64,000 nucleotides of DNA, taken from NCBI RefSeq assembly GCF_900499075.1, contig NZ_UIHC01000002.1, positions 62,001 to 126,000 on the forward strand, written 5' to 3'. Shown here in pieces: positions 1 through 64,000 of this stretch. Numbering within the stretch: the first letter of the stretch is position 1; every line of letters starts with the position of its first letter. Both the position numbers and the translations under genes were made by a program. The notes under the pieces are model-generated. The model saw nothing but the letters and a program-made list of their open reading frames with translations, searched no databases and was not told where the DNA came from. The stretch is from Roseinatronobacter ekhonensis. GTDB taxonomy: Bacteria; Pseudomonadota; Alphaproteobacteria; Rhodobacterales; Rhodobacteraceae.

Positions 1-465
1 CCCGACAAAACCGATCATCTCGCCATTGCGCCAGAAAGGCGCGGCCATCAGCGCGGATATATCCTGCTCGTCCAGAATCTGGCGCAGTTCGGAATTGGGC
101 AGGATCGTGGTCACATCGTTGATCTGGATTGACCCATATTCGCGGAACCTGTCCCAGAACACGGCCCCGATGTGATAGGGCACATGCTGAAGTTCTGGCT
201 TCATTGCGACAATGCCGGGGGCACACCACTCATGCGTATTGCGAATAAAGACGGTATCGACAATCTCGAACACATAGGCGCGGCACGTGCCCATGGCGCT
301 TCCGACCGCGCCCAGAACCGCATCGAGCGTGCTGTCGCTTTCCAAAGGCGCGCAGCGTTGCAGATCGCGCGCCGCCTGAGCAAACACCCGCGTCAGCGCC
401 GCCGTCCCCTTGTCCGTGCGGACCGGGGCGGCGTGTGTTCCATACGGCAGCTCTGTAGAGGTCAT
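1..465 (-). CDS. GAF-domain signalling protein, N-terminal part (runs off window)
   Basis: The frame is open from an ATG at 465 to the window edge, giving 155 residues without a stop. The translation looks like an N-terminal GAF sensor domain: a helix around residues 22-45, then the strand segment CRAYVFEIVDT, then IRNTHEWCAPGI and, near the edge, LMAAPFWRNGEMIGFVG. The HEWCAPGI and 'apf..nGemiGf.G' elements are typical of GAF domains that precede histidine kinase, GGDEF or EAL modules. The output domain lies outside the window, so the activity cannot be named. The gene is divergent from map, with about 170 bases between them. Seen: the ORF and GAF-like motifs. Inferred: a signalling role. 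Confidence 0.7.
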   Translation of the reverse strand, partial: MTSTELPYGTHAAPVRTDKGTAALTRVFAQAARDLQRCAPLESDSTLDAVLGAVGSAMGTCRAYVFEIVDTVFIRNTHEWCAPGIVAMKPELQHVPYHIGAVFWDRFREYGSIQINDVTTILPNSELRQILDEQDISALMAAPFWRNGEMIGFVG

Positions 466-637
466 GACGCGCGGGTGCCCTGCAAGAAAACAAGCTAAGG
501 TTCTGGCCAGATTAGTGACTCTGCGGCCATCTGTCACGCAATCTGCTTACAATTGGGCCAATTTCAAAGACCCATGACTGGCGTTTATGGCAAACACGCA
601 CTAGGTTCGCCGCGATATCGCAACAGCGGAGGCAGCC

Positions 638-1510
638 TTGGGCGACATTTTTCACGGCGCAACCACCCGAGAGGGAATCCGTCTGCACACGCGCGAGGGA
701 TTCGCGGGAATGCACAAGGCCGGAAAACTCGCGGCGGAAATACTTGACGAGGTTGCCGAGCATGTATTCCCGGGTCAGACCACTGCTGCGCTGGACCGGC
801 TGATAACCGAATGGGTGGCGGCTGCGGGCGCGACCTCTGCGACCATCGGCTATCGCGGGTACGAGCATGCAAGCTGCATTTCCGTCAACCATGTCGTGTG
901 CCATGGCATTCCCGGCGCGGGTATCCCGCTGGGCAAGGACGAAACCATCTCGCGCGATCTGGAAAAGCGTCGCGCCGATGATGTGCTGCGCGATGGCGAT
1001 ATCCTGAATATTGATATGACGGTCGTGGTCGATGGCTGGTTTGGCGACACCTCGCGCATGTATGTCGCGGGCAAGCCCAAGCCCCGCGCTGAAAAGCTTA
1101 TTCAGGTCACATATGACGCGCTGATGATGGGCATAGAAGCGGTCCGCCCCGGCAACACGTTTGGCGATATCGGCTATGCCATTCAAAGCTATGTCGAAAG
1201 CCAGCGCATGTCGGTTGTGCGCGACTTTTGCGGCCACGGGCTGGGGCAGGTATTTCACGCGCCGCCCAATGTGCTGCATTACGGGCGCGCGGGGCGCGGC
1301 CCTACGCTGGAACCGGGCATGTTCTTTACCATCGAACCGATGGTCAACCTTGGCAAGCCCGACACGCGCGTTCTGTCGGATGACTGGACGGCGGTCACGC
1401 GCGACAAGTCACTGTCGGCACAGTTCGAGCATTCCATCGGGGTGACGGAAACGGGGTATGAGTTGTTCACGCAATCCCCTGCGGGCCGGTTTCATCCAAC
1501 ATTCGGCTGA
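638..1510 (+). CDS. map: Type I methionine aminopeptidase
   Basis: Removes the initiator methionine from nascent proteins in the cytoplasm. The five metal ligands of the family are visible: D126 (NIDMTV), D137 (FGDTSRMY), H200 (CGHGLGQ), E233 (FTIEPMV) and E264 (QFEHS). The start is a TTG at 638, chosen because GGAGG lies at 628-632 and the protein then begins at the usual family N-terminus. At 290 residues it is slightly longer than the roughly 265 of most type I enzymes. The extra length is mostly a charged stretch at about residues 98-118, between VVCHGIPG and the DGDILNID strand. The 3' end overlaps the convergent BrkB-family gene by 44 bases. Confidence 0.96.
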   Translation: MGDIFHGATTREGIRLHTREGFAGMHKAGKLAAEILDEVAEHVFPGQTTAALDRLITEWVAAAGATSATIGYRGYEHASCISVNHVVCHGIPGAGIPLGKDETISRDLEKRRADDVLRDGDILNIDMTVVVDGWFGDTSRMYVAGKPKPRAEKLIQVTYDALMMGIEAVRPGNTFGDIGYAIQSYVESQRMSVVRDFCGHGLGQVFHAPPNVLHYGRAGRGPTLEPGMFFTIEPMVNLGKPDTRVLSDDWTAVTRDKSLSAQFEHSIGVTETGYELFTQSPAGRFHPTFG

Positions 1511-2324
1511 CGCGGTCCGCGTCCAGCAGCGCGTTCACCACGCCCCCAAGCAAAACGACATAGGCTGACAGGTAAAACCATGTCAGCAATGCAACGACTG
1601 CCCCGATAGAGCCATACACCTCATTATAGTTGCCGAAATTCCCGATATAGAAGGAAAACCCCGCAGAGGCCGCGATCCACAACACAAGTGCTGTCAGCAA
1701 ACCCGGCCAAAGTGCCTTGGCCGGTCGGTTAGGGCCGATGCGGTAGAATACCCACAGCCACAGCGCGATAATGCCCAAGGCAATCGCCCATCGCGCCAGC
1801 AGTGCCAGCCAGCCGGTCACCCCGCCCAGCGGAAAGAAGGTCAGAACCACCGGCACCACCAACACTGCCAGAAGCGCGATTACGCCGACTACGATCATGC
1901 CCAGTGTGATGACCAAAACGGCTATGGCTTGGGCCAGCCCTGCGCGTTTTTGCCCGCCATACACGGTGTTCAGCCCCTTGAGCAGGGCATCCACCCCGCG
2001 ACGGGCCAGAAACAGCGCGACGAATGTAGAGGCAATACTGGCCAGTCCAAGCGTGCCATCGCCCGACCAGACCAGCCGCGTGACCTGATTGGTCAACAGC
2101 GTGTGAGCAGCGGGGGGCATGAGATCGGACAACAGCGCCATCTGGTCCTGAATAACCAGCGGATCGGCAAAAAAGCCGAAGATGGCAATCAGCGCCGCGA
2201 GGCCGGGGAAAATGGCCAGAAGTGCGAAAAAGGCAACGCCCGCAGCGATCAGCCCGATATTGCGCTGATCGATGACTTTATACAGGTGCCATAAAAACCG
2301 GGTGGTGTTGCCTGCGAAGGTCAA
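1467..2324 (-). CDS. YihY/BrkB-family inner-membrane protein
   Basis: A polytopic membrane protein of the YihY/UPF0761 (formerly BrkB) family, whose biochemical function is not settled. Family hallmarks are visible: LIAAGVAFFALLAIFPGLAA near residues 23-42, a FGNYNEVYGSIGAVVALL segment before the last helices, and about six hydrophobic spans. The frame is open further upstream to 2402, but that would run 80 bases into the H-NS gene. A TTG at 2324 overlaps the H-NS stop and keeps the usual family N-terminus (FLWHLYK), so translational coupling is likely. No ATG is available before residue 60, so the exact start is uncertain. The 3' end overlaps map convergently. Confidence 0.88.
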   Translation of the reverse strand: MTFAGNTTRFLWHLYKVIDQRNIGLIAAGVAFFALLAIFPGLAALIAIFGFFADPLVIQDQMALLSDLMPPAAHTLLTNQVTRLVWSGDGTLGLASIASTFVALFLARRGVDALLKGLNTVYGGQKRAGLAQAIAVLVITLGMIVVGVIALLAVLVVPVVLTFFPLGGVTGWLALLARWAIALGIIALWLWVFYRIGPNRPAKALWPGLLTALVLWIAASAGFSFYIGNFGNYNEVYGSIGAVVALLTWFYLSAYVVLLGGVVNALLDADRVSRMLDETGPQGIA

Positions 2325-2632
2325 ATGACCAGATCGTCGAGGGTTTTTCCCGCGTCCAGCGCGTTGATAACCCAATGGGGTTTGCGCCCGCGACCGGTCC
2401 ACGTCTGGGTGGGATCTTCAGGGTTGGCATATTTCGGGGCAACCTTGGCGCGCGGTTTGGTCACGCCCATTTGCATGATTTGTGCCAATGTAAACCCGCG
2501 TTCGCGCAAGACGGCTTCTGCCTCTGCGGCGGCGGCTTTCATTTCACGCTCTTCAAAACTATCTATCGCTTTCGCGACATCCTTTTGAAGTTTCTTGAGT
2601 TCGGCTAGCGAGAGAGTATCAAGGTCGATCAT
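2321..2632 (-). CDS. H-NS family nucleoid protein (HvrA/Spb type)
   Basis: A small DNA-binding protein of the H-NS family, 103 residues from the chosen ATG. The N-terminal third (residues 6-45) is a charged helix expected to oligomerise. Residues 68-87 carry the conserved DNA-contact motif, YANPEDPTQTW followed by TGRGRKPHW, which binds the AT-rich minor groove. In Rhodobacter, related proteins (HvrA, Spb) modulate photosynthesis and nitrogen-fixation genes. Two in-frame ATGs exist at 2644 and 2632. The second is preferred because AGGATGG sits at a normal distance upstream, while for the first AGG directly abuts the ATG. The gap of about 70 bases after the ornithine cyclodeaminase-family gene suggests its own promoter. 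Confidence 0.9.
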   Translation of the reverse strand: MIDLDTLSLAELKKLQKDVAKAIDSFEEREMKAAAAEAEAVLRERGFTLAQIMQMGVTKPRAKVAPKYANPEDPTQTWTGRGRKPHWVINALDAGKTLDDLVI

Positions 2633-2701
2633 CGTTTGGTCCATCCTAATGTGCTTTATGCCTTTGCGCCGAATTCTACACATTTGCAAGGAAAATCACA
2701 A

Positions 2702-3622
2702 TCAACCGATCTTATACAGCTTTTCCAAAATATAGGCTGCGGTCATCAAATCCAGATGTGCGCCACCACCATTTTTACAAACTGTGATTGTATCATCTGA
2801 TTTGCGTGCAAACTCTCCGCGCGCGATGCCATAAAAATCGGATTGAATATCCGCGCGGGTGATAACGCCCTGTGCCAAGGGTATTTTCATCTCTCCGATA
2901 TGGTCGAGCGTGGTATCGACATTGTCCACGAACAACGCCGCGCGGCGCAACGCGGTGTCATCAGCTTCGCGCATGTCCGAGCGAAATGCACCGATCAGGT
3001 CGATATGCTGGCCCGCGCGCAGCCATTCGCCACGCAATATGGGCTGCTTGCTCATCGTGGCGGTGCAGATGATGTCGGCCTGCGTGACGGCGGCTTGCAG
3101 GTCATCGCTGGCCGTGCAGCGGGGCAGGGCGCGCGCCATGGCCTGTGCGGCCTCTGGGCTGCGGTTCCAGACGGTGAATTCCGCATCGGGAAACAGCGCC
3201 GAATAGGCCGCGTGCATGGATTTTGAAACAGCCCCCGCGCCTACAAGTGTTATCTTTTGACTGTCGGGCCGCGCGAGTTTGCTGGCGGCGAACAGACTGT
3301 CGCCTGCGGTTTTCCATTTGGTAACAAGGTGGAAATCCACCATCGCGGCCAATTCGCCGGTTGTGTCGGAAAACAGTGCCACGGCTCCATTTACATTGGG
3401 CAGGCCTTGCGCCGAATTGTCGGGATAGATTGTTGCGGTTTTGACCAGCGACCCCAATCCGTCCACCCATGCGGCGCGCGACAACAGCGTGTCGGTCCCG
3501 CGATACAGGAAACTGTCTGCTATTTCTGCCTTGGGACGCCGGTGGCCCGATTCAAACGCGGCGATCAATTCCAACCAGTCAAGCTGCGGTTCAATATCCG
3601 CGCTAATTATTGTTGGTGTCAT
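2702..3622 (-). CDS. Ornithine cyclodeaminase / mu-crystallin family protein
   Basis: An NAD(P)-dependent enzyme of the ornithine cyclodeaminase/mu-crystallin family, 306 residues, near the usual length. A Rossmann dinucleotide loop is at residues 128-134 (GAGAVSK) and the family segment KTATIYPDN is at 61-69. The family includes ornithine cyclodeaminases, alanine dehydrogenases, ketimine reductases and iminosuccinate reductase. No beta-hydroxyaspartate-cycle or opine genes flank it, so the substrate cannot be assigned. Its start overlaps the HAD gene stop (ATGA), placing it in a run AEC transporter, fghA, HAD, this gene. Confidence 0.85.
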   Translation of the reverse strand: MTPTIISADIEPQLDWLELIAAFESGHRRPKAEIADSFLYRGTDTLLSRAAWVDGLGSLVKTATIYPDNSAQGLPNVNGAVALFSDTTGELAAMVDFHLVTKWKTAGDSLFAASKLARPDSQKITLVGAGAVSKSMHAAYSALFPDAEFTVWNRSPEAAQAMARALPRCTASDDLQAAVTQADIICTATMSKQPILRGEWLRAGQHIDLIGAFRSDMREADDTALRRAALFVDNVDTTLDHIGEMKIPLAQGVITRADIQSDFYGIARGEFARKSDDTITVCKNGGGAHLDLMTAAYILEKLYKIG

Positions 3623-4239
3623 GTTGGAACCTGCGGTTGAATTCCGTGGCGTTTCAGGTCAGCCAACAAGGCGTCGGGGTGTTCAAACACATGCCCGGCC
3701 CAGCCGCGCTCTCTGGCGGCGGCGATATTCTCGGGCTTATCATCAATGAAGAACAAATGCTCCGGCGCCACACCACTTTTACGTTCAAGTATGGCATATA
3801 TTTCAGCTTCCGGTTTCAAAACGCCCAAATGGCCGGAAATATATTTCTGGTCGAATTCAGTCAAAAAGGAATGGGTGTTGCAGGCGATATCAAACGTTTC
3901 GCGCCCGAAATTCGACAGCGCGAACACAGGCATTCCTTGGCGGCGCAAGGCCCGCAGTAACGTGACATTTTCAGTGATAACAGGCGCGAACATCTGCGAC
4001 CAGCCGTCCTGCCAGAGCATGATTTCCGTCGACCATTCAGGATGCATGCGCGCCAGTTCCTGCACGCTTTGTGCAAATGGTGCCCCGCGGTCGACGCGCA
4101 GGTTCATCCCTTCCAGATCAACCTCTGCGAACAGGCGCTTGCGCCGCTCCGCGCCGATCTGGCTGTCGAAATACGCCTCTGGCTGCCAGCCCACGAGCAC
4201 ATTGCCGATGTCGAAGACGACCGCCTGAATACCGCTCAT
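3619..4239 (-). CDS. HAD-superfamily hydrolase (YihX-like phosphatase)
   Basis: A HAD-IA fold phosphohydrolase of 206 residues. All four motifs are present: nucleophile D10 in VFDIGNVLV, S109 in ALSNFG, K142 in LKPEAEIY, and the acidic pair D166-D167 in FIDDKPEN. Motif I reads DxGN rather than DxDGT, so the usual acid/base Asp two residues after the nucleophile is replaced. This is the pattern of YihX-type sugar-phosphate phosphatases and epoxide-hydrolase N-terminal domains. The start overlaps the stop of fghA by four bases, so the two are co-translated. The substrate is unknown; a small sugar phosphate is a family-based guess. Confidence 0.9.
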   Translation of the reverse strand: MSGIQAVVFDIGNVLVGWQPEAYFDSQIGAERRKRLFAEVDLEGMNLRVDRGAPFAQSVQELARMHPEWSTEIMLWQDGWSQMFAPVITENVTLLRALRRQGMPVFALSNFGRETFDIACNTHSFLTEFDQKYISGHLGVLKPEAEIYAILERKSGVAPEHLFFIDDKPENIAAARERGWAGHVFEHPDALLADLKRHGIQPQVPT

Positions 4240-5066
4240 CGTGACAGCGCCTGTGCGTGAAAGGCGACATGGTCGCCTGCGAAGGTCGAGATAAAGAAAT
4301 AGCTGTGATCATAGCCTTTTTGCATGCGCAACAGGCCCGGCTGGCGGGTGGCGGCCATCGCATGCGCCAAGGCCTCTGGCCGCAGCAGGTCCAGAAACTG
4401 GTCGGCACTGCCCTGGTCGATGAGCATCTCGCCGTCAAAGCCGCCGGTTTGTAGCAAAAGCGTGGCGTCATGCGCGCGCCATGTGCTTTCATCCGGCCCC
4501 AGATACGCGGTGAACTGCTTGCGTCCCCAGTCGCTGGCGGTCGGGTTCGTGATGGGCGAAAACGCAGAGACCGACGCAAAGCGGTCCTGCAACCCCATAG
4601 CCATGGTCAGCGCGCCATGCCCGCCCATGGAATGTCCGGTAATGGCCTGACGGTCCTCTTCCAATGCGAAATTGGCGAAAAGCACGCGCGGCAGGTCATC
4701 CGCGATATAGTCCCACATGCGGAAATGCGGCGCCCAGGGGGCTTGGGTGGCGTTCACATAGAACCCGGCCCCTTGCCCCAGATCATAGGCGGGATCATCC
4801 GCGACACCGTCACCGCGCGGGCTGGTATCGGGGAAAACGACGGCCAGACCATGCGCGGCGGCATGGGCCTGAAGCCCTGCCTTCGTCATCGCGTTTTCAT
4901 GCGTGCAGGTCAGCCCCGACAGATACCATAGCAGCGGCACGGGGTGCAAAGCGGCCTCTGCCGGCAGGAACAAGCCAAAGGTCATATCGCAGCCGGTGGC
5001 CTTGGACGGGTGGCGATACACGCCCTGCACACCACCGAAGCAGCGGTTTTCCGAAATCGTTTCCAT
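4236..5066 (-). CDS. fghA: S-formylglutathione hydrolase
   Basis: Hydrolyses S-formylglutathione to formate and glutathione, the second step of glutathione-dependent formaldehyde detoxification in the cytoplasm. The alpha/beta-hydrolase triad is visible as S146 (GHSMGGHGA), D222 (QGSADQF) and H254 (YDHSYFF). LSGLTCTHEN (residues 49-58) is a hallmark of the esterase-D family. Length is 276 residues from the ATG at 5066; the open frame upstream to 5351 is unlike the family and overlaps the AEC gene. No glutathione-dependent formaldehyde dehydrogenase gene lies beside it. The stop overlaps the start of the HAD gene. Confidence 0.95.
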   Translation of the reverse strand: METISENRCFGGVQGVYRHPSKATGCDMTFGLFLPAEAALHPVPLLWYLSGLTCTHENAMTKAGLQAHAAAHGLAVVFPDTSPRGDGVADDPAYDLGQGAGFYVNATQAPWAPHFRMWDYIADDLPRVLFANFALEEDRQAITGHSMGGHGALTMAMGLQDRFASVSAFSPITNPTASDWGRKQFTAYLGPDESTWRAHDATLLLQTGGFDGEMLIDQGSADQFLDLLRPEALAHAMAATRQPGLLRMQKGYDHSYFFISTFAGDHVAFHAQALSR

Positions 5067-5098
5067 GTCGTTTTCCCATTGGTTTGGGCAACAACCTG

Positions 5099-6028
5099 TC
5101 AGAAGCCGCTGACCCATGCAACGACCAGCGGAATGGTCGCCATGCTGACAAGCGTGGACACAAGGATCGTGGCCGAAACCCGCACCGGCCCCGCGTTGAA
5201 ATGCTGCGCCAGAATGAACACGTTGCCCGCCACGGGAAGGGCGGCACCCGCAATCAGGACCGCGCTTGCCTGCGGGTCCAGACGGAACACGACCAGCGCG
5301 AAAAGGGCCACCACCGCCGGGTGCAAGCCCAGCTTCACGAAGGTCAGCCATGACACGATGCCAAGCCGTTCCACCCGCTTGTCGGCCAGTGATGCCCCGA
5401 TCGCAAACAGCGCGCCCGGCGTGGCCGCCGCGCCCAGCAGCGTCAGCGTGTCATTGACCGGCGCGGGCAATGCGATGCCGGTTGATGCCCAAGTCAGCCC
5501 CAGCACCATCGCGGCCACCATCGGGTTGCGCGCCACCGCGCCGAGCAGCTTGAGCGGCAAAGCGCGGTCAATCTGGCCCTGCCGCGCAAGGGTTATCATC
5601 ATGGTGAACAGCGACGAGAACACCACAAGGTCCACCGACAGGATGATCAGCATGTAGGGCACGGATTGCGGCCCCAACAGCAGCGCCAGCATGGGCAACC
5701 CCATGAAACCGGTGTTGCCGATGATCGCGCATTGCGCCTCGATCGTGGCCGCTGACAAAGTCGCGCGGCGCAAGAAGGCGATGACCATAACCGCAAGATA
5801 GACGGTCAAACAGGCCAGCAAATAGGCCGCGATCACGCGCGGCTGCCAGATTTCGTCCAGCCCAAGATTGGCGGAAAACCCGAACAACAGGGCCGAAAGG
5901 GCAAAGTAGAACACGAATTTGGTCAGATAGGCCGTCGCCTCTGGCGGAAACACACCAAACCGTGCGGCCCCAAGGCCCAAGCCGATCAAGGCAAAGAACG
6001 GCAAGGTTTCCAGAAAGATCGTCAACAT
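5099..6028 (-). CDS. AEC (auxin efflux carrier) family transporter
   Basis: An inner-membrane carrier of the auxin efflux carrier family, 309 residues with about ten hydrophobic segments. The N-terminal half ends in IIGNTGFMGLPMLALLLG (near residue 101) and the C-terminal half contains AGAALPVAGNVFILAQHF. These are the two pseudo-symmetric crossover segments of the AEC fold. Bacterial members are mostly uncharacterised or export/import organic acids such as malate. It is first in the minus-strand run leading to fghA and is divergent from the TetR gene at 6127. That arrangement suggests the TetR protein may control it. Confidence 0.92.
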   Translation of the reverse strand: MLTIFLETLPFFALIGLGLGAARFGVFPPEATAYLTKFVFYFALSALLFGFSANLGLDEIWQPRVIAAYLLACLTVYLAVMVIAFLRRATLSAATIEAQCAIIGNTGFMGLPMLALLLGPQSVPYMLIILSVDLVVFSSLFTMMITLARQGQIDRALPLKLLGAVARNPMVAAMVLGLTWASTGIALPAPVNDTLTLLGAAATPGALFAIGASLADKRVERLGIVSWLTFVKLGLHPAVVALFALVVFRLDPQASAVLIAGAALPVAGNVFILAQHFNAGPVRVSATILVSTLVSMATIPLVVAWVSGF

Positions 6029-6126
6029 ATTCTGAACCTGTTAACATGATGCTCCCACACCCGCTAGCGGAACCGCTTTCCTTGACGGGCGCAAGTGCCT
6101 ATCTGTGGCATTGGGCAGGAGCAGGC
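6029..6126. promoter_or_regulatory. Divergent promoter region between AEC and TetR genes
   Basis: About 100 bases separate the starts of the AEC transporter and the TetR-type regulator. Divergent regulator/transporter pairs commonly share an operator here. I do not see a clear long palindrome, so no operator is proposed. AGGAG at about 6117-6121 serves as the ribosome site of the TetR gene. Confidence 0.4.
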
Positions 6127-6744
6127 ATGACCGATACAGATTTCACAATCCCGCAGGGGCGCAAGGTTGCGCAGGTTCTGGACGGTGCGCGCGCGGTGTT
6201 CGTGCTGCACGGCTACGAGCGTGCGAGTATGGATGAAATCGCGCGTGCGGCAGGCGTATCGAAGGCAACCGTTTACAGCTATTTCGCGGATAAACGCGAG
6301 TTGTTCAGCGCAATGTATCGCGCCGAAATGTTGCGGCTGGCTGATTCGGCGGTGGAACTGACCGACACGCATCTACCCCCCGAACATGCCCTGCGCGAAG
6401 CCGGGCGGCGGATGCTGGAGTATCTGACCTCGGATTTCGCGCTGGCGATGTACCGGATCTGCGTGGCCGAAACCCCGCGCTTTCCCGAAATCGGGCGCGC
6501 TTTCTACGAAGGTGGGCCGGAAATGGGCCGCGAGTGCTTTGGTGCGTACCTGCGTGACGCAGACGCGCGCGGGGTGTTGCAGGTGGATGATATGAACCTT
6601 GCCGCCGACCAGTTTTTCCAGCTTTGCCAGACCACGATCTGCGACCGGATGATCTGCGGTGTGCAGTGCAAATTCACCAATGCAGAGATTGAGCGCGTGC
6701 TCGATGGCGCGGTCGCGACGTTCCTGGCGCGCTACGGGGTGTAG
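6127..6744 (+). CDS. TetR/AcrR family transcriptional regulator
   Basis: A 205-residue TetR-type repressor. The N-terminal helix-turn-helix is clear at residues 34-60 (SMDEIARAAGVSKATVYSYF, then ADKRELF). The remainder is the helical ligand and dimer domain, with EALREAGRRMLEYLT-like and ICVAETPRFPEIG segments as in AcrR-type proteins. The ATG at 6127 is preceded by AGGAG; the longer frame back to 5962 has no family similarity. It is divergent from the AEC transporter, its likely target. The last 13 bases overlap the convergent GDPD gene. Confidence 0.92.
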   Translation: MTDTDFTIPQGRKVAQVLDGARAVFVLHGYERASMDEIARAAGVSKATVYSYFADKRELFSAMYRAEMLRLADSAVELTDTHLPPEHALREAGRRMLEYLTSDFALAMYRICVAETPRFPEIGRAFYEGGPEMGRECFGAYLRDADARGVLQVDDMNLAADQFFQLCQTTICDRMICGVQCKFTNAEIERVLDGAVATFLARYGV

Positions 6745-7487
6745 CCCTCGAACGTGATATTGTCGGCGATCCGCCGCGCTTGAACTTCCTGTTCGGCGCT
6801 TTTGACGGTCCAGCACAGGATGGGCGCGCCCTGCGCTTTCAACGCGGCGACCGATGCCGTGGCCAGATCACGTCGATCATGCGAGATGAAGCTTGCGCCG
6901 GTCGGGCCGAAGGCGTCGAGCGCTGCAAGCTCTTGCAACCGTTCGCCGGGTATGCCCGGCCAATCCTCTGGCGTGAAGGCACATGTCACCAGCCCGCGCG
7001 GCACATCGGGCGCAAGCCGTGCCATTTCCGCCATGCTGTGCGGGTTAAAGGACATGACCGCGACCGGGCCGGAATAGTCTTGCAGCGCAGCGGCGGTATC
7101 GGCTTCCAGCCGCCCGTCGACCGGGCCAAGCGCGCCGCTTTGATCCTTGATTTCGATCAGAAGGGGAACCCGGCCGCCAATCAATGCCAGCACCTCGCGC
7201 AGGGTGGGGATGCGTTCGGATGTGCCGCGCAGTCGCAGCCGTGTCAGCTCGCGCGCGCGGCGGGCCGACACTGCACCCTTGGCTCGCGTCAGCCGGTTCA
7301 GTTGCGCGTCATGGAACACCATCGCCACGCCATCGGCGCTGGCTTGCAGGTCGATCTCTATGCCGTAGCCCGCCGCCATTGCCGCCGCGATCGCCGCGCG
7401 CGAGTTTTCTGGCCCCGCGCCCCCGTGCAAGGCGCGATGCGCGAGGGGGCGGGTCAGAAATTCCGGTGGCAGGTCAGGCAATCTCAA
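6732..7487 (-). CDS. Glycerophosphodiester phosphodiesterase family protein
   Basis: Hydrolyses glycerophosphodiesters to glycerol-3-phosphate and an alcohol. Family residues are present in order: H17-R18 (AHRAL), E27-N28 (PENSRAA), E44 and D46 (GIEIDLQ), H59-D60 (VFHDAQLNR), and later LLIEIKDQ. Length is 251 residues with no signal peptide, so it is probably cytoplasmic. The start lies inside the last 14 bases of the RidA-family gene, so the pair is probably one transcript. Confidence 0.93.
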   Translation of the reverse strand: MRLPDLPPEFLTRPLAHRALHGGAGPENSRAAIAAAMAAGYGIEIDLQASADGVAMVFHDAQLNRLTRAKGAVSARRARELTRLRLRGTSERIPTLREVLALIGGRVPLLIEIKDQSGALGPVDGRLEADTAAALQDYSGPVAVMSFNPHSMAEMARLAPDVPRGLVTCAFTPEDWPGIPGERLQELAALDAFGPTGASFISHDRRDLATASVAALKAQGAPILCWTVKSAEQEVQARRIADNITFEGYTP

Positions 7488-7938
7488 AAATGCCCTCTAT
7501 TTCGACAGCCACGCCCAAGGGCAGGCTGGGTGCGCCCACGGCGGCGCGGGCGTGCCGCCCGGCTTCGCCAAAGACCGCAACCATCAGGTCGGAACAACCG
7601 TTTACGACCTTGGGCTGGTCGGTGAAATCGGCGGTGCAATTCAGAAAGCCGGTCAGCTTGACCACGCGTTTCACGCGGGTCAGATCGCCCCCGCAAGCCG
7701 CGCGCAGTTGCGAGATCAGCGCAAGGCCGCAGGCCCGCGCAGCCGCGACCCCGTCCTTGACCGAAGTGTCATCGCCCAGCGTGCCGCAGATCAGCCCGTC
7801 CGGCCCGTTCGAGATTTGGCCAGAGATGAACACCAACGACCCGCTTTGCACGAACGGCACATAGTTGGCCGCGGGCGCGGGTGCGTCGGGCAGGGTCAGG
7901 CCAAGCTCGGCGATGCGGGATTCGATTGCATTGGACAT
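7474..7938 (-). CDS. RidA/YjgF/YER057c/UK114 family protein
   Basis: A 154-residue member of the RidA (YjgF) superfamily, whose best-known members hydrolyse reactive enamine/imine intermediates from PLP enzymes. The N-terminal FVQSGSLVFISGQ and C-terminal GVAVEIEGIFEIA segments match the family. The length and the internal TGFLNCTADFTDQPKVVNG loop resemble the longer subfamily rather than the 128-residue archetype RidA. The arginine that binds the carboxylate in archetype RidA is not obvious near the C-terminus, so deaminase activity is not assured. It overlaps the downstream GDPD gene. Confidence 0.9.
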   Translation of the reverse strand: MSNAIESRIAELGLTLPDAPAPAANYVPFVQSGSLVFISGQISNGPDGLICGTLGDDTSVKDGVAAARACGLALISQLRAACGGDLTRVKRVVKLTGFLNCTADFTDQPKVVNGCSDLMVAVFGEAGRHARAAVGAPSLPLGVAVEIEGIFEIA

Positions 7939-8015
7939 TGGGGAACCTTTGGATTGTTAGGTGTCGGAACTATGCCCGATTGGCGCGAATGTGAAAGAGG
8001 GAATCCCGCCGCCAC

Positions 8016-9659
8016 CTAGACCAACCGCGACACCTCTACCGCCGCGCGGATGAAATCGGCGAAGAGCGGATGCGGCGCGAAAGGTTTGGATTTCAATTCG
8101 GGGTGGAACTGCACCCCGATGAACCAAGGGTGGTCGCCGTATTCCACGATTTCGGGCAATGACCCGTCAGGCGACAGGCCCGAAAAGCTCAGGCCCTTTT
8201 CTTCCAGCGCAGCGCGGAACTGGGTGTCCACCTCGTAGCGGTGGCGGTGGCGTTCCTCGATCCGGGTGCTGCCGTAAATCTCGGCCACGCGCGAACCTTC
8301 GAGCAGCGTTGCATTATACGACCCAAGCCGCATTGTGCCGCCTTTGTCGTCGCCCAGCTTGCGTTCAATCTTGTGGTTGCCCTGCACCCATTCCTTCAGG
8401 TGGTAAACCACGGGCGTAAACCGTTTCTTGCCGGACTCGTGGTCGAATTCCTCGGACCCGGCATCGGCAATGCCAGCCAGATTGCGCGCGGCTTCGATAC
8501 AAGCCATCTGCATCCCAAGACAAATGCCGAAATACGGAATTTTCTTTTCCCGCGCGTAGGTCGCGGCGCGGATCTTGCCCTCGGTCCCACGCTCGCCAAA
8601 GCCGCCGGGGACCAGAATGGCGTGATAGGGTTCCAACGCGGCGGACGGGTCCGCGCCATCGAACACCTCGGCATCAATCCATTCCACATGCACCTTGACG
8701 CGGTTGGCAATACCGCCATGCACCAAGGCTTCCTTGATGGATTTATACGCGTCTTCCAACTGCACATATTTGCCGACAATGGCGATGCGCACTTCGCCCT
8801 CGGGGTTTTGCAACCGGTCCATCACGTCGTTCCAGCGGTCAAGCTGGGGGCGAGGCGCTGGATTGATGTCGAACGCATCCAGCACAGCCTGATCCAACCC
8901 AGCTTCGTGATAGGCCAAGGGCGCTTCATAGATGGATTTCAGATCATAGGCCGGGATCACGGAATCCGGTCTCACGTTACAAAACAGCGCGATCTTCTGG
9001 CGTTCCTTTTCAGGGATCGGATGTTCGGACCGGCAGACCAGCACATCGGGCGCGATGCCGATGCTTTGCATTTCTTTCACCGAATGCTGGGTCGGCTTGG
9101 TTTTCAACTCTCCGCTCGCCGCCAGATAGGGCAGCAGCGTCAGATGCATGAAAATGCACTGCCCGCGCGGGCGCTCGTGGCTGAACTGACGGATCGCTTC
9201 GAAGAAGGGCAGACCCTCGATATCGCCCACAGTGCCGCCGATTTCGCAGAGCATGAAATCGACCTCATCCTCGCCCACGGCAAGAAAGTCTTTGATTTCA
9301 TTGGTGACATGCGGAATAACCTGAATGGTGCGGCCCAGATAATCGCCCCGCCGCTCGCGTTCCAGCACGTTGGAATAGATGCGCCCGGACGACACGGAAT
9401 CGGTGCGCCGCGCCGCAACGCCGGTGAAGCGCTCATAGTGGCCAAGGTCCAGATCGGTTTCGGCCCCGTCATCGGTGACGAACACCTCGCCATGCTCGAA
9501 CGGCGACATGGTGCCGGGGTCTACGTTCAGATAGGGGTCAAGCTTGCGCAACCGCACGGTAAAGCCGCGTGCTTGCAACAGCGCGCCCAAGGCCGCAGAC
9601 GCAAGACCCTTTCCAAGGCTGGAGACGACACCACCGGTAATGAAAATATAACGCGCCAT
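8016..9659 (-). CDS. pyrG: CTP synthase
   Basis: Makes CTP from UTP, ATP and glutamine. The N-terminal synthetase domain opens with [17 protein letters not shown], the P-loop region of the family. The C-terminal glutaminase domain contains GGFGERG, the nucleophile Cys in FGICLGMQ and the HPE of VQFHPELKS. Length is 547 residues from the ATG at 9659, normal for the family. The longer open frame to 9887 encodes nothing recognisable and overlaps the secG region. It lies about 120 bases downstream of secG on the same strand. Confidence 0.98.
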
Positions 9660-9777
9660 GGGTCTGCTCGGACCTCCCCGTGAAGTGTCAAAATCGGAAA
9701 ACGGGGCGCTGAACGGCGCACCTCCACGGGAGTATGGCTTTACCCGAGTTTTCGCCCGCCCGCAAGCGGGCGGCAAA

Positions 9778-10140
9778 TCATTCCGCCGGGGGTGGCGCCA
9801 GCGAATCGCTGTCCAGACTTGGCGGCAGCAGGCTGTCCGTTGCCGGCAGGTCCGGTGAAGCAGGCGCATCGATGGGTGCAGGAACACCTAGACGGTCCAG
9901 AACCGACGTGCTCGCGGACTGCTGTGCGGCCAATACGGTCAGGAAAAGCGATGTCGAGATGAACGCAATGGCCAGACCCCATGTCAGTTTTGCCATCGCG
10001 GTCAATGGCGGGCGGCCTGCTTGCGGATTGCTGTCACCCCCGCCAATGCCAAGCCCGCCCCCTTCGGAGCGCTGCACCAGCACGACGCCGATCAGCGACA
10101 GCGCCAGAAGAAGATGAACAATCAGCACGACATTTTGCAT
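9778..10140 (-). CDS. secG: Preprotein translocase subunit SecG
   Basis: The small membrane subunit of the SecYEG protein-export channel. There are two hydrophobic spans, [20 protein letters not shown] at residues 3-22 and [20 protein letters not shown] at about 52-71. They are separated by the conserved [13 protein letters not shown] motif. The C-terminal tail is Pro/Ser/Asp-rich and ends near residue 120, as in other alphaproteobacterial SecG. The start at 10140 puts the first span at the N-terminus. It is divergent from purA. Confidence 0.95.
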
Positions 10141-10293
10141 CAGGAAACCCGCTCTTCGTCTATCCGGCCTACTTAGGGGCTGCGAAAGCCGCCTGCAACC
10201 CCGCATCGTTGGCCATTTGCCCGCGTTTTCGGGTTTTCGGCACCGCCGCGACAGGGTAAGACCAGATCGGTTTCAGCAAGGAAGGGTCCGGGA

Positions 10294-11586
10294 ATGGCCA
10301 ATGTTGTCGTGGTCGGCGCTCAATGGGGCGACGAAGGCAAAGGCAAGATCGTCGACTGGCTATCAGAGCGCGCCGATGTGGTGGCGCGCTTTCAGGGTGG
10401 CCATAATGCCGGACACACGCTGGTCATTGACGGCAAGGTCTACAAGCTGCACGCGCTGCCCTCGGGCGTAGTGCGCGGTGGCAAGCTGTCGGTCATCGGC
10501 AATGGTGTGGTGCTGGACCCGTGGCATCTGGTCGAGGAAATCGCCACGATCCGCGCCCAAGGGGTCGAGATCACGCCAGAGACGTTGATGATCGCCGAGA
10601 ACACGCCGCTCATTCTGCCGTTTCATGGCGAATTGGACCGCGCGCGCGAAAATCAGAACTCTGTTGCCAAAATTGGCACCACGGGGCGCGGCATCGGCCC
10701 GGCCTATGAGGACAAGGTCGGTCGTCGCGTCATCCGCGTGGCCGATCTGGCCGATGATGCCACGCTGAAAATGCGGGTCGACCGCGCATTGGTGCACCAC
10801 GACGCGCTGCGCCGAGGTTTGGGGCTGCCCGAAATCGACCGCGCCGCACTTCTGGCCAGCCTGCGCGAGATTGCACCGCAAATCCTGCCCTTCGCGGCAC
10901 CCGTCTGGAAGGTGCTGAGCGACAAGCGCAAAGCCGGCAAGCGCATTCTGTTCGAAGGCGCGCAGGGCGCGCTGCTCGACGTGGATTTCGGCACTTACCC
11001 GTTCGTCACCTCTTCCAACGTGATCGCGGGGCAGGCTGCGACCGGCGTGGGCGTTGGCCCAGGTGCCATTGATTTCGTGCTGGGCATTGTCAAAGCCTAC
11101 ACCACCCGCGTGGGCGAAGGGCCGTTTCCGACCGAACTGGACGATGACGATGGCCAACGCTTGGGCGAGCGCGGGCATGAATTTGGCACCACCACGGGGC
11201 GCAAACGCCGCTGCGGCTGGTTCGATGCCTGCTTGGTGCGCCAGACCTGTGCGACCAGCGGTGTGAACGGCATCGCGCTGACCAAGCTGGATGTGCTGGA
11301 CGGGTTCGAGACGCTGAAAATCTGTGTCGGCTACGATCTGGACGGCACGGTGATGGATTACCTGCCCACCGCCGCCGAGGCGCAGGCGCGCTGCACCCCG
11401 GTCTATGAGGAAATGCCGGGCTGGTCGGATTCCACAGAGGGTGCGCGCTCTTGGGCCGACTTGCCCGCCAATGCCATAAAATATGTGCGCCGCGTCGAAG
11501 AGTTGATTGGCTGTCCCGTGGCGCTACTTAGCACGTCACCGGAACGCGAAGACACTATTCTAGTAACCGACCCCTTCGAGGATTGA
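10294..11586 (+). CDS. purA: Adenylosuccinate synthetase
   Basis: Joins IMP and aspartate using GTP, the first committed step to AMP. The N-terminal [12 protein letters not shown]-loop, [37 protein letters not shown] and LTKLDVLDG motifs are all intact. Length is 430 residues, as expected. The ATG at 10294 follows a purine-rich GGGTCCGGGA. The stop overlaps the start of the small DUF2842 gene by one base. Confidence 0.98.
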
Positions 11587-11813
11587 TGGCCCTTTCATTC
11601 AAAGCCCGCAAACGCTGGTCGATTGTCGCCCTTGTGGTGGCATTGCCGCTCTACATCGTCGTCACGGTCAATGTGGTCGAACTGTTCAACCGCCCGCCGT
11701 TTTTGGTAGAGTTGCTGATCTATGTCGTCTTGGGCGTTGTCTGGACCTTTCCGCTGAAAAAGCTGTTTCTGGGCGTTGGCAAACCTGACCCCGATGCGCC
11801 GCCAGAGACATAG
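11586..11813 (+). CDS. DUF2842 small membrane protein
   Basis: A 75-residue protein with two hydrophobic segments, IVALVVALPLYIVVTVNVVELF (about 14-34) and LLIYVVLGVVWTFPLKKLFLG (about 43-63), matching the DUF2842 family of alphaproteobacteria. The function is unknown. The ATG overlaps the purA stop as TGATG, so it is translationally coupled to purA. A strong terminator follows it. Confidence 0.85.
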   Translation: MALSFKARKRWSIVALVVALPLYIVVTVNVVELFNRPPFLVELLIYVVLGVVWTFPLKKLFLGVGKPDPDAPPET

Positions 11814-11827
11814 ATGCATTCCATGCG

Positions 11828-11857
11828 AAAAGCCCCGGCACATGGCCGGGGCTTTTT
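11828..11857 (+). terminator. Intrinsic terminator after purA-DUF2842
   Basis: A nine-base-pair stem (AGCCCCGGC at 11831-11839, GCCGGGGCT at 11845-11853) with a five-base loop is followed by a T run. A flanking A run on the left lets it also serve the convergent minus-strand gene ending at 11876. Confidence 0.93.
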
Positions 11858-11875
11858 TCTTGTTTGGGTGCGGAA

Positions 11876-14194
11876 TTAGCGGTTGGCGTATTGCCGTGCC
11901 GGTTCGTCATATTCCGACGCGGGCGCCAGACGGAACCGACCGGCTTCGCCGCGTTCCAGCCGCCCTTCGCGCAGAAGCGTGCCAAAGCCGCGCAGCATGT
12001 CTTCGCGGCTGACTTCCTTGCCTTCGTTATAGGCCAGAACAAAGCTCATCAGCTCGGGGCGTGAGAATTCCTCTTGCCCAAGGATATGGGTCGAATAGGC
12101 CGCCGCCGCCTCGATCTGGTCATCCAGCAGCCATGCATCTACGTCATCGGCAAAGGCCTTGAACGCGTCGAGCGTATCTTGGCCGACCGGCGCATCTTCA
12201 ACCTTCAACGCGATGGCTTCGGCGGTCTGGTTGCTGCGTACGCGGCGCGGGCGCACCGGGCCTGTCGGGGCTGTATCAGCATCGACCCGCTGCTCTGACA
12301 CTAGAACAAGCGGTGCGCGCGCGGCTTTGGGGCGCTCGCTGCGGCGCGCGCCAGCCATAGCAGGGCGGCGTGGCCGCGGATTGTCAACCGGTTCCTCGGG
12401 CTGGGTTTCTGTCCGTTCAGCTTCGGGTTCCGGGGCAGGTTCGGCCACCGGACGCATCGTTGCGGGCGCGCGCTTCGGGGCTTGCGCCACTTCGGCGGCC
12501 TCATCCTCGTCCTCGTCCCAGGCACTCTCCGCGACTGTGCTCTCGGATGCTTTGGCGCGCTGTTCTGCGCGGGCCAAGGCGGCGTCAAGCGGGGCAGGCG
12601 TGTCCATGCCGTCACGGAACTTGTCGATCTTGCGATCCTGCTCAATGTCCCGGCGGCGCGGGCCCTCGGCATCTTCGTCGGCGCGGGTGGCCGCAACGGC
12701 GACCTTGATATGCTCGAATGTCTCGCGGCGGCGCTTCGAGTCGCGCTCACCCAGGGCCGATTGCGCGGTTTCCAACAGGCGCGCGGCGGTGCTTTCGGTA
12801 TCGCCGGGGATGCGCTTCTTGGCCTTGCGGTTGAAATGCGGGTGCTTGATTACCGCTTCCTGTTCGATTTCCGCCAGTTCCTCGACAAGGGCGCTTTCCG
12901 ACCCGCCGCTCAGACCGGTCTTGCCCAATACTTCGCGGATTTCGCTGCGCAACGAGTCGATCGAGTGGCGCTCTTTTTCAAGCCGCGCGGCGTCTTGCAA
13001 TTCGCGTTCCAGCTCGGCCTCGAACTCATCCTCTTCGAAATCATCGACAATGGGCTGCGCCGTCGGCGCTTCAGCCGTGTCATGCGGTTGGTCATCGTAA
13101 TCTGTGTCTTGGCGAACCGTGTCGTCGCGCTCCGAGCTCGAATGTGTCGCGCTATCGTCCAGCGTCGCCGCATCGTCCTCAAACGAATCTTCCTCGAACA
13201 CGTCCTCTTCGAACTCATCCTGTTCAAGTTCTGGTTCAGAAACCATGTCTTCGGCAACCGGCTCTGCTAAATCCGTCGGCATGACAGCGGCAGGGCGTGG
13301 GTCGTCATCTTCGTCGAACAGCCCGAAATCGTCGAACTCCGCATCCTTCGAGAGCGTGGGATGGGCAAGCGCCTTGGCCTGCGCAATGCCAAACGCACCC
13401 GATGCCGTTGTAACGGTATTGCCAGTGTCCTCATCAGAGGTGTCTTCTGCACGCTCCGGAGAGACATCGCTGCCGTCTTCGACGCTGTCGTCTGCGCCCT
13501 CTTCTGCGGTGTCATCTGCGCGTTCTGCGGCGAAATCGCCGTCGTCGTCCTGAGCCTGCTCATCGGCCATCAGGCCCGCGATACTGTCTTCCAGTTCCGA
13601 TGCGGCGGCCGACTCAAATTCCGGCAGATCATCAAGATCGTCCGTCGCCACAACTTCGTCAGCATCTTCGATAGCCGCTTCGCTTGAGGCGGCACTTTCC
13701 GATTTGGCGACTGCCGCCCGGATGCGTGCCAGCTTGTCAGACACTTCCGTCGGCATCGTTTCGGGTTCGGCGCGCGCTGTATCTGGTTCCGTTTCGGGCA
13801 CTGCTTCGGGCTCTGCACGCGTATCGGATGCAGCGGCGGCAGCCATCATCGCCGTTGGGGCCGCGCCACCTTGAACGGCGGCCTTCAGCACATTTGCCAT
13901 GGCATAGGGTGCCACGGCACCCGGTGCGACACTGCTGTCGGGTTGCTGGCGCAGAACGATTCCGTTTTCCTGCACGCGACTTTCGACGCGGCGCTGCACT
14001 TCGCGCTCGGCGATGCGGTGCAACATTTCGGCATCCGGTGTGGGCGGCTCCGCCCCGAAATAGCGGTCCTGCGCCGCAAGATCGCGGAAATATTCCGCTA
14101 TAGCCTGCATCGTGCCGAAAGGTTCATCAAACCCTTCCAGCGTGCACGAAAACGTGCCGTAGGACACTGTAAGTATTTTGCTTGGACCAACCAT
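11876..14194 (-). CDS. Long acidic conserved protein of unknown function
   Basis: A 772-residue protein with three visible parts. Residues 1-60 are globular-looking ([37 protein letters not shown]) and look like the most conserved portion. Roughly residues 130-400 are a low-complexity Asp/Glu-rich stretch (repeats such as [15 protein letters not shown]) with no hydrophobic segment. The C-terminal 120 residues are again ordered, with [24 protein letters not shown]-type helices and [18 protein letters not shown], which resembles a winged-helix end. No signal peptide or membrane span is seen. I recognise it only as a rhodobacterial conserved hypothetical. The gene begins with ATG at 14194; a GTG precedes it. 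Confidence 0.85.
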
Positions 14195-14330
14195 CACATC
14201 GCTCTTTAATTAATTGCACATTCCCGAACATCGCGGACTACAAAAGCGATTACATGTTTGAACTTGGGTTTTTTGATGATCAGTTTATGACCGTGTCCCA
14301 AGTTCGGTGCCGCAATCAGAAGGTAGCCTA

Positions 14331-15005
14331 TTGGCCGTGATTTTCCAATCAGAGAGTGGTGTGACGCTGGTCGGCGGCGCAGGGTTTGCGCGTCCGGCGC
14401 TGACAAGCGCGCTGGCGCTGGCCCCCGATCTTGTGGCCGCAGACGGTGGCGCGAATCATCTGGACGCGCTGGGCTACAGCCCGCGCGCGGTGATCGGCGA
14501 TCTTGATTCGATCCGCCCCGACCTGCGCGAAAGCCTTGGCCCGCGCGTGCATCATATTCCCGAACAAGACAGCACCGACCTGGACAAATGCCTGCGCTCG
14601 ATCAGCGCGCCATTCGTTCTGTGCGTGGGGTTTCTGGGTGCGCGACTGGATCATACCGTCGCGGCGTTGAACTCGCTTGCGCGACACGGACGTGCCCGCG
14701 TGCTGCTTTTGGGAGACGAGGATATCTGTGCGCTGGCCCCGCCGGACCTGCATTTGTCGCTGCCGCGCGGGGCGCGTGTGTCGTTGTTTCCCATGGGCGC
14801 GGTGACAGGGCGGTCCGAAGGGTTGGAATGGCCGATTGACGGGATCGGTTTTGCGCCACACGACCGGATCGGCACGTCGAACCGCATGGCGTCAGACGTC
14901 TTGCGCCTACGCGTCAGCGCGCCCCGTATGGTGCTTATGCTGGATCGTGGCACCATGCCCGCGCTACTGGACGCGATTTTGAAAACACCTGACTGGCAGG
15001 CGTGA
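14331..15005 (+). CDS. thiN: Thiamine diphosphokinase
   Basis: Transfers pyrophosphate from ATP to thiamine to make thiamine diphosphate. The family motifs are present: AADGGANHLDALG, PRAVIGDLDSI, EQDSTDLDKCL and GFLGARLDHTVAALN. Asp residues in the DGGAN, GDLDS and DSTDLDK motifs bind metal and substrate. The C-terminal TSNRMAS motif is also kept. Start choice: TTG at 14331 has AGAAGG at 14318-14323 at good spacing. A GTG at 14307 is open but lacks such a site. No thiamine riboswitch is seen upstream. Confidence 0.92.
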   Translation: MAVIFQSESGVTLVGGAGFARPALTSALALAPDLVAADGGANHLDALGYSPRAVIGDLDSIRPDLRESLGPRVHHIPEQDSTDLDKCLRSISAPFVLCVGFLGARLDHTVAALNSLARHGRARVLLLGDEDICALAPPDLHLSLPRGARVSLFPMGAVTGRSEGLEWPIDGIGFAPHDRIGTSNRMASDVLRLRVSAPRMVLMLDRGTMPALLDAILKTPDWQA

Positions 15006-15027
15006 AAATTTCTTGCGCCGACTCGGT

Positions 15028-15228
15028 GAAGGTTCTACGACAGATTCACTTTGGTCCGGGTGCGAAAGCCCCCGGTTAAAATGGGAACGCGGTGCGCGGC
15101 CTTCGGGCGGCAACTCCGCGACTGCCCCCGCAACTGTAAGCGGCGAGCAATGTCGGAATATGCCACTGTGGTGCAAACCACGGGAAGGCCCGGCAAAGCA
15201 GCGACCCGCAAGTCAGGAGACCTGCCAA
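15028..15228 (+). promoter_or_regulatory. Cobalamin (AdoCbl) riboswitch
   Basis: The leader contains the cobalamin riboswitch landmarks in order: GGTGCGAAAGCC near 15060, AATGGGAA at 15080-15087, CCGCAACTGTAAGCGG at 15127-15142, TGCCACTG at about 15161, and the B12 box AAGTCAGGAGACCTGCC at 15210-15226. It lies 150 bases ahead of btuB. When bound to cobalamin, this class represses the downstream genes. All genes to tonB overlap or nearly overlap, so it probably governs the whole uptake operon. The rest of the 370-base thiN-btuB gap (15229-15375) would hold the expression platform. Confidence 0.95.
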
Positions 15229-15375
15229 AGTGTTCACCCTATCCCGGCGCGGGCGGCGCTGCGGGTAACGGTTTTACCGTAGCGGTGGCATCTTTCGCCG
15301 TCTGCGGTGCGTTGCACCTGCACGACATTCTCTACTTTCGGGTCGCTGATGCGGCCCTTGCATAGGTGCAGACCC

Positions 15376-17250
15376 ATGACCAAACGCCATTTCCTTGGCA
15401 CGGTCGCAGCCCTTGGCCTGATGGCCGGGGGTGCTGCGGCACAAGATATCATCAACCTTGAAGAAGTGACCTTTTCGGCCAACCTGACCCCGACAGAGCT
15501 GGCGCGCGCCGCATCCTCTGTCAGCGTGGTGACGCGAGAAGATCTGGAAGCCGACGGCACCACACAGCTTGTCGATTACCTTGCCAAATTGCCGGGCGTG
15601 ACCGTTACGCAAAACGGCGGTCCGGGCGGGTCGGCCAGTTTGCGCATTCGCGGGGCCGGGCCGGAATATGTCGCGGTTTATGTCGATGGCATCCGGGTCG
15701 ACGATCCGTCCTCGCCGCAAACCGCGTTCAATTTCGGCACACTCTCGACCGCCGATATTGGCCGGGTCGAAGTGCTGCGTGGGTCGCAATCGGCGCTATA
15801 CGGTGGGTCTGCCGTGGGTGGCGTGGTGAATATCACGACATTGGGCGCGACCGAAGACGGCTTCAGCCAAAGCTTGCAAGCGGAAGTTGGCAGCTACAAC
15901 AGCCAGCTACTGCGCTATGGTCTGGCCTTTCGCGATGACCGGTTCGAGGCGGCGCTGAACTTCAGCCACACGCGCACCGATGGGTTTTCATCGCATGAAC
16001 CCTTCCCCGGCGCGCCCGGCCTGACCGATGACGGGCATGAAGCCACGCGCCTCAGCCTTTCGGGTCGCTACCAACTGACCGACACCTTTGCGTTGGGTGT
16101 GTCCGGTTTCGTTCAGGACAGCACATCGGAATATGACGATTTCGGTGCCGATGCGGACAATTTACTAAAACGCCGCGAGTATGGCGCGCGGGTGTTCGGC
16201 GAGTATAGCCTCGGCAATTCAGTGCATGAAATCAGCGCCACGCTGTATGATCTGGAGCGTGAAGCCTTTCAGCCGCGGGGCACTTCAGCCGGGGTATTCG
16301 AAGCGCAGCGCATCTCTTTCGCCTATAAGGGCGTGACCGAATACTCGCCCGCGCTGACCTTCATCTACGGCGCCGATACGCAAGAAGAAAGCATCACCGT
16401 GCGCGGGCAGGGACCGGACAGCAACCGTGTTTCGGGTGTTTTTGGACAGGTCTTGTGGACCCCGCGTGACGATCTGGACATTTCCGCCACGCTGCGGGCC
16501 GACCACAATTCGGGCTTTGGCACGTTCTACACGGGCCGCATTGCCGCTGCATGGCAGGCGACCGAGGCGCTGACGTTGCGCGGCGCGGCGGGCCGTGGGT
16601 TCCGCGCGCCATCGATCAATGAACAGCTTGGCAATCCGGTTTTCAGCATTGCGCCCAACACCGGACTTGCGCCCGAAACCAGCATCAGCGCCGAAATCGG
16701 GGCGGATTACCGTTTTGCCAACGGGGCCGAGCTAAGCGCGACGCTGTTTCAGTTATCCACGGACAACGCGATCAGTTATTGCGCGCTGACTGTTGGTGCG
16801 TTTGGCGCGCCTTGCCCCGTGGCTGGGCCTGTGGGCTTTACCAACCAGTATCAGAACGTGGCGGGCGAAACGCGGCGGCGCGGGTTGGAATTGGCGGCGG
16901 GTGTTCCCGTGACCGACCAGCATGACCTGTCACTGGCCTACACCTACACCGATGCCCGCAACCCTGCGGGCGGGCGTCTGGCACGCATTCCCTACCACGA
17001 TTTGAACGTCACGCTGAAATCCGACTGGACCGAGACATTCAGCTCTCAGATCGGGTTGCAGCATGTCGGCGGGCGCACTGGCGGCTTGGGCGACTACACG
17101 GTTGTCAATGCGTCCATGCGCTACCGCCTGACTGACAACGCTGACCTGCTGTTCCGAATTGAGAACCTGCTCAATGAACAATATCAGAAGATTTCAGGCT
17201 ATGGCACCTCTGACCGGGCGTTCTACCTTGGCTTGTCGTCGCGCTTCTAG
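15376..17250 (+). CDS. btuB: TonB-dependent outer-membrane cobalamin receptor
   Basis: A 624-residue outer-membrane receptor that imports corrinoids using TonB energy. A signal peptide ends about AGGAAAQD (residue 23). A TonB-box-like INLEEVTFSA follows, then the plug domain (LVDYLAKLPGVTV, SLRIRGAGPEYVAVYVDGIRV, VEVLRGSQSALYG) and a beta-barrel ending in YLGLSSRF with the terminal aromatic. Length matches BtuB (about 600), shorter than most siderophore receptors. Substrate assignment rests on the B12 riboswitch and the btuFCD genes. The ATG at 15376 is chosen because it starts the signal peptide. Confidence 0.96.
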   Translation: MTKRHFLGTVAALGLMAGGAAAQDIINLEEVTFSANLTPTELARAASSVSVVTREDLEADGTTQLVDYLAKLPGVTVTQNGGPGGSASLRIRGAGPEYVAVYVDGIRVDDPSSPQTAFNFGTLSTADIGRVEVLRGSQSALYGGSAVGGVVNITTLGATEDGFSQSLQAEVGSYNSQLLRYGLAFRDDRFEAALNFSHTRTDGFSSHEPFPGAPGLTDDGHEATRLSLSGRYQLTDTFALGVSGFVQDSTSEYDDFGADADNLLKRREYGARVFGEYSLGNSVHEISATLYDLEREAFQPRGTSAGVFEAQRISFAYKGVTEYSPALTFIYGADTQEESITVRGQGPDSNRVSGVFGQVLWTPRDDLDISATLRADHNSGFGTFYTGRIAAAWQATEALTLRGAAGRGFRAPSINEQLGNPVFSIAPNTGLAPETSISAEIGADYRFANGAELSATLFQLSTDNAISYCALTVGAFGAPCPVAGPVGFTNQYQNVAGETRRRGLELAAGVPVTDQHDLSLAYTYTDARNPAGGRLARIPYHDLNVTLKSDWTETFSSQIGLQHVGGRTGGLGDYTVVNASMRYRLTDNADLLFRIENLLNEQYQKISGYGTSDRAFYLGLSSRF

Positions 17251-18049
17251 GGCACTGGCCGCAGCCCTTGCCTTTTGGGCGGGGGCTGCGGTGGCTGAGC
17301 CACCCGAGAGGGTGGCCTCTATCAACCTGTGCACCGATCAGCTTGCGATGATGCTGGCCGAACCGGAGCAGTTGGTGTCGATCTCGCGCATCTCGCATGA
17401 TCCGAACGTTTCGGTCATGCTGAAAGAAGCGCTCAAATACCCAATCAACCACGGCCAGGCCGAAGAGGTGTTCCGCCTGAACCCCGATCTGGTGCTGGCG
17501 GGGCAGTTCACCTCGTCCTACACGGTCGGGCTGCTGCGGCGGCTGGGGGTAGAGGTCGCGCAACTGCCGATCGTCAACAGCCTAGACCAGATCCCCGATG
17601 CCATCCGCGAGGTGGGCCGCCTGCTGGGGCGCGGCGCGCAGGCCGAAACCCTGGCGGCGCAATTCAGCGCCGATCTGGCGGCGCTGCGCGCTAGTCCCGA
17701 CAGCCGCCCGCGCGCGGCGCTGCATTATGCCAACAACTACACCTCTGGCGACAAATCGCTGGCCAATGACATCCTGACGGCAGCAGGCTTCGCCAACATC
17801 GCGCTGGAAGCGGGGCTGTCCGGCGGCGGCACCTTGCCGATGGAGCGGTTGGTCATGCTGATGCCCGACCTGATCATTTCGGGCCAGCAATACCCCGGCG
17901 CGTCGCGGTCCGAAGCGGTGTTGACCCATCCCGCCATGAACGCGCTGCGCGACCGGCACGCCGGCAGTGCGCTGTCCGATGCCGAGTGGGTTTGCGGCAC
18001 GCCTGCTGTGCTGCGTGCCATCACAAGACTGCAAGAGGCCGGCGAATGA
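17201..18049 (+). CDS. btuF: Periplasmic cobalamin-binding protein
   Basis: The substrate-binding component of the B12 ABC transporter. An N-terminal signal (ALAAALAFWAGAAVA, cleaved near AEPPERVAS) precedes a class III binding-protein fold. Typical features are VASINLCTDQLAMMLAE, EVFRLNPDLVLAGQFT and LIISGQQYPG. Its start lies inside btuB: ATG at 17201 (chosen; overlap 50 bases) or ATG at 17174. Either gives a signal peptide with an extended Arg-rich n-region. The stop overlaps the btuC start as ATGA. Confidence 0.92.
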   Translation: MAPLTGRSTLACRRASRALAAALAFWAGAAVAEPPERVASINLCTDQLAMMLAEPEQLVSISRISHDPNVSVMLKEALKYPINHGQAEEVFRLNPDLVLAGQFTSSYTVGLLRRLGVEVAQLPIVNSLDQIPDAIREVGRLLGRGAQAETLAAQFSADLAALRASPDSRPRAALHYANNYTSGDKSLANDILTAAGFANIALEAGLSGGGTLPMERLVMLMPDLIISGQQYPGASRSEAVLTHPAMNALRDRHAGSALSDAEWVCGTPAVLRAITRLQEAGE

Positions 18050-19032
18050 CCCGCGCGCTCGCCCTTGTGTTGACGTTACTGGTGGCGGCGCTGTTCGCGC
18101 TGTCGCTGCTGGTCGGGCCTGCGGGGCTGTCGCCTGCCACGTCGCTGGCCGCGCTGATCCGGGGCGAAGGGCTGGCAGAGACGCTTGTCATGCGCGAAAT
18201 CCGCCTGCCGCGCGCCATTCTGGCGGCGATGATCGGCGCGGCTTTGGGGCTGGCAGGGGCGGCGATGCAGGGCTATCTACGCAACCCCTTGGCTGAACCG
18301 GGGTTGCTGGGTGTGTCCGGCTCTGCCGCGCTGGGCGCGGTGATCGCGCTGCAAACCGGCTTTGCCGCGCAATTCGCGCTGGGCCTGCCCTCGGCGGCAC
18401 TTGTGGGTGCGGTGCTGGCGGTGGGGCTGATACTGGCGTTGGCCGGACCGCGCGGCGGCTCGTTGACATTGATCTTGGCAGGCATTGCGGTCTCGGCGCT
18501 GGCGGGGGCTTTGACGGCGCTGGTGTTGAACCTGTCGCCCAACCCGTTTGCGGCGTCCGAAATCATGTTCTGGATGATGGGGTCACTGGCAGACCGGTCC
18601 ATGACGCATGTCTGGCTGGCCGCCCCTTTCATCGCCATCGGCGCGGTGTTGCTGCTGGTCCAAGGCCGCGCGTTCGACGCGCTGACCTTGGGCGAGGACA
18701 GCGCCGCGTCGCTTGGCGTGAACCTGTCCCGCCTGCGGCTGGTGCTTGTTCTGGCCGTGGCCAGCATGGTGGGTGCGGCGACGGCGGTCGCGGGCGCGGT
18801 GGGCTTTGTCGGCCTTGTGGTGCCGCACATCCTGCGCCCCTTCGTGGGCGCGCGGCCGTCCAGCCTGCTTTGGGCCTCGGCCCTGGGGGGCGCGGTGCTG
18901 GTGCTGGCGGCAGATATCGCCGTGCGGCTTGTGCTGCCCGACCGCGACCTGAAGCTGGGGGTGCTGACCGCCATCGTGGGCGCGCCGTTGTTCCTGCACT
19001 TGGTTTATAAAACACGGGCGCAGGGGCTATGA
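18046..19032 (+). CDS. btuC: Cobalamin ABC transporter permease
   Basis: The FecCD-family permease that carries corrinoid across the inner membrane, 328 residues with about ten membrane spans. Conserved elements include LPRAILAAMIGAALGLAGAA, MQGYLRNPLAEPGLLGVSGS, and GAVGFVGLVVPHILRPFVG, the cytoplasmic coupling segment that contacts the ATPase. The ATG at 18046 overlaps the btuF stop. The longer frame to 17986 is a btuF shadow. The stop overlaps the btuD start (ATGA). Confidence 0.95.
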   Translation: MTRALALVLTLLVAALFALSLLVGPAGLSPATSLAALIRGEGLAETLVMREIRLPRAILAAMIGAALGLAGAAMQGYLRNPLAEPGLLGVSGSAALGAVIALQTGFAAQFALGLPSAALVGAVLAVGLILALAGPRGGSLTLILAGIAVSALAGALTALVLNLSPNPFAASEIMFWMMGSLADRSMTHVWLAAPFIAIGAVLLLVQGRAFDALTLGEDSAASLGVNLSRLRLVLVLAVASMVGAATAVAGAVGFVGLVVPHILRPFVGARPSSLLWASALGGAVLVLAADIAVRLVLPDRDLKLGVLTAIVGAPLFLHLVYKTRAQGL

Positions 19033-19784
19033 GCGAATTTACCCTCTCTGATTTCAGCGTGGCGCGCGGACCCTGTGACGTGCTGCGCGACATTGATTTG
19101 ACCGTAGGTGCGGGCGAATTCGTCGGTCTTCTTGGCCCCAATGGCGCGGGCAAAACCACATTGATGCGCGCGGCGTTGGGGATGATGCCGCATCGCGGTC
19201 GCTCTACCCTGTCGGCTTTGCCTGTGGCCGAGCGCGCGCGTCGCGCCGCGTGGCTGCCGCAAGCGCGCGAAATCGGTTGGCCGATCAGCGTAGAGGATGT
19301 GGTCACGCTGGGTCGTTTGCCGCATCTGGCGCGCGGACAAAAACCGGGCGGTGCCGACCGCGCCGCGATTGACAAAGCGCTGGCCCGCATGGGGCTGGAG
19401 GGGTTCCGCACCCGCATTGCCACCCAACTTTCGGGTGGCGAGCAGGCCCGTGTTCTGATCGCGCGCGCCTTGGCGCAGGACACGCCCCTTTTGATGGCCG
19501 ATGAACCTGCGGCGGGGCTGGACCCCGCGCACCAGCTTGGGTTGATGGACACATTGGCCGCAGAGGCCGCGCGCGGGCGCAGCGTGATCGCATCCTTGCA
19601 CGATCTGGGGCTGGCCGCGCGCTATTGCACCCGCCTTGTCGTGCTGTGGCAGGGCGGCATTGCCGCCGATGGTCCGCCGCAAGAGGTGCTGACGCCCGAC
19701 CTGCTGGCCCGTGTGTTCCAGATCCGCGCTTATGTGCGCCAAACCGATGACGGCCCGATCTGTCAGCCGTTGGGGGTGGTCTGA
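19029..19784 (+). CDS. btuD: Cobalamin ABC transporter ATPase
   Basis: The 251-residue ATP-binding subunit that powers BtuCD. It has Walker A GPNGAGKTT (about 35-43), a Q-loop WLPQ, the signature LSGGEQARVLIARAL, Walker B LLMADEPAAGLD and the H-loop SLHDLGLAARYC. All catalytic elements are intact. Overlaps of four bases with btuC and one base with cbiZ indicate tight co-translation. Confidence 0.95.
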   Translation: MSEFTLSDFSVARGPCDVLRDIDLTVGAGEFVGLLGPNGAGKTTLMRAALGMMPHRGRSTLSALPVAERARRAAWLPQAREIGWPISVEDVVTLGRLPHLARGQKPGGADRAAIDKALARMGLEGFRTRIATQLSGGEQARVLIARALAQDTPLLMADEPAAGLDPAHQLGLMDTLAAEAARGRSVIASLHDLGLAARYCTRLVVLWQGGIAADGPPQEVLTPDLLARVFQIRAYVRQTDDGPICQPLGVV

Positions 19785-20452
19785 TGCAGGTCACACTCAA
19801 CACGCCGTGGCTGGACTGCGATCTGGGCGCGCCGCATCGGGTTTTAAGCTGGGCGCCGCATCGCCCCGGCTACCAGACGACGCAGCACATCCTGTGGCGG
19901 CAGGTGCGCAATGCAGACCTGCCCGCCGATCTGGATGTGGGCGCATGGTTGGCGCAGGAAATGGCGGGGCTTGACGCGGTGTGCCTGCTGACCTCTCGCG
20001 ATATCGGGTGTCACCACATTGCCCGCGCAACGGTCGAAGGCGTGACGGCTCAGGTGCTCGCCACCGTCGGGCTGTCGAATGCCGAAGCCGTGGGCGCGCG
20101 CGCCGACCGCTCTGGCCGCGACTGGGACAAGGTGCTGGCACCATATGGCACCATCAACATCGCGGTGAAGCTGTCACTGCCCCTGTCCGATACCGGCCTG
20201 TTGGAAGCGCAGAGCATTGCCACACAAGCGCGCACCGCCGCTATTCTTGCCGCAGATCATACCGTGCCGGGCGGTGCCAAGGCGACCGGCACCGGCACCG
20301 ATTGCATCGCGGTTGCAGCGCCATCTGGTGATCAACATTTTGCTGGGATGCACATGGCGCAGGGCGAAGCCATCGGGCGCGCGGTGTTTGACGCGGTCGC
20401 GTGCGGTGCCGCAGAATGGCAGGCCACAATCGGCCCGCAAAGCGAGGGATGA
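19784..20452 (+). CDS. cbiZ: Adenosylcobinamide amidohydrolase
   Basis: Cleaves the nucleotide loop side chain of adenosylcobinamide or pseudo-cobamides to adenosylcobyric acid, so imported incomplete corrinoids can be rebuilt into the cell's own cobamide. Recognised by TVGLSNAEAVG, GTINIAVKLSLPL, LAADHTVPGGAKATGTGTDCIAV and SRDIGCHH. Length is 222 residues. CbiZ was described in Rhodobacter sphaeroides as a corrinoid remodelling enzyme. Here it sits immediately after the uptake genes, which links import to remodelling. The stop overlaps the exbB start. Confidence 0.93.
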   Translation: MQVTLNTPWLDCDLGAPHRVLSWAPHRPGYQTTQHILWRQVRNADLPADLDVGAWLAQEMAGLDAVCLLTSRDIGCHHIARATVEGVTAQVLATVGLSNAEAVGARADRSGRDWDKVLAPYGTINIAVKLSLPLSDTGLLEAQSIATQARTAAILAADHTVPGGAKATGTGTDCIAVAAPSGDQHFAGMHMAQGEAIGRAVFDAVACGAAEWQATIGPQSEG

Positions 20453-21072
20453 TGACAGGATTTGTGGAATTTCTGGTCACGGGCGGCCCGGCACTCTGGG
20501 CCATTGCCGCGCTGTCGGTCGTCACCCTCGCGCTGATCTTGTGGAAGCTGTGGGACATGGCGCGCCTTGGCGCGTGGTCGCGCGGGCCGGCGGAAGCGGC
20601 GGTGGCTGCGTGGCAATCGGGCGCGGCGCAAGGCGCAGTTGCGCCGTTGGACGGGCGCACCGGCTTGCGGTCGCGCATGTTGCGTCGGGCGATCGACTCT
20701 CGGATGGACCCGGCCCTGACCGACGCGCAGGCGCGCGAGGACACCGCGCGCATTGCGAAAGGGGCTTTGATGCAAGCGCGGCGCGGGTTGCGCGCGCTGG
20801 AGCTGATCGCAACCATCGCGCCCTTGATCGGGCTACTTGGCACGGTTCTGGGCATGATCGATGCGTTCCAAGCCCTGCAAGCCGCAGGCAACCGCGCCGA
20901 CCCCGCCGCACTGGCAGGCGGCATCTGGCAGGCCCTTCTGACCACGGCGGCAGGGATGGCGGTCGCGATCCCGGCGTCGATGGCGCTAAGCTGGTATGAA
21001 AGCATCTGTGAACAGGTGCAGGCCGATATGGAAGACCTTGCCACCCGCGTCTTCACGTCCGGGGGGCGCTGA
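20449..21072 (+). CDS. exbB: MotA/TolQ/ExbB proton channel protein
   Basis: The ExbB-type stator subunit for the TonB motor, about 207 residues. There is an N-terminal span (ALWAIAALSVVTLALILWKLW), a cytoplasmic region, and the conserved pair of spans: LELIATIAPLIGLLGTVLGM (about 120-140) and LTTAAGMAVAIPASMALSW (about 164-182). ATG codons at 20449 and 20452 are both possible; the first overlaps the cbiZ stop. It is followed at once by two exbD genes and tonB. Confidence 0.93.
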   Translation: MMTGFVEFLVTGGPALWAIAALSVVTLALILWKLWDMARLGAWSRGPAEAAVAAWQSGAAQGAVAPLDGRTGLRSRMLRRAIDSRMDPALTDAQAREDTARIAKGALMQARRGLRALELIATIAPLIGLLGTVLGMIDAFQALQAAGNRADPAALAGGIWQALLTTAAGMAVAIPASMALSWYESICEQVQADMEDLATRVFTSGGR

Positions 21073-21458
21073 TGTTCCGCTTCGGCCCCGCCGCGCGCCC
21101 TACGCGCCGCCCTGCGCTGACACCCATGATCGACGTGGTGTTTCTGCTGTTGGTGTTTTTCATGCTGGCGGCGCGCTTCGGGCAGGATGTGGGGCTGGCG
21201 CTGGCACCCGCCGGGCAGGCGGCGGGCAGCTATTCCGGTCCACCCCGACTGGTCGAATTCGCAGGCAGCGCTGTCTGGCTGAACGGGGCGGCGCGCGACC
21301 TTTCGGCCTTGCCCGAAGCGCTTGCCCCCCTCATGCCTGCGCCCGATGCGCTGATTGTCCTGCGCCCGCGCGACGGGGCGACCGTGCAGGACGCCGCCCG
21401 CCTGACTGAAGCTTTGCGCGCGGCGGGTCTCTCTTCGCTTGTGCTGATGGAGCCGTGA
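21072..21458 (+). CDS. exbD: ExbD/TolR family protein (Asp-containing)
   Basis: A 128-residue ExbD-type protein: a short cytoplasmic N-terminus, one membrane span beginning PMIDVVFLLLVFFML, and a periplasmic domain. D21 occupies the position of the proton-carrying Asp of ExbD (D25) and TolR (D23). Its start overlaps the exbB stop and its stop overlaps the next gene (TGATG). It is paired with a second ExbD-like protein that lacks this residue. Confidence 0.93.
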   Translation: MFRFGPAARPTRRPALTPMIDVVFLLLVFFMLAARFGQDVGLALAPAGQAAGSYSGPPRLVEFAGSAVWLNGAARDLSALPEALAPLMPAPDALIVLRPRDGATVQDAARLTEALRAAGLSSLVLMEP

Positions 21459-21835
21459 TGGATTTCGCGCCACTCACTCGCCCCCGCGCGCCCCGCGAAA
21501 GCGTTGTTCCCATGATAAACGTGGTGTTCCTGCTGCTGATCTTCTTCCTGATGAGTGCGCAGATCACCGCGCCCGACCCTGTCGAGATGACACCGCCGAG
21601 TGTCACAATGGCGGATGGGCCAATCCCTGACGACGCTGATGTGCTTTGGCTCGACAATGCGGGTCGGTTGATCGGGCGTGACGGAACACGCCCCGATCTG
21701 ACCGTGCTGGGCGCTGATGTGACCCTGCGGGCCGACGCCGATGCCCCGGCTGCCGCTCTGGCGCGCGCATTGCGCGACCTGGGGCAAGGCGGTGTGCGGG
21801 CGGTCACGCTTGTCGCGCGGCAGGGGGGCGGCTGA
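21458..21835 (+). CDS. Second ExbD/TolR family protein, Asp replaced by Asn
   Basis: A 125-residue ExbD-like protein with the same layout as its neighbour: N-terminal basic segment, one span, and a periplasmic domain (TVLGADVTLRADADAPAAALARAL). The span begins PMINVVFLLLIFFLM, so N21 stands where the family carries the essential membrane Asp. The rest of the motif is intact, so this is not a degraded gene. Active motors contain two ExbD chains, so a heterodimer with only one protonatable residue is possible. The start is the ATG at 21458; a GTG one codon earlier is also open. Confidence 0.92.
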   Translation: MDFAPLTRPRAPRESVVPMINVVFLLLIFFLMSAQITAPDPVEMTPPSVTMADGPIPDDADVLWLDNAGRLIGRDGTRPDLTVLGADVTLRADADAPAAALARALRDLGQGGVRAVTLVARQGGG

Positions 21836-22647
21836 TGCGCGCTGCGGTGGAATTCGCAGGGTTTGGCGTGGCGGCGGTTGCGGTGCATCTGGCCGCTTTC
21901 GCCGCGATTGCGCCGGATGGGATGGCAGCGGGCGGCGATGGGGGTGCGGGTGCGGTGACGGTCGCCGCCCCCGTGGGCGCGGCGGACCCGACGCTGACCG
22001 CCATGGTGCGCGCATGGGAGCGGCCTGTGCAAACGGTCGTTTTGCCAGACGCTGTGGCCGCGCCGCAGATGCCCGATGCGCCGTCCATGCCAGCGCCGCA
22101 AAGACCCGGAACATTGCCCGATCTGCCCGATCTGCCCGGTATGACCGCACCCGTGGCAGCGGATGCCCCGCGTGTTTCCGCGCCCGATTTACCCGAATTG
22201 TTCAACAGGCCGCAGACCCCGCCCGAAACACGCCCCCGCGCGCGGCCCGACCCGAACGCCAAGCCGGCGCCGCGTGCGGCGCAAGCCAGCCCGCCTGCGC
22301 AGCGCGCCAGCGGGCAGGGGGCGTCAGCCCAACGCGGGCAAGGGGCTGCGCAGGTGCAAAGCGGCGGCGGCAACTCTGCAAGCGCGCTTGCCGAATGGGG
22401 CGGGCGTATCCGTGCTGCCGTGCAACGCGCGCAGTCGCGCCCGCGCACGAATGCGTCCGGTGTGGTGCAGTTGCGTCTGGCGGTTACGGCGGGCGGTCAG
22501 TTGGCGGGGGTTAGTGTGGCGGGCAGTTCAGGTAATGCCGCGCTCGACCAAGCCGCCCTGCGCGCCGTGCAGGGCGCGCGCCTGCCACGCGCGCCGGGCG
22601 GTGTGAGCGGGACGCATCGGTTCAATTTGCCGGTTGGGTTTCGATAA
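21835..22647 (+). CDS. tonB: TonB energy-transducing protein
   Basis: A 270-residue TonB-type protein with an N-terminal membrane anchor (about residues 8-30) and a long Pro/Ala-rich periplasmic linker (PDLPDLPG, RPQTPPETRPRARPDP). The C-terminal TonB domain is SALAEWGGRIRAAVQRAQ, GVVQLRLAVTAGGQLAGVSV, SSGNAALDQAALRAVQGARLP and FNLPVGFR. It is the last gene of the riboswitch operon and probably dedicated to BtuB. It starts on the stop of the second exbD gene and ends 20 bases from convergent ubiB. Confidence 0.93.
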   Translation: MRAAVEFAGFGVAAVAVHLAAFAAIAPDGMAAGGDGGAGAVTVAAPVGAADPTLTAMVRAWERPVQTVVLPDAVAAPQMPDAPSMPAPQRPGTLPDLPDLPGMTAPVAADAPRVSAPDLPELFNRPQTPPETRPRARPDPNAKPAPRAAQASPPAQRASGQGASAQRGQGAAQVQSGGGNSASALAEWGGRIRAAVQRAQSRPRTNASGVVQLRLAVTAGGQLAGVSVAGSSGNAALDQAALRAVQGARLPRAPGGVSGTHRFNLPVGFR

Positions 22648-22667
22648 GGTCGCCTTGCGCGGCTTAG

Positions 22668-24197
22668 CTAGAGCGCCGCCCCGATTGCCACGCCCAAGGC
22701 CACAAGCCCGCCGCCCGTCAGCCCCCAACCCAGTGGTCCGATCCGCCGCGTAGGCGTCGGTGCGGGCTTTGGGTGAGCTTGCGCGATCAGCGCTTCTTCG
22801 ACCAGTCGCGGCAAGCGCGGGCCGAAGCGCGACAGGATCTTGGCGGTCAGCGCCAGATCGCGCGCAAAGGCCTGCGGGCCAACATGGGTGCGGACATATT
22901 CCTCAACCACGGGCTTGGCGACCTGCCACATGTTGATCTCTGGATTCAACGAGCGTGCGACCCCTTCGACCACGACCATGGTGCGCTGCAACAAGATCAA
23001 CTCTGTACGGGTTTCCATGCCGAAACGTTCCGTCACCTCGAACAGGTAGGATAGCAGTTTCGCCATGGAGATATAGCGCGCATCCATCCCGAAGATGGGT
23101 TCCCCCACGGAGCGCAGGGCGCGGGCGAAATCATCAATATCGCGGTCGGGCGGGACATAGCCCGCCTCGAAATGGACCTCTGCCACGCGGCGGTAATCCT
23201 TGCGGATAAAGCCGAACAGAATCTCGGCATAGGCGCGGCGCGTATAAGCGTCAATCCGGCCCATGATGCCGAAATCGAACGCGATGATCCCACCATCCGC
23301 CGTGACCTTCATATTGCCTTGGTGCATGTCGCCATGAAAGAAGCCGTCGCGCAGCGCATGGCGTAAAAACAGGGTCAACACGCGGGTGCCAAGCTCGCGC
23401 CGGTCAATGCCAAGCGCATCCAGTGCGGCATTATCGCCCATGGGCACGCCTTCGGCCCAGCCCAGCGTCATCACCCGGCGCTGTGACAGGTGCCAGACCG
23501 GGCGGGGCAGGGTGAACCCCTCGTCACCTTCGGTATTCGCGGCGAATTCAGCGGCAGAGGCGGCTTCAATGCGCAGGTCCAATTCGCCTTCGACAAGCGA
23601 CTCGAAGTGCACGATCACGTCGAGCGGGCGCAGCCGGCGCGATTTGGGCAAAAGAAGTTCAATGATGGACGCGGCCAGATGGAAGGCATCGACATCGCGG
23701 CGAAAGGCGCGCTCCACACCGGGGCGCAGCACTTTCACGGCTACCTTGGCGCCGGTTTCCGCCAGCCGTGCCTGATGCACCTGCGCGATCGACGCGGCGG
23801 CGACGGGTTCAGACAGATCGGAATATGCCTCTGCCAATGGCAGGCCCAATTCCTGTTCGATCATCGCGATCGCTTCCGCGCGCGGGAAGGGGGCTAGCTT
23901 GTCTTGCAGGTAGCGCAACTGGTCGGCCAGTTCTTGCCCCACCACGTCGGGGCGTGTGGCGAGCGTCTGGCCGAACTTGATATACGCGGGGCCAAGGGCC
24001 GTCAGCGCGCGCACCAAGGGGGGCAGGTTTTCATCGCCTTTCAGCCCCAGCAGCTTGAACGGCCAGCCAAGCACCCTTGCTGCCAAGCGCAGGCGGGCGG
24101 GGGCGTTCATTGCCTCCAGCACCTCTGCCATGGCGCCGGTGCGCTCGAACGTGGCGCCGGTGCGGACAAGCCGCCATATGTTGTGGGGTCCGCGCAT
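22668..24197 (-). CDS. ubiB: Ubiquinone biosynthesis protein UbiB (ABC1/ADCK kinase-like)
   Basis: A 509-residue atypical kinase-like protein needed for ubiquinone synthesis, inner-membrane associated. The family motifs are present: KFGQTLATRPD (KxGQ), AAASIAQVHQARL, VAVKVLRPGV, HGDMHQGNMKV and IAFDFGIMGRI. Two hydrophobic segments occur at the C-terminus (LGWGLTGGGLVALGVAIGAAL). The ATG directly abuts the ubiE stop, so the two form an operon. Confidence 0.95.
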   Translation of the reverse strand: MRGPHNIWRLVRTGATFERTGAMAEVLEAMNAPARLRLAARVLGWPFKLLGLKGDENLPPLVRALTALGPAYIKFGQTLATRPDVVGQELADQLRYLQDKLAPFPRAEAIAMIEQELGLPLAEAYSDLSEPVAAASIAQVHQARLAETGAKVAVKVLRPGVERAFRRDVDAFHLAASIIELLLPKSRRLRPLDVIVHFESLVEGELDLRIEAASAAEFAANTEGDEGFTLPRPVWHLSQRRVMTLGWAEGVPMGDNAALDALGIDRRELGTRVLTLFLRHALRDGFFHGDMHQGNMKVTADGGIIAFDFGIMGRIDAYTRRAYAEILFGFIRKDYRRVAEVHFEAGYVPPDRDIDDFARALRSVGEPIFGMDARYISMAKLLSYLFEVTERFGMETRTELILLQRTMVVVEGVARSLNPEINMWQVAKPVVEEYVRTHVGPQAFARDLALTAKILSRFGPRLPRLVEEALIAQAHPKPAPTPTRRIGPLGWGLTGGGLVALGVAIGAAL

Positions 24198-24950
24198 TTA
24201 CAGCTTCCAGCCCGAATGCAGCGCCGCGATGCCCATCGACAGGTTGCGGTATTTCACCATCTCGAACCCGGCCGCACTGATCATGCCTGCGAATGTGTCC
24301 TGATCGGGAAATTTGCGGATGGATTCGACCAGATACTGGTAGCTGTCGCGGTCGCCCGTGACCAACTTGCCCATGGGTGGGATGATATTGAACGAATAAA
24401 GGTCGTAGACCTTTTGCATCAAGTCATTCGGGATCTGCGAAAATTCCAGCACCATCAGCCGCCCGCCGGGGCGCAATACACGAAATGCCTCTGTCAGAGC
24501 ATCCTGCACGCGGGTGACGTTGCGAATGCCGAAGCTGACTGTATAGACATCGAAGCTGTTATCCTCGAAGGGCAGCGCCATCGCGTCGCCCACCACCCAA
24601 TCCAGCGACGTGGCCATGCTCTCGGCCTCTGCCCGCGTCTGGCCCGCCAGCAGCATCGATTCCGTCATATCCAGCACGGTGGCTTGGGCGCCGTCGCCCG
24701 CGCGTTCCAGAAAGCGGAACGCCACGTCGCCCGTGCCGCCCGCCACATCCAGCAGACGCTGGCCGGGGCGTGGGGCCAGCCAATCCATCATCGCATCTTT
24801 CCAGACCCGGTGGATGCCCACACTCATCAGGTCATTCATCACATCGTATTTCGACGCGACAGACGAAAACACGCCATGCACCATGCCTGCTTTCTGGTCC
24901 TCATCGACCGTTTGAAAGCCGAAATGTGTAGTGCTCTTGTCGTCGGTCAT
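24198..24950 (-). CDS. ubiE: Ubiquinone/menaquinone biosynthesis C-methyltransferase
   Basis: A SAM-dependent C-methyltransferase of the quinone pathway, 250 residues. Residues 5-60 carry the UbiE signature [19 protein letters not shown] and [18 protein letters not shown]. The SAM site is [17 protein letters not shown], and [20 protein letters not shown] is a further UbiE hallmark. It is upstream of and abutting ubiB, and divergent from mutM with about 100 bases between. Confidence 0.97.
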
Positions 24951-25052
24951 GATGTGCTCTCGCTCGGTTGGCCCTTGCAGGGGCTTGTTGCTACTCCTTA
25001 TAGGGTTTGAGCGGGGCGTGACAATGCGACCTCACGCCATGCCGAGGGCCGA

Positions 25053-25916
25053 ATGCCGGAATTGCCAGAGGTGGAAACCGTGCGTCGCGGGCTGTTGCCC
25101 GCGATGGAGGGGGCGGTGATCGAACGCGCCGAATTGCGCCGCGCCGATCTGCGCTGGCCCTTTCCGTCGGATATGGCCGCACGCCTGACCGGTGCGCGGG
25201 TGCTGGCGCTGCGCAGGCGCTCAAAATACTTGCTGGCCGACCTGGACCGCAGCGAGACGCTGATCGTCCATTTGGGCATGTCGGGGCGGATGACCGTGTC
25301 GGGTGTTCCCGCGCCGCATGTGCCGGGCAAGTTCCATTTTGACCACCCAGCGCTGGAAAAGCATGACCATGTGATTTTCCACATGGAAGGCGGCGCGCGT
25401 GTTACCTTCAACGACCCGCGCCGGTTTGGAGCGATGGACCTGTGCGCAACCGATGCCCAAGGCAGTCACAAACTGCTGGCGCTGATCGGGCCGGAACCCT
25501 TGGGCAACAGCTTCAACGCCGCCTATCTGGCGGCGCAGCTTGCCGGCAAGCGCACGCCGATCAAGGCGGCGCTGCTGGATCAGCGAATCGTGGCAGGCCT
25601 GGGCAATATATATGTGTGCGAAGCACTGCACCGCGCCAGTATCCATCCCGCACGCGCTGCCCACCGAATAGGCGCTGCGCGACTTGAACGGTTGGTGCGC
25701 GAAATCCGGGCCACGCTGACAGAGGCAATCGCGGCGGGCGGGTCATCCTTGCGTGACTACCGTCAGGCGGATGGCGCTTTGGGGTATTTTCAGCATGGAT
25801 TCAAGGTTTACGGGCGCGAAGCGCAGCCCTGCCAGCAGCCCGGTTGCGCGGGCACCGTGCGCCGGATCGTACAATCTGGGCGCTCCAGCTTCTATTGCGC
25901 GACCTGCCAGAGATGA
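25053..25916 (+). CDS. mutM: Formamidopyrimidine-DNA glycosylase
   Basis: Base-excision repair enzyme that removes 8-oxoguanine and FaPy lesions and nicks the strand. Proline-2 and Glu-3 of the N-terminal [13 protein letters not shown] are the catalytic residues exposed after Met removal. The lesion-recognition HxGMSGR motif appears as [10 protein letters not shown]. The C-terminal zinc finger CQQPGCAG...CATCQR is intact. Length is 287 residues. Confidence 0.98.
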
Positions 25917-25979
25917 CTTGAACCCATGAACCAAGCTGCTAAGCCAAGGGGCTGACAGCCACAGACAAGGTGCCACATC

Positions 25980-26756
25980 ATGGCCTATGAAACGCTGATC
26001 GTCGACATCAAGGACCATGTGGCGTTGATTCGCCTGAACCGTCCCGATGCGATGAACGCGCTCAATACCAAGCTGCTTTCCGAACTGGCCGACGCGATGA
26101 AGGCCGCCGACGCCACTGACAAGGTGCGCTGCATGGTGCTGACCGGGTCCGACAAGGCCTTTGCCGCAGGGGCCGATGTCAAGGAAATGGCCGACAAGAG
26201 CTTTGTCGCCGCCTATCAGGAAGACCTGTTCGGCCCGGCTTGCGATGCGATCGCGGGTTTGCGCAAACCGGTTATCGCGGCGGTGTCGGGCTATGCCTTG
26301 GGCGGCGGGTGCGAATTGGCTATGATGTGCGATTTCATCATCGCCGCCGATACCGCCAAATTCGGCCAGCCCGAAATCAACCTTGGCATTGTTGCCGGTA
26401 TGGGCGGCACGCAGCGTCTGACACGGCTTGTGGGCATGTCGAAAGCCATGGACATGCACCTGACGGGCCGCTTCATGGATGCCGAGGAAGCCGAACGCGC
26501 AGGGCTGGTCAGCCGCGTGGTGCCCGTGAAAAAGCTGATGGATGAAGCGATGTCTGCGGCCGACAAGATCGCCGAGAAATCGCAGATCACGGTAAAGGCG
26601 GTGAAGGAATCGGTTGGCCGTGCCTATGAAGGCAGCCTGCGCGAGGGGCTTTTGTTCGAGCGGCGCATGTTCCACATGATGTTCGCGTCCGAGGACCGTA
26701 CCGAGGGGATGCAGGCGTTCTTGGAAAAGCGCACGCCGCAATTTCGCGACCAGTGA
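25980..26756 (+). CDS. Enoyl-CoA hydratase
   Basis: A 258-residue crotonase-fold enzyme. The two catalytic glutamates are present: E112 in YALGGGCELAMMCD and E132 in FGQPEINLGIVAG. The oxyanion-hole segment AFAAGADVKEM is at about 60-70. This combination is typical of short-chain enoyl-CoA hydratases acting in beta-oxidation or polyhydroxyalkanoate-linked metabolism; the chain-length preference cannot be read. It follows mutM by 60 bases and precedes rpsT. Confidence 0.94.
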   Translation: MAYETLIVDIKDHVALIRLNRPDAMNALNTKLLSELADAMKAADATDKVRCMVLTGSDKAFAAGADVKEMADKSFVAAYQEDLFGPACDAIAGLRKPVIAAVSGYALGGGCELAMMCDFIIAADTAKFGQPEINLGIVAGMGGTQRLTRLVGMSKAMDMHLTGRFMDAEEAERAGLVSRVVPVKKLMDEAMSAADKIAEKSQITVKAVKESVGRAYEGSLREGLLFERRMFHMMFASEDRTEGMQAFLEKRTPQFRDQ

Positions 26757-26903
26757 TTGCCCCTTTTCTTTCGGAGCCGCTTGCCCTATACGGCCCAGCA
26801 CATGCGCGTGGGCCCGCTTAAGGCAAGATTTGACCCTGGTCTTTTGGCCAGTCGGGTCCGTTGCGCAACAGATATGTAACGAACCCGAAGAGAAGACACG
26901 CAA

Positions 26904-27176
26904 ATGGCAAACACTCCCCAATCCAAAAAACGCGCCCGTCAGGCGGAGCGTCGCACCGATATCAACAAGGCGCGCCGGTCCCGCATCCGTGGTTTCCTGC
27001 GCAAAGTCGAAGAAGCAATTGCCTCTGGCGACCAGACAAAAGCCGCCGAAGCCCTACGCGCCGCACAGCCCGAATTGTCGCGCGGCGTGACCAAAGGTGT
27101 GTTGCACAAAAACACCGTCGCGCGGAAGATGTCACGCCTCTCTAGCCGTGTGAAGGCTCTGGGCGAAAAGGCCTAA
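26904..27176 (+). CDS. rpsT: 30S ribosomal protein S20
   Basis: A 90-residue basic protein that binds 16S rRNA. The N-terminal [22 protein letters not shown]-like region and the C-terminal [15 protein letters not shown] helix are characteristic of S20. A strong terminator follows within 20 bases, so it is a single-gene transcript ahead of dnaA. Confidence 0.98.
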
Positions 27177-27195
27177 AGTATTGAATATAAGATAT

Positions 27196-27222
27196 AAAAG
27201 CGCGCCACTGGCGCGCTTTTTT
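27196..27222 (+). terminator. Intrinsic terminator after rpsT
   Basis: Eleven-base arms (AAAAGCGCGCC at 27196-27206 and GGCGCGCTTTT at 27210-27220) with a three-base loop run into a T tract. The A/T flanks are complementary, so it can act on either strand. Confidence 0.93.
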
Positions 27223-27564
27223 CGTTTCTGGCCTGCCTGATCCCGCGCCGCAAAATGATTCTTTGCGCCGCTTGCCAAGGTCAAGCGCGTTGTTGTGTTG
27301 CGCGACTTCTACCCGGATTGCTAATGTCTGTCAGCGAGTCACGCAGTCCTGGGGGGGACGAGTTTGGCAAGAGCGTCAGAAGGCGCAATCTTGCAGATGT
27401 GACGGGCAAATGTGCACGGGTTTCTCGTGCAGCTTGCCCGCGCCCCTTCGGTGATCACGTAATGCCGGTATCCGGCCAGATTGCTTTTGTGTGTCTTCAG
27501 GGGTGAAGGCCGCAAGCTGTTTTGTCGTGCAATAGGTGGTAGATATAACAACGGGTCGGGGTCA
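27223..27564 (+). promoter_or_regulatory. Leader/promoter region of dnaA
   Basis: This 340-base gap holds no plausible gene. A possible promoter is TTGTCG at 27522-27527 with TATAAC at 27544-27549 (16-base spacer), which would start transcription only about ten bases before the dnaA ATG. I looked for DnaA boxes (TTATCCACA-like) and saw none, so an origin here is not supported. Confidence 0.35.
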
Positions 27565-28914
27565 ATGATCGCACAGCAATGGTCAAAAGTTTCCAAGGAA
27601 CTTCGGCAGGAACTGGGCGAAAGCAGCTTTAAAAGCTGGATTGAACCGTTGGAATTGGTCGGCGTTGAAAATGGTATTGCGCGCCTGCGCGCACCGTCAC
27701 GCTTTGTCGGCGACTGGGTGAAACGCAACTACCATGACAAGATCGTGGCACGGCTACGCGCCGATCACGCGGACCTGTCACAATTGGAATTTTCTGTCAG
27801 CACAGCGCCTATAGTGCGCAAGGCGCCCTCTACTGGAAGTGCCGGTTCGCGAACTGCCGAGCCGGCCGCTGTGTTCGAGGGCGCGCCGCTTGAAGGGCGC
27901 TACACGTTCGACAATTTTGTCGTCGGCAAGCCCAACGAACTCGCGCATGCCGCGGCCAAGCGTGTCGCCGAAGGCGGCCCCGTCACCTTCAACCCGCTGT
28001 TTCTGTATGGCGGCGTCGGTTTGGGCAAAACCCATCTGATGCACGCGATCGTCTGGGAACTTAGCCAGACCCGCCCGGATTTGCAGGTGCTGTATCTGTC
28101 GGCGGAGCAATTCATGTATCGTTTCGTGCAAGCCCTGCGCGACCGTCAGATCATGGATTTCAAGAACCTGTTCCGCTCGGTCGATGTGCTGATGGTCGAT
28201 GACGTGCAATTCATCGCCGGTAAGGACAGCACGCAGGAAGAGTTCTTCCACACCTTCAATGCGTTGGTGGACCAGAACAAGCAGATTGTCATCTCTGCCG
28301 ATTGCGCCCCCGGAGAGATCAAGGATCTGGAGGATCGCATCACCTCGCGCATGCAATGCGGGCTTGTGGTGGACCTGCACCCGACCGACTACGAATTGCG
28401 GCTTGGCATTCTGCACCGCAAAGCCGCGATTTTTGCGGAAACCCTTGGCCCGGTGAACGTGGGCGACGGGGTGTTCGAATTTCTTGCGCACCGTATCACC
28501 AACAACGTGCGCGTGCTGGAAGGTGCCTTGCAGCGCCTGTTCGCGTTTTCCAACCTGATCGGGCAAGAGATCACGCTGGATATGGTGCAGGATTGCCTGT
28601 CGGATATTCTGCGCAGTTCCGACCGCCGCGTGACGGTAGAGGAAATCCAGCGCAAAGTGTCGGAGCATTTCAACATTCGTCTGTCCGATATGCTTGGGCC
28701 GAAGCGCGCGCGCAACATCGCGCGGCCGCGCCAGATTGCGATGTATCTGGCCAAGGAACTGACCTCGCGGTCATTGCCCGAAATCGGCCGCCGGTTTGGC
28801 GGGCGGGATCACACCACCATTCTGTATGGGGTTCGCAAGGTTGAAGAAATGCGCGGCACCGACAGCCAACTGGGCGAAGATGTCGATTTGCTGCGCCGTC
28901 TGCTGCAAAGCTAG
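27565..28914 (+). CDS. dnaA: Chromosomal replication initiator DnaA
   Basis: Binds DnaA boxes at oriC and opens the duplex to start replication. Domain I begins WSKVSKELRQELGESSFKSWIEPLE. Domain III has Walker A YGGVGLGKTHLMHA and Walker B VLMVDDVQFIAGK. Domain IV ends with the box-binding signature GRDHTTILYGVRKVEE. Length is 449 residues from the ATG at 27565, normal for alphaproteobacteria. dnaN and recF follow on the same strand. Confidence 0.98.
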   Translation: MIAQQWSKVSKELRQELGESSFKSWIEPLELVGVENGIARLRAPSRFVGDWVKRNYHDKIVARLRADHADLSQLEFSVSTAPIVRKAPSTGSAGSRTAEPAAVFEGAPLEGRYTFDNFVVGKPNELAHAAAKRVAEGGPVTFNPLFLYGGVGLGKTHLMHAIVWELSQTRPDLQVLYLSAEQFMYRFVQALRDRQIMDFKNLFRSVDVLMVDDVQFIAGKDSTQEEFFHTFNALVDQNKQIVISADCAPGEIKDLEDRITSRMQCGLVVDLHPTDYELRLGILHRKAAIFAETLGPVNVGDGVFEFLAHRITNNVRVLEGALQRLFAFSNLIGQEITLDMVQDCLSDILRSSDRRVTVEEIQRKVSEHFNIRLSDMLGPKRARNIARPRQIAMYLAKELTSRSLPEIGRRFGGRDHTTILYGVRKVEEMRGTDSQLGEDVDLLRRLLQS

Positions 28915-29047
28915 GCTGTCACAGCGGTTTCCCTCTTGCCGCCCGCGCGGATTTGTCTAGGGTCGGGCGTCCGAAGGGCGGCCATTTTCGCGGGTATGTT
29001 CTGACCTGCGCCCCAAAGAACAGGCCGCGTGCAGAAGGATCTGGGCT

Positions 29048-30166
29048 ATGAAGATCAGCATTGAACGGGCGGCACTTTTGAAGGCCGTGGCGCAGGCGCA
29101 ATCCGTGGTAGAGCGGCGCAACACGATCCCGATTTTGGCAAATGTGTTGATCGAAGCCGAAGAGGCGCAGGTCAGCTTTCGCGCCACCGATCTGGATGTC
29201 GAAGTGGTGGACCGCGCCCCGGCCATGGTCGAGCGTGCGGGCGCCACGACCGTATCTGCGGTATTGCTGCATGAAATCGTGCGCAAGCTGCCCGACGGGT
29301 CCATGGTGGAACTGGTCGATGACAGCCGCTCTGGCCGGTTGCAGGTCACGGCGGGGCGGTCCAGCTTTGCACTGGCGACCTTGCCGAAAGAAGATTTTCC
29401 GGTCATGGCGACAAGCGAATATGCCGCCAATTTCTCTGCCCCAGCCAAGGCGCTGCGCCGGCTGTTCGACAAGTCGAAATTCGCCATCTCGACAGAGGAA
29501 ACACGCTACTACCTGAACGGTGTGTATTTGCATGTCTCCGATGCGGAAGATGGGCGCGTGCTGCGCTGCGTGGCGACAGATGGGCACCGCTTGGCGCGGG
29601 TCGATTCCGAACTGCCGTCAGGGGCCGAAGCGATGCCGGGCGTGATCGTGCCACGCAAAACGGTGGGCGAGTTGCGCAAGCTGCTGGAAGATGACGACAT
29701 GCAGATCGCTGTCTCAGTCTCTGAAACCAAGATTCGCTTTGCCACGCCCGATATCACCCTGACCTCGAAAGTCATTGACGGCACCTTCCCCGATTACACC
29801 CGCGTTATCCCCAGCGGCAACACCAAGCGGCTGGAAGTGGATGCGGGCGATTTCGCCAAGGCGGTGGACCGTGTGGCAACCGTCTCGTCCGAGCGGTCGC
29901 GCGCGGTCAAGCTGGTGCTGGAAGAGGACAAGCTGGTCCTGTCCGTCAACGCGCCCGATAGTGGCGCGGCGGAAGAGGAACTGATTGTCGCCTATGCCGA
30001 TGAACGCTTGGAAATCGGGTTCAACGCGAAATACCTGCTGGAGATTGCAAATCAGGTGGACCGCGAAAACGCGGTGTTCCTGTTCAACTCGTCCGGCGAC
30101 CCGACGCTGATGCGCGAGGGCAATGACACATCCGCCGTCTATGTCGTGATGCCGATGCGGGTATAA
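29048..30166 (+). CDS. dnaN: DNA polymerase III beta sliding clamp
   Basis: A 372-residue clamp that tethers polymerase III to DNA. It has three repeated clamp domains: N-terminal MKISIERAALLKAVAQAQSV, the RRNTIPILANVLIEA element, and the C-terminal YVVMPMRV. The carboxy-terminal MPMRV is the usual clamp end that forms part of the partner-binding groove. It starts 130 bases after dnaA and ends 20 bases before recF. Confidence 0.98.
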   Translation: MKISIERAALLKAVAQAQSVVERRNTIPILANVLIEAEEAQVSFRATDLDVEVVDRAPAMVERAGATTVSAVLLHEIVRKLPDGSMVELVDDSRSGRLQVTAGRSSFALATLPKEDFPVMATSEYAANFSAPAKALRRLFDKSKFAISTEETRYYLNGVYLHVSDAEDGRVLRCVATDGHRLARVDSELPSGAEAMPGVIVPRKTVGELRKLLEDDDMQIAVSVSETKIRFATPDITLTSKVIDGTFPDYTRVIPSGNTKRLEVDAGDFAKAVDRVATVSSERSRAVKLVLEEDKLVLSVNAPDSGAAEEELIVAYADERLEIGFNAKYLLEIANQVDRENAVFLFNSSGDPTLMREGNDTSAVYVVMPMRV

Positions 30167-30185
30167 AGGGCCGCTTGGCCTGTCC

Positions 30186-31271
30186 ATGCCCGTCTACCTG
30201 TCGCACCTGACCCTGTCGCATTTCCGCTCGCACCAGCGCACACGGCTGGTGTTTGACGGCCGGCCCGTGGCGCTTTTCGGCCCGAACGGCTCTGGCAAAA
30301 CCAACATTCTGGAAGCGGTGTCGCTGTTTTCGCCGGGTCGCGGTTTGCGCCGCGCCACGCCCGATGAGATGGCGCGGCGTCCGCAAGCCTTGGGATGGAA
30401 GCTGCGCGCAGAGATCGAAACACCCGACGGCACACGCATGGCCGAAACATGGGCCGAACCCGGACAGTCGCGGCAGGTGCGGCTGGACGAGAAAGCCGTC
30501 CCGCAACTGGCGCTGGGGCAGTTGGCCGCGATGCTGTGGCTGACACCCGCGATGGACCGGCTGTGGCTGGAAGCTGCCGAAGGTCGCAGGCGGTTTCTGG
30601 ATCGCACCACGCTCAGCTTTGCGCCCGACCATGCGGGCCATGTGCTGTCCTATGACAAGGCGATGCGAGAGCGGAACCGTCTGTTGCGCGACGGGGTGCG
30701 CGATACCCGCTGGTATGCCGCGCTGGAAACGCAAATGGCAGAGGCGGGTGTGCAGATCACCGCCAACCGACGCGCCGCGCTGACCGAACTGGCGGCGCAT
30801 GCCGACCCCGACAGCCCCTTCCCCATGGCCGAAATGACGCTCGATTGTAGTGCGCCCGACGATCTGGGCGCCGCGCTGGCAGAGAACCGTGCGCGGGACA
30901 TGACCGCCGGACGCAGCCTGATCGGGCCGCACCGCGCCGATTTGCGGGCGGTCTGGACCGCCAAGGGGATGGAGGCCGCGCAATGCTCTACCGGAGAGCA
31001 AAAGGCGTTCCTGATTTCCGCGATCCTTGCCAATGCCCGCGCCTTGAGCGCCAAGCGCGGCACCCCGCCGATCTTGCTGTTGGATGAGGTCGCGGCGCAT
31101 CTTGACGCCGCCCGCCGCGCGGCGCTTTATGACGCGGTTTGTGCGACCGCCGCGCAATGTTTTATGACCGGCACGGGCGCGGAGCTGTTTGCAGGGCTTG
31201 GCCCCCGCGCACAAGTTTTCGCGTTGTCCGACAGGGACGGCGTGTCGCATATTGAAAAGGATGTCCCATGA
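30186..31271 (+). CDS. recF: DNA replication and repair protein RecF
   Basis: An SMC-like ATPase that helps load RecA at gaps, 361 residues. Walker A is FGPNGSGKTNILEAVSLFSPG near residues 35-55. The ABC signature is CSTGEQKAFLISAIL and Walker B is PPILLLDEVAAHLD. The stop overlaps the start of a VOC gene, so the usual gyrB neighbour is absent here. Confidence 0.96.
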   Translation: MPVYLSHLTLSHFRSHQRTRLVFDGRPVALFGPNGSGKTNILEAVSLFSPGRGLRRATPDEMARRPQALGWKLRAEIETPDGTRMAETWAEPGQSRQVRLDEKAVPQLALGQLAAMLWLTPAMDRLWLEAAEGRRRFLDRTTLSFAPDHAGHVLSYDKAMRERNRLLRDGVRDTRWYAALETQMAEAGVQITANRRAALTELAAHADPDSPFPMAEMTLDCSAPDDLGAALAENRARDMTAGRSLIGPHRADLRAVWTAKGMEAAQCSTGEQKAFLISAILANARALSAKRGTPPILLLDEVAAHLDAARRAALYDAVCATAAQCFMTGTGAELFAGLGPRAQVFALSDRDGVSHIEKDVP

Positions 31272-31717
31272 CTTTGCCCCGCCAACGCATTTCGCTTGTC
31301 ACGCTGGGGGTGGACGATCTAGCCCGCGCCCGCGCGTTCTACGCAGCCCTTGGCTGGCGCGAGGCAGAGGTGACAGATGGCATGGCCTGTTTCCAGTTGC
31401 ACGGTCAGGCGCTGATGCTGTTTGGCCGCGACGCGCTGGCCGAAGATCAAGGCCGCGCGGGCGCAGACTTGGGCACCGGCGCGCTCACGCTGGCGCAGAA
31501 TTTCAGCACGCGCGAGGATGTGGACGCCGTTTTTGCCGAGGCGTTGGCGGCAGGCGCCACGACCCTCAAAGCCCCCGAAGCGGTATTTTGGGGCGGATAT
31601 TCGGGCTACTATGCCGACCCGGACGGCCATGTCTGGGAAGTGGCGCATAACCCGTTCTGGCCCTTGGCCGACGATGGCAGCCTGACCCTGCCGGTCGAGA
31701 GTTCTGACCCCGCATGA
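31268..31717 (+). CDS. VOC (glyoxalase/bleomycin-resistance) family protein
   Basis: A 149-residue vicinal-oxygen-chelate fold protein with two beta-alpha-beta-beta-beta repeats: ISLVTLGVDDLARARAFYAALGW at the start and GGYSGYYADPDGHVWEVAHNPFW at the end. The final GxxxxxxDPDGHxWE element is the conserved metal-side strand. The substrate is unknown. It is translationally coupled to recF (ATGA) and to the LysE-type gene after it. Confidence 0.9.
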   Translation: MTLPRQRISLVTLGVDDLARARAFYAALGWREAEVTDGMACFQLHGQALMLFGRDALAEDQGRAGADLGTGALTLAQNFSTREDVDAVFAEALAAGATTLKAPEAVFWGGYSGYYADPDGHVWEVAHNPFWPLADDGSLTLPVESSDPA

Positions 31718-32334
31718 CCATCGGCGCACTCGACCTTTTGTTTTACGCAGGTGCGATCCTGATCCTGTTTCTGACCCCCGGCCCGGTCTGGGTGGCGCTG
31801 ACCGCGCGCGCCATGTCGGGCGGGTTTGCCTCTGCCGCGCCACTGGCGGTGGGGGTGGCGCTGGGGGATATGCTCTGGCCCTTGGCGGCAATCTTCGGGC
31901 TGACATGGATATTGTCGCTATACGGCGACCTGTTGGGGCTGATGAAATGGGTCGCCATGGCAATGTTCATTGTCATGGGGGTGCAACTGATCCGCCACGC
32001 CCGCGCGCGAATTTCCACCGACAGCCGGTTGACGCGACCGGGCCGCATGGCGGGGTTTCTGGCCGGGATCAGCGTGATCCTCGCGAATCCGAAAGCGATC
32101 TTGTTCTACATGGGGGTGCTGCCGGGGTTCTTTGACCTTAGCCGTGTCACGGGGTGGGACATTGCGGCCATTCTGGCGGTGTCGGCCAGCATCCCGATGC
32201 TGGGCAATTTGTTGATGGCACTGGCCATAGACCGGGCGCGGGCCTTGCTGCGGTCCGGCGAGGCGATGGCCCGCGTCAACCGGATCGCGGGCGGGTTGAT
32301 GATCGGCGTGGGCTTGGTGATCGGGCTTACCTGA
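31714..32334 (+). CDS. LysE/RhtB family exporter
   Basis: A 206-residue inner-membrane protein with about six spans of the LysE/RhtB amino-acid exporter superfamily. The N-terminal LILFLTPGPVWVALTARAMSGG matches the family's PGP motif, and GFLAGISVILANPKAILFYMGVLPGFFD matches the third-span region. The exported substrate is not deducible. The ATG overlaps the VOC stop, and the 3' end overlaps the large glycosyltransferase gene by eight bases. Confidence 0.92.
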   Translation: MTIGALDLLFYAGAILILFLTPGPVWVALTARAMSGGFASAAPLAVGVALGDMLWPLAAIFGLTWILSLYGDLLGLMKWVAMAMFIVMGVQLIRHARARISTDSRLTRPGRMAGFLAGISVILANPKAILFYMGVLPGFFDLSRVTGWDIAAILAVSASIPMLGNLLMALAIDRARALLRSGEAMARVNRIAGGLMIGVGLVIGLT

Positions 32335-35300
32335 AGGCCACCAGATCTTGCACGAAGGGGCAGTCATGCAAAGGCACGGATACCGCCGGATCATACAGCG
32401 TATCGCGCCCCTCGGACAGCAGCGCCAGATATTTGCGGTATTCCTCGGCGTTGTTGAAATGCTGGCCGCGCGCGACCTCTGCCCGCGCCTTGGCGTGAAA
32501 TTCGGCACTGTATTTGAAATGCGCAAAAGCCAGCGCCCGCGCGGCCACATGTCCGCCCACGGCATAATGAAGGCCGGCGGAAAACTGCATCCACGGTTGA
32601 TACCGCATCAGCGCGAATTTTTGCGCCACGAACAGGTTGCGCGCGGCGGACTGGCCCATTGCCTCCATCAACCTGTGGCGCAGGTTAGAGGTGACGCTGT
32701 CGCAATTGCCCCATGGCCCGCGCCCGGTATAGTCAAAGCGCAGCGGTGCGCGGTCGATATGGCTGGCATCAAGGAACGGGCTACCGGCAAAACGTGCGTC
32801 GGACAACAGGCCGGGCGGGTATAGGTCCAGCATGGACAGCCGCACCAGATCCGCGCCTGCAAAATCCGGCCCGCGCAACAGGGCAGGCAGGTCGCCCGAA
32901 ACCTGCCCCTGCGCATCTGGCAGCGACCAGAACAGGAATTCATCGGCATCTGCCACAAGGCTCCATCGGCCAACCCGAAAGCTTGCCAGCAGCGCTTCCT
33001 GCCACAATACGCCGTAGCGCGATTCATTATAGGGCGTGTCGGTTGCAAACACTGTCACATCGGGCTGGGCGACAAGGTGTTCCAGCGTGCCGTCGTCAGA
33101 GCCGTTATCGGCCACCAGAAACGCGCCCACGCCCAAGCGGCGGTAGTGGTTCAGAAACCTGTCCAGCAGGAACCGTTCGTTGCGCATGACCGCCACCACC
33201 GCCACCTCTGCGGCGCGCGCCTGTGCCAGCCGCTCTGGTGGGCTGACCAGATCAAGCGCGTTGCGTGCCCAGCCAAGGCGGGCGGGACCGTGCGGCGGCC
33301 AAATCTTCATCGGGCTGGGCCAGGGGTTGGACAGCGCCGCGCGGGCGGCAAGCTGGTCGCCGCCGCCATCCAGATGCACAACTTTCAGCCCCGCACCTGC
33401 AAAGGGCAGAAAGCTATTTTCATATTGTGGCAACGGCGTCACGCCCGGTGCGCTGCGCCGGAAAATCGCCATGTCGTAATTGTCACCCGAAACCGTGATG
33501 CCGCGCAGGGCCAGCAGGTCGCCGACCAGCTTGTCCTCCATGAAGGACACGGCTTCCAATGCGCGGCCTTCGGGCGTCGCACGCGCCGCATCCAGTGCCA
33601 GAAGCGCGTCGCGGGTCAGCAGATAGGCGCCGCCACCATCGGCATAGATTGCGGGTTCGGGGGATTTGTCCAGATCGGACCGGCCCCGCAAGCTGCTGGC
33701 CTTGGCCATGTGCCATGCGCGGTCGATCTCGCCACGGGCGCGGCGCAACGGGCGACCGTAATAGGGTGCGCAAAGCGCCGAAAGGTCCGCAAAGAATGCC
33801 TGCGGGTCCATGAAGCAGTCATCGTCGATTTTCAGGATGCGCGAAAAGCCGGTGCAGCGTTGTGCCCAATCAGCGATTGCCAGTGTCTTTTGCGGCAGAC
33901 CTTCGTAGTCATCCGGGGCTGGCAGCTCCAACACCCCGTCACTCACATGGGCGGGACCGGTTCCGCCGCCGACCGCCACGATCATGGGCAGTCCGTGTTG
34001 TGCCAGCAGATCGCCCCAAGCCTCGCGTATGGCAGGCACGCGGCTGTCCAGATAGGGACGGCACGAGATCAGCACGACGAGCGTGTCTGCCAACGGGTTT
34101 GCCTTGGCGCGCAAGCCAATATCCGGCCCGGCAAGCGCAGGGTCGGGTGCCATGATGGCGGCTGCTTCGGCGCGTAGCCCCGCATCTGGGCAGCAGGCGG
34201 CAAAGCGTGCGCTGGCATGGCGCAGCGCGGGGGCAACGCTGTAGTCGGTCGCGGCACGGCTGCGTAATCCTTCGTCCAGCGTGTCCAGCATCTTTGCCGC
34301 GTCCGGCTTGGCGCCGGCGCGGGCAAGCGCTTCGGCCATGGCCAGCAAGACGGCGCCCCCGCAGAATCCGGCTTCCGGCGTCAATAGCGCCAGGGCATCG
34401 CGGCGCACAGCCTCCAGATCGGCGGGAAGCGTGCCGCGTTGCAGCCCCGCCAGCGCTGCCATGGCGCGCGTTCCGAGCTGTAACATCAGCCCGCCCATCG
34501 GCGGGCGCGGCGTGTGGGAGCTGGCCTCGTGCAGCCCTTGGCAGGCCAATTTGTGCACCTGCGCCGCTGGTGGCGTATCGCGTCCAGCGCGCGGAAAGGC
34601 CAGCCAGCGCAAGGCCGCCTCGGGCAGGTGTTTTGCCAGCATGTCGCCGGGTGGTGCCGTCGCGTTTTCGGGCGGCGGCAGGCCGCCTTCTGCGATCAGG
34701 CAGCGCCGATGGGCCTCTGCCCCGATGACCCCTGCGCGCTCGAACCGCGAAAGTAGGCGCAACACGTCGTCACCATGCGTGCCGTTTTGCAGGTCTCGTG
34801 CCATACGGCCCCATTCGCTCATGCCGGGTGGCATGCCATCGTCAGGCAGGTTTTGCACCGCGTCCCAGAATTCGGGTACAAGCCCGTAAGTCTCCAGACA
34901 GATCTTTCGAACACTCTCTAGCGCGTCGGGCGGCAGACGGTCGCGTTGCGCAATCACCTCCATCACAGAATTCAGCAAATGCGGGCAGCGCATCTGGCTG
35001 CCGGATTCTGCCGAAAGCGCGCGGATCGCGTGCAAGATGTCGATCAACACCTCTGCCCGGTCCCGAAGCGGGGCATGACCCAAAGGTCCGGGGCGGTCCG
35101 TAACCAGCGCGCGCAAAGTCCAGCCCAATGCGGGTGTGACAATCCACCGACCTTGAGCGGGCACCATATGGTCCAATGCCACACGCAGGCCTGCCCAGTC
35201 CTGCGCCGCCCAGATGCGGGGCAGCAGCGCAGAGGCGTTGTAGGGCGACCCGGCTTCCGGTAGTGCGGCCCCGTGCCGGTCCGCGAGCGCGAGCAATGCG

Positions 35301-36376
35301 ACTGGATCGTCATGAATGCACGCCCATTCGACCAGCCCCAGCAGCAGGTGGCCCGCCTGCGCAGGCGACAGCGATGCGTCATGCAGCATCCGGTCCAGCC
35401 GCGCCAGTGTTTGCGCGCCCTCTGCGCTGTCATCGAAGCGCGCGCGCAGCGCGCCCACCGGGTCGGCAGGCGGCGCGGGCAGCGGTCGTGTCGCGGCCTT
35501 GGGGCGTAATTGGTCCAGCCGGTAGATCTCTGACGCCCGAGTCAGCGCCAACCGGCAACGGTCCGAGATTTCGTCATGCAGCCCGGCGGCATGTGCGTGC
35601 TCCAGGGCCTGAAGCGCGGATAGACCGTCATGGTCAATCCATCCGCCTTGCGCCAGCCGGTCCAACCGCGCGACCAAATCGGCGCGGTCCAGCGCAAGCG
35701 ATGCGCGCGGCGTGCCATCTGCATCCGCAAGCGTCAGCACAGGGCGCTCGGTCCGCCATATCCGACCGGGCAGAACAGCGCAGGCAACCCCGCCCGCAGG
35801 CGTGCTGTGTGCCACCTGTTCCAACGACAGTGTTTCGCCGCAGGGCAAAGATACCGTCGCGGGCGGGGTTGCGCCCGCCCATGTCACTTCCATCCGGTCG
35901 GTCAGGTGCAGCCCCTTGGCCGCGCCGCTAAATGCCACCACCCGCGCTGGGTCGGGCAAGGCAATCCGCCCGATGCGGGACAATCCCGGAAACCCACGAC
36001 GCAGCCCGAAACGCCCCCCGCGCGCCGGGCGCGGTAAGGCGTCCAGCTTGGCAAGGCATATCCCGTCCAGCCAGATTGCGCAGGCCGTGCCCCGTCCTGT
36101 CGGCCCGGTTCCAAAGATCAGCGCCAGCCGGTGCACGCGGCGTCCAAGGGGCGCAGGCCGGATTTCTTCGCGGCTCCATCCACGCGGCCAGTGCCGGTTT
36201 ATCACGACCAGCCCGTCATCATGGCGGAACTCTATACTCAGCGGCAGAACGCTCAGTGCGTCATCCCAAAACTCGACCATTGCGCCGTCGGTCAGACGCA
36301 GATCCACGTCCAGCCACAGCCCGCCCCGGTGTGGTGCGCGAAATGCGATACTGTGCTGAGGTGCGACAGGGGTCAT
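32327..36376 (-). CDS. Giant two-domain glycosyltransferase with N-terminal lectin-like and helical regions
   Basis: A 1349-residue protein. Residues about 1-190 look like a beta-sandwich (LWLDVDLRLTDGAMVEFWDD, HRLALIFGTG, AIWLDGICLAKLD), possibly lectin-like. About 250-790 is helix-rich with repeat-like character. About 800-1040 resembles a GT31-type beta-3-galactosyltransferase: VLISCRPYLDSRVPAIREAWGD, KIDDDCFMD (Asp 850-852), YADGGGAYLLTRDALLALD and FMEDKLVGDLLA. About 1050-1349 is a second, GT2-like transferase (VAVMRNERFLLDRFLNHYRRLG, DNGSDDGT, VADADEFLFW). No signal peptide or membrane span is seen. The start is the ATG at 36376, after a TTG. The acceptor is unknown; sulfotransferase genes next to it suggest a sulfated surface glycan. 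Confidence 0.85.
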   Translation of the reverse strand: MTPVAPQHSIAFRAPHRGGLWLDVDLRLTDGAMVEFWDDALSVLPLSIEFRHDDGLVVINRHWPRGWSREEIRPAPLGRRVHRLALIFGTGPTGRGTACAIWLDGICLAKLDALPRPARGGRFGLRRGFPGLSRIGRIALPDPARVVAFSGAAKGLHLTDRMEVTWAGATPPATVSLPCGETLSLEQVAHSTPAGGVACAVLPGRIWRTERPVLTLADADGTPRASLALDRADLVARLDRLAQGGWIDHDGLSALQALEHAHAAGLHDEISDRCRLALTRASEIYRLDQLRPKAATRPLPAPPADPVGALRARFDDSAEGAQTLARLDRMLHDASLSPAQAGHLLLGLVEWACIHDDPVALLALADRHGAALPEAGSPYNASALLPRIWAAQDWAGLRVALDHMVPAQGRWIVTPALGWTLRALVTDRPGPLGHAPLRDRAEVLIDILHAIRALSAESGSQMRCPHLLNSVMEVIAQRDRLPPDALESVRKICLETYGLVPEFWDAVQNLPDDGMPPGMSEWGRMARDLQNGTHGDDVLRLLSRFERAGVIGAEAHRRCLIAEGGLPPPENATAPPGDMLAKHLPEAALRWLAFPRAGRDTPPAAQVHKLACQGLHEASSHTPRPPMGGLMLQLGTRAMAALAGLQRGTLPADLEAVRRDALALLTPEAGFCGGAVLLAMAEALARAGAKPDAAKMLDTLDEGLRSRAATDYSVAPALRHASARFAACCPDAGLRAEAAAIMAPDPALAGPDIGLRAKANPLADTLVVLISCRPYLDSRVPAIREAWGDLLAQHGLPMIVAVGGGTGPAHVSDGVLELPAPDDYEGLPQKTLAIADWAQRCTGFSRILKIDDDCFMDPQAFFADLSALCAPYYGRPLRRARGEIDRAWHMAKASSLRGRSDLDKSPEPAIYADGGGAYLLTRDALLALDAARATPEGRALEAVSFMEDKLVGDLLALRGITVSGDNYDMAIFRRSAPGVTPLPQYENSFLPFAGAGLKVVHLDGGGDQLAARAALSNPWPSPMKIWPPHGPARLGWARNALDLVSPPERLAQARAAEVAVVAVMRNERFLLDRFLNHYRRLGVGAFLVADNGSDDGTLEHLVAQPDVTVFATDTPYNESRYGVLWQEALLASFRVGRWSLVADADEFLFWSLPDAQGQVSGDLPALLRGPDFAGADLVRLSMLDLYPPGLLSDARFAGSPFLDASHIDRAPLRFDYTGRGPWGNCDSVTSNLRHRLMEAMGQSAARNLFVAQKFALMRYQPWMQFSAGLHYAVGGHVAARALAFAHFKYSAEFHAKARAEVARGQHFNNAEEYRKYLALLSEGRDTLYDPAVSVPLHDCPFVQDLVAFR

Positions 36377-36390
36377 CAAGCTACGCTTTG

Positions 36391-37113
36391 TCAGGTCCGA
36401 AAGGCCGGGTTACGGCCATGGTTCAATTGCTGGGCAAACACCTGTTCCAGTTGTTCGGCACTCGGGCGCGCGCCCATCCGCCGGAACAATGGTTCCAGCG
36501 CAGAAGGGTCGCGAATATAGTCATCGTAATGGAGCATCAGGCTGGTGTCGGGATGGGCCTCGGCATAGGCCCGAAACAGCCCTTCCGCCTCTGCCAGCGT
36601 GGCGCGGACAAAATCGGGGTCGCAAATCGCCCACCATGCCGAGCGCGCAACATCGTCATGCGCGCGGGTGTTGAACACAAAGCGGCTGCCTGGAAAGAAC
36701 CGTGCGATGAAATCCAGATATTGCGGAAACAGTTCCGGATCGCCATGCACGCGGATCTCCTTGAACCCGCCGATATGCGTGTGTTCGGGCAGGTTCAGCA
36801 CCTCGCGGCGGAACAGCGCGGCCAACTGGTGCCCAAGCGCCTCCGGGTCGATCAATTCGGCCCCGAACCATGGGCGGGTCGCGTCCGTTTGCGCGCCGCG
36901 TGCGCGCAGATCGCGGATCGGGGCGGCGCTGTCCAGCGCGTGCCATGCCTGAAACAGGTGCCACAGGGTGTTGTTATTCTCTCCACGCAGCACCACACCG
37001 TCGATGGTGTTGAGCAGGTTTTGCAACAAGGTGGAGCCGGACCGCCCATAGGTCACGATAAACACATACCCGCCAGCAGGGTGGCCGTGATCTGTCGCGG
37101 TGGAAACGGGCAT
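36391..37113 (-). CDS. Sulfotransferase family protein
   Basis: A 240-residue PAPS-dependent sulfotransferase-like protein. The 5'-phosphosulfate-binding loop is YGRSGSTLLQNLL at about residues 22-34. A 3'-phosphate-binding segment RFVFNTRAHDDVARSAWW follows near the middle, and GGFKEIRVHGD is also typical of carbohydrate sulfotransferases. The ATG at 37113 is preferred over the frame start at 37137. It lies between the giant glycosyltransferase and a second sulfotransferase-like gene, with 11-14 base gaps, so the three look like one operon. Confidence 0.87.
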   Translation of the reverse strand: MPVSTATDHGHPAGGYVFIVTYGRSGSTLLQNLLNTIDGVVLRGENNNTLWHLFQAWHALDSAAPIRDLRARGAQTDATRPWFGAELIDPEALGHQLAALFRREVLNLPEHTHIGGFKEIRVHGDPELFPQYLDFIARFFPGSRFVFNTRAHDDVARSAWWAICDPDFVRATLAEAEGLFRAYAEAHPDTSLMLHYDDYIRDPSALEPLFRRMGARPSAEQLEQVFAQQLNHGRNPAFRT

Positions 37114-37124
37114 GGTCGTCCTTG

Positions 37125-37865
37125 TCAGGCGGCGCAAAGGGTTTGAAGCCGCACCAGCGCCTCCGCGTAATTTGGCACATAATCCGCGATGTCGGCAGAA
37201 TTCTGCCCCTTGCTTTTGGCGAAGACCTGCAATCGCGGGTCATCGGGCTGGGCCGCGATCCCCGCGCGTGCGGCAATCGCGATGACCTGCGTCGCGGCAG
37301 ACCCGTCAGGGCGGTAAATATCCTCGAACACTTGCCAGTCCCATTGCATGGCACGATTGCGCAGCAATGTCAGGGTTTGCCCAAGGGCTGCGAAATCGAC
37401 ATGCACACGGTGGGGCAAGCGGGCAAGGTCAATCGGATGAGGCTGATGCGACCCTGCGATGATCTTGGGGTAGACATCTGCGGCCTCTGACGCGCCCCAA
37501 GCGCCGGTCGCCTGCGCCAGCAAAAGCGAGCCGATGCGCTTGGCCTCATTCCGGCGGGTCAGCACGATCATGTGGTAGCCGCGCGCTTGGCCCGCATCGA
37601 TCAGCTCGCGGGTAACGGCCATGGGCAGCACTTCGATGCAATGCTTGATGTTGGGGGTGTCGGTCAGGGCTGCGTCGATGTCGGCGCGTAAACGGGCCGT
37701 ATCACCATGTGCATCAAAGGCTTGGGTGATTGCACCCAGTTTGCGTTCGGCGTTGAACGGCTCATGCTCTATCGTGCGAAAGGCCGACAGCTTTGCAAGC
37801 GCCGTGGTCAATTCTGTCCCGCCGGTGCGGCGCAGCGTCAGGATAATCCAGGGCTTTTCGTGCAT
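37125..37865 (-). CDS. Sulfotransferase-like P-loop protein
   Basis: A 246-residue protein whose N-terminus, WIILTLRRTGGTELTTALAKL, resembles the 5'-PAPS loop of Stf0/NodH-like sulfotransferases. GYHMIVLTRRNEAKRIGSLLLA resembles the 3'-phosphate-binding segment. The match is weaker than for its neighbour. EHEPFN and VHVDFAAL elements also recall sulfotransferases. It is probably the first gene of the unit running through the second sulfotransferase and the giant glycosyltransferase. Its substrate is unknown. Confidence 0.75.
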   Translation of the reverse strand: MHEKPWIILTLRRTGGTELTTALAKLSAFRTIEHEPFNAERKLGAITQAFDAHGDTARLRADIDAALTDTPNIKHCIEVLPMAVTRELIDAGQARGYHMIVLTRRNEAKRIGSLLLAQATGAWGASEAADVYPKIIAGSHQPHPIDLARLPHRVHVDFAALGQTLTLLRNRAMQWDWQVFEDIYRPDGSAATQVIAIAARAGIAAQPDDPRLQVFAKSKGQNSADIADYVPNYAEALVRLQTLCAA

Positions 37866-37946
37866 GGTCCGACCTTAAGCGAATGTCGATGCACCATAGC
37901 ATCGCCTGCCACGGCTTCAAGCCGGGCGACCGGTCAGGCCGAAGAA

Positions 37947-37971
37947 CATGGGCGCTAATTCAGCGCCCATG
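37947..37971 (-). terminator. Perfect inverted repeat after the RTX gene
   Basis: CATGGGCGCT (37947-37956) and AGCGCCCATG (37962-37971) are perfect complements around a five-base loop, 19 bases past the RTX stop. The exit on the minus strand is only weakly T-rich (TTCTTC), so it is a probable but not classical terminator. Confidence 0.65.
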
Positions 37972-37989
37972 CCCGTCGTGCGGTGTTGC

Positions 37990-39363
37990 TCAGGCTCCGA
38001 CAAGATCGTTGACTATGTTGATATAGTTCGCCATCTGGGCGGTATCGGTGATGCCTTGCAGGGTGACAATATCCCCATCGCCAAAGTCGAATACGAGGTT
38101 GCCACCAACCACATTGCCATAGGTCGAGATGACCGCTGCGGTCGTCAGGCCACCGCCCCACAGGTCCGCATCCAGTTCCAGCATATCGTTCTCGGAGAAG
38201 TCGAAATCCTCGACAAGCAAAGTGTCATGGCCGTCCTCGAACACGAAGGTATCGGCATCATCGAACCCGCGCACTGTGTCGTCGCCGGTGCCGCCGATGA
38301 TCCGGTCATCGCCGAGGTTGCCGCCGATATTGTCGTCATCCGCGCCGCCGAAAATGGTGTCATTGTCTATACTGCCGTAAATTTCGTCGTCACCGCCATT
38401 GCCGTAGATCGTGGTTTCCCCAAGGTAAATGCCGCCGTAGACGGTGTCATCGCCTGCGCCGCCATTGATGGTGTCCGCGCCACCACCACCGCCGATCCGG
38501 TCGCCGCCGTCAGAGGCGTTGATTTCATCTGCACCGCCCATGCCCCACAACGCATTGAACCCTGTGGTGAGCGTGCCATCGGCGTTCAGAGTGTCCTCGC
38601 CGCCTCCGCCGTAAAGCGTGTCATTGCCAGCGCCGCCATGGAGCAGGTCTTGGTCTGCGCCGCCACCAATAATGTCATTACCATTGTCGCCATACAGTGA
38701 GTCATCGCCCGCGCCGCCCCAAAGGCGATCGTCGTTGTCATTGCCGCGAATGCTATCGAAACCGTCTTGGCCGCGAATGGTGTCATTCCCGTCACCGCCA
38801 TTTAGCGTATCGCCGCCACCGCCGCCAACGATGGAATCGTAGCCGCCATTTCCAGAAATGTCGTCATTTCCCGCGCTGCCAGACACATCATCAGTGTTGT
38901 TGCTGCCCAAATAGGTAATGTTTGACGTGACGAGCTCATTTTCATCGTCGCCAAAACCAAAGACCTGAGCGCCTGTGGCATTCCTCGCATCAACGATCAG
39001 GTCTTGTTGGGACAGTATGGCCAGCATCGCAGTAGGGTCGTCGTCGTCCAGCAGCCCTTGCAAGGCTTGGTCGAATTCGTCGAAAGTCCAGCTTATTCCT
39101 GTGATCGTCGCAACCAGATTATTCTGAGCGTCGCGCGTTTCCCACCCGGATATCGTGCCGCTAACGAAATCATCGCCAACGAACAAGCCGGTACCATTGA
39201 TCGTGGTGAGCGCCCCGGTCGCAGGGGTTCTGATCTCTACTTCTGTCGATGTCTGGGACAACAAGTCTGGCCAGTCCCAAAACACGAAGTCAAAAAACGG
39301 TATTGGGCTATCGCCGGGCAGTGTTGGGACAGCCCCAGTGAGAACGATTCTTGCTGGGGGCAT
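37990..39363 (-). CDS. RTX calcium-binding repeat protein
   Basis: A 457-residue acidic protein. Residues 1-150 form a globular domain of no recognised family. About 165-350 is a run of RTX nonapeptides (GGxGxDxUx, for example [30 protein letters not shown]) that bind calcium and fold as a beta-roll outside the cell. The last 100 residues ([33 protein letters not shown]) match the usual C-terminal type I secretion region. There is no N-terminal signal peptide, which fits type I secretion. No ABC exporter gene is in the window. The start has GGAGA just upstream. Confidence 0.92.
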
Positions 39364-39572
39364 AACTTTTCTCCATTCAAAACCTTGATTTCGCTACCAT
39401 AGTCACAAGCTCGCGATTTCACAACATATCCGGCTGTGGTAATCGTGCACCTCACATTTGAAAGTCGGGTCAACGCCCCAGCCGCTGCGCGCATTTTGTC
39501 TGTTACGAGCCAGATATGAGGGTCGGTATTATTGATGCGTGCGTATTCGCACTTTTGCGGTGTCGTCGAATA

Positions 39573-39602
39573 AAAAAGCCCGACCAATCTGGCCGGGCTT
39601 TT
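39573..39602 (-). terminator. Intrinsic terminator after ftsH
   Basis: On the minus strand the stem AAGCCCG/CGGGCTT, extended by CCA/TGG across one mismatch, is followed by a six-T run. It lies about 20 bases past the ftsH stop. Confidence 0.9.
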
Positions 39603-39623
39603 CGCTGAAGTGTATCTGGTCGA

Positions 39624-41549
39624 TCACGCGCTGGGTTCGGGTTCCATCCCATCGCTGCCTTCGTCCCCGCCGCGTTTGCGGCCACGGGTTTTCGGGATAC
39701 TTGCCACAGACGGAGTCCCGCTACTGGGCGTATCGGCGTCGTCATCGTCGCGTCCGATGGGTTCGCCGCGCATGACGCGCCCAATCTCGGGACCGGTCAG
39801 CGTTTCGTATTCCAGCAGGCCTTGCGCCAGATTTTCGAGATGCTCTTTATGCTCGGTCAGAACACGTTTCGCGGTCTCGTAGCCTTCGTTGACCAGTTCG
39901 CGCACCTTGTCATCGATCATCTTCTGGGTGATGCCCGAATGGTTCGACCCGCCGCCATAGCTGCCAAGGTAGCTTTGCTGCTCATTGGCGTAATCGACAT
40001 AGCCCAGCTCTTCATCGAAGCCGAATTGCGTGACCATGGCGCGGGCGATTTTCGTCACCTGCTGGATGTCGCTGGCCGCGCCTGACGTGACCGCATCCTC
40101 GCCAAAGATGATCTCTTCGGCGACGCGCCCGCCCATCGCCATGGCGATCTTGGACTTGTATTTGCGGTAGCTGACCGACAGTTGGTCGCGCTCCGGCAGG
40201 GACAGCACCAGACCCAGCGCACGACCGCGCGGGATGATGGTGGCCTTGTGGATCGGGTCATGCTCGGGAACATGCAGACCGACCACCGCGTGGCCTGCCT
40301 CATGATAGGCGGTCAGCTTCTTCTCATCCTCGGTCATGACCATGGAACGACGCTCCGCGCCCATCATGACCTTGTCCTTGGCGTTTTCGAAGTCATCCAT
40401 CACCACAAAGCGGCGGTTCGAGCGCGCGGCCATCAGCGCCGCTTCGTTCACAAGGTTTGCCAAGTCCGCACCAGAGAACCCAGGGGTGCCGCGCGCGATG
40501 ATGCGCAGGTCGACATTCGGGCCCAGCGGCACCTTGCGGGCGTGAACGCCCAGAATGCGCTCGCGACCTTTGATGTCCGGGTTCGGAACCTGAACCTGAC
40601 GGTCGAAGCGTCCGGGGCGCAAGAGCGCCGGGTCCAGCACGTCAGGACGGTTGGTCGCGGCGACGATGATGATGCCTTCATTGGCCTCAAAACCGTCCAT
40701 CTCGACCAGCAACTGGTTCAGCGTCTGTTCGCGCTCGTCATTGCCGCCGCCATAGCCCACACCACGCGACCGGCCAACGGCGTCGATCTCGTCGATGAAC
40801 ACGATGCAGGGCGCGTTTTTCTTGGCTTGCTCGAACATGTCGCGCACGCGGCTTGCGCCCACGCCCACAAACATCTCGACAAAGTCAGAGCCGGAGATGG
40901 TGAAGAACGGCACGCCCGCTTCGCCCGCAACGGCGCGCGCCAGCAGGGTTTTACCCGTGCCCGGAGGGCCGACCAACAGCGCGCCCTTGGGGATCTTGCC
41001 GCCGAGGCGCGAGAATTTCTGCGGGTTGCGCAGGAATTCCACGATTTCTTCAAGGTCATCCTTGGCTTCGTCAATGCCCGCCACGTCGTCAAACGTCACA
41101 CGGCCCTGCTTTTCGGTCAGCAGCTTGGCCTTTGACTTGCCAAAGCCCATCGCGCCGCCTTTGCCACCGCCCTGCATGCGGTTCATGAAATAGATCCACA
41201 CACCGATCAGCAACAGGAACGGCAGCCACAGCATAAGCGTGGACATGAAGCCTGACTGCTGCTGCGGCTGCGCTTCGACCGGAATGTTCTGGTCCAGCAG
41301 GCGTTGGGTCAGCGTGGTGTCATCGGGGCGCACGGTGCTGTATTGCTGGCCGTCGCTGCCAACGAACACGATGCGTTCGCCATCAATGGTCACGCGGCTG
41401 ACCTCGTTATTGTCCACGCGCGTGATGAAATCCGAATAGTTGACGCTGCGTGCCGAGGATGTGCTGCTGCCATTGCTGAACATGTTGAACAACATGATCA
41501 TCAGCAGAAAGAGCACGATCCAGAAAGCGAAATTCCGTGCGTTGCCCAC
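39624..41549 (-). CDS. ftsH: ATP-dependent zinc metalloprotease FtsH
   Basis: Membrane-anchored AAA protease that degrades misassembled membrane proteins and regulators such as RpoH, 641 residues. The N-terminus has two spans ([18 protein letters not shown]-like and [18 protein letters not shown]) around a periplasmic domain. The AAA module has Walker [20 protein letters not shown], Walker [12 protein letters not shown] and the SRH. The zinc site is the HEAGHA motif in [12 protein letters not shown]. The start is a GTG at 41549 with AGGAGAGG upstream. Confidence 0.97.
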
Positions 41550-41623
41550 GGGCCTCTCCTTTAGTCAGGTCGGCGCGGGTCGCGCCGTTGTTCCAGTGTT
41601 ACATAGCGATTACCGCGCCGCAA

Positions 41624-42847
41624 TCAATGAGCGTCGCCGGTTGCGGGCCAATCGGGCGGCAATGCGCGGCAATTTGCCCGAAATTCCGGGTTAAATCCGG
41701 CCAGAGGCGCAGCAATCAACCGCTCACCCGCCCAGACCGACGGGCTTGAGAGCACGGAGTCGCGGGGCACCAACCAGCTTGCGCGGTCGGTTTGCGACAG
41801 TCCCACAGGACCAAGTGCGCGGGTTTCCAGCCCGTCATGTGCCGGGCCGGTGATCTGCCAGCGCCCGTCCCACGGTCCGGGGGCAGGGGCTGTGACGGTG
41901 TCCACCGCCTTCCATTCACGGCAGATACGCAGCTGGTCGGGGCCTTGCACCAACACGCAGCCATGCAGCGTGGCGCGCGCGGTGTCGAGCGTGCTGCGCA
42001 AGGCGCTCAGGCGGGGGCGATACGCGGAATTGCCGACAAAGCACAGCGCCGCGGCGACCAGACGGTCCCGCGTGTCGGCTGGCAAGGCGCTCAGTCCGGC
42101 ACGGTCCAGCAGCAGGTCGCCGTGCTCTTGACGCACCAACGCACCTGCGGCCTGTTGCGCGGCATTGTCCAGCACGCTGCGCGCTGCGGCCATGCGGTCC
42201 GCGGTCTCTGCCAGCCGGTCAACATCCAGCCCCAAGGTCGCGATTGCCTGCCGGGTGCGCACCCGTTCATAGCCCGTGTCATCATTGCTGGGGTCGTCGG
42301 CCCAGTCCCAGCCAAGGCTGCGCAGATGGGCGCGCAACGTGTCGCGGCGCGTATCCAACAGCGGGCGCAGCCATGTCAGTCCTTTGGCAGTGCGGGCAGG
42401 TGCCATGGCCGCCAACCCGTCCACGCCAGAGCCGCGCTTCAGCCGCATCAGCAGGGTTTCCGCCTGATCGTCGCGGGTGTGCCCCAGCGCGACATGCGTG
42501 ATCCCGCGCGCATTGGCCCATGCTGCCAACAGGTCTTGGCGGGCCTGCCGCGCGCGGTCTTGCAGATTGCCGCGCCCGTCCCACGACCATGGCAAGATGT
42601 CATGCGGTGCGGCCAACCCTGCGGCCCGTGCGGCGACCAGCGCGCATTCGCCCTTTGCTTCGGGCCGTAACCCGTGATCGACCGATGCAACATACAACCG
42701 GCAGCCGTGGCGCGCGGCCCAACCGCTGGCCAGATGCAACAGCGCCATGGAATCGCCACCGCCCGACACTGCCAACCCAAGGGCTTGGGGCGGGTCCGGC
42801 AACAGGGTATCCATCGCGCCGTTGAAGCGGTCGGGCAGGGTGGTCAA
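41624..42847 (-). CDS. tilS: tRNA(Ile)-lysidine synthetase
   Basis: Modifies C34 of the CAU-anticodon tRNA-Ile to lysidine so that it reads AUA codons. The PP-loop SGGGDSMALLHLA is near the N-terminus, followed by VASVDHGLRPEA and LGHTRDDQAETLLMRLKRGSGVDGLAAM, all TilS hallmarks. Length is 407 residues. The start is uncertain: a TTG at 42847 overlaps the cpoB stop, while an ATG at 42814 is also in frame. It lies between cpoB and ftsH on the same strand. Confidence 0.95.
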   Translation of the reverse strand: MTTLPDRFNGAMDTLLPDPPQALGLAVSGGGDSMALLHLASGWAARHGCRLYVASVDHGLRPEAKGECALVAARAAGLAAPHDILPWSWDGRGNLQDRARQARQDLLAAWANARGITHVALGHTRDDQAETLLMRLKRGSGVDGLAAMAPARTAKGLTWLRPLLDTRRDTLRAHLRSLGWDWADDPSNDDTGYERVRTRQAIATLGLDVDRLAETADRMAAARSVLDNAAQQAAGALVRQEHGDLLLDRAGLSALPADTRDRLVAAALCFVGNSAYRPRLSALRSTLDTARATLHGCVLVQGPDQLRICREWKAVDTVTAPAPGPWDGRWQITGPAHDGLETRALGPVGLSQTDRASWLVPRDSVLSSPSVWAGERLIAAPLAGFNPEFRANCRALPPDWPATGDAH

Positions 42848-43614
42848 GGGCAGGCAAGCCGCGCGCGCGCGTCGTCTGCCTGCGCCGCTTGCGGGCTTCC
42901 GGCGAAACGGGCGCGCAGCTCGTCGAACATGGCGCAGGCTTCTGCCACCTGATCCAGCCGTCCAAGGCTTTCGCCCAAAGCCAACAGCGCGCGTGGTGCG
43001 TCTGGCCCGTCGGGCGCGGCCATATACAGGTTCAGATAGGCGCGCGCGGCGTCGGGTTCGCGGCCCAGATCGCGATTGACCTCGGCCAGTTTGAAGCTCG
43101 CCTCGGGGCCAAGCGGAGAGCCCGGATAGGTTTCGATGAATTGCGCCAGCGCCGTAGCGGCCTCTTGTGGTGCGCCCTCTGCGGCCAGCGCCATGGCGGC
43201 ATCGAAGGCCCGCTGTTCGCCAGCCGCAAGCTGGGGCTGCGACAGATCGGGCATGGATTGGCCAAGGGCGGGTGGCGACAGCCCGTCAGTGCTGCCGCCC
43301 TCCAGTTCTGTCAGACGAAATTCCAGATCGCCCAAACGGTTCGATGCGGCATCAATCGCGCGGCGGATGCGGAATTCCAATTCCTCTGTGCGCCCCGTCA
43401 GGTCTGCCAAAGCCGCCTCCATCCGGTCGACGCGGTCCAGCAGGCTGCCGTCATAACCCGGCTGCGATGCCCCCTCGCCAGAGGACAGCTCGCGCGCCAG
43501 ATCCGCTACGGCACCCGTCAGCGCGGTCAGCTCCGCGCGCAATTCGGCCACGGTGTCGGCACTTGCCGGGGCGGCAAGCACAAGGGTCAGGATGATGGCG
43601 CGCAACGCGTGCAT
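42844..43614 (-). CDS. cpoB: Cell-division coordinator CpoB (Tol-Pal system YbgF)
   Basis: A 256-residue periplasmic protein linked to Tol-Pal and peptidoglycan synthesis. A signal peptide (IILTLVLAAPASA) is followed by a coiled-coil stretch (about 20-105, with LLDRVDRMEAALADLTGRTEELEF-type heptads). A TPR domain from about residue 130 has AFDAAMALAAEGAPQEAATALAQF and GSPLGPEASFKLAEVNRDLG. It sits just downstream of pal in the standard tol order. Confidence 0.93.
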   Translation of the reverse strand: MHALRAIILTLVLAAPASADTVAELRAELTALTGAVADLARELSSGEGASQPGYDGSLLDRVDRMEAALADLTGRTEELEFRIRRAIDAASNRLGDLEFRLTELEGGSTDGLSPPALGQSMPDLSQPQLAAGEQRAFDAAMALAAEGAPQEAATALAQFIETYPGSPLGPEASFKLAEVNRDLGREPDAARAYLNLYMAAPDGPDAPRALLALGESLGRLDQVAEACAMFDELRARFAGSPQAAQADDARARLACP

Positions 43615-43617
43615 GGC

Positions 43618-44142
43618 TTACCCCGCAGCCCCGCCCGACACGACCGTCACCGCGCGGCGGTTCCGGTTCCAGCAGCGCGGCTCGGCGCAGGCTTCGACCG
43701 GGCGTTCCTTGCCGTAGCTGACTGTGCGCAGCCGGTTGGCGGCCACCCCTTCGGAAATCAGGAAGCGTTGCACCGTGTCGGCGCGGCGCGCACCCAAGGC
43801 GACGTTGTATTCGCGGGTGCCGCGTTCATCCGCGTGCCCTTCGACAACAACCGCAAATTGCGGGTTAGCGCGCAGCCATGCGGCTTGACCGGACAAGGTG
43901 CTGCGGCCTTCGGGCGTCAGGTCAGAACTGTTGTCGTCAAAAAACACCCTGTCGCCGATGCGTTGCTGGAAATGCGCGACAGAGCGCGGGTCATTGGGGT
44001 CGCCCAGTGTGCCGGTGGTGATGCCTCCCTCGCCGCCAAACCCATTGGCCCCGCCGCCGCCGAACATGCCGGGGCGCGGGTTGTTACACGCGGCCAGCGC
44101 AAGCCCCGCCAGCAAGAGAAGCGATTTTGTGGTCAAATTCAT
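43618..44142 (-). CDS. pal: Peptidoglycan-associated lipoprotein Pal
   Basis: Outer-membrane lipoprotein that binds peptidoglycan and TolB, 174 residues. The signal peptide ends in the lipobox LAAC with lipidated C19. A Gly-rich linker (GGGGANGFGGEGG) precedes the OmpA-like domain: VFFDDNSSDLTPEGRSTL, VVVEGHADERGTREYN, LGARRADTVQRFL. The Asp and Arg that hold diaminopimelate are kept. The ATG at 44142 fits the signal peptide. Confidence 0.97.
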   Translation of the reverse strand: MNLTTKSLLLLAGLALAACNNPRPGMFGGGGANGFGGEGGITTGTLGDPNDPRSVAHFQQRIGDRVFFDDNSSDLTPEGRSTLSGQAAWLRANPQFAVVVEGHADERGTREYNVALGARRADTVQRFLISEGVAANRLRTVSYGKERPVEACAEPRCWNRNRRAVTVVSGGAAG

Positions 44143-44158
44143 GTCGTGTGTCCCATTG

Positions 44159-45466
44159 TTATGGCAAGAGCGGGCCCCAGGCCGGATCGCTGGCCGAGGA
44201 AGAAAGCGGCACGCGGCGCAGGTTGCGCCCCGAGATATCCACTGCGTAAAGCGCGGGATCACCCCCTTGCGCCTCTCGGGTGAACATTATGACACGCCCG
44301 TTTGGCGCCCAAGTCGGCCCTTCGTCAAGGAAAGAAGCCGTGAGCAGGCGTTCTTCGGACCCGTCAGAGCGCATGACGCCGATATGGAAGCGCCCGGCAT
44401 GCGACTTGGTAAAGGCGATCAGATCGCCGCGCGGCGACCAGACCGGCGTCGAATAGCGGCCCTGACCAAAGCTGATGCGCTGCGCCTCGCCCCCGTTTGC
44501 GGGCATGACATAGATCTGGCTGGCCCCTGACCGGTCGGATTCGAAGGTCAGGAACCGCCCGTCGGGCGAAAAGCTGGGAGCCGTGGCAATCGCTGGCGAA
44601 TTGGTCAGGCGCACCATCTGGCCGGTGCCAAGGTCCAGCCGAAACAGGTCTGTCGTGCCGCCCATCGCGGCGGAAAACACCAGCGCGCGCCCGTCGGGCG
44701 AAAATCGGGGCGAGAAGGTCATCGCGCCCGGTATCTCGCCCACAAGCTGTGCTTGCCCCGACCGCAAATCCATCAGCGCAATGCGCGGGCTGCCGGTCTG
44801 GTAGGTGGTGTAGACTGCCTTGTCGCCAGTGGGCGACACGCGCGGCGCTATGACCAAAGCGCGCCCGTCGGTCAGGGTGCGGATGTTCTGGCCGTCCTGA
44901 TCCATGATTGCCAGCCGTTTGACGCGGTTTTCGCGCGGGCCAGATTCGGCCACGAAGACAACACGGCTGTCGAAATAGCCGCCCTCGCCGGTGATCTGGC
45001 TATAGACCGCGTCCGACACTTTATGCGCCATGCGCCGCCAGTCCTGCACCGTGCCCGCAAATTGCAGCCCTTGGCCCATTTGCTGCCCCGACACCACGTC
45101 GAACAGGCGGAACTTGACGGTCAGGTTATTGCCACTGGCCGCCACCGACCCCACGATCAGGGCTTGGGCGTTGACCGCCCGCCAATCGGGATAGGACACG
45201 CCTGCGTCAAAGCTGGTGATCCGCGCGATATGCGCGGCGGGCGACACTTCGCGAAACAAGCCCGTGCCCGACAGGTTCGCGGCGACCACCCGCGAGAGCG
45301 CCTCTGCATATTGGCCACCGCCCTGATCTTCCGGCACGAAGGCGGGAACGGCGAAGGGCATCGGCTCGATGACCCCTTCGGTGATCTGCAAGCGCAAGGG
45401 CTGTGCCTGCGCCGCCATGCCAAAACCCATCCAGAGCGCCAGAAAAGCAATCAAAAGCCGTGTCAT
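44159..45466 (-). CDS. tolB: Tol-Pal system protein TolB
   Basis: A periplasmic beta-propeller protein linking TolA and Pal, 435 residues. The signal peptide ([18 protein letters not shown]) is followed by an N-terminal alpha/beta domain ([20 protein letters not shown]). The six-bladed propeller has WD40-like blades ([59 protein letters not shown]). The ATG at 45466 overlaps the tolA stop (ATGA). Pal follows 16 bases later. Confidence 0.97.
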
Positions 45467-46608
45467 CGCAGTCTCATCCCTTCGGGGTTGAATGTAATCT
45501 CGACATCGCGCCAAGCGTCATATTGCTCTGGCGGCAGGCCGTAGCCATTGCTTGAGCTTGCGCAACGGATGATGGCGCGGCGTGCGGCATCGAAAGCTTG
45601 CGCAATGGCACCGTCCGACCCTTGAGAACTTTCGACAATGTAGATGCTGCCCTGTTCGGGCATCGCGCCCGGTGTCATAGAAAAGCCCACGGTGACGGTG
45701 ACCTGCTGCGCTTCGGTGGAGAGGGTGCCAATGTTCCAGCACTGCTGGATCGCAAGGCGCAGGCGGTCGGCCTCTGATGCGCTGAACCCCGACTGAGGGC
45801 CCGGTGTGCCAAGGCCCGCAAGGCTGTCGGCCAGCGCGGCGGCCACGGCGTCGGCGACCTCGTCCGCGACATCTGGTTCCGGCGCGGGCTCCGGCTCCGG
45901 TTCTGGCGCTGGCTCTGGCGTCGGCTCGGGGTCCGGCGTTTCAGCAACCTCGACCGGCGTCGGCGCGGGGCGCTCTGGCCGCGTGCGCGGCCTTGGGCTG
46001 ACCGTGGGCGCGGCTGCGGCGCGGTCCAGACTGTCGGTTTCCGTTTCGGTGGCTTCGGTCACGATTTCGGTCGTCGCCTCTGGTGGGGCGGCTTGGTCCT
46101 GTTCGGGCAAGACCACATCGCCCTGCGCGTCCGCGCTGGTCTGCGGTTGCGCGGTCAGGTCGATCGTGGCGTCCTCTGGTGGCGCGTCCGATGGCGTCGG
46201 GGCCACGCGGTCCACGGGGCGTGGGGCAGGACGCTCCGTCGCGCCGGGGGTCGGCGCGGGCGAAAAGATCGCCCCGGTCGAGTCCGGCGCGGGGGCGGGT
46301 GTCGGGTCTGGTTCAGGTTCCGGCATGGGGGCAGGCGGCTGAATCTGCTCTGGTTCGGGCGCTGGTTCCGGTTCCGGTTCCGGTTCGGGTGTCGGCTCGG
46401 GGGCAGGGACGGGCGCTTGCGCCCCGCTCATTGCCGCGAACTCTTCTGCACTGACCAGCGACACCTCGGCCACCGGCATGTCGCGCTCATTCGAGGGCGC
46501 GGCGAACAGGTCGAACACCAACACCCAGGCCACAAGGCCAAGGTGCAGCACGGCAGAGGCCTTTTGGCCCGTGTCCATCCGTCCGACAATGTCGCTTGCA
46601 ACGCTCAT
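45463..46608 (-). CDS. tolA: Tol-Pal system protein TolA
   Basis: A 381-residue inner-membrane protein that spans the periplasm to Pal/TolB. The N-terminal span is at about 18-36 ([20 protein letters not shown]). The long central region is Pro/Glu-rich, with PEPEPEP blocks at about 68-105 and again near 220-245, instead of the Ala/Lys helix of enterobacterial TolA. The C-terminal TonB-like domain ([56 protein letters not shown]) is intact. Identification rests on that domain and the tolQ-R-A-B order. Confidence 0.94.
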
Positions 46609-46623
46609 ATTGGCGAATGGCCC

Positions 46624-47094
46624 CTAGTTGCCTTGCCCGTCAAATCGCGGGCCGCCCTGTTCTGTGACCAGCCCGATATCGTTGAACCCGCCCGCGTTCA
46701 GGGCGCCCATGACCTGCACCACCCGCTCATACGGGATGGACCCGTCGGCGCGCAGGAACACCTTGCGGTTGGACCGCTCGGACGCGACCGCGCGCAGGCG
46801 GGGTATCAACTCATCCGCGCCGATTTCGCTATTCATCAACATGACTTGTCCGTCTGCGGTCAAGGTGACGGATAGCGGCTCCTCTTGCTCGGCTGGCAGC
46901 GCGCCCGCCGAGGTGCGCGGTAGTTCCACCGGCACACCCACCGTCAGCATGGGGGCTGCGACCATGAAGATGATCAGCAGCACCAGCATCACATCGACAA
47001 ACGGCGTGACGTTGATTTCCGACATGCGGCCCGTGCGCGCACGCCGCCCGCGCCGTCCTCCGCCCTTGGATTTGCCCATCAGTTGCGCGCCCAT
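46624..47094 (-). CDS. tolR: Tol-Pal system protein TolR
   Basis: A 156-residue ExbD-type subunit of the TolQR proton motor. The single span begins INVTPFVDVMLVLLIIFMVAAP and carries the essential Asp in PFVDVML. The periplasmic domain follows (LIPRLRAVASERSNRKVFLRADGSIPYERVVQVM). It lies two bases after tolQ. An ATG six codons in (47079) is an alternative start. Confidence 0.96.
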   Translation of the reverse strand: MGAQLMGKSKGGGRRGRRARTGRMSEINVTPFVDVMLVLLIIFMVAAPMLTVGVPVELPRTSAGALPAEQEEPLSVTLTADGQVMLMNSEIGADELIPRLRAVASERSNRKVFLRADGSIPYERVVQVMGALNAGGFNDIGLVTEQGGPRFDGQGN

Positions 47095-47096
47095 GG

Positions 47097-47795
47097 TCAG
47101 GCTGCGTCCAGTTGGCGCGACAGGATGGTGTTGAACTCGTCCGCGAAGGCTTCGTAGCCCGACAGGATCTCGTCGCTGTCATCGCTCAGCTTGTTGTAAA
47201 AGATCGTGGCGGGAATGGCGGCCAGCAGGCCCAGACCCGTCGCCAGAAGCGCCTCTGCAATACCCGGTGCGACGACCGCAAGGTTCGTGGATTGCGCAAG
47301 GGCAATTTCCTCGAACGCGTATTTGATACCCCAGACCGTGCCGAACAACCCGATGAACGGGCTGGCCGACCCGACAGAGGCCAGAAAGGTCAACCCGCGT
47401 GTGAGGTCTCGCCCTTCGCGCGCGATGGCCACATCCATGGACCTGTCAATCCGCGCGACGGCACCGGGGATCAGCCCGCCATCCGCGCGGTGCGACCGCC
47501 GCCATTCGGCCATTCCGGCCGAAAACACGCGTTCGGGCGGGCTGGCGGGATTGGGACCGATCTGGTCGAACAACTGGTCCAACGGCTCGCCCGACCAGAA
47601 GGCCGCGTCGAACGACTCTGCCTCGGCCCGCGCACGGCGGTAGCGGATGTGTTTTTGAATGATGATCGCCCATGACCAGAAAGAGGCGACAATCAACGAG
47701 ATCATCACCAGCTTCACGGTCAGCGTGGCGCGGGCGAACAGCGCAATCAACGAGAAGTCGATCTCTTGCGCAGCGGTCAGTGTGGTCGGGTCCAT
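47097..47795 (-). CDS. tolQ: Tol-Pal system protein TolQ
   Basis: A 232-residue ExbB/MotA-type channel subunit of the Tol motor. It has three spans: the first at about 24-45 (LVMISLIVASFWSWAIIIQ) and a conserved pair (LTFLASVGSASPFIGLFGTVWGI and APGIAEALLATGLGLLAAIPATIFY). The ATG at 47795 fits the family start; the longer frame to 47855 has no similarity. It is the first motor gene after ybgC. Confidence 0.96.
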   Translation of the reverse strand: MDPTTLTAAQEIDFSLIALFARATLTVKLVMISLIVASFWSWAIIIQKHIRYRRARAEAESFDAAFWSGEPLDQLFDQIGPNPASPPERVFSAGMAEWRRSHRADGGLIPGAVARIDRSMDVAIAREGRDLTRGLTFLASVGSASPFIGLFGTVWGIKYAFEEIALAQSTNLAVVAPGIAEALLATGLGLLAAIPATIFYNKLSDDSDEILSGYEAFADEFNTILSRQLDAA

Positions 47796-47895
47796 GAGTC
47801 TGCTCGGGTTTGGGGGCCGCATCTGACGGCGGCTTTGATCCAGACCATACAGCAAGACAAGCGCGACACCAACACGATGGCGTTATACCCTTGGT

Positions 47896-48309
47896 TTATT
47901 CCGCCTCTTGCGGCGGATTTTTACCGATTTCCGCAACCAGCCGTTCCGGTAGGGGAATGGGACGTCCCGCATCACTGATGCATACCAGCGTTACCTCGGC
48001 CTCGAATAGCAGCTTTGCGCCCCTCAGCACCGCCTGATGCAGGATCAGACGCGCGCCGGAATGGCTCAGATACCGGGTGCGCACCTCTAGCAGGTCGTCA
48101 TAAACGGCAGGCGCGCGGTAGTCTGCAACCACGCGGCGCACGGCGAAAACACCGCCGCCAGTCGCTTTCATCTGCGCTTGATCAACGCCCAGCCCCCGCA
48201 CCCATTCCGACCGGCCACGTTCGATGAACTTCAGGTAATTCGCGTAATAGACGATCCCGGCCATGTCGGTATCTTCGTAATAAACGCGAACGGGGTGGGA
48301 ATGGGTCAT
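47896..48309 (-). CDS. ybgC: Tol-Pal-associated acyl-CoA thioesterase
   Basis: A hot-dog-fold thioesterase of 137 residues that heads the tol-pal operon. The catalytic motif YYEDTDMAGIVYYANYLKFIERGRSEW matches YbgC, with D14 or nearby as the active-site Asp. The ATG at 48309 fits; the upstream open frame is unlike the family. The gap to tolQ is 100 bases. Its physiological acyl-CoA is not certain. Confidence 0.95.
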   Translation of the reverse strand: MTHSHPVRVYYEDTDMAGIVYYANYLKFIERGRSEWVRGLGVDQAQMKATGGGVFAVRRVVADYRAPAVYDDLLEVRTRYLSHSGARLILHQAVLRGAKLLFEAEVTLVCISDAGRPIPLPERLVAEIGKNPPQEAE

Positions 48310-48429
48310 GGCTTGCCTGTGGCCTTGGTTCGACTGTGGCCTATCGCCAAGACCGTCACACGACAAGGGGTTGTGGGTCCACAGGTGCTGCATAGGTGAA
48401 GCTCTGACACAACCACACGGAGGCATATC

Positions 48430-49107
48430 ATGTCAGATCGCAAGACCCTGTTCATCACCGGCGCATCCAGCGGGATCGGGGCGGCCACGGCGCGCGCGGC
48501 CGTCGCTGCCGGATGGAATGTCAGCCTGTTCGCACGCAGCGCCGACAAGCTCAAAGCCTTGCAATCAGAGCTGGGCGACGCGGCGCTGACGATCAGCGGC
48601 GACGCAACGCATCTGCTGGCGCAGGAAGACGCCATTTCCCGCACGATAGAGCATTTCGGTAGGCTGGATGCGGCTTTTGCCAATGCTGGTACCGGGCTCG
48701 ACACCCCCGGCACCGAAGCGGGCGATCCGGAAGAATGGCGCGCGATGATCGACCTGAACATCATGGGCCTGCTCTACACCACGCGCGCGGCCCTGCCAGA
48801 ATTACGCAAGACCAAGGGGCATCTTGTGTTGACGGGGTCCATGGCGGGTAAAGTGCATTTGCCCGGCTCTATCTACGGGGCAAGCAAATGGTTCGTGCAG
48901 GGCTATGCGGGCAACATGGCGCAAGAAATGCGCGACTGGGGCGGGCGCTGCACGCTGATCGCACCCGGCATGATCGACACACCGTTTTTCGAAGAGCCCA
49001 AGCCCGACAAGCTGAAACCCGAGGACATTGCAGAGGCCGTCCTGTTCGCGCTAACCCAGCCAGAGCGCGCAAGCGTGCTGGAACTGGCCGTCATGCCGCG
49101 CAACTGA
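48430..49107 (+). CDS. Short-chain dehydrogenase/reductase (SDR)
   Basis: A 225-residue classical SDR oxidoreductase. The cofactor loop is ITGASSGIGAAT at about residues 9-20. Catalytic residues are the Ser of LTGSMAGK and Tyr/Lys in YGASKWFV. DAAFANAGTG carries the structural NAG motif. Substrate and cofactor preference cannot be read. It is divergent from ybgC and convergent with the unknown gene after it, four bases apart. Confidence 0.94.
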   Translation: MSDRKTLFITGASSGIGAATARAAVAAGWNVSLFARSADKLKALQSELGDAALTISGDATHLLAQEDAISRTIEHFGRLDAAFANAGTGLDTPGTEAGDPEEWRAMIDLNIMGLLYTTRAALPELRKTKGHLVLTGSMAGKVHLPGSIYGASKWFVQGYAGNMAQEMRDWGGRCTLIAPGMIDTPFFEEPKPDKLKPEDIAEAVLFALTQPERASVLELAVMPRN

Positions 49108-49110
49108 GGG

Positions 49111-49734
49111 CTACTGCACATCCCCCATCCGCGCCGCCAGCCGCAGCGCGTGGGTGGGGTCGGTGGCGACCGCAGGAAGCACCGGGTCATACGCCGCGCG
49201 GATCAGCGCGCCGATCTCTGGCCGCAGGATGGTCTGTTCGCCCGCCACCGCCAAGGCCGAGCGGTCGGTAAAGGCCGTTTCAGACCACAGCAGGATCACC
49301 TGCACCGCCTGCGACAGCGCCAAGGTCTCTGCATCAACCTCTGCCAGCGCATCATCCATCCGCACGAACACAAAGGCTGCGCGAATGGCGTTCGCCTCGT
49401 CAAACCGGAACACGCGGTATTGATTGGCCCTCGCCGCTTGCAAGCGCGCGACCAATGGTCCCAGCCCCTCGACCAGACGGTCAAGGTTGGGCACCTCCAG
49501 CAACTCCGCCCAGTCGCGAAAGAAGAACACCATCAGGTTCGCGCCCAGTTCGGGGTCGGTTTCTGCCATCTTGTGGTTGGCGAGTGTGACGACCGCCTCT
49601 ATCGCGCCTTTGACCGTTTGCAGCGTGGCGTCTTCCACGCCGAACACCACCGGCACGATGGGCCGCCCCCAACGCGCGCACAGGAACTGGCCGTCGGCAC
49701 GGGTGAACAAACCGGTGATTTCTGCTGCATCCAT
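49111..49734 (-). CDS. Conserved hypothetical protein
   Basis: A 207-residue protein without signal peptide or membrane span. I do not recognise the family. Visible features are a WGRPIVPVVFGVEDATLQTVKGAIE segment near the N-terminus, VFFFRDWAELLEVPNLDRLVEGLG, FRFDEANAIRAAFVFVRMDDALAEVD, and a C-terminal helix. It is probably a cytoplasmic enzyme-like or binding fold. The start is the ATG at 49734, where AAAGGA is correctly spaced; an ATG two codons upstream has the purine run too close. The much longer frame to 50685 is the antisense of the Sel1 gene. Confidence 0.8.
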   Translation of the reverse strand: MDAAEITGLFTRADGQFLCARWGRPIVPVVFGVEDATLQTVKGAIEAVVTLANHKMAETDPELGANLMVFFFRDWAELLEVPNLDRLVEGLGPLVARLQAARANQYRVFRFDEANAIRAAFVFVRMDDALAEVDAETLALSQAVQVILLWSETAFTDRSALAVAGEQTILRPEIGALIRAAYDPVLPAVATDPTHALRLAARMGDVQ

Positions 49735-49851
49735 GGGCATTCCTTTCGGCGCTTGGCATAAGCGCCACAACCCCCGCGCGCAACCCGTCACAAAGGCGTG
49801 ACACTGGCGTGCCCGCGCCCTATAGCGTGAACCGACTCGGGAAGGGCGGAA

Positions 49852-50706
49852 ATGCGCTGGGCATGGATCATTGCACTGGTTGGTCTGGTGGGCGCTCCGG
49901 CGCAGGCGCAGTTGCGCGCCGCGGACGGGCTGGCGGCGCTGCGCGAGGGTGATGCCGTGACCGCGCGTGCCATCTGGCAGCACTTGGCCGAACGCGGCGA
50001 TGTGCTGGCGCAATACAACCTTGGTGTGCTGGCGCTGCGTGACGGGACGGATGCGCTGCGCTGGTTCACGCTTGCGGCCGAAGCGGGGCACCTGCCGGCG
50101 CAAACGGCGCTTGCGGGCCTGTTGGCCGATGCCGGGGATTGGGACGGGGCCGCGCGCTGGTATGCCGCAGCCGCCGGGCAGGGTGATGCGGGGTCCGCGC
50201 ACAGCCTTGGCCTGTTGCACGATCGCGGGCTGTTGGGCGACGCGGCGCGCGGGCAGGCTGCGCGATGGTTCCGGCAAGCCGCGGATGCAGGGCACATCGA
50301 CGCACAATTCGCCTTGGGCGCGGTGCTGGCAGAGGCGGATGATCCTGCCGCGACCGAGTGGTTCGCCCGCGCCGCCGAGGCTGGTCATACCGAAGCACAG
50401 TTCAACCTTGGCCGCGCGCTGTTCGAGACTGACCCCGAAGCGGCGCGGATGTGGTATCGCCGCGCGGGCTTGGCGGGGTTCGGCGCGGCCAGCCATAACC
50501 TTGCGCTGATGCATGCGCGCGGGCAGGGCGGGCGCGAGAGTTTTCAAGCCGCATTGACTTGGGCGCTGGTCGCTCAGGAACAGGGCTTTGTGCAGGCGGC
50601 CACGCTGTCGGGGGCCTTGCTGGATGTCATGACCGCACAGGCCGAACAAGCCGCGCGCACGGCAGCGGCGGCCTGTCTGACCCAAAGTGATGATTGCCCG
50701 GAATAA
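49852..50706 (+). CDS. Exported Sel1-like repeat protein
   Basis: A 284-residue protein. A signal peptide (WAWIIALVGLVGAPAQA) is followed by five or six Sel1-like repeats of about 36 residues, for example AQYNLGVLALRDGTDALRWF, AGHIDAQFALGAVLAEADDP and AGHTEAQFNLGRALFETDPE. Such repeats form a TPR-like solenoid for protein contacts, so it is probably a periplasmic adaptor. The function is unknown. Confidence 0.9.
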   Translation: MRWAWIIALVGLVGAPAQAQLRAADGLAALREGDAVTARAIWQHLAERGDVLAQYNLGVLALRDGTDALRWFTLAAEAGHLPAQTALAGLLADAGDWDGAARWYAAAAGQGDAGSAHSLGLLHDRGLLGDAARGQAARWFRQAADAGHIDAQFALGAVLAEADDPAATEWFARAAEAGHTEAQFNLGRALFETDPEAARMWYRRAGLAGFGAASHNLALMHARGQGGRESFQAALTWALVAQEQGFVQAATLSGALLDVMTAQAEQAARTAAAACLTQSDDCPE

Positions 50707-50767
50707 CGCTCCTCAGGCAAACAGCTTTATGAGCGGCAAAAGACTGCGGTTGGCTTTTTCGATGGCG

Positions 50768-50782
50768 TTAAACGTACGTTAA
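50768..50782 (+). promoter_or_regulatory. Perfect CtrA-type box (TTAA-N7-TTAA)
   Basis: TTAA at 50768-50771 and TTAA at 50779-50782 are separated by seven bases, matching the consensus binding site of the alphaproteobacterial regulator CtrA. It lies 23 bases before the small lipoprotein gene. The match is by sequence only. Confidence 0.5.
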
Positions 50783-50805
50783 CCATTCCGTGGCTTCATG
50801 CATCC

Positions 50806-51099
50806 ATGCGTGTTGCCCTTGTCCTTTTTCTGATGCTGGCCGCTTGTGACAGCCCCTCCCCCCAGCTTGGGCGGGCAGAGCCGACGAAGCTGACGCGTGG
50901 TGGCTACGAAATTACCGTCTGGCGGGCGGATGACCGGGTTGAGGCTATTCGGCACGGCTTTGCGCGCCGCGCAGACAAACCGCATCTGCGCGCGACACTG
51001 ATGCGCGCCATGCGTGACGCGACCGGCTGCGATCTGCGCGAAAACAGTGTCGAAGGCGATATCGGGGTGCTTAGCGCCCGCTTGTCCTGCCCGGACTAA
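50806..51099 (+). CDS. Small putative lipoprotein
   Basis: A 97-residue protein with a short signal sequence and lipobox LAAC (Cys 14 lipidated). The mature part (GGYEITVWRADDRVEAIRHGF, TLMRAMRDATGCDLRENSVEGD) has two further cysteines. I do not recognise the family. Position +2 after the lipid Cys is Asp, which in enterobacteria would favour inner-membrane retention; that rule may not hold here. A perfect CtrA-like box sits just upstream. Confidence 0.75.
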   Translation: MRVALVLFLMLAACDSPSPQLGRAEPTKLTRGGYEITVWRADDRVEAIRHGFARRADKPHLRATLMRAMRDATGCDLRENSVEGDIGVLSARLSCPD

Positions 51100-51219
51100 G
51101 GCACCGACCATCGCCGGCACGTCACACCAGGTCAGAGTCCCGTTTGCGCCAGATCAAGGCGACTCGTCGCGCAACCGCCTAAGATTATCGCAAGTTCCAC
51201 AACCTTCAGGAGTTTGCAT

Positions 51220-51411
51220 ATGTTCCGTCTGTTCTCGCTTATCTTCAGCATTGCCGGTGCGACCTGTGCCGGGATCGGCGTGGTCATCGCGCTGGTGATC
51301 GGCCAAGACACGTTGCAGCCGATCCTCGCTTGGGCCGCAGCCGGTAGCGTGGTCGGGCTTATCGCAAGCTGGGTCGTCGCCAAGATGATCTTGGCCAACG
51401 AAGCGGCGTGA
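51220..51411 (+). CDS. Small two-span membrane protein
   Basis: A 63-residue protein, almost all membrane: LFSLIFSIAGATCAGIGVVIALVIG and LAWAAAGSVVGLIASWVVAKMIL. AGGAG at 51208-51212 supports the ATG at 51220; a TTG two codons earlier is less likely. Proteins of this type in Rhodobacterales are sometimes labelled CTP synthetase in databases, which the sequence does not support. The function is unknown. Confidence 0.75.
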   Translation: MFRLFSLIFSIAGATCAGIGVVIALVIGQDTLQPILAWAAAGSVVGLIASWVVAKMILANEAA

Positions 51412-51415
51412 TGCC

Positions 51416-52183
51416 TTAGTCAAACCACGCCCGCGCCGTGTGTTCGAACGCGCGCGGGGCCTCTGCGTGCAGCCAATGACCCGCATCCGGGATCTTGGCA
51501 AAGCGCGCATTGGGAAACAGAGCCTTGATGGCGGGGCGGTGTTCCGGCTGGACATAGTCGGAATTTGCGCCGCTCAGGAACAACGCAGAGGCGTCGAACC
51601 TGCCCTGTACGTCGTCGGGCCAGCCGGTGATCTTATCCATGTCGCGGTCCAGAACGGGCAGGTTCAGCCGCCAGCGTGGTGGCTCAGCGCGCAGGTCCAG
51701 CGATTGCAGCAGGAAGGCGCGCACACCGTTATCAGAAACGGTCTCACCCAGCGCGGCATCCGCCTCTGCACGGGTGGACACGCGCGACAGATCCATGCCC
51801 TGCATGGCGGCGACAAAGTGGCGTTGCGTATGTTCGTAAGCCACTGGCGCAATATCGGCGACCAGCAAGCGGTTCACCAATTCTGGCCGCGTCAGCGCCA
51901 GCACCATTGCCGCCTTGCCACCCATGGAATGCCCCAGCACATCCATCGGCGCGCCCTGTTCGGCAATCAACTCTGCCAGATCGGCCGCCATCGCGGGGTA
52001 ATCTTGGGCGTCGTCCCAAGGGCTTTCCCCGTGGTTGCGCAGATCGACAGCAATAATGTGGCGATCATCTGCCAGCCGCTTGGCAATCGCACCCCAATTG
52101 CGCGCCGACCCGAACAGGCCGTGCACCACCAACAGGGGCGGTGTCGCCCCTGCTGTGCCGTAAGAGACTTGCGCAAGCCGCAT
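51416..52183 (-). CDS. Alpha/beta-hydrolase (YbfF-like esterase)
   Basis: A 255-residue alpha/beta-hydrolase. HGLFGSARNWG forms the oxyanion region near residue 21. GHSMGGKAAM carries the nucleophile Ser (about 96), an acid lies in the SGANSDYV region, and DAGHWLHAEAP holds the catalytic His. The pattern resembles YbfF-type esterases. The start ATG at 52183 overlaps the glyA stop by one base, so the two are coupled. The substrate is unknown. Confidence 0.92.
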   Translation of the reverse strand: MRLAQVSYGTAGATPPLLVVHGLFGSARNWGAIAKRLADDRHIIAVDLRNHGESPWDDAQDYPAMAADLAELIAEQGAPMDVLGHSMGGKAAMVLALTRPELVNRLLVADIAPVAYEHTQRHFVAAMQGMDLSRVSTRAEADAALGETVSDNGVRAFLLQSLDLRAEPPRWRLNLPVLDRDMDKITGWPDDVQGRFDASALFLSGANSDYVQPEHRPAIKALFPNARFAKIPDAGHWLHAEAPRAFEHTARAWFD

Positions 52184-53478
52184 TAAAGCTGCGGATAGAT
52201 CGGGAACCGGGCGCAAAGGTCGGCCACTTCGGCCTTCACCCGCGTCTCGACCTCTGCATTGCCATCCTCACCATTGGCGGCCAACCCATCTACCACCGCG
52301 ACAATCCAGTCGGCGATCTGGCGGAATTCCGCCTCGCCAAATCCGCGGGTGGTGCCTGCGGGCGTGCCAAGCCGGATGCCGCTTGTCACCATCGGGCTTT
52401 CGGTGTCGAACGGAATACCGTTTTTGTTGCAGGTGATATGCGCACGGCCCAATGCCTTTTCGGTCGCATTGCCCTTCACGCCCTTGGGTCGCAGGTCCAC
52501 CAGCAGCAAATGCGTATCGGTCCCGCCAGTTACGGTGGCCAAACCGCCCTGTTCCAGTTGCGCGGCCATAGCCTGCGCATTGGCGATAACCTGTTTTTGG
52601 TAATCGCGAAAACCGGGGCGCAGCGCCTCGCCAAAGGCGACGGCCTTGGCCGCGATCACATGCATCAGCGGGCCGCCCTGAATGCCGGGGAAGATCGCGC
52701 TGTTGAATTTCTTAGCCAGCGCCGCGTCATTGGTCAGGATCATGCCGCCGCGCGGGCCGCGCAGGGTTTTATGCGTGGTGGTGGTGGCGACATGCGCATG
52801 CGGGAAGGGGCTGGGGTACAGGCCCGCCGCCACCAGACCCGCGAAATGCGCCATATCCACCAACAGGTAGGCCCCCACGCTGTCTGCGATCTCGCGCATA
52901 CGTGCAAAATCGATGATGCGCGGAATGGCCGACCCGCCCGCGATCAGCATTTTGGGCTGGTGTTCGGTCGCCAACGCCTGAATCTGATCATAGTCGATGG
53001 CGTAATCGCCTTCGCGCACACCGTATTGCACCGCGTTGAACCATTTGCCCGACTGATTGGGCTTGGCGCCATGGGTCAGGTGGCCGCCTGCGTCCAGGCT
53101 CATGCCCAGAATGGTGTCGCCCGGTTTCAGCAGCGCCGTGAACACGCCTTGGTTGGCCTGGCTGCCGGAATTGGGCTGTACATTGGCGAAGTCGCACTCA
53201 AACAGCTTGCACGCCCGTTCAATGGCCATGTTCTCGGCAACGTCCACATACTGGCAACCGCCGTAGTAGCGGCGCCCTGGATAGCCCTCGGCGTATTTGT
53301 TGGTCAACACAGACCCTTGCGCCTGCATGACAGCTGCGGACACAATGTTCTCCGACGCGATCAATTCGATTTCGTCGCGCTGGCGTCCCAATTCCTGCTG
53401 CATGGCCGCAAACAATTCGGCGTCTCGGCTCTCCAGCGTTTCGGTGAAAAAACCTGTATCGCGGGGTGTGATGTCCAT
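52183..53478 (-). CDS. glyA: Serine hydroxymethyltransferase
   Basis: PLP enzyme converting serine and tetrahydrofolate to glycine and methylene-THF, 431 residues. The PLP lysine lies in [16 protein letters not shown]. Other hallmarks are [29 protein letters not shown] and [12 protein letters not shown]. The ATG at 53478 is preceded by GGAGG. The 200-base gap upstream to nadK holds divergent promoters and shows no riboswitch that I recognise. Confidence 0.98.
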
Positions 53479-53679
53479 GGCGGCCTCCGGCAATGGGTGA
53501 AATTACTGCTCATCTAGAGCATGAAACCGCGTTGTGGAAGGCTTGTTTGCGCCACATTTCGCCAAAACCGCGACGCCGGAGCATCCGCGCGACATGACCT
53601 GCGCTGTCAGCAAGTGCTTGCCAAACGCGCATGTTACAGGCCACAACACCGCCATCGCGCATGTGCAGGAGCGCCATCC

Positions 53680-54441
53680 ATGACCCGCAAGATCGCATTC
53701 GTCGCCAGTTCGGTCGCTGCGCCGCAAGCCGCATTGGCCGAATTGACCGCCAGATACGAGGCCGTCACCATAGACGAGGCGGATGTGATCGTGGCGCTTG
53801 GCGGCGATGGATTCATGTTGCAGACCCTTCACGCCACGCAGCATATCGACCTGCCAGTCTACGGAATGAACCGGGGCACGGTCGGTTTTCTGATGAACGC
53901 CTATTCGCCAGATGGCCTTTACGAGCGGCTTGCGGCAGCGGAAATGGCGCCGCTCAACCCGCTGGACATGCGCGCGGAACGGGTCGATGGCTCTGTGTCG
54001 CACGCGCTTGCGATCAACGAGGTGTCGCTGTTGCGCCAAGGCGCGCAAGCCGCCAAGCTGCGCATCTTGGTGGATGGGCGCGAACGGTTGGCCGAGTTGA
54101 TCTGTGATGGCGCGATGCTCAGCACGCCTGCGGGCTCGACAGCGTATAACTACTCCGCTCATGGGCCGATTCTGCCGGTCGGGTCGGATGTTTTGGCCTT
54201 GACCCCGGTCGCGGCATTCCGCCCACGGCGCTGGCGGGGCGCTTTGCTGCCGACATCCTCGAAGGTCCGGTTCGAGGTGGTGGAACCCGATAAACGCCCT
54301 GTCATGGCCGATGCCGACAGCCGCTCGGTGCGCGGTATCGTCGCGGTCGATATCGTGTCGCGGGCCGACATCGTTCACAAATTGCTGTTCGATCCGGGCC
54401 ATGGGTTGGAAGAACGCTTGATCCGCGAACAATTCGTCTGA
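53680..54441 (+). CDS. nadK: NAD kinase
   Basis: Phosphorylates NAD to NADP, 253 residues. The GGDG motif is in ADVIVALGGDGFMLQTLH (about 43-49). NEVSLLR and the conserved CDGAMLSTPAGSTAYNYSAHGPI follow. AGGAG at 53667-53671 supports the ATG at 53680. It converges with the 717-residue gene of the flagellar block. Confidence 0.97.
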   Translation: MTRKIAFVASSVAAPQAALAELTARYEAVTIDEADVIVALGGDGFMLQTLHATQHIDLPVYGMNRGTVGFLMNAYSPDGLYERLAAAEMAPLNPLDMRAERVDGSVSHALAINEVSLLRQGAQAAKLRILVDGRERLAELICDGAMLSTPAGSTAYNYSAHGPILPVGSDVLALTPVAAFRPRRWRGALLPTSSKVRFEVVEPDKRPVMADADSRSVRGIVAVDIVSRADIVHKLLFDPGHGLEERLIREQFV

Positions 54442-54476
54442 CTTTGCGCGCGCTGTCGTGTCCGGTGCCAAGTCCA

Positions 54477-56630
54477 TCATTGTGTCAGGTCCTGCGCGTC
54501 AGGGCTATCGCCGAGAAGCGCGTCCAACCGCGCGCGCAACGCTTCGGAACTTTCGAGGCTGCGACGCCCTTGCGCCAACAATCCCTGCGCGTCGTCTTGC
54601 GATGCTTGCCGAGAATTCGGCTGCGCCGCAACCCTTGGGCCAATGTCAGATGGATCGGGGGGTTGCGCCAAGTCCGCAGGATTTGCTGACGCACTGGCCG
54701 ACGGGTCTTGCAGTACTGCTATGTTGGCGGTCCCGCGACCTGTCGACTCCGCGGCATCGGACAAGGGCGGCGCGGGCGAAAATGTGGTGGAACCGTTAGC
54801 GCCGGGCATTGGTGGGGACGTGGCTTGCGCGGTGTCGCGGCTCTCTGGTCTTGGCGGTTGAAGCCGTGAAGCCGCTTCCGCAAATCCCAGTTCTGTCAGC
54901 CGCAGTCCAAGCTCTGTCCGCGTTTCTTGCGAGAGTGCAGCATTCTGCCATGGTTCTTGCGAGAATACCGTTGTCACAAAGGTGGTGTCAGGCGCAGTTT
55001 GCGATAGCGCGTTGAACAGTGCCGAGAGAAGGACGGTGCGTTCCCGGTCGTCAAGGCCGGTTTCGCCATCATTTGCCATTCGGAATGCCGCATCGAACTC
55101 ACCGGCGGTTGCCAGCGCCCGCGCAGTCAGTTGCGCGAAGCTGCGCCCCAGAGCACTGCGGCGCAGGGCAAATTGCCGGTCGATCGCGACGCTCAGAACA
55201 TCCGCCGGAAGCGTGCGCGCGTGGGTCTGCGCATTTTCCAGTATCAGCAGCAGGTCTTCGTCCGCGAGGGCCAGAATGTCTGGGCGTTCCAGCGCGGCAA
55301 TTGCCCCCGGCTGGGCCAACAAAAGCTCGGGTGTCGTCCTGTTGGCATCCGTTTCCGGATGCGACCGGTCGAGCACCGATTGCACCAAGGATGCCCCATT
55401 CGGCGCACCATGACGCAAAAGCCGGTGGATAATCGCAGGTCCCAGATGTGCTCGCAAATGGGGTGACAACGCTTGTGCCGCTCTGACGATACGGTTTTCC
55501 ATATTCGGCAGTGACAGGCTTTGGCTCGGGCTGCTCAGAAAGGCCCAGAGCGCGTCGAGGTCGGAACACGCGGCATATTGCAAGAGTTCATCCGGGTCGG
55601 GCGGCGGTTCCAGATCAAGCAGGTAGGTAAGACTTCGGATGGGTGCAGTATGTCGTGTTTCTGGCATAAGAGACAAAACACTTCTGGCTTCTGTACCAAG
55701 ACCATTGCCCAGAAAGCGTTGCAACAAACGCGTCGCGGCAGCCCGATCCACCCTATCCAAAGGGTCATACAGGCTTGACCAGTTGCCAGACCCAGATTGC
55801 ATATCCAACTCGGCAGGCCATGCGCTTATGAAGTCTGAAATCGCATTTGTGCAAGTCTGTTCTGGCAGGTCCTCGGGTTCTGCACCACGGGAACGTTGTG
55901 TCAGGACATGACGCGCCGCATCGTCCGAAAGGGAAATTTGTGGACCATCCGTTGGCGGTGTGAATTGCGTATCTGCTGTGAGAAGATCGTTCGACACAGC
56001 ACCTGATATCGCACTCAATAGATTGTCGGTGACTTCGGTCGCCACCATTGGGGATGTCGCCTCTCGGGGAGTGTCCGGCGGGCGCGGCGTTGGGATCGGC
56101 GCAAACCTGTTTTCCAAAGCGAACCTGTCTGTGGGCCGCGTGTCCGGCTGCCCGCGCAGAATTTTCGCAAGACGCTCTCCCGCCTGTTGCGCCACAGAGT
56201 TGATGGGCGGGCTGCCCGGACGGGCCGGAGGGCGGATGCCGGGGTTGGGCGCAGGGGAGGCGTCCTCTGGCGATCGAATGTCAAGCACGGCCTGTCCGAT
56301 AATGCCGTTGACCGGCTCAACCCGACAGGGGCAGTTCAAAAACATCCTGATCCCGTTTTCAAGCGGCTCTACTGCGCGCAGTCTGGTGCGCGGGATCCGC
56401 TCGAATGTCTGAGACAGATCCACCCGCAGATTAGGGGCATTGAATATCAGGTCGACATGGCCCGTTCCATCCTGCAACCGCCACTCCGTGCCGTCGGGCA
56501 GCGCCATGACAAGCCTGGTGAAATCACGATGCTCGCCCGCGCGCAGTATGGTGTCTATGCCCTGAGCGCCGACGCGCATCGGCACACAGACGCACAAGGC
56601 AATCGCAAAGATCAGGCCCGGATAACGCAT
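54477..56630 (-). CDS. Large exported protein of the motA operon, possible MotC analogue
   Basis: A 717-residue protein with a signal peptide (GLIFAIALCVCVPMRVGAQ). Residues about 25-120 are beta-rich (DFTRLVMALPDGTEWRLQDG, VDLIFNAPNLRVDLSQTF) and resemble AMIN-type envelope domains. A Pro-rich linker follows, then about 250-600 is helical (TRLLQRFLGNGLGTEARSVL, RRSALGRSFAQLTARALATA) and repeat-like. A Pro/Ser-rich tail with a final helix closes it. It starts three bases after motA and ends the fliL-motA unit. I do not recognise a named family. In Sinorhizobium the periplasmic MotC is encoded beside motA/motB/motE, so a comparable role is an inference from position. Confidence 0.8.
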   Translation of the reverse strand: MRYPGLIFAIALCVCVPMRVGAQGIDTILRAGEHRDFTRLVMALPDGTEWRLQDGTGHVDLIFNAPNLRVDLSQTFERIPRTRLRAVEPLENGIRMFLNCPCRVEPVNGIIGQAVLDIRSPEDASPAPNPGIRPPARPGSPPINSVAQQAGERLAKILRGQPDTRPTDRFALENRFAPIPTPRPPDTPREATSPMVATEVTDNLLSAISGAVSNDLLTADTQFTPPTDGPQISLSDDAARHVLTQRSRGAEPEDLPEQTCTNAISDFISAWPAELDMQSGSGNWSSLYDPLDRVDRAAATRLLQRFLGNGLGTEARSVLSLMPETRHTAPIRSLTYLLDLEPPPDPDELLQYAACSDLDALWAFLSSPSQSLSLPNMENRIVRAAQALSPHLRAHLGPAIIHRLLRHGAPNGASLVQSVLDRSHPETDANRTTPELLLAQPGAIAALERPDILALADEDLLLILENAQTHARTLPADVLSVAIDRQFALRRSALGRSFAQLTARALATAGEFDAAFRMANDGETGLDDRERTVLLSALFNALSQTAPDTTFVTTVFSQEPWQNAALSQETRTELGLRLTELGFAEAASRLQPPRPESRDTAQATSPPMPGANGSTTFSPAPPLSDAAESTGRGTANIAVLQDPSASASANPADLAQPPDPSDIGPRVAAQPNSRQASQDDAQGLLAQGRRSLESSEALRARLDALLGDSPDAQDLTQ

Positions 56631-56633
56631 GAA

Positions 56634-57503
56634 TCAAGCCGCCGCTTTCTTCAATTCGCGCATGGCAGATTCAAGATCGGAGAAATCGGGCCGGAATTGA
56701 TGCGGCGCATTCTGGCGCCCGACTTCGATGCAAATATTCGCCGGATGGGCGTGCATATTGGCGATCAGAACCTCTCGAATAAGTTGAAAAAAATGGTCGT
56801 CTTCGGCAACGATTGCACCCATCCGACCAGCGATTGGACCGACAAAGCCATAGGCGAGAAACACGCCAAGAAAGGTGCCGGTCAACGCGCCACCGATCAT
56901 TTTTCCAAGTACTTCTGGGGGTTCGTCAATCGCGCCCATGGTCTTGATGATACCAAGCACGGCGGCCACGATACCCAAGGCTGGCAGGGCATCCGCCACG
57001 ACCTGAACAGCATGGCTCGTGTGCAATGCATGGTCCCGCCGTGCGTCAAGCCGTTTGTCAATGACCTCTTCCACCTGATGCGGGTCATCATAGTTCATCG
57101 ACGCCGCGCGCATCGTGTCGCAAATCAACTCTATGGCGTCATGGTCTTTCTGGATTTTGGGATAAGCGCCGAAAATGGAGGACGTTTCAGGAGACTCGAT
57201 ATGCTCTTCTACGGCGACAGGGTTCTGCCGCGCGAGCCAGATGAGTTGGAACAACAGGCACAGCAGGTCGCGGTAGTCGGCTGCCTGCCATTTCGGCCCT
57301 TTGAACACTTTGACGATGTCGCGGCCGCATCCTTTGATCGTGGCCAGATCGTTGCCCAGCACAAACGCGCCGAGAGCCGCGCCGCCGATCATGACCATTT
57401 CGAAGGGGAGGGCCTTGAGGATGATGGTCATGGAACCACCAGCACCAAGATAGCCACCAAAGACAAGGCCAACGACAAGAACAATTCCAATAACCGGTAA
57501 CAC
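56634..57503 (-). CDS. motA: Flagellar motor stator protein MotA
   Basis: A 289-residue proton-channel subunit of the flagellar stator. It has four spans: VIGIVLVVGLVFGGYLGAGG at the start, a second near 34-52, and the conserved pair VVADALPALGIVAAVLGIIKTMGAI and IGGALTGTFLGVFLAYGFVGPIAG. The start is a GTG at 57503 with GAGGGA upstream. A partner motB is not next to it in this window. Confidence 0.95.
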   Translation of the reverse strand: MLPVIGIVLVVGLVFGGYLGAGGSMTIILKALPFEMVMIGGAALGAFVLGNDLATIKGCGRDIVKVFKGPKWQAADYRDLLCLLFQLIWLARQNPVAVEEHIESPETSSIFGAYPKIQKDHDAIELICDTMRAASMNYDDPHQVEEVIDKRLDARRDHALHTSHAVQVVADALPALGIVAAVLGIIKTMGAIDEPPEVLGKMIGGALTGTFLGVFLAYGFVGPIAGRMGAIVAEDDHFFQLIREVLIANMHAHPANICIEVGRQNAPHQFRPDFSDLESAMRELKKAAA

Positions 57504-57605
57504 GTTGATCCCTCGTTTTTCTATTCATGCGCGGTGGCCGCAAGTGTCGCAGCCGGAGCTTAAATTTCGGTTGCGATCGCCAGAGGTCTTGGTGGGCAAT
57601 GGTTC

Positions 57606-58175
57606 TTAGTTGCGCGGGGTTCGCGCGTGACGACCCGCCAGCACTGCACTGATTCCATAGGCCAGCGTCGGGTCCAGCTCTGCCATCACCTCGCCCGCGA
57701 ATTGCGGGTCGAGCCGGGCAATGAAACCGGCGGCGAACTCTGTTTCCATGGTCGAAAACAGGGCCGCCGCCTGTGGTGGTTTCATATGTTCGAACACGGT
57801 CGTCAGCCGCGTCAGGTCGGTTTCCGCTGCCGTTTCTGTTTGCGACAAAGTGGCCGCGAGCCGATCCTCGGCGGCCTGCAGTTGTTCAAGTTGGGCGCGC
57901 AGGCTTTTTTCCGCGTCCCGCAAGGCTTCGGCGCGGGCCTCCAGTGCTTTTTCGGTTTCGGCGACCTGCGCCTCGCGGGCGCGCAATGCCTCGAACAGCG
58001 CGCCGCCATCAATGGCGGCAGGGGTCTGCGCGGGCGCCGGTGCCGTATCCTCGGCGGCAATCGCGTTTGCGACGCCCAAGCTGAGCTGTGACAAGCCAGC
58101 GGCGAAAAACAGTGCTGCCAGCAAAAGCAGTACAAACCCCATGCCGGTGCCGCGCGATCTGGCGCGTTGTGTCAT
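57606..58175 (-). CDS. MotE-like flagellar protein (MgtE N-domain fold)
   Basis: A 189-residue protein: one N-terminal span (GFVLLLLAALFFAAGLSQL), a coiled coil at about 60-115 (REAQVAETEKALEARAEALRDAEKSLRAQL), and a C-terminal domain (VFEHMKPPQAAALFSTMETEFAAGFIARLDP). That domain resembles MgtE_N/FliG-M repeats. This layout matches MotE, which in Sinorhizobium acts as a chaperone for periplasmic MotC. Its start overlaps the DUF6468 gene stop. Confidence 0.82.
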   Translation of the reverse strand: MTQRARSRGTGMGFVLLLLAALFFAAGLSQLSLGVANAIAAEDTAPAPAQTPAAIDGGALFEALRAREAQVAETEKALEARAEALRDAEKSLRAQLEQLQAAEDRLAATLSQTETAAETDLTRLTTVFEHMKPPQAAALFSTMETEFAAGFIARLDPQFAGEVMAELDPTLAYGISAVLAGRHARTPRN

Positions 58176-58594
58176 ACCCGCCCCCCAACCCGTGCCCGCG
58201 TTGTGCGCAAGCGCTTTTCAGGCGCACGCGCCAAGGGTTCGAAATCCGTGCCACGATCATCCCAGACCGCGCTGTTGGCGACGGACGGCGCCGGGTCTGG
58301 ACTGCGCTCTGCCATGTTTGGCCGCTCAGCGGCCATCAGCAGTTCCAACCGGCGCGCGGCTTGTTCTGCGGCGGTGATCTGCTCTTGCAGCATGCGTTCG
58401 CGGCCCGTCGAGCTTGCTTCGGCCTTCGCCAACGCTTTTGTCAGTTGATCGACCTGCGACGACAGGAGCGCGATGGCGCGCCCCACATCCCCGTCGAGCC
58501 GGGTGAAGGCGCGCAACCTGCGCGACAACAGCATACAATAGGCCGCTGCCAGCAGGGCGCACGTTCCGATGGCGATATCTGCCAAGATGTCCAT
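58172..58594 (-). CDS. DUF6468-type flagellar-locus protein (PflI-like)
   Basis: A 140-residue protein: an N-terminal span (IAIGTCALLAAAYCMLLSRRL) followed by a coiled coil (LSSQVDQLTKALAKAEASSTGRERMLQEQ) and a charged tail rich in Arg. The position between fliL and a MotE-like gene matches the alphaproteobacterial flagellar-locus protein called PflI in Caulobacter (flagellar positioning). The family call rests mainly on layout and context. ATGA overlap with the next gene. Confidence 0.7.
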   Translation of the reverse strand: MDILADIAIGTCALLAAAYCMLLSRRLRAFTRLDGDVGRAIALLSSQVDQLTKALAKAEASSTGRERMLQEQITAAEQAARRLELLMAAERPNMAERSPDPAPSVANSAVWDDRGTDFEPLARAPEKRLRTTRARVGGRV

Positions 58595-58606
58595 AGTCGC
58601 GGCTCC

Positions 58607-59101
58607 TTAGTTCAAGATGAATTCGGTAATCAGGAAATCGTTGATGAGGTCTTCGCCCGCGACCATCTGCAAGCGGCGCAAAAGCTGTGCCCGAAGCCGG
58701 ATCAGAATGGTCGGGTCCTCCAGGTCACGCGGCTCTATCGCGCGCAGGTAGGTGTTGATCACGGACAGAAACCGCGGACGGAATTGTTCGGCCTCTGCGA
58801 GGCGATTGTCGGCGACCTCTATATGGGCCGACAGCCGCAGATGCTGCGACGCACCGGGCGTGGCCAGCGACAAAGTGAGTTGTTCGATGGGCATATAGAC
58901 GGGCGCAGGGCGGCTGTCTGCACTGTCGGCATGTGCGGCAGGCTTGGGTTCGTTTGACAGAATCAGCCCCGAATAGACGGCATAAAAGCCGCCGCCACCA
59001 AGGACCAACGCCCCGACAGCGCCCATAAGAATAGGCTTCAAGCTACTCTTTTTAGGAAGAGTTTCAGGGTCGACGGGTGGTTCGTCCGCGGTTTGCGACA
59101 T
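58607..59101 (-). CDS. fliL: Flagellar basal body-associated protein FliL
   Basis: A 164-residue single-span protein around the stator. The span (ILMGAVGALVLGGGGFYAVYSGLIL) is at about 26-49. The periplasmic domain has YMPIEQLTLSLATPGASQHLRLSAHIEV, and the C-terminus is LINDFLITEFILN, typical of FliL. It is the first gene of the leftward flagellar unit and divergent from fliF. Confidence 0.94.
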   Translation of the reverse strand: MSQTADEPPVDPETLPKKSSLKPILMGAVGALVLGGGGFYAVYSGLILSNEPKPAAHADSADSRPAPVYMPIEQLTLSLATPGASQHLRLSAHIEVADNRLAEAEQFRPRFLSVINTYLRAIEPRDLEDPTILIRLRAQLLRRLQMVAGEDLINDFLITEFILN

Positions 59102-59148
59102 GGGTCCTCGCTTGGCACTTTGATTTTCTTGTTTCTACCAAAAGGTCA

Positions 59149-59163
59149 CTAACCGAATCTTAA
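59149..59163. promoter_or_regulatory. CtrA-like box in the fliL-fliF divergent region
   Basis: CTAA (59149-59152) and TTAA (59160-59163), seven bases apart, match the CtrA consensus TTAA-N7-TTAA with one change. It lies between the divergent fliL and fliF units. CtrA controls flagellar genes in many Rhodobacterales. Confidence 0.45.
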
Positions 59164-59225
59164 GTCATGGCGGCGATGTTGGCAGTGTCGAACGGGCAGA
59201 AGGCCCGCAGGAAGGGAGCAGTGCA

Positions 59226-60791
59226 GTGCAGCAGGTTCAGGCGTTCTGGACGACACTCGATACCAAGCGCAGGCTGATGCTGGCGGGTGTGGGCGTTGGC
59301 GCGTTCGCGGTCATCATGTTTATCGCCCAGCTTGGGATGCAACCGGCCAAGGCATTGCTGTATGCGGGACTGGAAGAGGCCGCGGCAGGCGACGTGATCC
59401 AGGCCTTGGAAGCGCGCAATGTCGCCTATGAGGTGCGCGGCGACGCGATTTATGTGCCTGCCCCGCAGCGCGATGAATTGCGGCTGATGCTGGCCTCTTC
59501 GGGCTTGCCTGCAAATTCGCATACCGGCTACGAATTGCTCGACTCGCTGACCGGTTTTGGCACCACGTCGCAAATGTTCGACGCCGCCTACTGGCGCGCG
59601 AAAGAGGGCGAATTAGCGCGCACGATCGTGGCCAGCCCGCACTTGCGTAGTGCGCGTGTGCATATTTCCCAAGGGGTAAACGGGGTGTTCCGGCGCGATA
59701 TTGCCCCCACAGCTTCGGTTTCGGTGACAACTTCGGGCGGCGCATTGAGTGCCGAGCAGGCGCGCGCGTTGCGCTTTCTTGTTGCGTCGGCGGTGCCTGC
59801 AATGACGCCGCAGGATGTCTCTGTCATTGATGGCGCGAACGGCCTTGTGCTGGGTCCCGATGACGCCACGCAACCGGCGGCACAATCGGCTGATCGCGCG
59901 CGCGGATTGCGGCGTAATGTCGAACGCTTGTTGGAGGCGCATGTCGGTCCGGGGCGGTCGGTTGTGGAGCTGAGCCTCGACATGGTGACGGATCGTGAAA
60001 CCATTACAGAGCGCCGGATAGACCCCGAAACACGGGTCGCCATACGCGCCGACACCGAAGAAACCCGAATGACCAGTTCGGATTCGCGTGCGCAAGGGGT
60101 AACCGTGGCGTCCAATCTGCCGGATGGCGACGCGGCAGACGATGCGGGCGCTGCGGAAAATACCGAAACCCAAACGCGGCAAAGCACGAATTACGATATG
60201 TCCGAAACGCTGCGCGAGATCGAGCGCGCGCCTGGCTCGATCCGCCGCATGACGGTTGCGGTGCTGATTGACGGCATCGAAGAAGAGCAGCCAGACGGCA
60301 CACTGGCATGGCGCCCCCGCGATGCCGAAGAGCTTGCGGCGTTGCGCACGCTGGTCGCCTCGGCCGTGGGCTACGACGAGGCACGCGGCGATGTCATCAC
60401 GTTGCAATCGCTGCGGTTCGAACCGACAACGGCACTCGGCACAGAGGCGCGCTCGGGTCTCTTTGCCAACACCGCTCTGGATATGATGACCCTGCTGCGC
60501 TGGGGGTTCTTGTTGGCCGTGCTGGCGATCTTCATCCTCTTCGTGTTGAAGCCGATCCTGCGCGCGGCGCGGTCCGAAGGACGGCGCGACGACAGGTTCG
60601 CGCTCGACGCTCCGCTGCTGCCCGAGGGTGGCGACCTGGAACGGTTTGACGGCGGACTGGCAGGTCAGGCTGCCGAGGATGACGGACGCGAGGATCCGGT
60701 CGCGCGCCTGCGCCGATTGATCGAGGAACGTCAGGACGAATCCGCCCAGCTGCTGCGCCATTGGATGGACGACCGAAAGGAGCCGTCATGA
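59226..60791 (+). CDS. fliF: Flagellar MS-ring protein FliF
   Basis: Forms the MS ring of the basal body in the inner membrane, 521 residues. The first span is about 19-37 (MLAGVGVGAFAVIMFIAQLGM) and the second about 425-445 (LRWGFLLAVLAIFILFVLKPIL). Ring-building motifs between them include YEVRGDAIYVPAPQRDELRLMLASSGLP, GFGTTSQMFDAAYWRAKEGELARTI and ARVHIS. The start is a GTG at 59226, eight bases after GGAAGGGA. The stop overlaps the next gene (ATGA). The usual fliG does not follow. Confidence 0.95.
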   Translation: MQQVQAFWTTLDTKRRLMLAGVGVGAFAVIMFIAQLGMQPAKALLYAGLEEAAAGDVIQALEARNVAYEVRGDAIYVPAPQRDELRLMLASSGLPANSHTGYELLDSLTGFGTTSQMFDAAYWRAKEGELARTIVASPHLRSARVHISQGVNGVFRRDIAPTASVSVTTSGGALSAEQARALRFLVASAVPAMTPQDVSVIDGANGLVLGPDDATQPAAQSADRARGLRRNVERLLEAHVGPGRSVVELSLDMVTDRETITERRIDPETRVAIRADTEETRMTSSDSRAQGVTVASNLPDGDAADDAGAAENTETQTRQSTNYDMSETLREIERAPGSIRRMTVAVLIDGIEEEQPDGTLAWRPRDAEELAALRTLVASAVGYDEARGDVITLQSLRFEPTTALGTEARSGLFANTALDMMTLLRWGFLLAVLAIFILFVLKPILRAARSEGRRDDRFALDAPLLPEGGDLERFDGGLAGQAAEDDGREDPVARLRRLIEERQDESAQLLRHWMDDRKEPS

Positions 60792-61393
60792 GCCACGCCC
60801 TGTTGAAGTTGGAGTGCTTTGACGGTGATCGCGCGCTGGAGGATGGTGCGCCGCTCACCCCGCAAGATGCCGAGATGCTGCGTACGCGGGCATTTGAAGA
60901 AGGCTACGGTGCAGGATGGTCAGATGCGCTGGAACAGATGCGCGACGAAGATGCGTTGCGCCGCGCCGCAGCCGAGGAGGCGTTGCAGGCGATCAGTTTC
61001 AGCTTTCACGAGGCCCGCGACCAGTTGGAAAGCAGTTTCATGGCACTTGCCGGAGAGATGATCACGGTGCTGTTGCCGGACCTGTTGCCCGAAGCGTTAC
61101 CCCGTTTGCTGGCGCGTGAATTGCGGGCCCTCGGCACGCGCCAATTCTCAGGGCGGCTGGAGTTGCTTTGCGCGCCGGGAGCGGTGGATGGCATGTCCGA
61201 ACTGGTCAAGACGGTCAACGGGATGGAAATTTTGTTGGTTGAAGAACCCAGTTTCACGGAATCGCAAGTGGCGATCCGAATAGATCAGAACGCGCGCCAT
61301 ATCGACCTTGACGGCGCGATGTCCGCACTCCGCGCCGGTCTGAGTGCCCTGCCAGATCATTCGTCACCCAAGAAGGAGGCCGCGCATGGATGA
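60788..61393 (+). CDS. FliH/FlbE-like flagellar export protein
   Basis: A 201-residue soluble protein. The Glu/Ala-rich helix AFEEGYGAGWSDALEQMRDEDAL resembles the FliH N-terminal coiled region. The C-terminal part (FMALAGEMITVLLPDLLPEAL, VAIRIDQNARHIDLDGAMSAL) resembles the domain by which FliH regulates the FliI ATPase. The position between fliF and fliN matches flbE, the fliH homologue in Caulobacter. The sequence match alone is modest. It overlaps fliF by four and fliN by eight bases. Confidence 0.78.
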   Translation: MSHALLKLECFDGDRALEDGAPLTPQDAEMLRTRAFEEGYGAGWSDALEQMRDEDALRRAAAEEALQAISFSFHEARDQLESSFMALAGEMITVLLPDLLPEALPRLLARELRALGTRQFSGRLELLCAPGAVDGMSELVKTVNGMEILLVEEPSFTESQVAIRIDQNARHIDLDGAMSALRAGLSALPDHSSPKKEAAHG

Positions 61394-61682
61394 CACCACA
61401 TTGCCCGCAACAGAAACCGACGGGACGGGACATGCCATTCTGGGGCAAGTCCCGCTGGAGATCATTGTTTCTGTCGGTTTCGCGCGACCGATGGTGAAAG
61501 AGCTGATGCGGCTGCGCCGCGACTCCGTATTGCCGCTGGACCGTCGTATCGATGACCCTGTGGAACTGTATGTTGGCGACAAGCTGATTGCGCGCGGGGA
61601 ATTGCAGGAACTGGAAGGGGAGCAGGCAGGCTATCTTGGCGTGAAACTCACCGAACTCGCCAATCTAGACGAGATGCTCTGA
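61386..61682 (+). CDS. fliN: Flagellar C-ring switch protein FliN
   Basis: A 98-residue protein made almost only of the SpoA/FliN domain: VPLEIIVSVGFARPMVKELMRL, VLPLDRRIDDPVELYVGDKLIARGELQELEG. It is near the shortest end for FliN, with only about 20 residues before the domain. AGGAGG at 61375-61380 sets the ATG at 61386. It is followed three bases later by fliP. Confidence 0.94.
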   Translation: MDDTTLPATETDGTGHAILGQVPLEIIVSVGFARPMVKELMRLRRDSVLPLDRRIDDPVELYVGDKLIARGELQELEGEQAGYLGVKLTELANLDEML

Positions 61683-61685
61683 GCG

Positions 61686-62414
61686 ATGACATGGCGCGTC
61701 ATCTGGCTTGGGCTGGCGATCTGGCTGGCGGTACTCGCGCCCGCGGCTGCGCAGGATATCAGCCTGCAATTCGGCGAGGATGGCTCGCTCGCGCTGCGGG
61801 GCGCGCAGCTTGTGGTGCTGTTGACCCTGCTCAGTCTGGTGCCCGGAATTCTGGTCATGGTGACGTGTTTTCCGTTTATCGTGACCGTTCTGGCCATCCT
61901 GCGCCAAGCCTTGGGGCTTATGCAGTCGCCGCCCAATATGTTGATGGTGTCGCTCGCGTTGTTCCTGACTTATTTCGTGATGGAGCCGGTCTTTGTCGCC
62001 GCATGGCAAAACGGGATCGTGCCATTGAACGACGGAGAAATCGCGCTGGAAGAGGCGTTCGTGCGCGCGGCAGACCCGTTCCGGCAGTTCATGGCGGCGC
62101 GGGTCGATGCGGCCACGTTCGACAGCCTTGCCAGCCTACGCCCGACACCGCAGAGCGCGCTCGGGCCGGATGCGCCGTTATCGGTGTTGGTGCCGTCCTT
62201 CATGCTCAGCGAAATCGCGCGGGCGTTCCAGATCGGTTTCCTGATCTTCCTACCATTCCTGATCATAGATCTGGTCGTTGCGGCGGTGTTGATGTCAATG
62301 GGGATGATGATGGTGCCACCTGCCATTGTCTCGCTGCCGTTCAAGCTGTCGTTTTTCGTGATTGCGGATGGCTGGCGGCTGATTTCCGAAGCGCTGGTGC
62401 GCAGCTACTTCTGA
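61686..62414 (+). CDS. fliP: Flagellar type III export protein FliP
   Basis: Core channel subunit of the flagellar export gate, 242 residues. A cleavable signal (LGLAIWLAVLAPAAAQ) precedes the family motifs: LLTLLSLVPGILVMVTCFPFIVTVLAILRQALG, QSPPNMLMVSLALFLTYFVM, VLVPSFMLSEIARAFQIGFLIFLPFLIIDLVVA and MMMVPPAIVSLPFKLSFFV. It is intact. It ends 25 bases before the hairpin array, whose first hairpin can terminate it. Confidence 0.97.
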   Translation: MTWRVIWLGLAIWLAVLAPAAAQDISLQFGEDGSLALRGAQLVVLLTLLSLVPGILVMVTCFPFIVTVLAILRQALGLMQSPPNMLMVSLALFLTYFVMEPVFVAAWQNGIVPLNDGEIALEEAFVRAADPFRQFMAARVDAATFDSLASLRPTPQSALGPDAPLSVLVPSFMLSEIARAFQIGFLIFLPFLIIDLVVAAVLMSMGMMMVPPAIVSLPFKLSFFVIADGWRLISEALVRSYF

Positions 62415-62439
62415 CCAAATGACATCTGAAAATGAAAAA

Positions 62440-62475
62440 GGCGGTAGTCCCAGGGAGGAGGAAGGGACTACCGCC
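62440..62475 (-). ncRNA. CCTCCTCCC hairpin sRNA, unit F, doubling as bidirectional terminator
   Basis: A perfect twelve-base stem (GGCGGTAGTCCC at 62440-62451, GGGACTACCGCC at 62464-62475) with the nine-mer at 62453-62461. Five T residues follow on the minus strand and GATTTTT follows on the plus strand. It can therefore end both the sRNA transcript and the fliF-fliP transcript. Confidence 0.85.
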
Positions 62476-62484
62476 GATTTTTGC

Positions 62485-62512
62485 ACGACCCTAGGGAGGA
62501 GGAGGGGGCCGT
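62485..62512 (-). ncRNA. CCTCCTCCC hairpin sRNA, unit E
   Basis: A seven-base stem (ACGACCC at 62485-62491, GGGCCGT at 62506-62512). The one odd pair is A.C on plus but G.U on minus. The loop nine-mer is at 62494-62502. Confidence 0.75.
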
Positions 62513-62542
62513 CACAATGTCATAGGCCAAAGGCCCGGTCTT

Positions 62543-62578
62543 GGGGCACCGGCAGGGAGGAGGAGGCCGGTATGCCCC
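62543..62578 (-). ncRNA. CCTCCTCCC hairpin sRNA, unit D
   Basis: An eleven-base-pair stem (GGGGCACCGGC at 62543-62553 with GCCGG-TA-TGCCCC at 62566-62578) with a two-base bulge. The 12-base loop holds the nine-mer at 62555-62563. Confidence 0.8.
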
Positions 62579-62579
62579 G

Positions 62580-62612
62580 CGATCGCCCTCGGGAGGAGGA
62601 TAAGGGCGGTCG
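62580..62612 (-). ncRNA. CCTCCTCCC hairpin sRNA, unit C
   Basis: A nine-base stem (CGATCGCCC at 62580-62588, GGGCGGTCG at 62604-62612). It has one pair that is T.G on the plus strand and A.C on the minus strand. The loop nine-mer is at 62591-62599. Confidence 0.75.
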
Positions 62613-62655
62613 TCTTGTGCCGCGATCCGGGTTGACCGTCCGGCGCGGTATTTGT

Positions 62656-62690
62656 GGCGGCGACCGAGGGAGGAGGAAACAGTCGCCGCC
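62656..62690 (-). ncRNA. CCTCCTCCC hairpin sRNA, unit B
   Basis: A perfect nine-base stem (GGCGGCGAC at 62656-62664, GTCGCCGCC at 62682-62690) with a 17-base loop holding the nine-mer at 62668-62676. Confidence 0.8.
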
Positions 62691-62694
62691 GTAA

Positions 62695-62723
62695 TCAAGC
62701 CCCGGGAGGAGGGTAGGGCCTGA
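62695..62723 (-). ncRNA. CCTCCTCCC hairpin sRNA, unit A (nearest DUF1127 gene)
   Basis: An eight-base stem: TCA-A-GCCC (62695-62702) with GGGC-C-TGA (62716-62723). The odd pair is A.C on the plus strand but G.U on the minus strand, which favours minus-strand RNA. The loop holds the nine-mer at 62704-62712. Confidence 0.75.
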
Positions 62724-62726
62724 AAC

Positions 62727-62939
62727 TCAATTCTCGAACGCGGCCTCGTAGGCGAGGCGCGAAATCATGGAACGGCTGATGCCCAGATCATCCAGCTCGC
62801 GCGTGGTGAGGGCATTCAGTTCCGCGTAGGTTCTGTTATAAACGCGACGACGCGCAAACGCGTCGGCAATGCGACCGAACAACCCGCCAAATGGCGCACG
62901 AAAGCTGCCGATGCCGATATTTTCTGCAATATGTGCCAT
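62727..62939 (-). CDS. DUF1127 small protein (CcaF1-like)
   Basis: A 70-residue basic protein. The DUF1127 (YjiS-like) motif fills the second half: RRRVYNRTYAELNALTTRELDDLGISRSMISRLAYEAAF. The N-terminal half (GSFRAPFGGLFGRIADAF) is amphipathic. In Rhodobacter sphaeroides the DUF1127 protein beside the CcsR sRNAs (CcaF1) is stress-induced and affects RNA maturation and turnover. The same role here is inferred from context. The ATG at 62939 has AAAGGTG upstream. The sRNA array starts right behind its stop. Confidence 0.93.
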   Translation of the reverse strand: MAHIAENIGIGSFRAPFGGLFGRIADAFARRRVYNRTYAELNALTTRELDDLGISRSMISRLAYEAAFEN

Positions 62940-63268
62940 TATGATGCACCTTTTGTTTCGCTGTGGCCGTCGCGGCCCTGTTGAAGTTGAAGATAGGGAA
63001 TTGCTGCGCTTGCACAATGCAGAATGCTGCAATGCCGCTATGCGCTAGAGTCATGCTTACGCTAGGTAAATTTGCAATCTGCACCATCATTGTGCGGGGC
63101 GCGCCGTCATTTGACAAAAACCTGTGCATTCAATGTCTGATTTCGGTGTCATGGCCCGGAATTCGGGCCTTTGGTGTGCCGGCGCCGCTTTGTGCCGACC
63201 ACGGAGATGGCCCCTTGTCGCACGCCCTGCGATGCCCATTTATTCACCAAGTAAGTATGGAGCACCTT
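62940..63268. other. Intergenic region between DUF1127 and mrp genes
   Basis: About 330 bases between divergent genes with no plausible ORF. It contains the DUF1127 promoter candidate, a TTGACA at 63111-63116 that could be the mrp -35 element, and an inverted repeat GGCCCG...CGGGCC at 63153-63169 inside the probable mrp leader. GGAG at 63259-63262 is the mrp ribosome site. Confidence 0.5.
62991..63017 (-). promoter_or_regulatory. Candidate RpoH-like promoter of the DUF1127-sRNA transcript
   Basis: On the minus strand TTGTGC (63017-63012) and CCCTATCT (62998-62991) are 13 bases apart, roughly fitting heat-shock sigma promoters (CTTGAA-like and CCCAT-like elements). The -35 match is weak. It lies about 50 bases before the DUF1127 ATG. 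Confidence 0.35.
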
Positions 63269-64000
63269 ATGACCCCGATGCGCGAAACGATTCTCGAAGC
63301 CCTCGACTCGGTCGCTTTGCCCGATGGCGGCACGCTTGTAGCGCGCGATCTTGTCCGCGCCTTGGTGGTGGATGGCAATTCGGTGCGATTTGTCATCGAA
63401 ACCCCCACAGCTGAGATTGCAAAGACCTATACAGACGTGCGCGCTGCGGCAGAGCGTGCAGTCGCGGCGCTGCCCGGCGTGCAGTCTGTGGCGGTCGCGC
63501 TGACGGCGCATACGCCCCCCAAACCCGCGCCAAGCCTGAAGGTCGGGCGCCACCCGACCCCGCAAGAAGGGCGCCAGCCCGTGCCCGGCGTGACCAACCT
63601 GATCGCGATCGGGTCGGGAAAAGGGGGTGTGGGCAAATCCACCGTCGCGGCCAATCTGGCCGTGGCGCTCGCGCGTCAGGGGTTGCGGGTCGGACTGCTG
63701 GACGCTGACATTTACGGACCAAGCCAGCCCAAAATGATGGGCGTCGACAAACGCCCGTCCTCTCCCGATGGCAAGCGCATGATCCCGCCCGAAGCGCATG
63801 GCGTGCGCATGATCTCTATCGGGTTGATGCTGAAGGGCGACGATGCGGTCATCTGGCGTGGCCCGATGCTGATGGGAGCCTTGCAACAACTATTGACGCA
63901 AGTCGAATGGGGCCAACTGGATGTGCTGCTGGTGGACATGCCGCCGGGAACTGGGGATATCCAGCTTACCTTGTGCACCAAGTTCGAGGTGCGCGGCGCG
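63269..64000 (+). CDS. mrp: Mrp/NBP35-type Fe-S cluster carrier ATPase (3' end outside window)
   Basis: 244 residues are visible and the gene continues beyond the window. The N-terminal MIP18-like domain (about 1-80, ILEALDSVALPDGGTLVARD, AAAERAVAALPGVQSVAV) is followed by a linker. The ParA-like ATPase has the deviant Walker A GSGKGGVGKSTVAANLAVAL near residue 116, then GLLDADIYGPSQPKMMG and VDMPPGTGDIQLTL. These are hallmarks of Mrp/ApbC proteins that carry 4Fe-4S clusters to apoproteins. The CxxC cluster site lies past the window edge. Confidence 0.96.
   Translation, partial: MTPMRETILEALDSVALPDGGTLVARDLVRALVVDGNSVRFVIETPTAEIAKTYTDVRAAAERAVAALPGVQSVAVALTAHTPPKPAPSLKVGRHPTPQEGRQPVPGVTNLIAIGSGKGGVGKSTVAANLAVALARQGLRVGLLDADIYGPSQPKMMGVDKRPSSPDGKRMIPPEAHGVRMISIGLMLKGDDAVIWRGPMLMGALQQLLTQVEWGQLDVLLVDMPPGTGDIQLTLCTKFEVRGA

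Follow-up and report, generated by a model that had tools for sequence, protein, structure and literature searches.

The locus analysed here has its closest described relatives among the CcsR (cuckoo) RNAs of Rhodobacter sphaeroides. In the parts of the reports cited here, ccaF1 and CcsR form a single operon with an RpoHI/HII promoter, RNase E processing and a terminator, and RNase E cleavage of the ccaF1-CcsR RNA is aided by the DUF1127 protein CcaF1 (PMC10253847, PMC3320616), an RNA-binding protein encoded in the same RNA as CcsR (PMC10253847). The CcsR RNAs are reported to bind Hfq and to have the flhR mRNA as a target (PMC8307010). One CcsR RNA, RS0680a, has two stem-loops with an anti-Shine-Dalgarno (aSD) motif in each (PMC3927594 section 2.7). 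Such aSD loops are described in SmelA075/A099 as well (PMC3927594), and NfeR1, the alpha-r14 RNA of Sinorhizobium meliloti, has the same loops (PMC10746234).

A comparable array lies near the end of the window, the 64-kb stretch of Roseinatronobacter ekhonensis DNA that was analysed as a whole. The motif CCTCCTCCC occurs there exactly six times on the minus strand (lower coordinates 62453, 62494, 62555, 62591, 62668, and 62704) and nowhere else in the 64 kb; shuffled sequences had a mean of 0.32 occurrences, and none of 100 reached six. The whole genome holds 14 occurrences, six of them in this array. The 306-nt array region folds at -135.8 kcal/mol (z = -6.30), a value that 0 of 100 shuffles equalled, and the MFE fold places all six motifs at the apex of six different stems, so that the trait of the CcsR/cuckoo family, CCUCCUCCC in hairpin loops, is found in six of six hairpins. 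The main stems run from 62723 to 62440, and the exact coordinates and the fold thus agree with the earlier note, which had described six hairpins within 284 bases sharing an identical loop on different stems. Its placement of the array three bases behind a DUF1127 gene was also correct: the gene ends at 62727, and pairing in the first main stem begins at 62723, three bases past the stop codon, with two weak outer pairs extending it to 62726. Besides the six motif-bearing hairpins, the MFE fold contains two without the motif, and the final hairpin, with a stem of 12 bp, runs into TTTTT (Table 1). An Rfam search at the gathering threshold returned no family at the array; its sole match in the window was a cobalamin riboswitch at 15035-15243 (133.7 bits). 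The gene upstream of the array is one of four DUF1127 matches in this genome. The convergent neighbour on the other side is fliP (61686-62414), and a divergent iron-sulfur ATPase gene (PF10609 and PF01883) starts at 63257.

Table 1. Features of the putative DUF1127-array operon, in window coordinates
Feature	Position	Strand	Basis
TTACCTAGCGTAA near-palindrome	63057..63069	-	genus alignment by eye; similar sequence in many congeners
Box 1, AGCGGCATTGCAGCA, PhaR-operator-like	63025..63039	-	one mismatch to CTGCN3GCAG
Box 2, TTGTGCAAGCGCAGCA (TTGTGC-N4-GCAGCA)	63002..63017	-	conserved in promoter alignment
RpoH-like promoter TTGTGC-N14-CCTATCT	62991..63017	-	sequence and genus alignment; -35 formed by the left half of box 2
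CcaF1-like gene for a small DUF1127 protein (70 aa), leading the operon	62727..62939	-	Pfam PF06568, 52.3 bits (cut-off 23.3)
Hairpin 1, unit 1, loop ACCCTCCTCCC	62691..62726	-	fold; covariation helix 1, double changes in 4/8 pairs
Hairpin 2, unit 1, loop TTTCCTCCTCCCT	62656..62690	-	fold; helix 2, double changes in 7/10 pairs, 99.2% of cells paired
Spacer hairpin without motif, units 1/2	62620..62648	-	fold; genus-alignment helix 3, double changes in 1/4 pairs
Hairpin 3, unit 2, loop ATCCTCCTCCC	62580..62612	-	fold; helix 4, the weakest, with 85.0% of cells paired
Hairpin 4, unit 2, loop CTCCTCCTCCCT	62543..62578	-	fold; covariation helices 5-6
Spacer hairpin without motif, units 2/3	62524..62536	-	fold; covariation helix 7
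Hairpin 5, unit 3, loop CCTCCTCCTCCCTA	62481..62517	-	fold; covariation helix 8
Hairpin 6, loop TTCCTCCTCCCT, also intrinsic terminator	62440..62475	-	fold; helix 9, 100% of cells paired

The spacing of the loops (36, 77, 36, 61, and 41) resolves the array into three pairs rather than six equal units, and the two hairpins without the motif separate these pairs. For comparison with R. sphaeroides we turned to its close relative Cereibacter johrii, whose PufL is 100% identical to R. sphaeroides PufL. Its array consists of eight loops in four pairs behind a 71-residue DUF1127 protein, spaced 39, 66, 37, 76, 39, 74, and 39, and a second contig of the same assembly carries the same four pairs at the contig end. 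The contrast between four known copies and six here, as drawn in the earlier note, therefore compared different units: because a CcsR RNA has two loops and C. johrii has four pairs, the window contains three CcsR-type units, fewer than four. Judged by the pair spacing, processing into three two-hairpin sRNAs would be a better expectation than processing into six. Several arrays have lost the alternation and show loops every 36-50 nt, and the pair is therefore not a universal unit. Six exact loops are found at 24 of the 27 loci of the genus, the other three having five and a near match.

The earlier note was right about the CcsR1-4/cuckoo architecture: DUF1127 gene, aSD-loop hairpins and terminator follow one another, and C. 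johrii shows the same layout with eight loops. On these sequence features, the array is a member of the already known CcsR/cuckoo kind. We consider it highly probable that the locus is best explained overall as a CcsR/cuckoo-type sRNA operon of three units with loops that target Shine-Dalgarno (SD) sequences and with a probable coupling to PhaR. An RpoH-type stress promoter would drive transcription of a single RNA that spans both the DUF1127 gene and the array and ends at hairpin 6, and, by analogy with R. sphaeroides, RNase E, aided by the DUF1127 protein, would cut the 3' part into sRNAs, most likely the three predicted above. The exposed CCUCCUCCC loop would mimic the 3' end of 16S rRNA, and such loops could pair with G-rich SD sequences such as GGGAGGAGG, blocking or destabilising the target mRNAs. 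An operator of the PhaR type, in double form, would probably also tie the operon to PHB storage.

Selection on the structure was assessed across the genus. The genus set comprises 27 loci behind DUF1127, including that of the window, drawn from part of the 35 pair-bearing genomes; three of 30 listed loci were dropped, one being a separate cuckoo pair (L085) and two array fragments at contig ends (L094 and L095). The alignment holds 26 congeneric arrays, L096 having been dropped for an inexact sixth loop while L077 and L084 were retained despite one inexact loop each. Its consensus has 62 pairs, 58 of which were counted for covariation after exclusion of the three outer pairs and one more. Scored with a structure that came from the very alignment on which it was counted, 95.3% of the cells were paired, and 34 of the 58 pairs had changed on both sides, in 161 cells compared with 45.9 in shuffles; none of 500 shuffles reached any of five measures. 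When the partners were slid by 1-3 columns, the paired cells fell to 30-55%, although this control leans towards the structure, which came from the same alignment. The proposal that stems change while pairing persists, and that the hairpins are maintained in relatives, thus stands in the comparative alignment, and we conclude from this pattern of changes that the array structure is under selection. A coding or repeat-coding frame was ruled out, since the loop spacing changes modulo 3 between relatives.

The arrays are widespread. In the order sample, 262 of 292 genomes carry at least one loop pair, with up to 20 pairs per genome; in the genus the figure is 35 of 37 genomes, the loop pair search having found none in the other two. 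A DUF1127 gene lies just upstream in 59 of the 70 array or pair loci examined and was not found in 11 (L013, L016, L023-L028, L036, L041, and L043). Three of these (L013, L028, and L041) are stray pairs from genomes whose main array is elsewhere, and L043 has six loops with no DUF1127 found. A family-wide DUF1127 alignment could not seed the contig search. In the 59 loci with DUF1127 upstream, the number of exact loops ranges from 2 to 23, the longest arrays having been deliberately selected. Three arrays of 20-23 loops (L049-L051, from G114, G015, and G152) are built of near-identical repeated units, which suggests recent tandem growth. Some congeners have a second, separate cuckoo hairpin pair, such as L085 (near 1500; G309 contig C15), which has a GCCGCAATGCAGCA box upstream; further separate pairs, as pattern matches only, lie at G292:C76, G295:C1:3658086, and G321:C37.

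These counts bear on what the array does. Were the common loops a selfish or neutral repeat devoid of function, quickly shifting array lengths and near-identical tandem units (G094 and G152) would be easy to understand; the compensatory stem changes in the covariation test contradict this, as do the position behind DUF1127 and the presence of a pair in most genomes of the order sample, and we give such an explanation almost no credence. Very unlikely, too, is that the hairpins serve simply as 3'-UTR stabiliser and terminator of the DUF1127 mRNA, with a loop that has no trans targets. Such a role would fit an array that comes immediately after the stop codon and closes with a terminator hairpin, but a stabiliser needs neither the same nine-base loop on different stems in many genera nor arrays of up to 23 loops. 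Moreover, one genome combines the promoter signature with a hairpin pair and no DUF1127 found between them (L255/L036), and related RNAs work in trans according to the parts of the reports cited (PMC8307010, PMC10746234). Somewhat less improbable, though still unlikely in our judgement, is a decoy or sponge in which the CCUCCUCCC loops would draw off either G-rich RNAs or a protein that binds RNA, be it Hfq or the DUF1127 protein, and dosage, that is loop number, would outweigh the individual sRNAs. A loop that stays constant while its number varies from 2 to 23 speaks for titration, as does the encoding of the RNA-binding CcaF1 in the same RNA (PMC10253847); the flhR mRNA, reported as a CcsR target (PMC8307010), speaks against it. 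A CcsR-type operon releasing SD-targeting sRNAs remains the reading that we prefer.

Possible targets were sought at the other motif sites of the genome. At three of the eight non-array sites a start codon follows the end of the G-rich strand after 1, 4, or 7 bases; the genes concerned are two for ABC-transporter ATPases (L001 and L002) and one for an MFS transporter (L006). With three of eight sites being few and one spacer a single base, these genes are candidate targets only. Four of the remaining sites are in open frames or at contig ends, and one is a stand-alone terminator hairpin (L005, near 1500; G000:C97:74625-74633), which has an 11-bp stem followed by TTTTT, holds the motif partly in the stem and partly in the loop, and stands behind the apparent end of an outer-membrane protein gene. 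The pattern GGGAGGAGN{3,10}ATG matched 18 times in the genome, once antisense in the array, and four times in the reversed control; we discounted this excess as evidence of targeting, since any SD sequence is G-rich.

Upstream of the DUF1127 gene lies a putative promoter module. The RpoH-like element TTGTGC-N14-CCTATCT stands 52-78 bases before the start codon, and TTGTGC or a close form aligns throughout the genus. The strict pattern TTGN3-N11-16-CYTATNT is present in five of the 27 genus loci, the others varying at the -10, mostly in the bases before TAT as judged by eye. Box 2, as TTGTGCN4GCAGC, occurs in 24 of the 27 promoters of the genus set and in 28 of the 32 of the family set, with 0.02 expected per set from dinucleotide shuffles, and by another pattern in 45 of 59 promoters. 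Box 1 starts between about 20 bases (genus) and 29 bases (most of the family) upstream of box 2. Within 250 bases, exact CTGCN3GCAG was found in 9 of the 27 genus promoters (0.42 expected) and in 18 of the 32 from the family (0.34 expected), four of the 18 family matches being too far upstream for box 1. Exact PhaR-like matches at -235 to -250 (L018, L020, L021, L047, and L084) were set aside as probably due to chance. With a spacer of three or four bases and at most one mismatch (CTGCN3-4GCAG), all 59 promoters matched within 250 bases, as compared with 219 of 1180 mononucleotide shuffles; the counts over 59 promoters exclude the 11 loci in which no upstream DUF1127 was found. Searched as one pattern, the two boxes occurred in 55 of 80 genomes and in 0 of 80 for the reversed control. 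At the 30 double-box loci stored, a DUF1127 frame came next in 27, and 25 of those 27 had at least two CYTCCTCCC motifs within 1200 bases. The module marks DUF1127/cuckoo operons across much of the sampled family. Many congeners have a sequence resembling TTACCTAGCGTAA ahead of this promoter, and in several other genera AATAGGTCAG occurs nearby, both as judged by eye. A second DUF1127 gene of the window's genome (G000:C97:7944-8051; L122, L140) has a double-box promoter at C97:7787-7827 and no array.

The conserved double box, lying over an RpoH-like -35, resembles PhaR operators, the boxes in the window itself being imperfect. In the part of the source cited, the PhaR site reported for R. sphaeroides is CTGCNNNGCAG (PMC12542648), the S. 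meliloti sites of mmgR (CAATTGTGCACCGCAGCATTA) and SMa1961 (ATATTGTGCAGTGCAGCAACA) are scored as efficiently bound (PMC12542648 section 18), and the S. meliloti sRNA MmgR is repressed by PhaR (PMC12542648). The PhaR site table of that paper, as far as cited here, names no DUF1127 or cuckoo gene as such, many of its entries being of unknown function. Counting against PhaR, along with this absence, are the mismatch in the window's box 1, the four-base spacer of box 2 and the distribution of the S. meliloti core YGCRNYGCR, which was present in 23 of 27 genus promoters (9.3 expected) but in only 13 of the 32 from the family (8.0 expected). A phaR-phaP-phaC-phaZ cluster is found in the window's genome, with two exact CTGCN3GCAG boxes in the phaP promoter region. 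Boxes of this kind precede phaR by about 670-840 bases, the expected place of the phaP promoter, in five of six named genomes; the sixth (Mameliella) showed no box and had no phasin found next to phaR. Because all 80 genomes searched have phaR, its presence alongside the promoter boxes carried no information.

An aSD-type loop sequence also appears in the gap between phaP and phaR. Of 60 genomes in which the gap before phaR was read, 11 had no adjacent phasin gene by the test used, leaving 49 gaps. CCTCCC occurs in 41 of these (3.4 expected from dinucleotide shuffles), TCCTCCC in 32 (0.7 expected), the full CCTCCTCCC in 11 (0.1 expected), and a hairpin with loop CTCC and a stem scoring 7 or more in 33 (4.7 expected), the expectations being shuffles with no control for what is usual in the 3' UTRs of these bacteria. 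In the copies inspected, the hairpin follows the stop codon of phaP and precedes a separate terminator. That of the window's genome (L121 3678-3819; G000 contig C102) has the six-base loop CCUCCC and, folded with the terminator, gives z = -4.0; one double copy gives z = -8.7. The gap of C. johrii contains AACATCCTCCCAGGG, and a Planktomarina genome bin in which no array pair was found has CACCTCCTCCCTAGG in its gap. In two genomes a loop pair precedes the phaR match, by about 125 bases in G005 and by about 1 kb in G010. The phasin hairpin could pair with the GGGAGG start site of phaR. A specific pairing between each phaP 3' UTR and its own phaR site was not supported: the longest complement averaged 6.46, compared with 6.30 for permuted partners, and 39 of 300 permutations reached the observed mean. 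Among 12 phaR genes that had no phasin next to them in the search, 10 also have GGGAGG, and of the 54 that do have a phasin, 20 combine CCTCCC in the gap with a site lacking GGGAGG; the rule for choosing phaR start codons was simple, and some of the choices are visibly wrong.

Taken together, the double-box promoter and the phasin hairpin would both tie cuckoo-type RNAs to PHB storage. We propose tentatively, and with rather less than even confidence, that the aSD-loop RNAs of Rhodobacteraceae form a PHB-linked regulon, with PhaR acting on the array-operon and phasin promoters and a cuckoo hairpin in the phasin mRNA. PhaR, a repressor drawn off the DNA to PHB granules, would sit on the double TGC/GCA operator that overlaps the stress promoter of the DUF1127-array operon. 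The hairpin in the 3' UTR of the phasin mRNA could be released as an sRNA or act like one, against G-rich ribosome sites including the GGGAGG of phaR. If so, the dosage of this one aSD-loop family would depend on both carbon storage and stress, and the storage state of PHB, as promoter module and phasin hairpin suggest, would control a family of broad translational repressors. Neither the promoter boxes nor the phasin hairpins were met in the parts of the literature searched, a scope that lay outside Reinkensmeier and Giegerich 2015, Billenkamp 2015, and Grutzner 2021. The array itself is one more well-conserved CcsR example, and it corrects how copies are counted.

Compared with described systems, the locus resembles MmgR and PhaR/AniA of S. 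meliloti in being an sRNA gene with a putative PhaR site of similar half-sites (CAATTGTGCACCGCAGCATTA, 'Efficient' in the table cited; PMC12542648). It differs in that MmgR belongs to another RNA family, alpha-r8 (PMC8401924), and in that box 2 of the window has a four-base spacer whereas the S. meliloti PhaR sites have three. With SmelA075/SmelA099 and NfeR1 (alpha-r14) of the same species it shares CCUCCUCCC loops on variable stems (PMC3927594, PMC10746234). Unlike the window array, those RNAs are described as trans-encoded sRNAs of three or four hairpins, and SmelA075 has copies on several replicons; their descriptions, in the parts cited, make no mention of a DUF1127 linkage (PMC3927594, PMC10746234). 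From the CcsR-type array of C. johrii the window differs in having three hairpin pairs instead of four and a DUF1127 protein of 70 residues instead of 71. Also close are CcsR1-4 (RSs0680a-d) and CcaF1 (RSP_6037) of R. sphaeroides: the putative operon of the window has in common with theirs the DUF1127 gene, the aSD-loop hairpins, an RpoH-like promoter sequence and the terminator (PMC10253847, PMC3320616).
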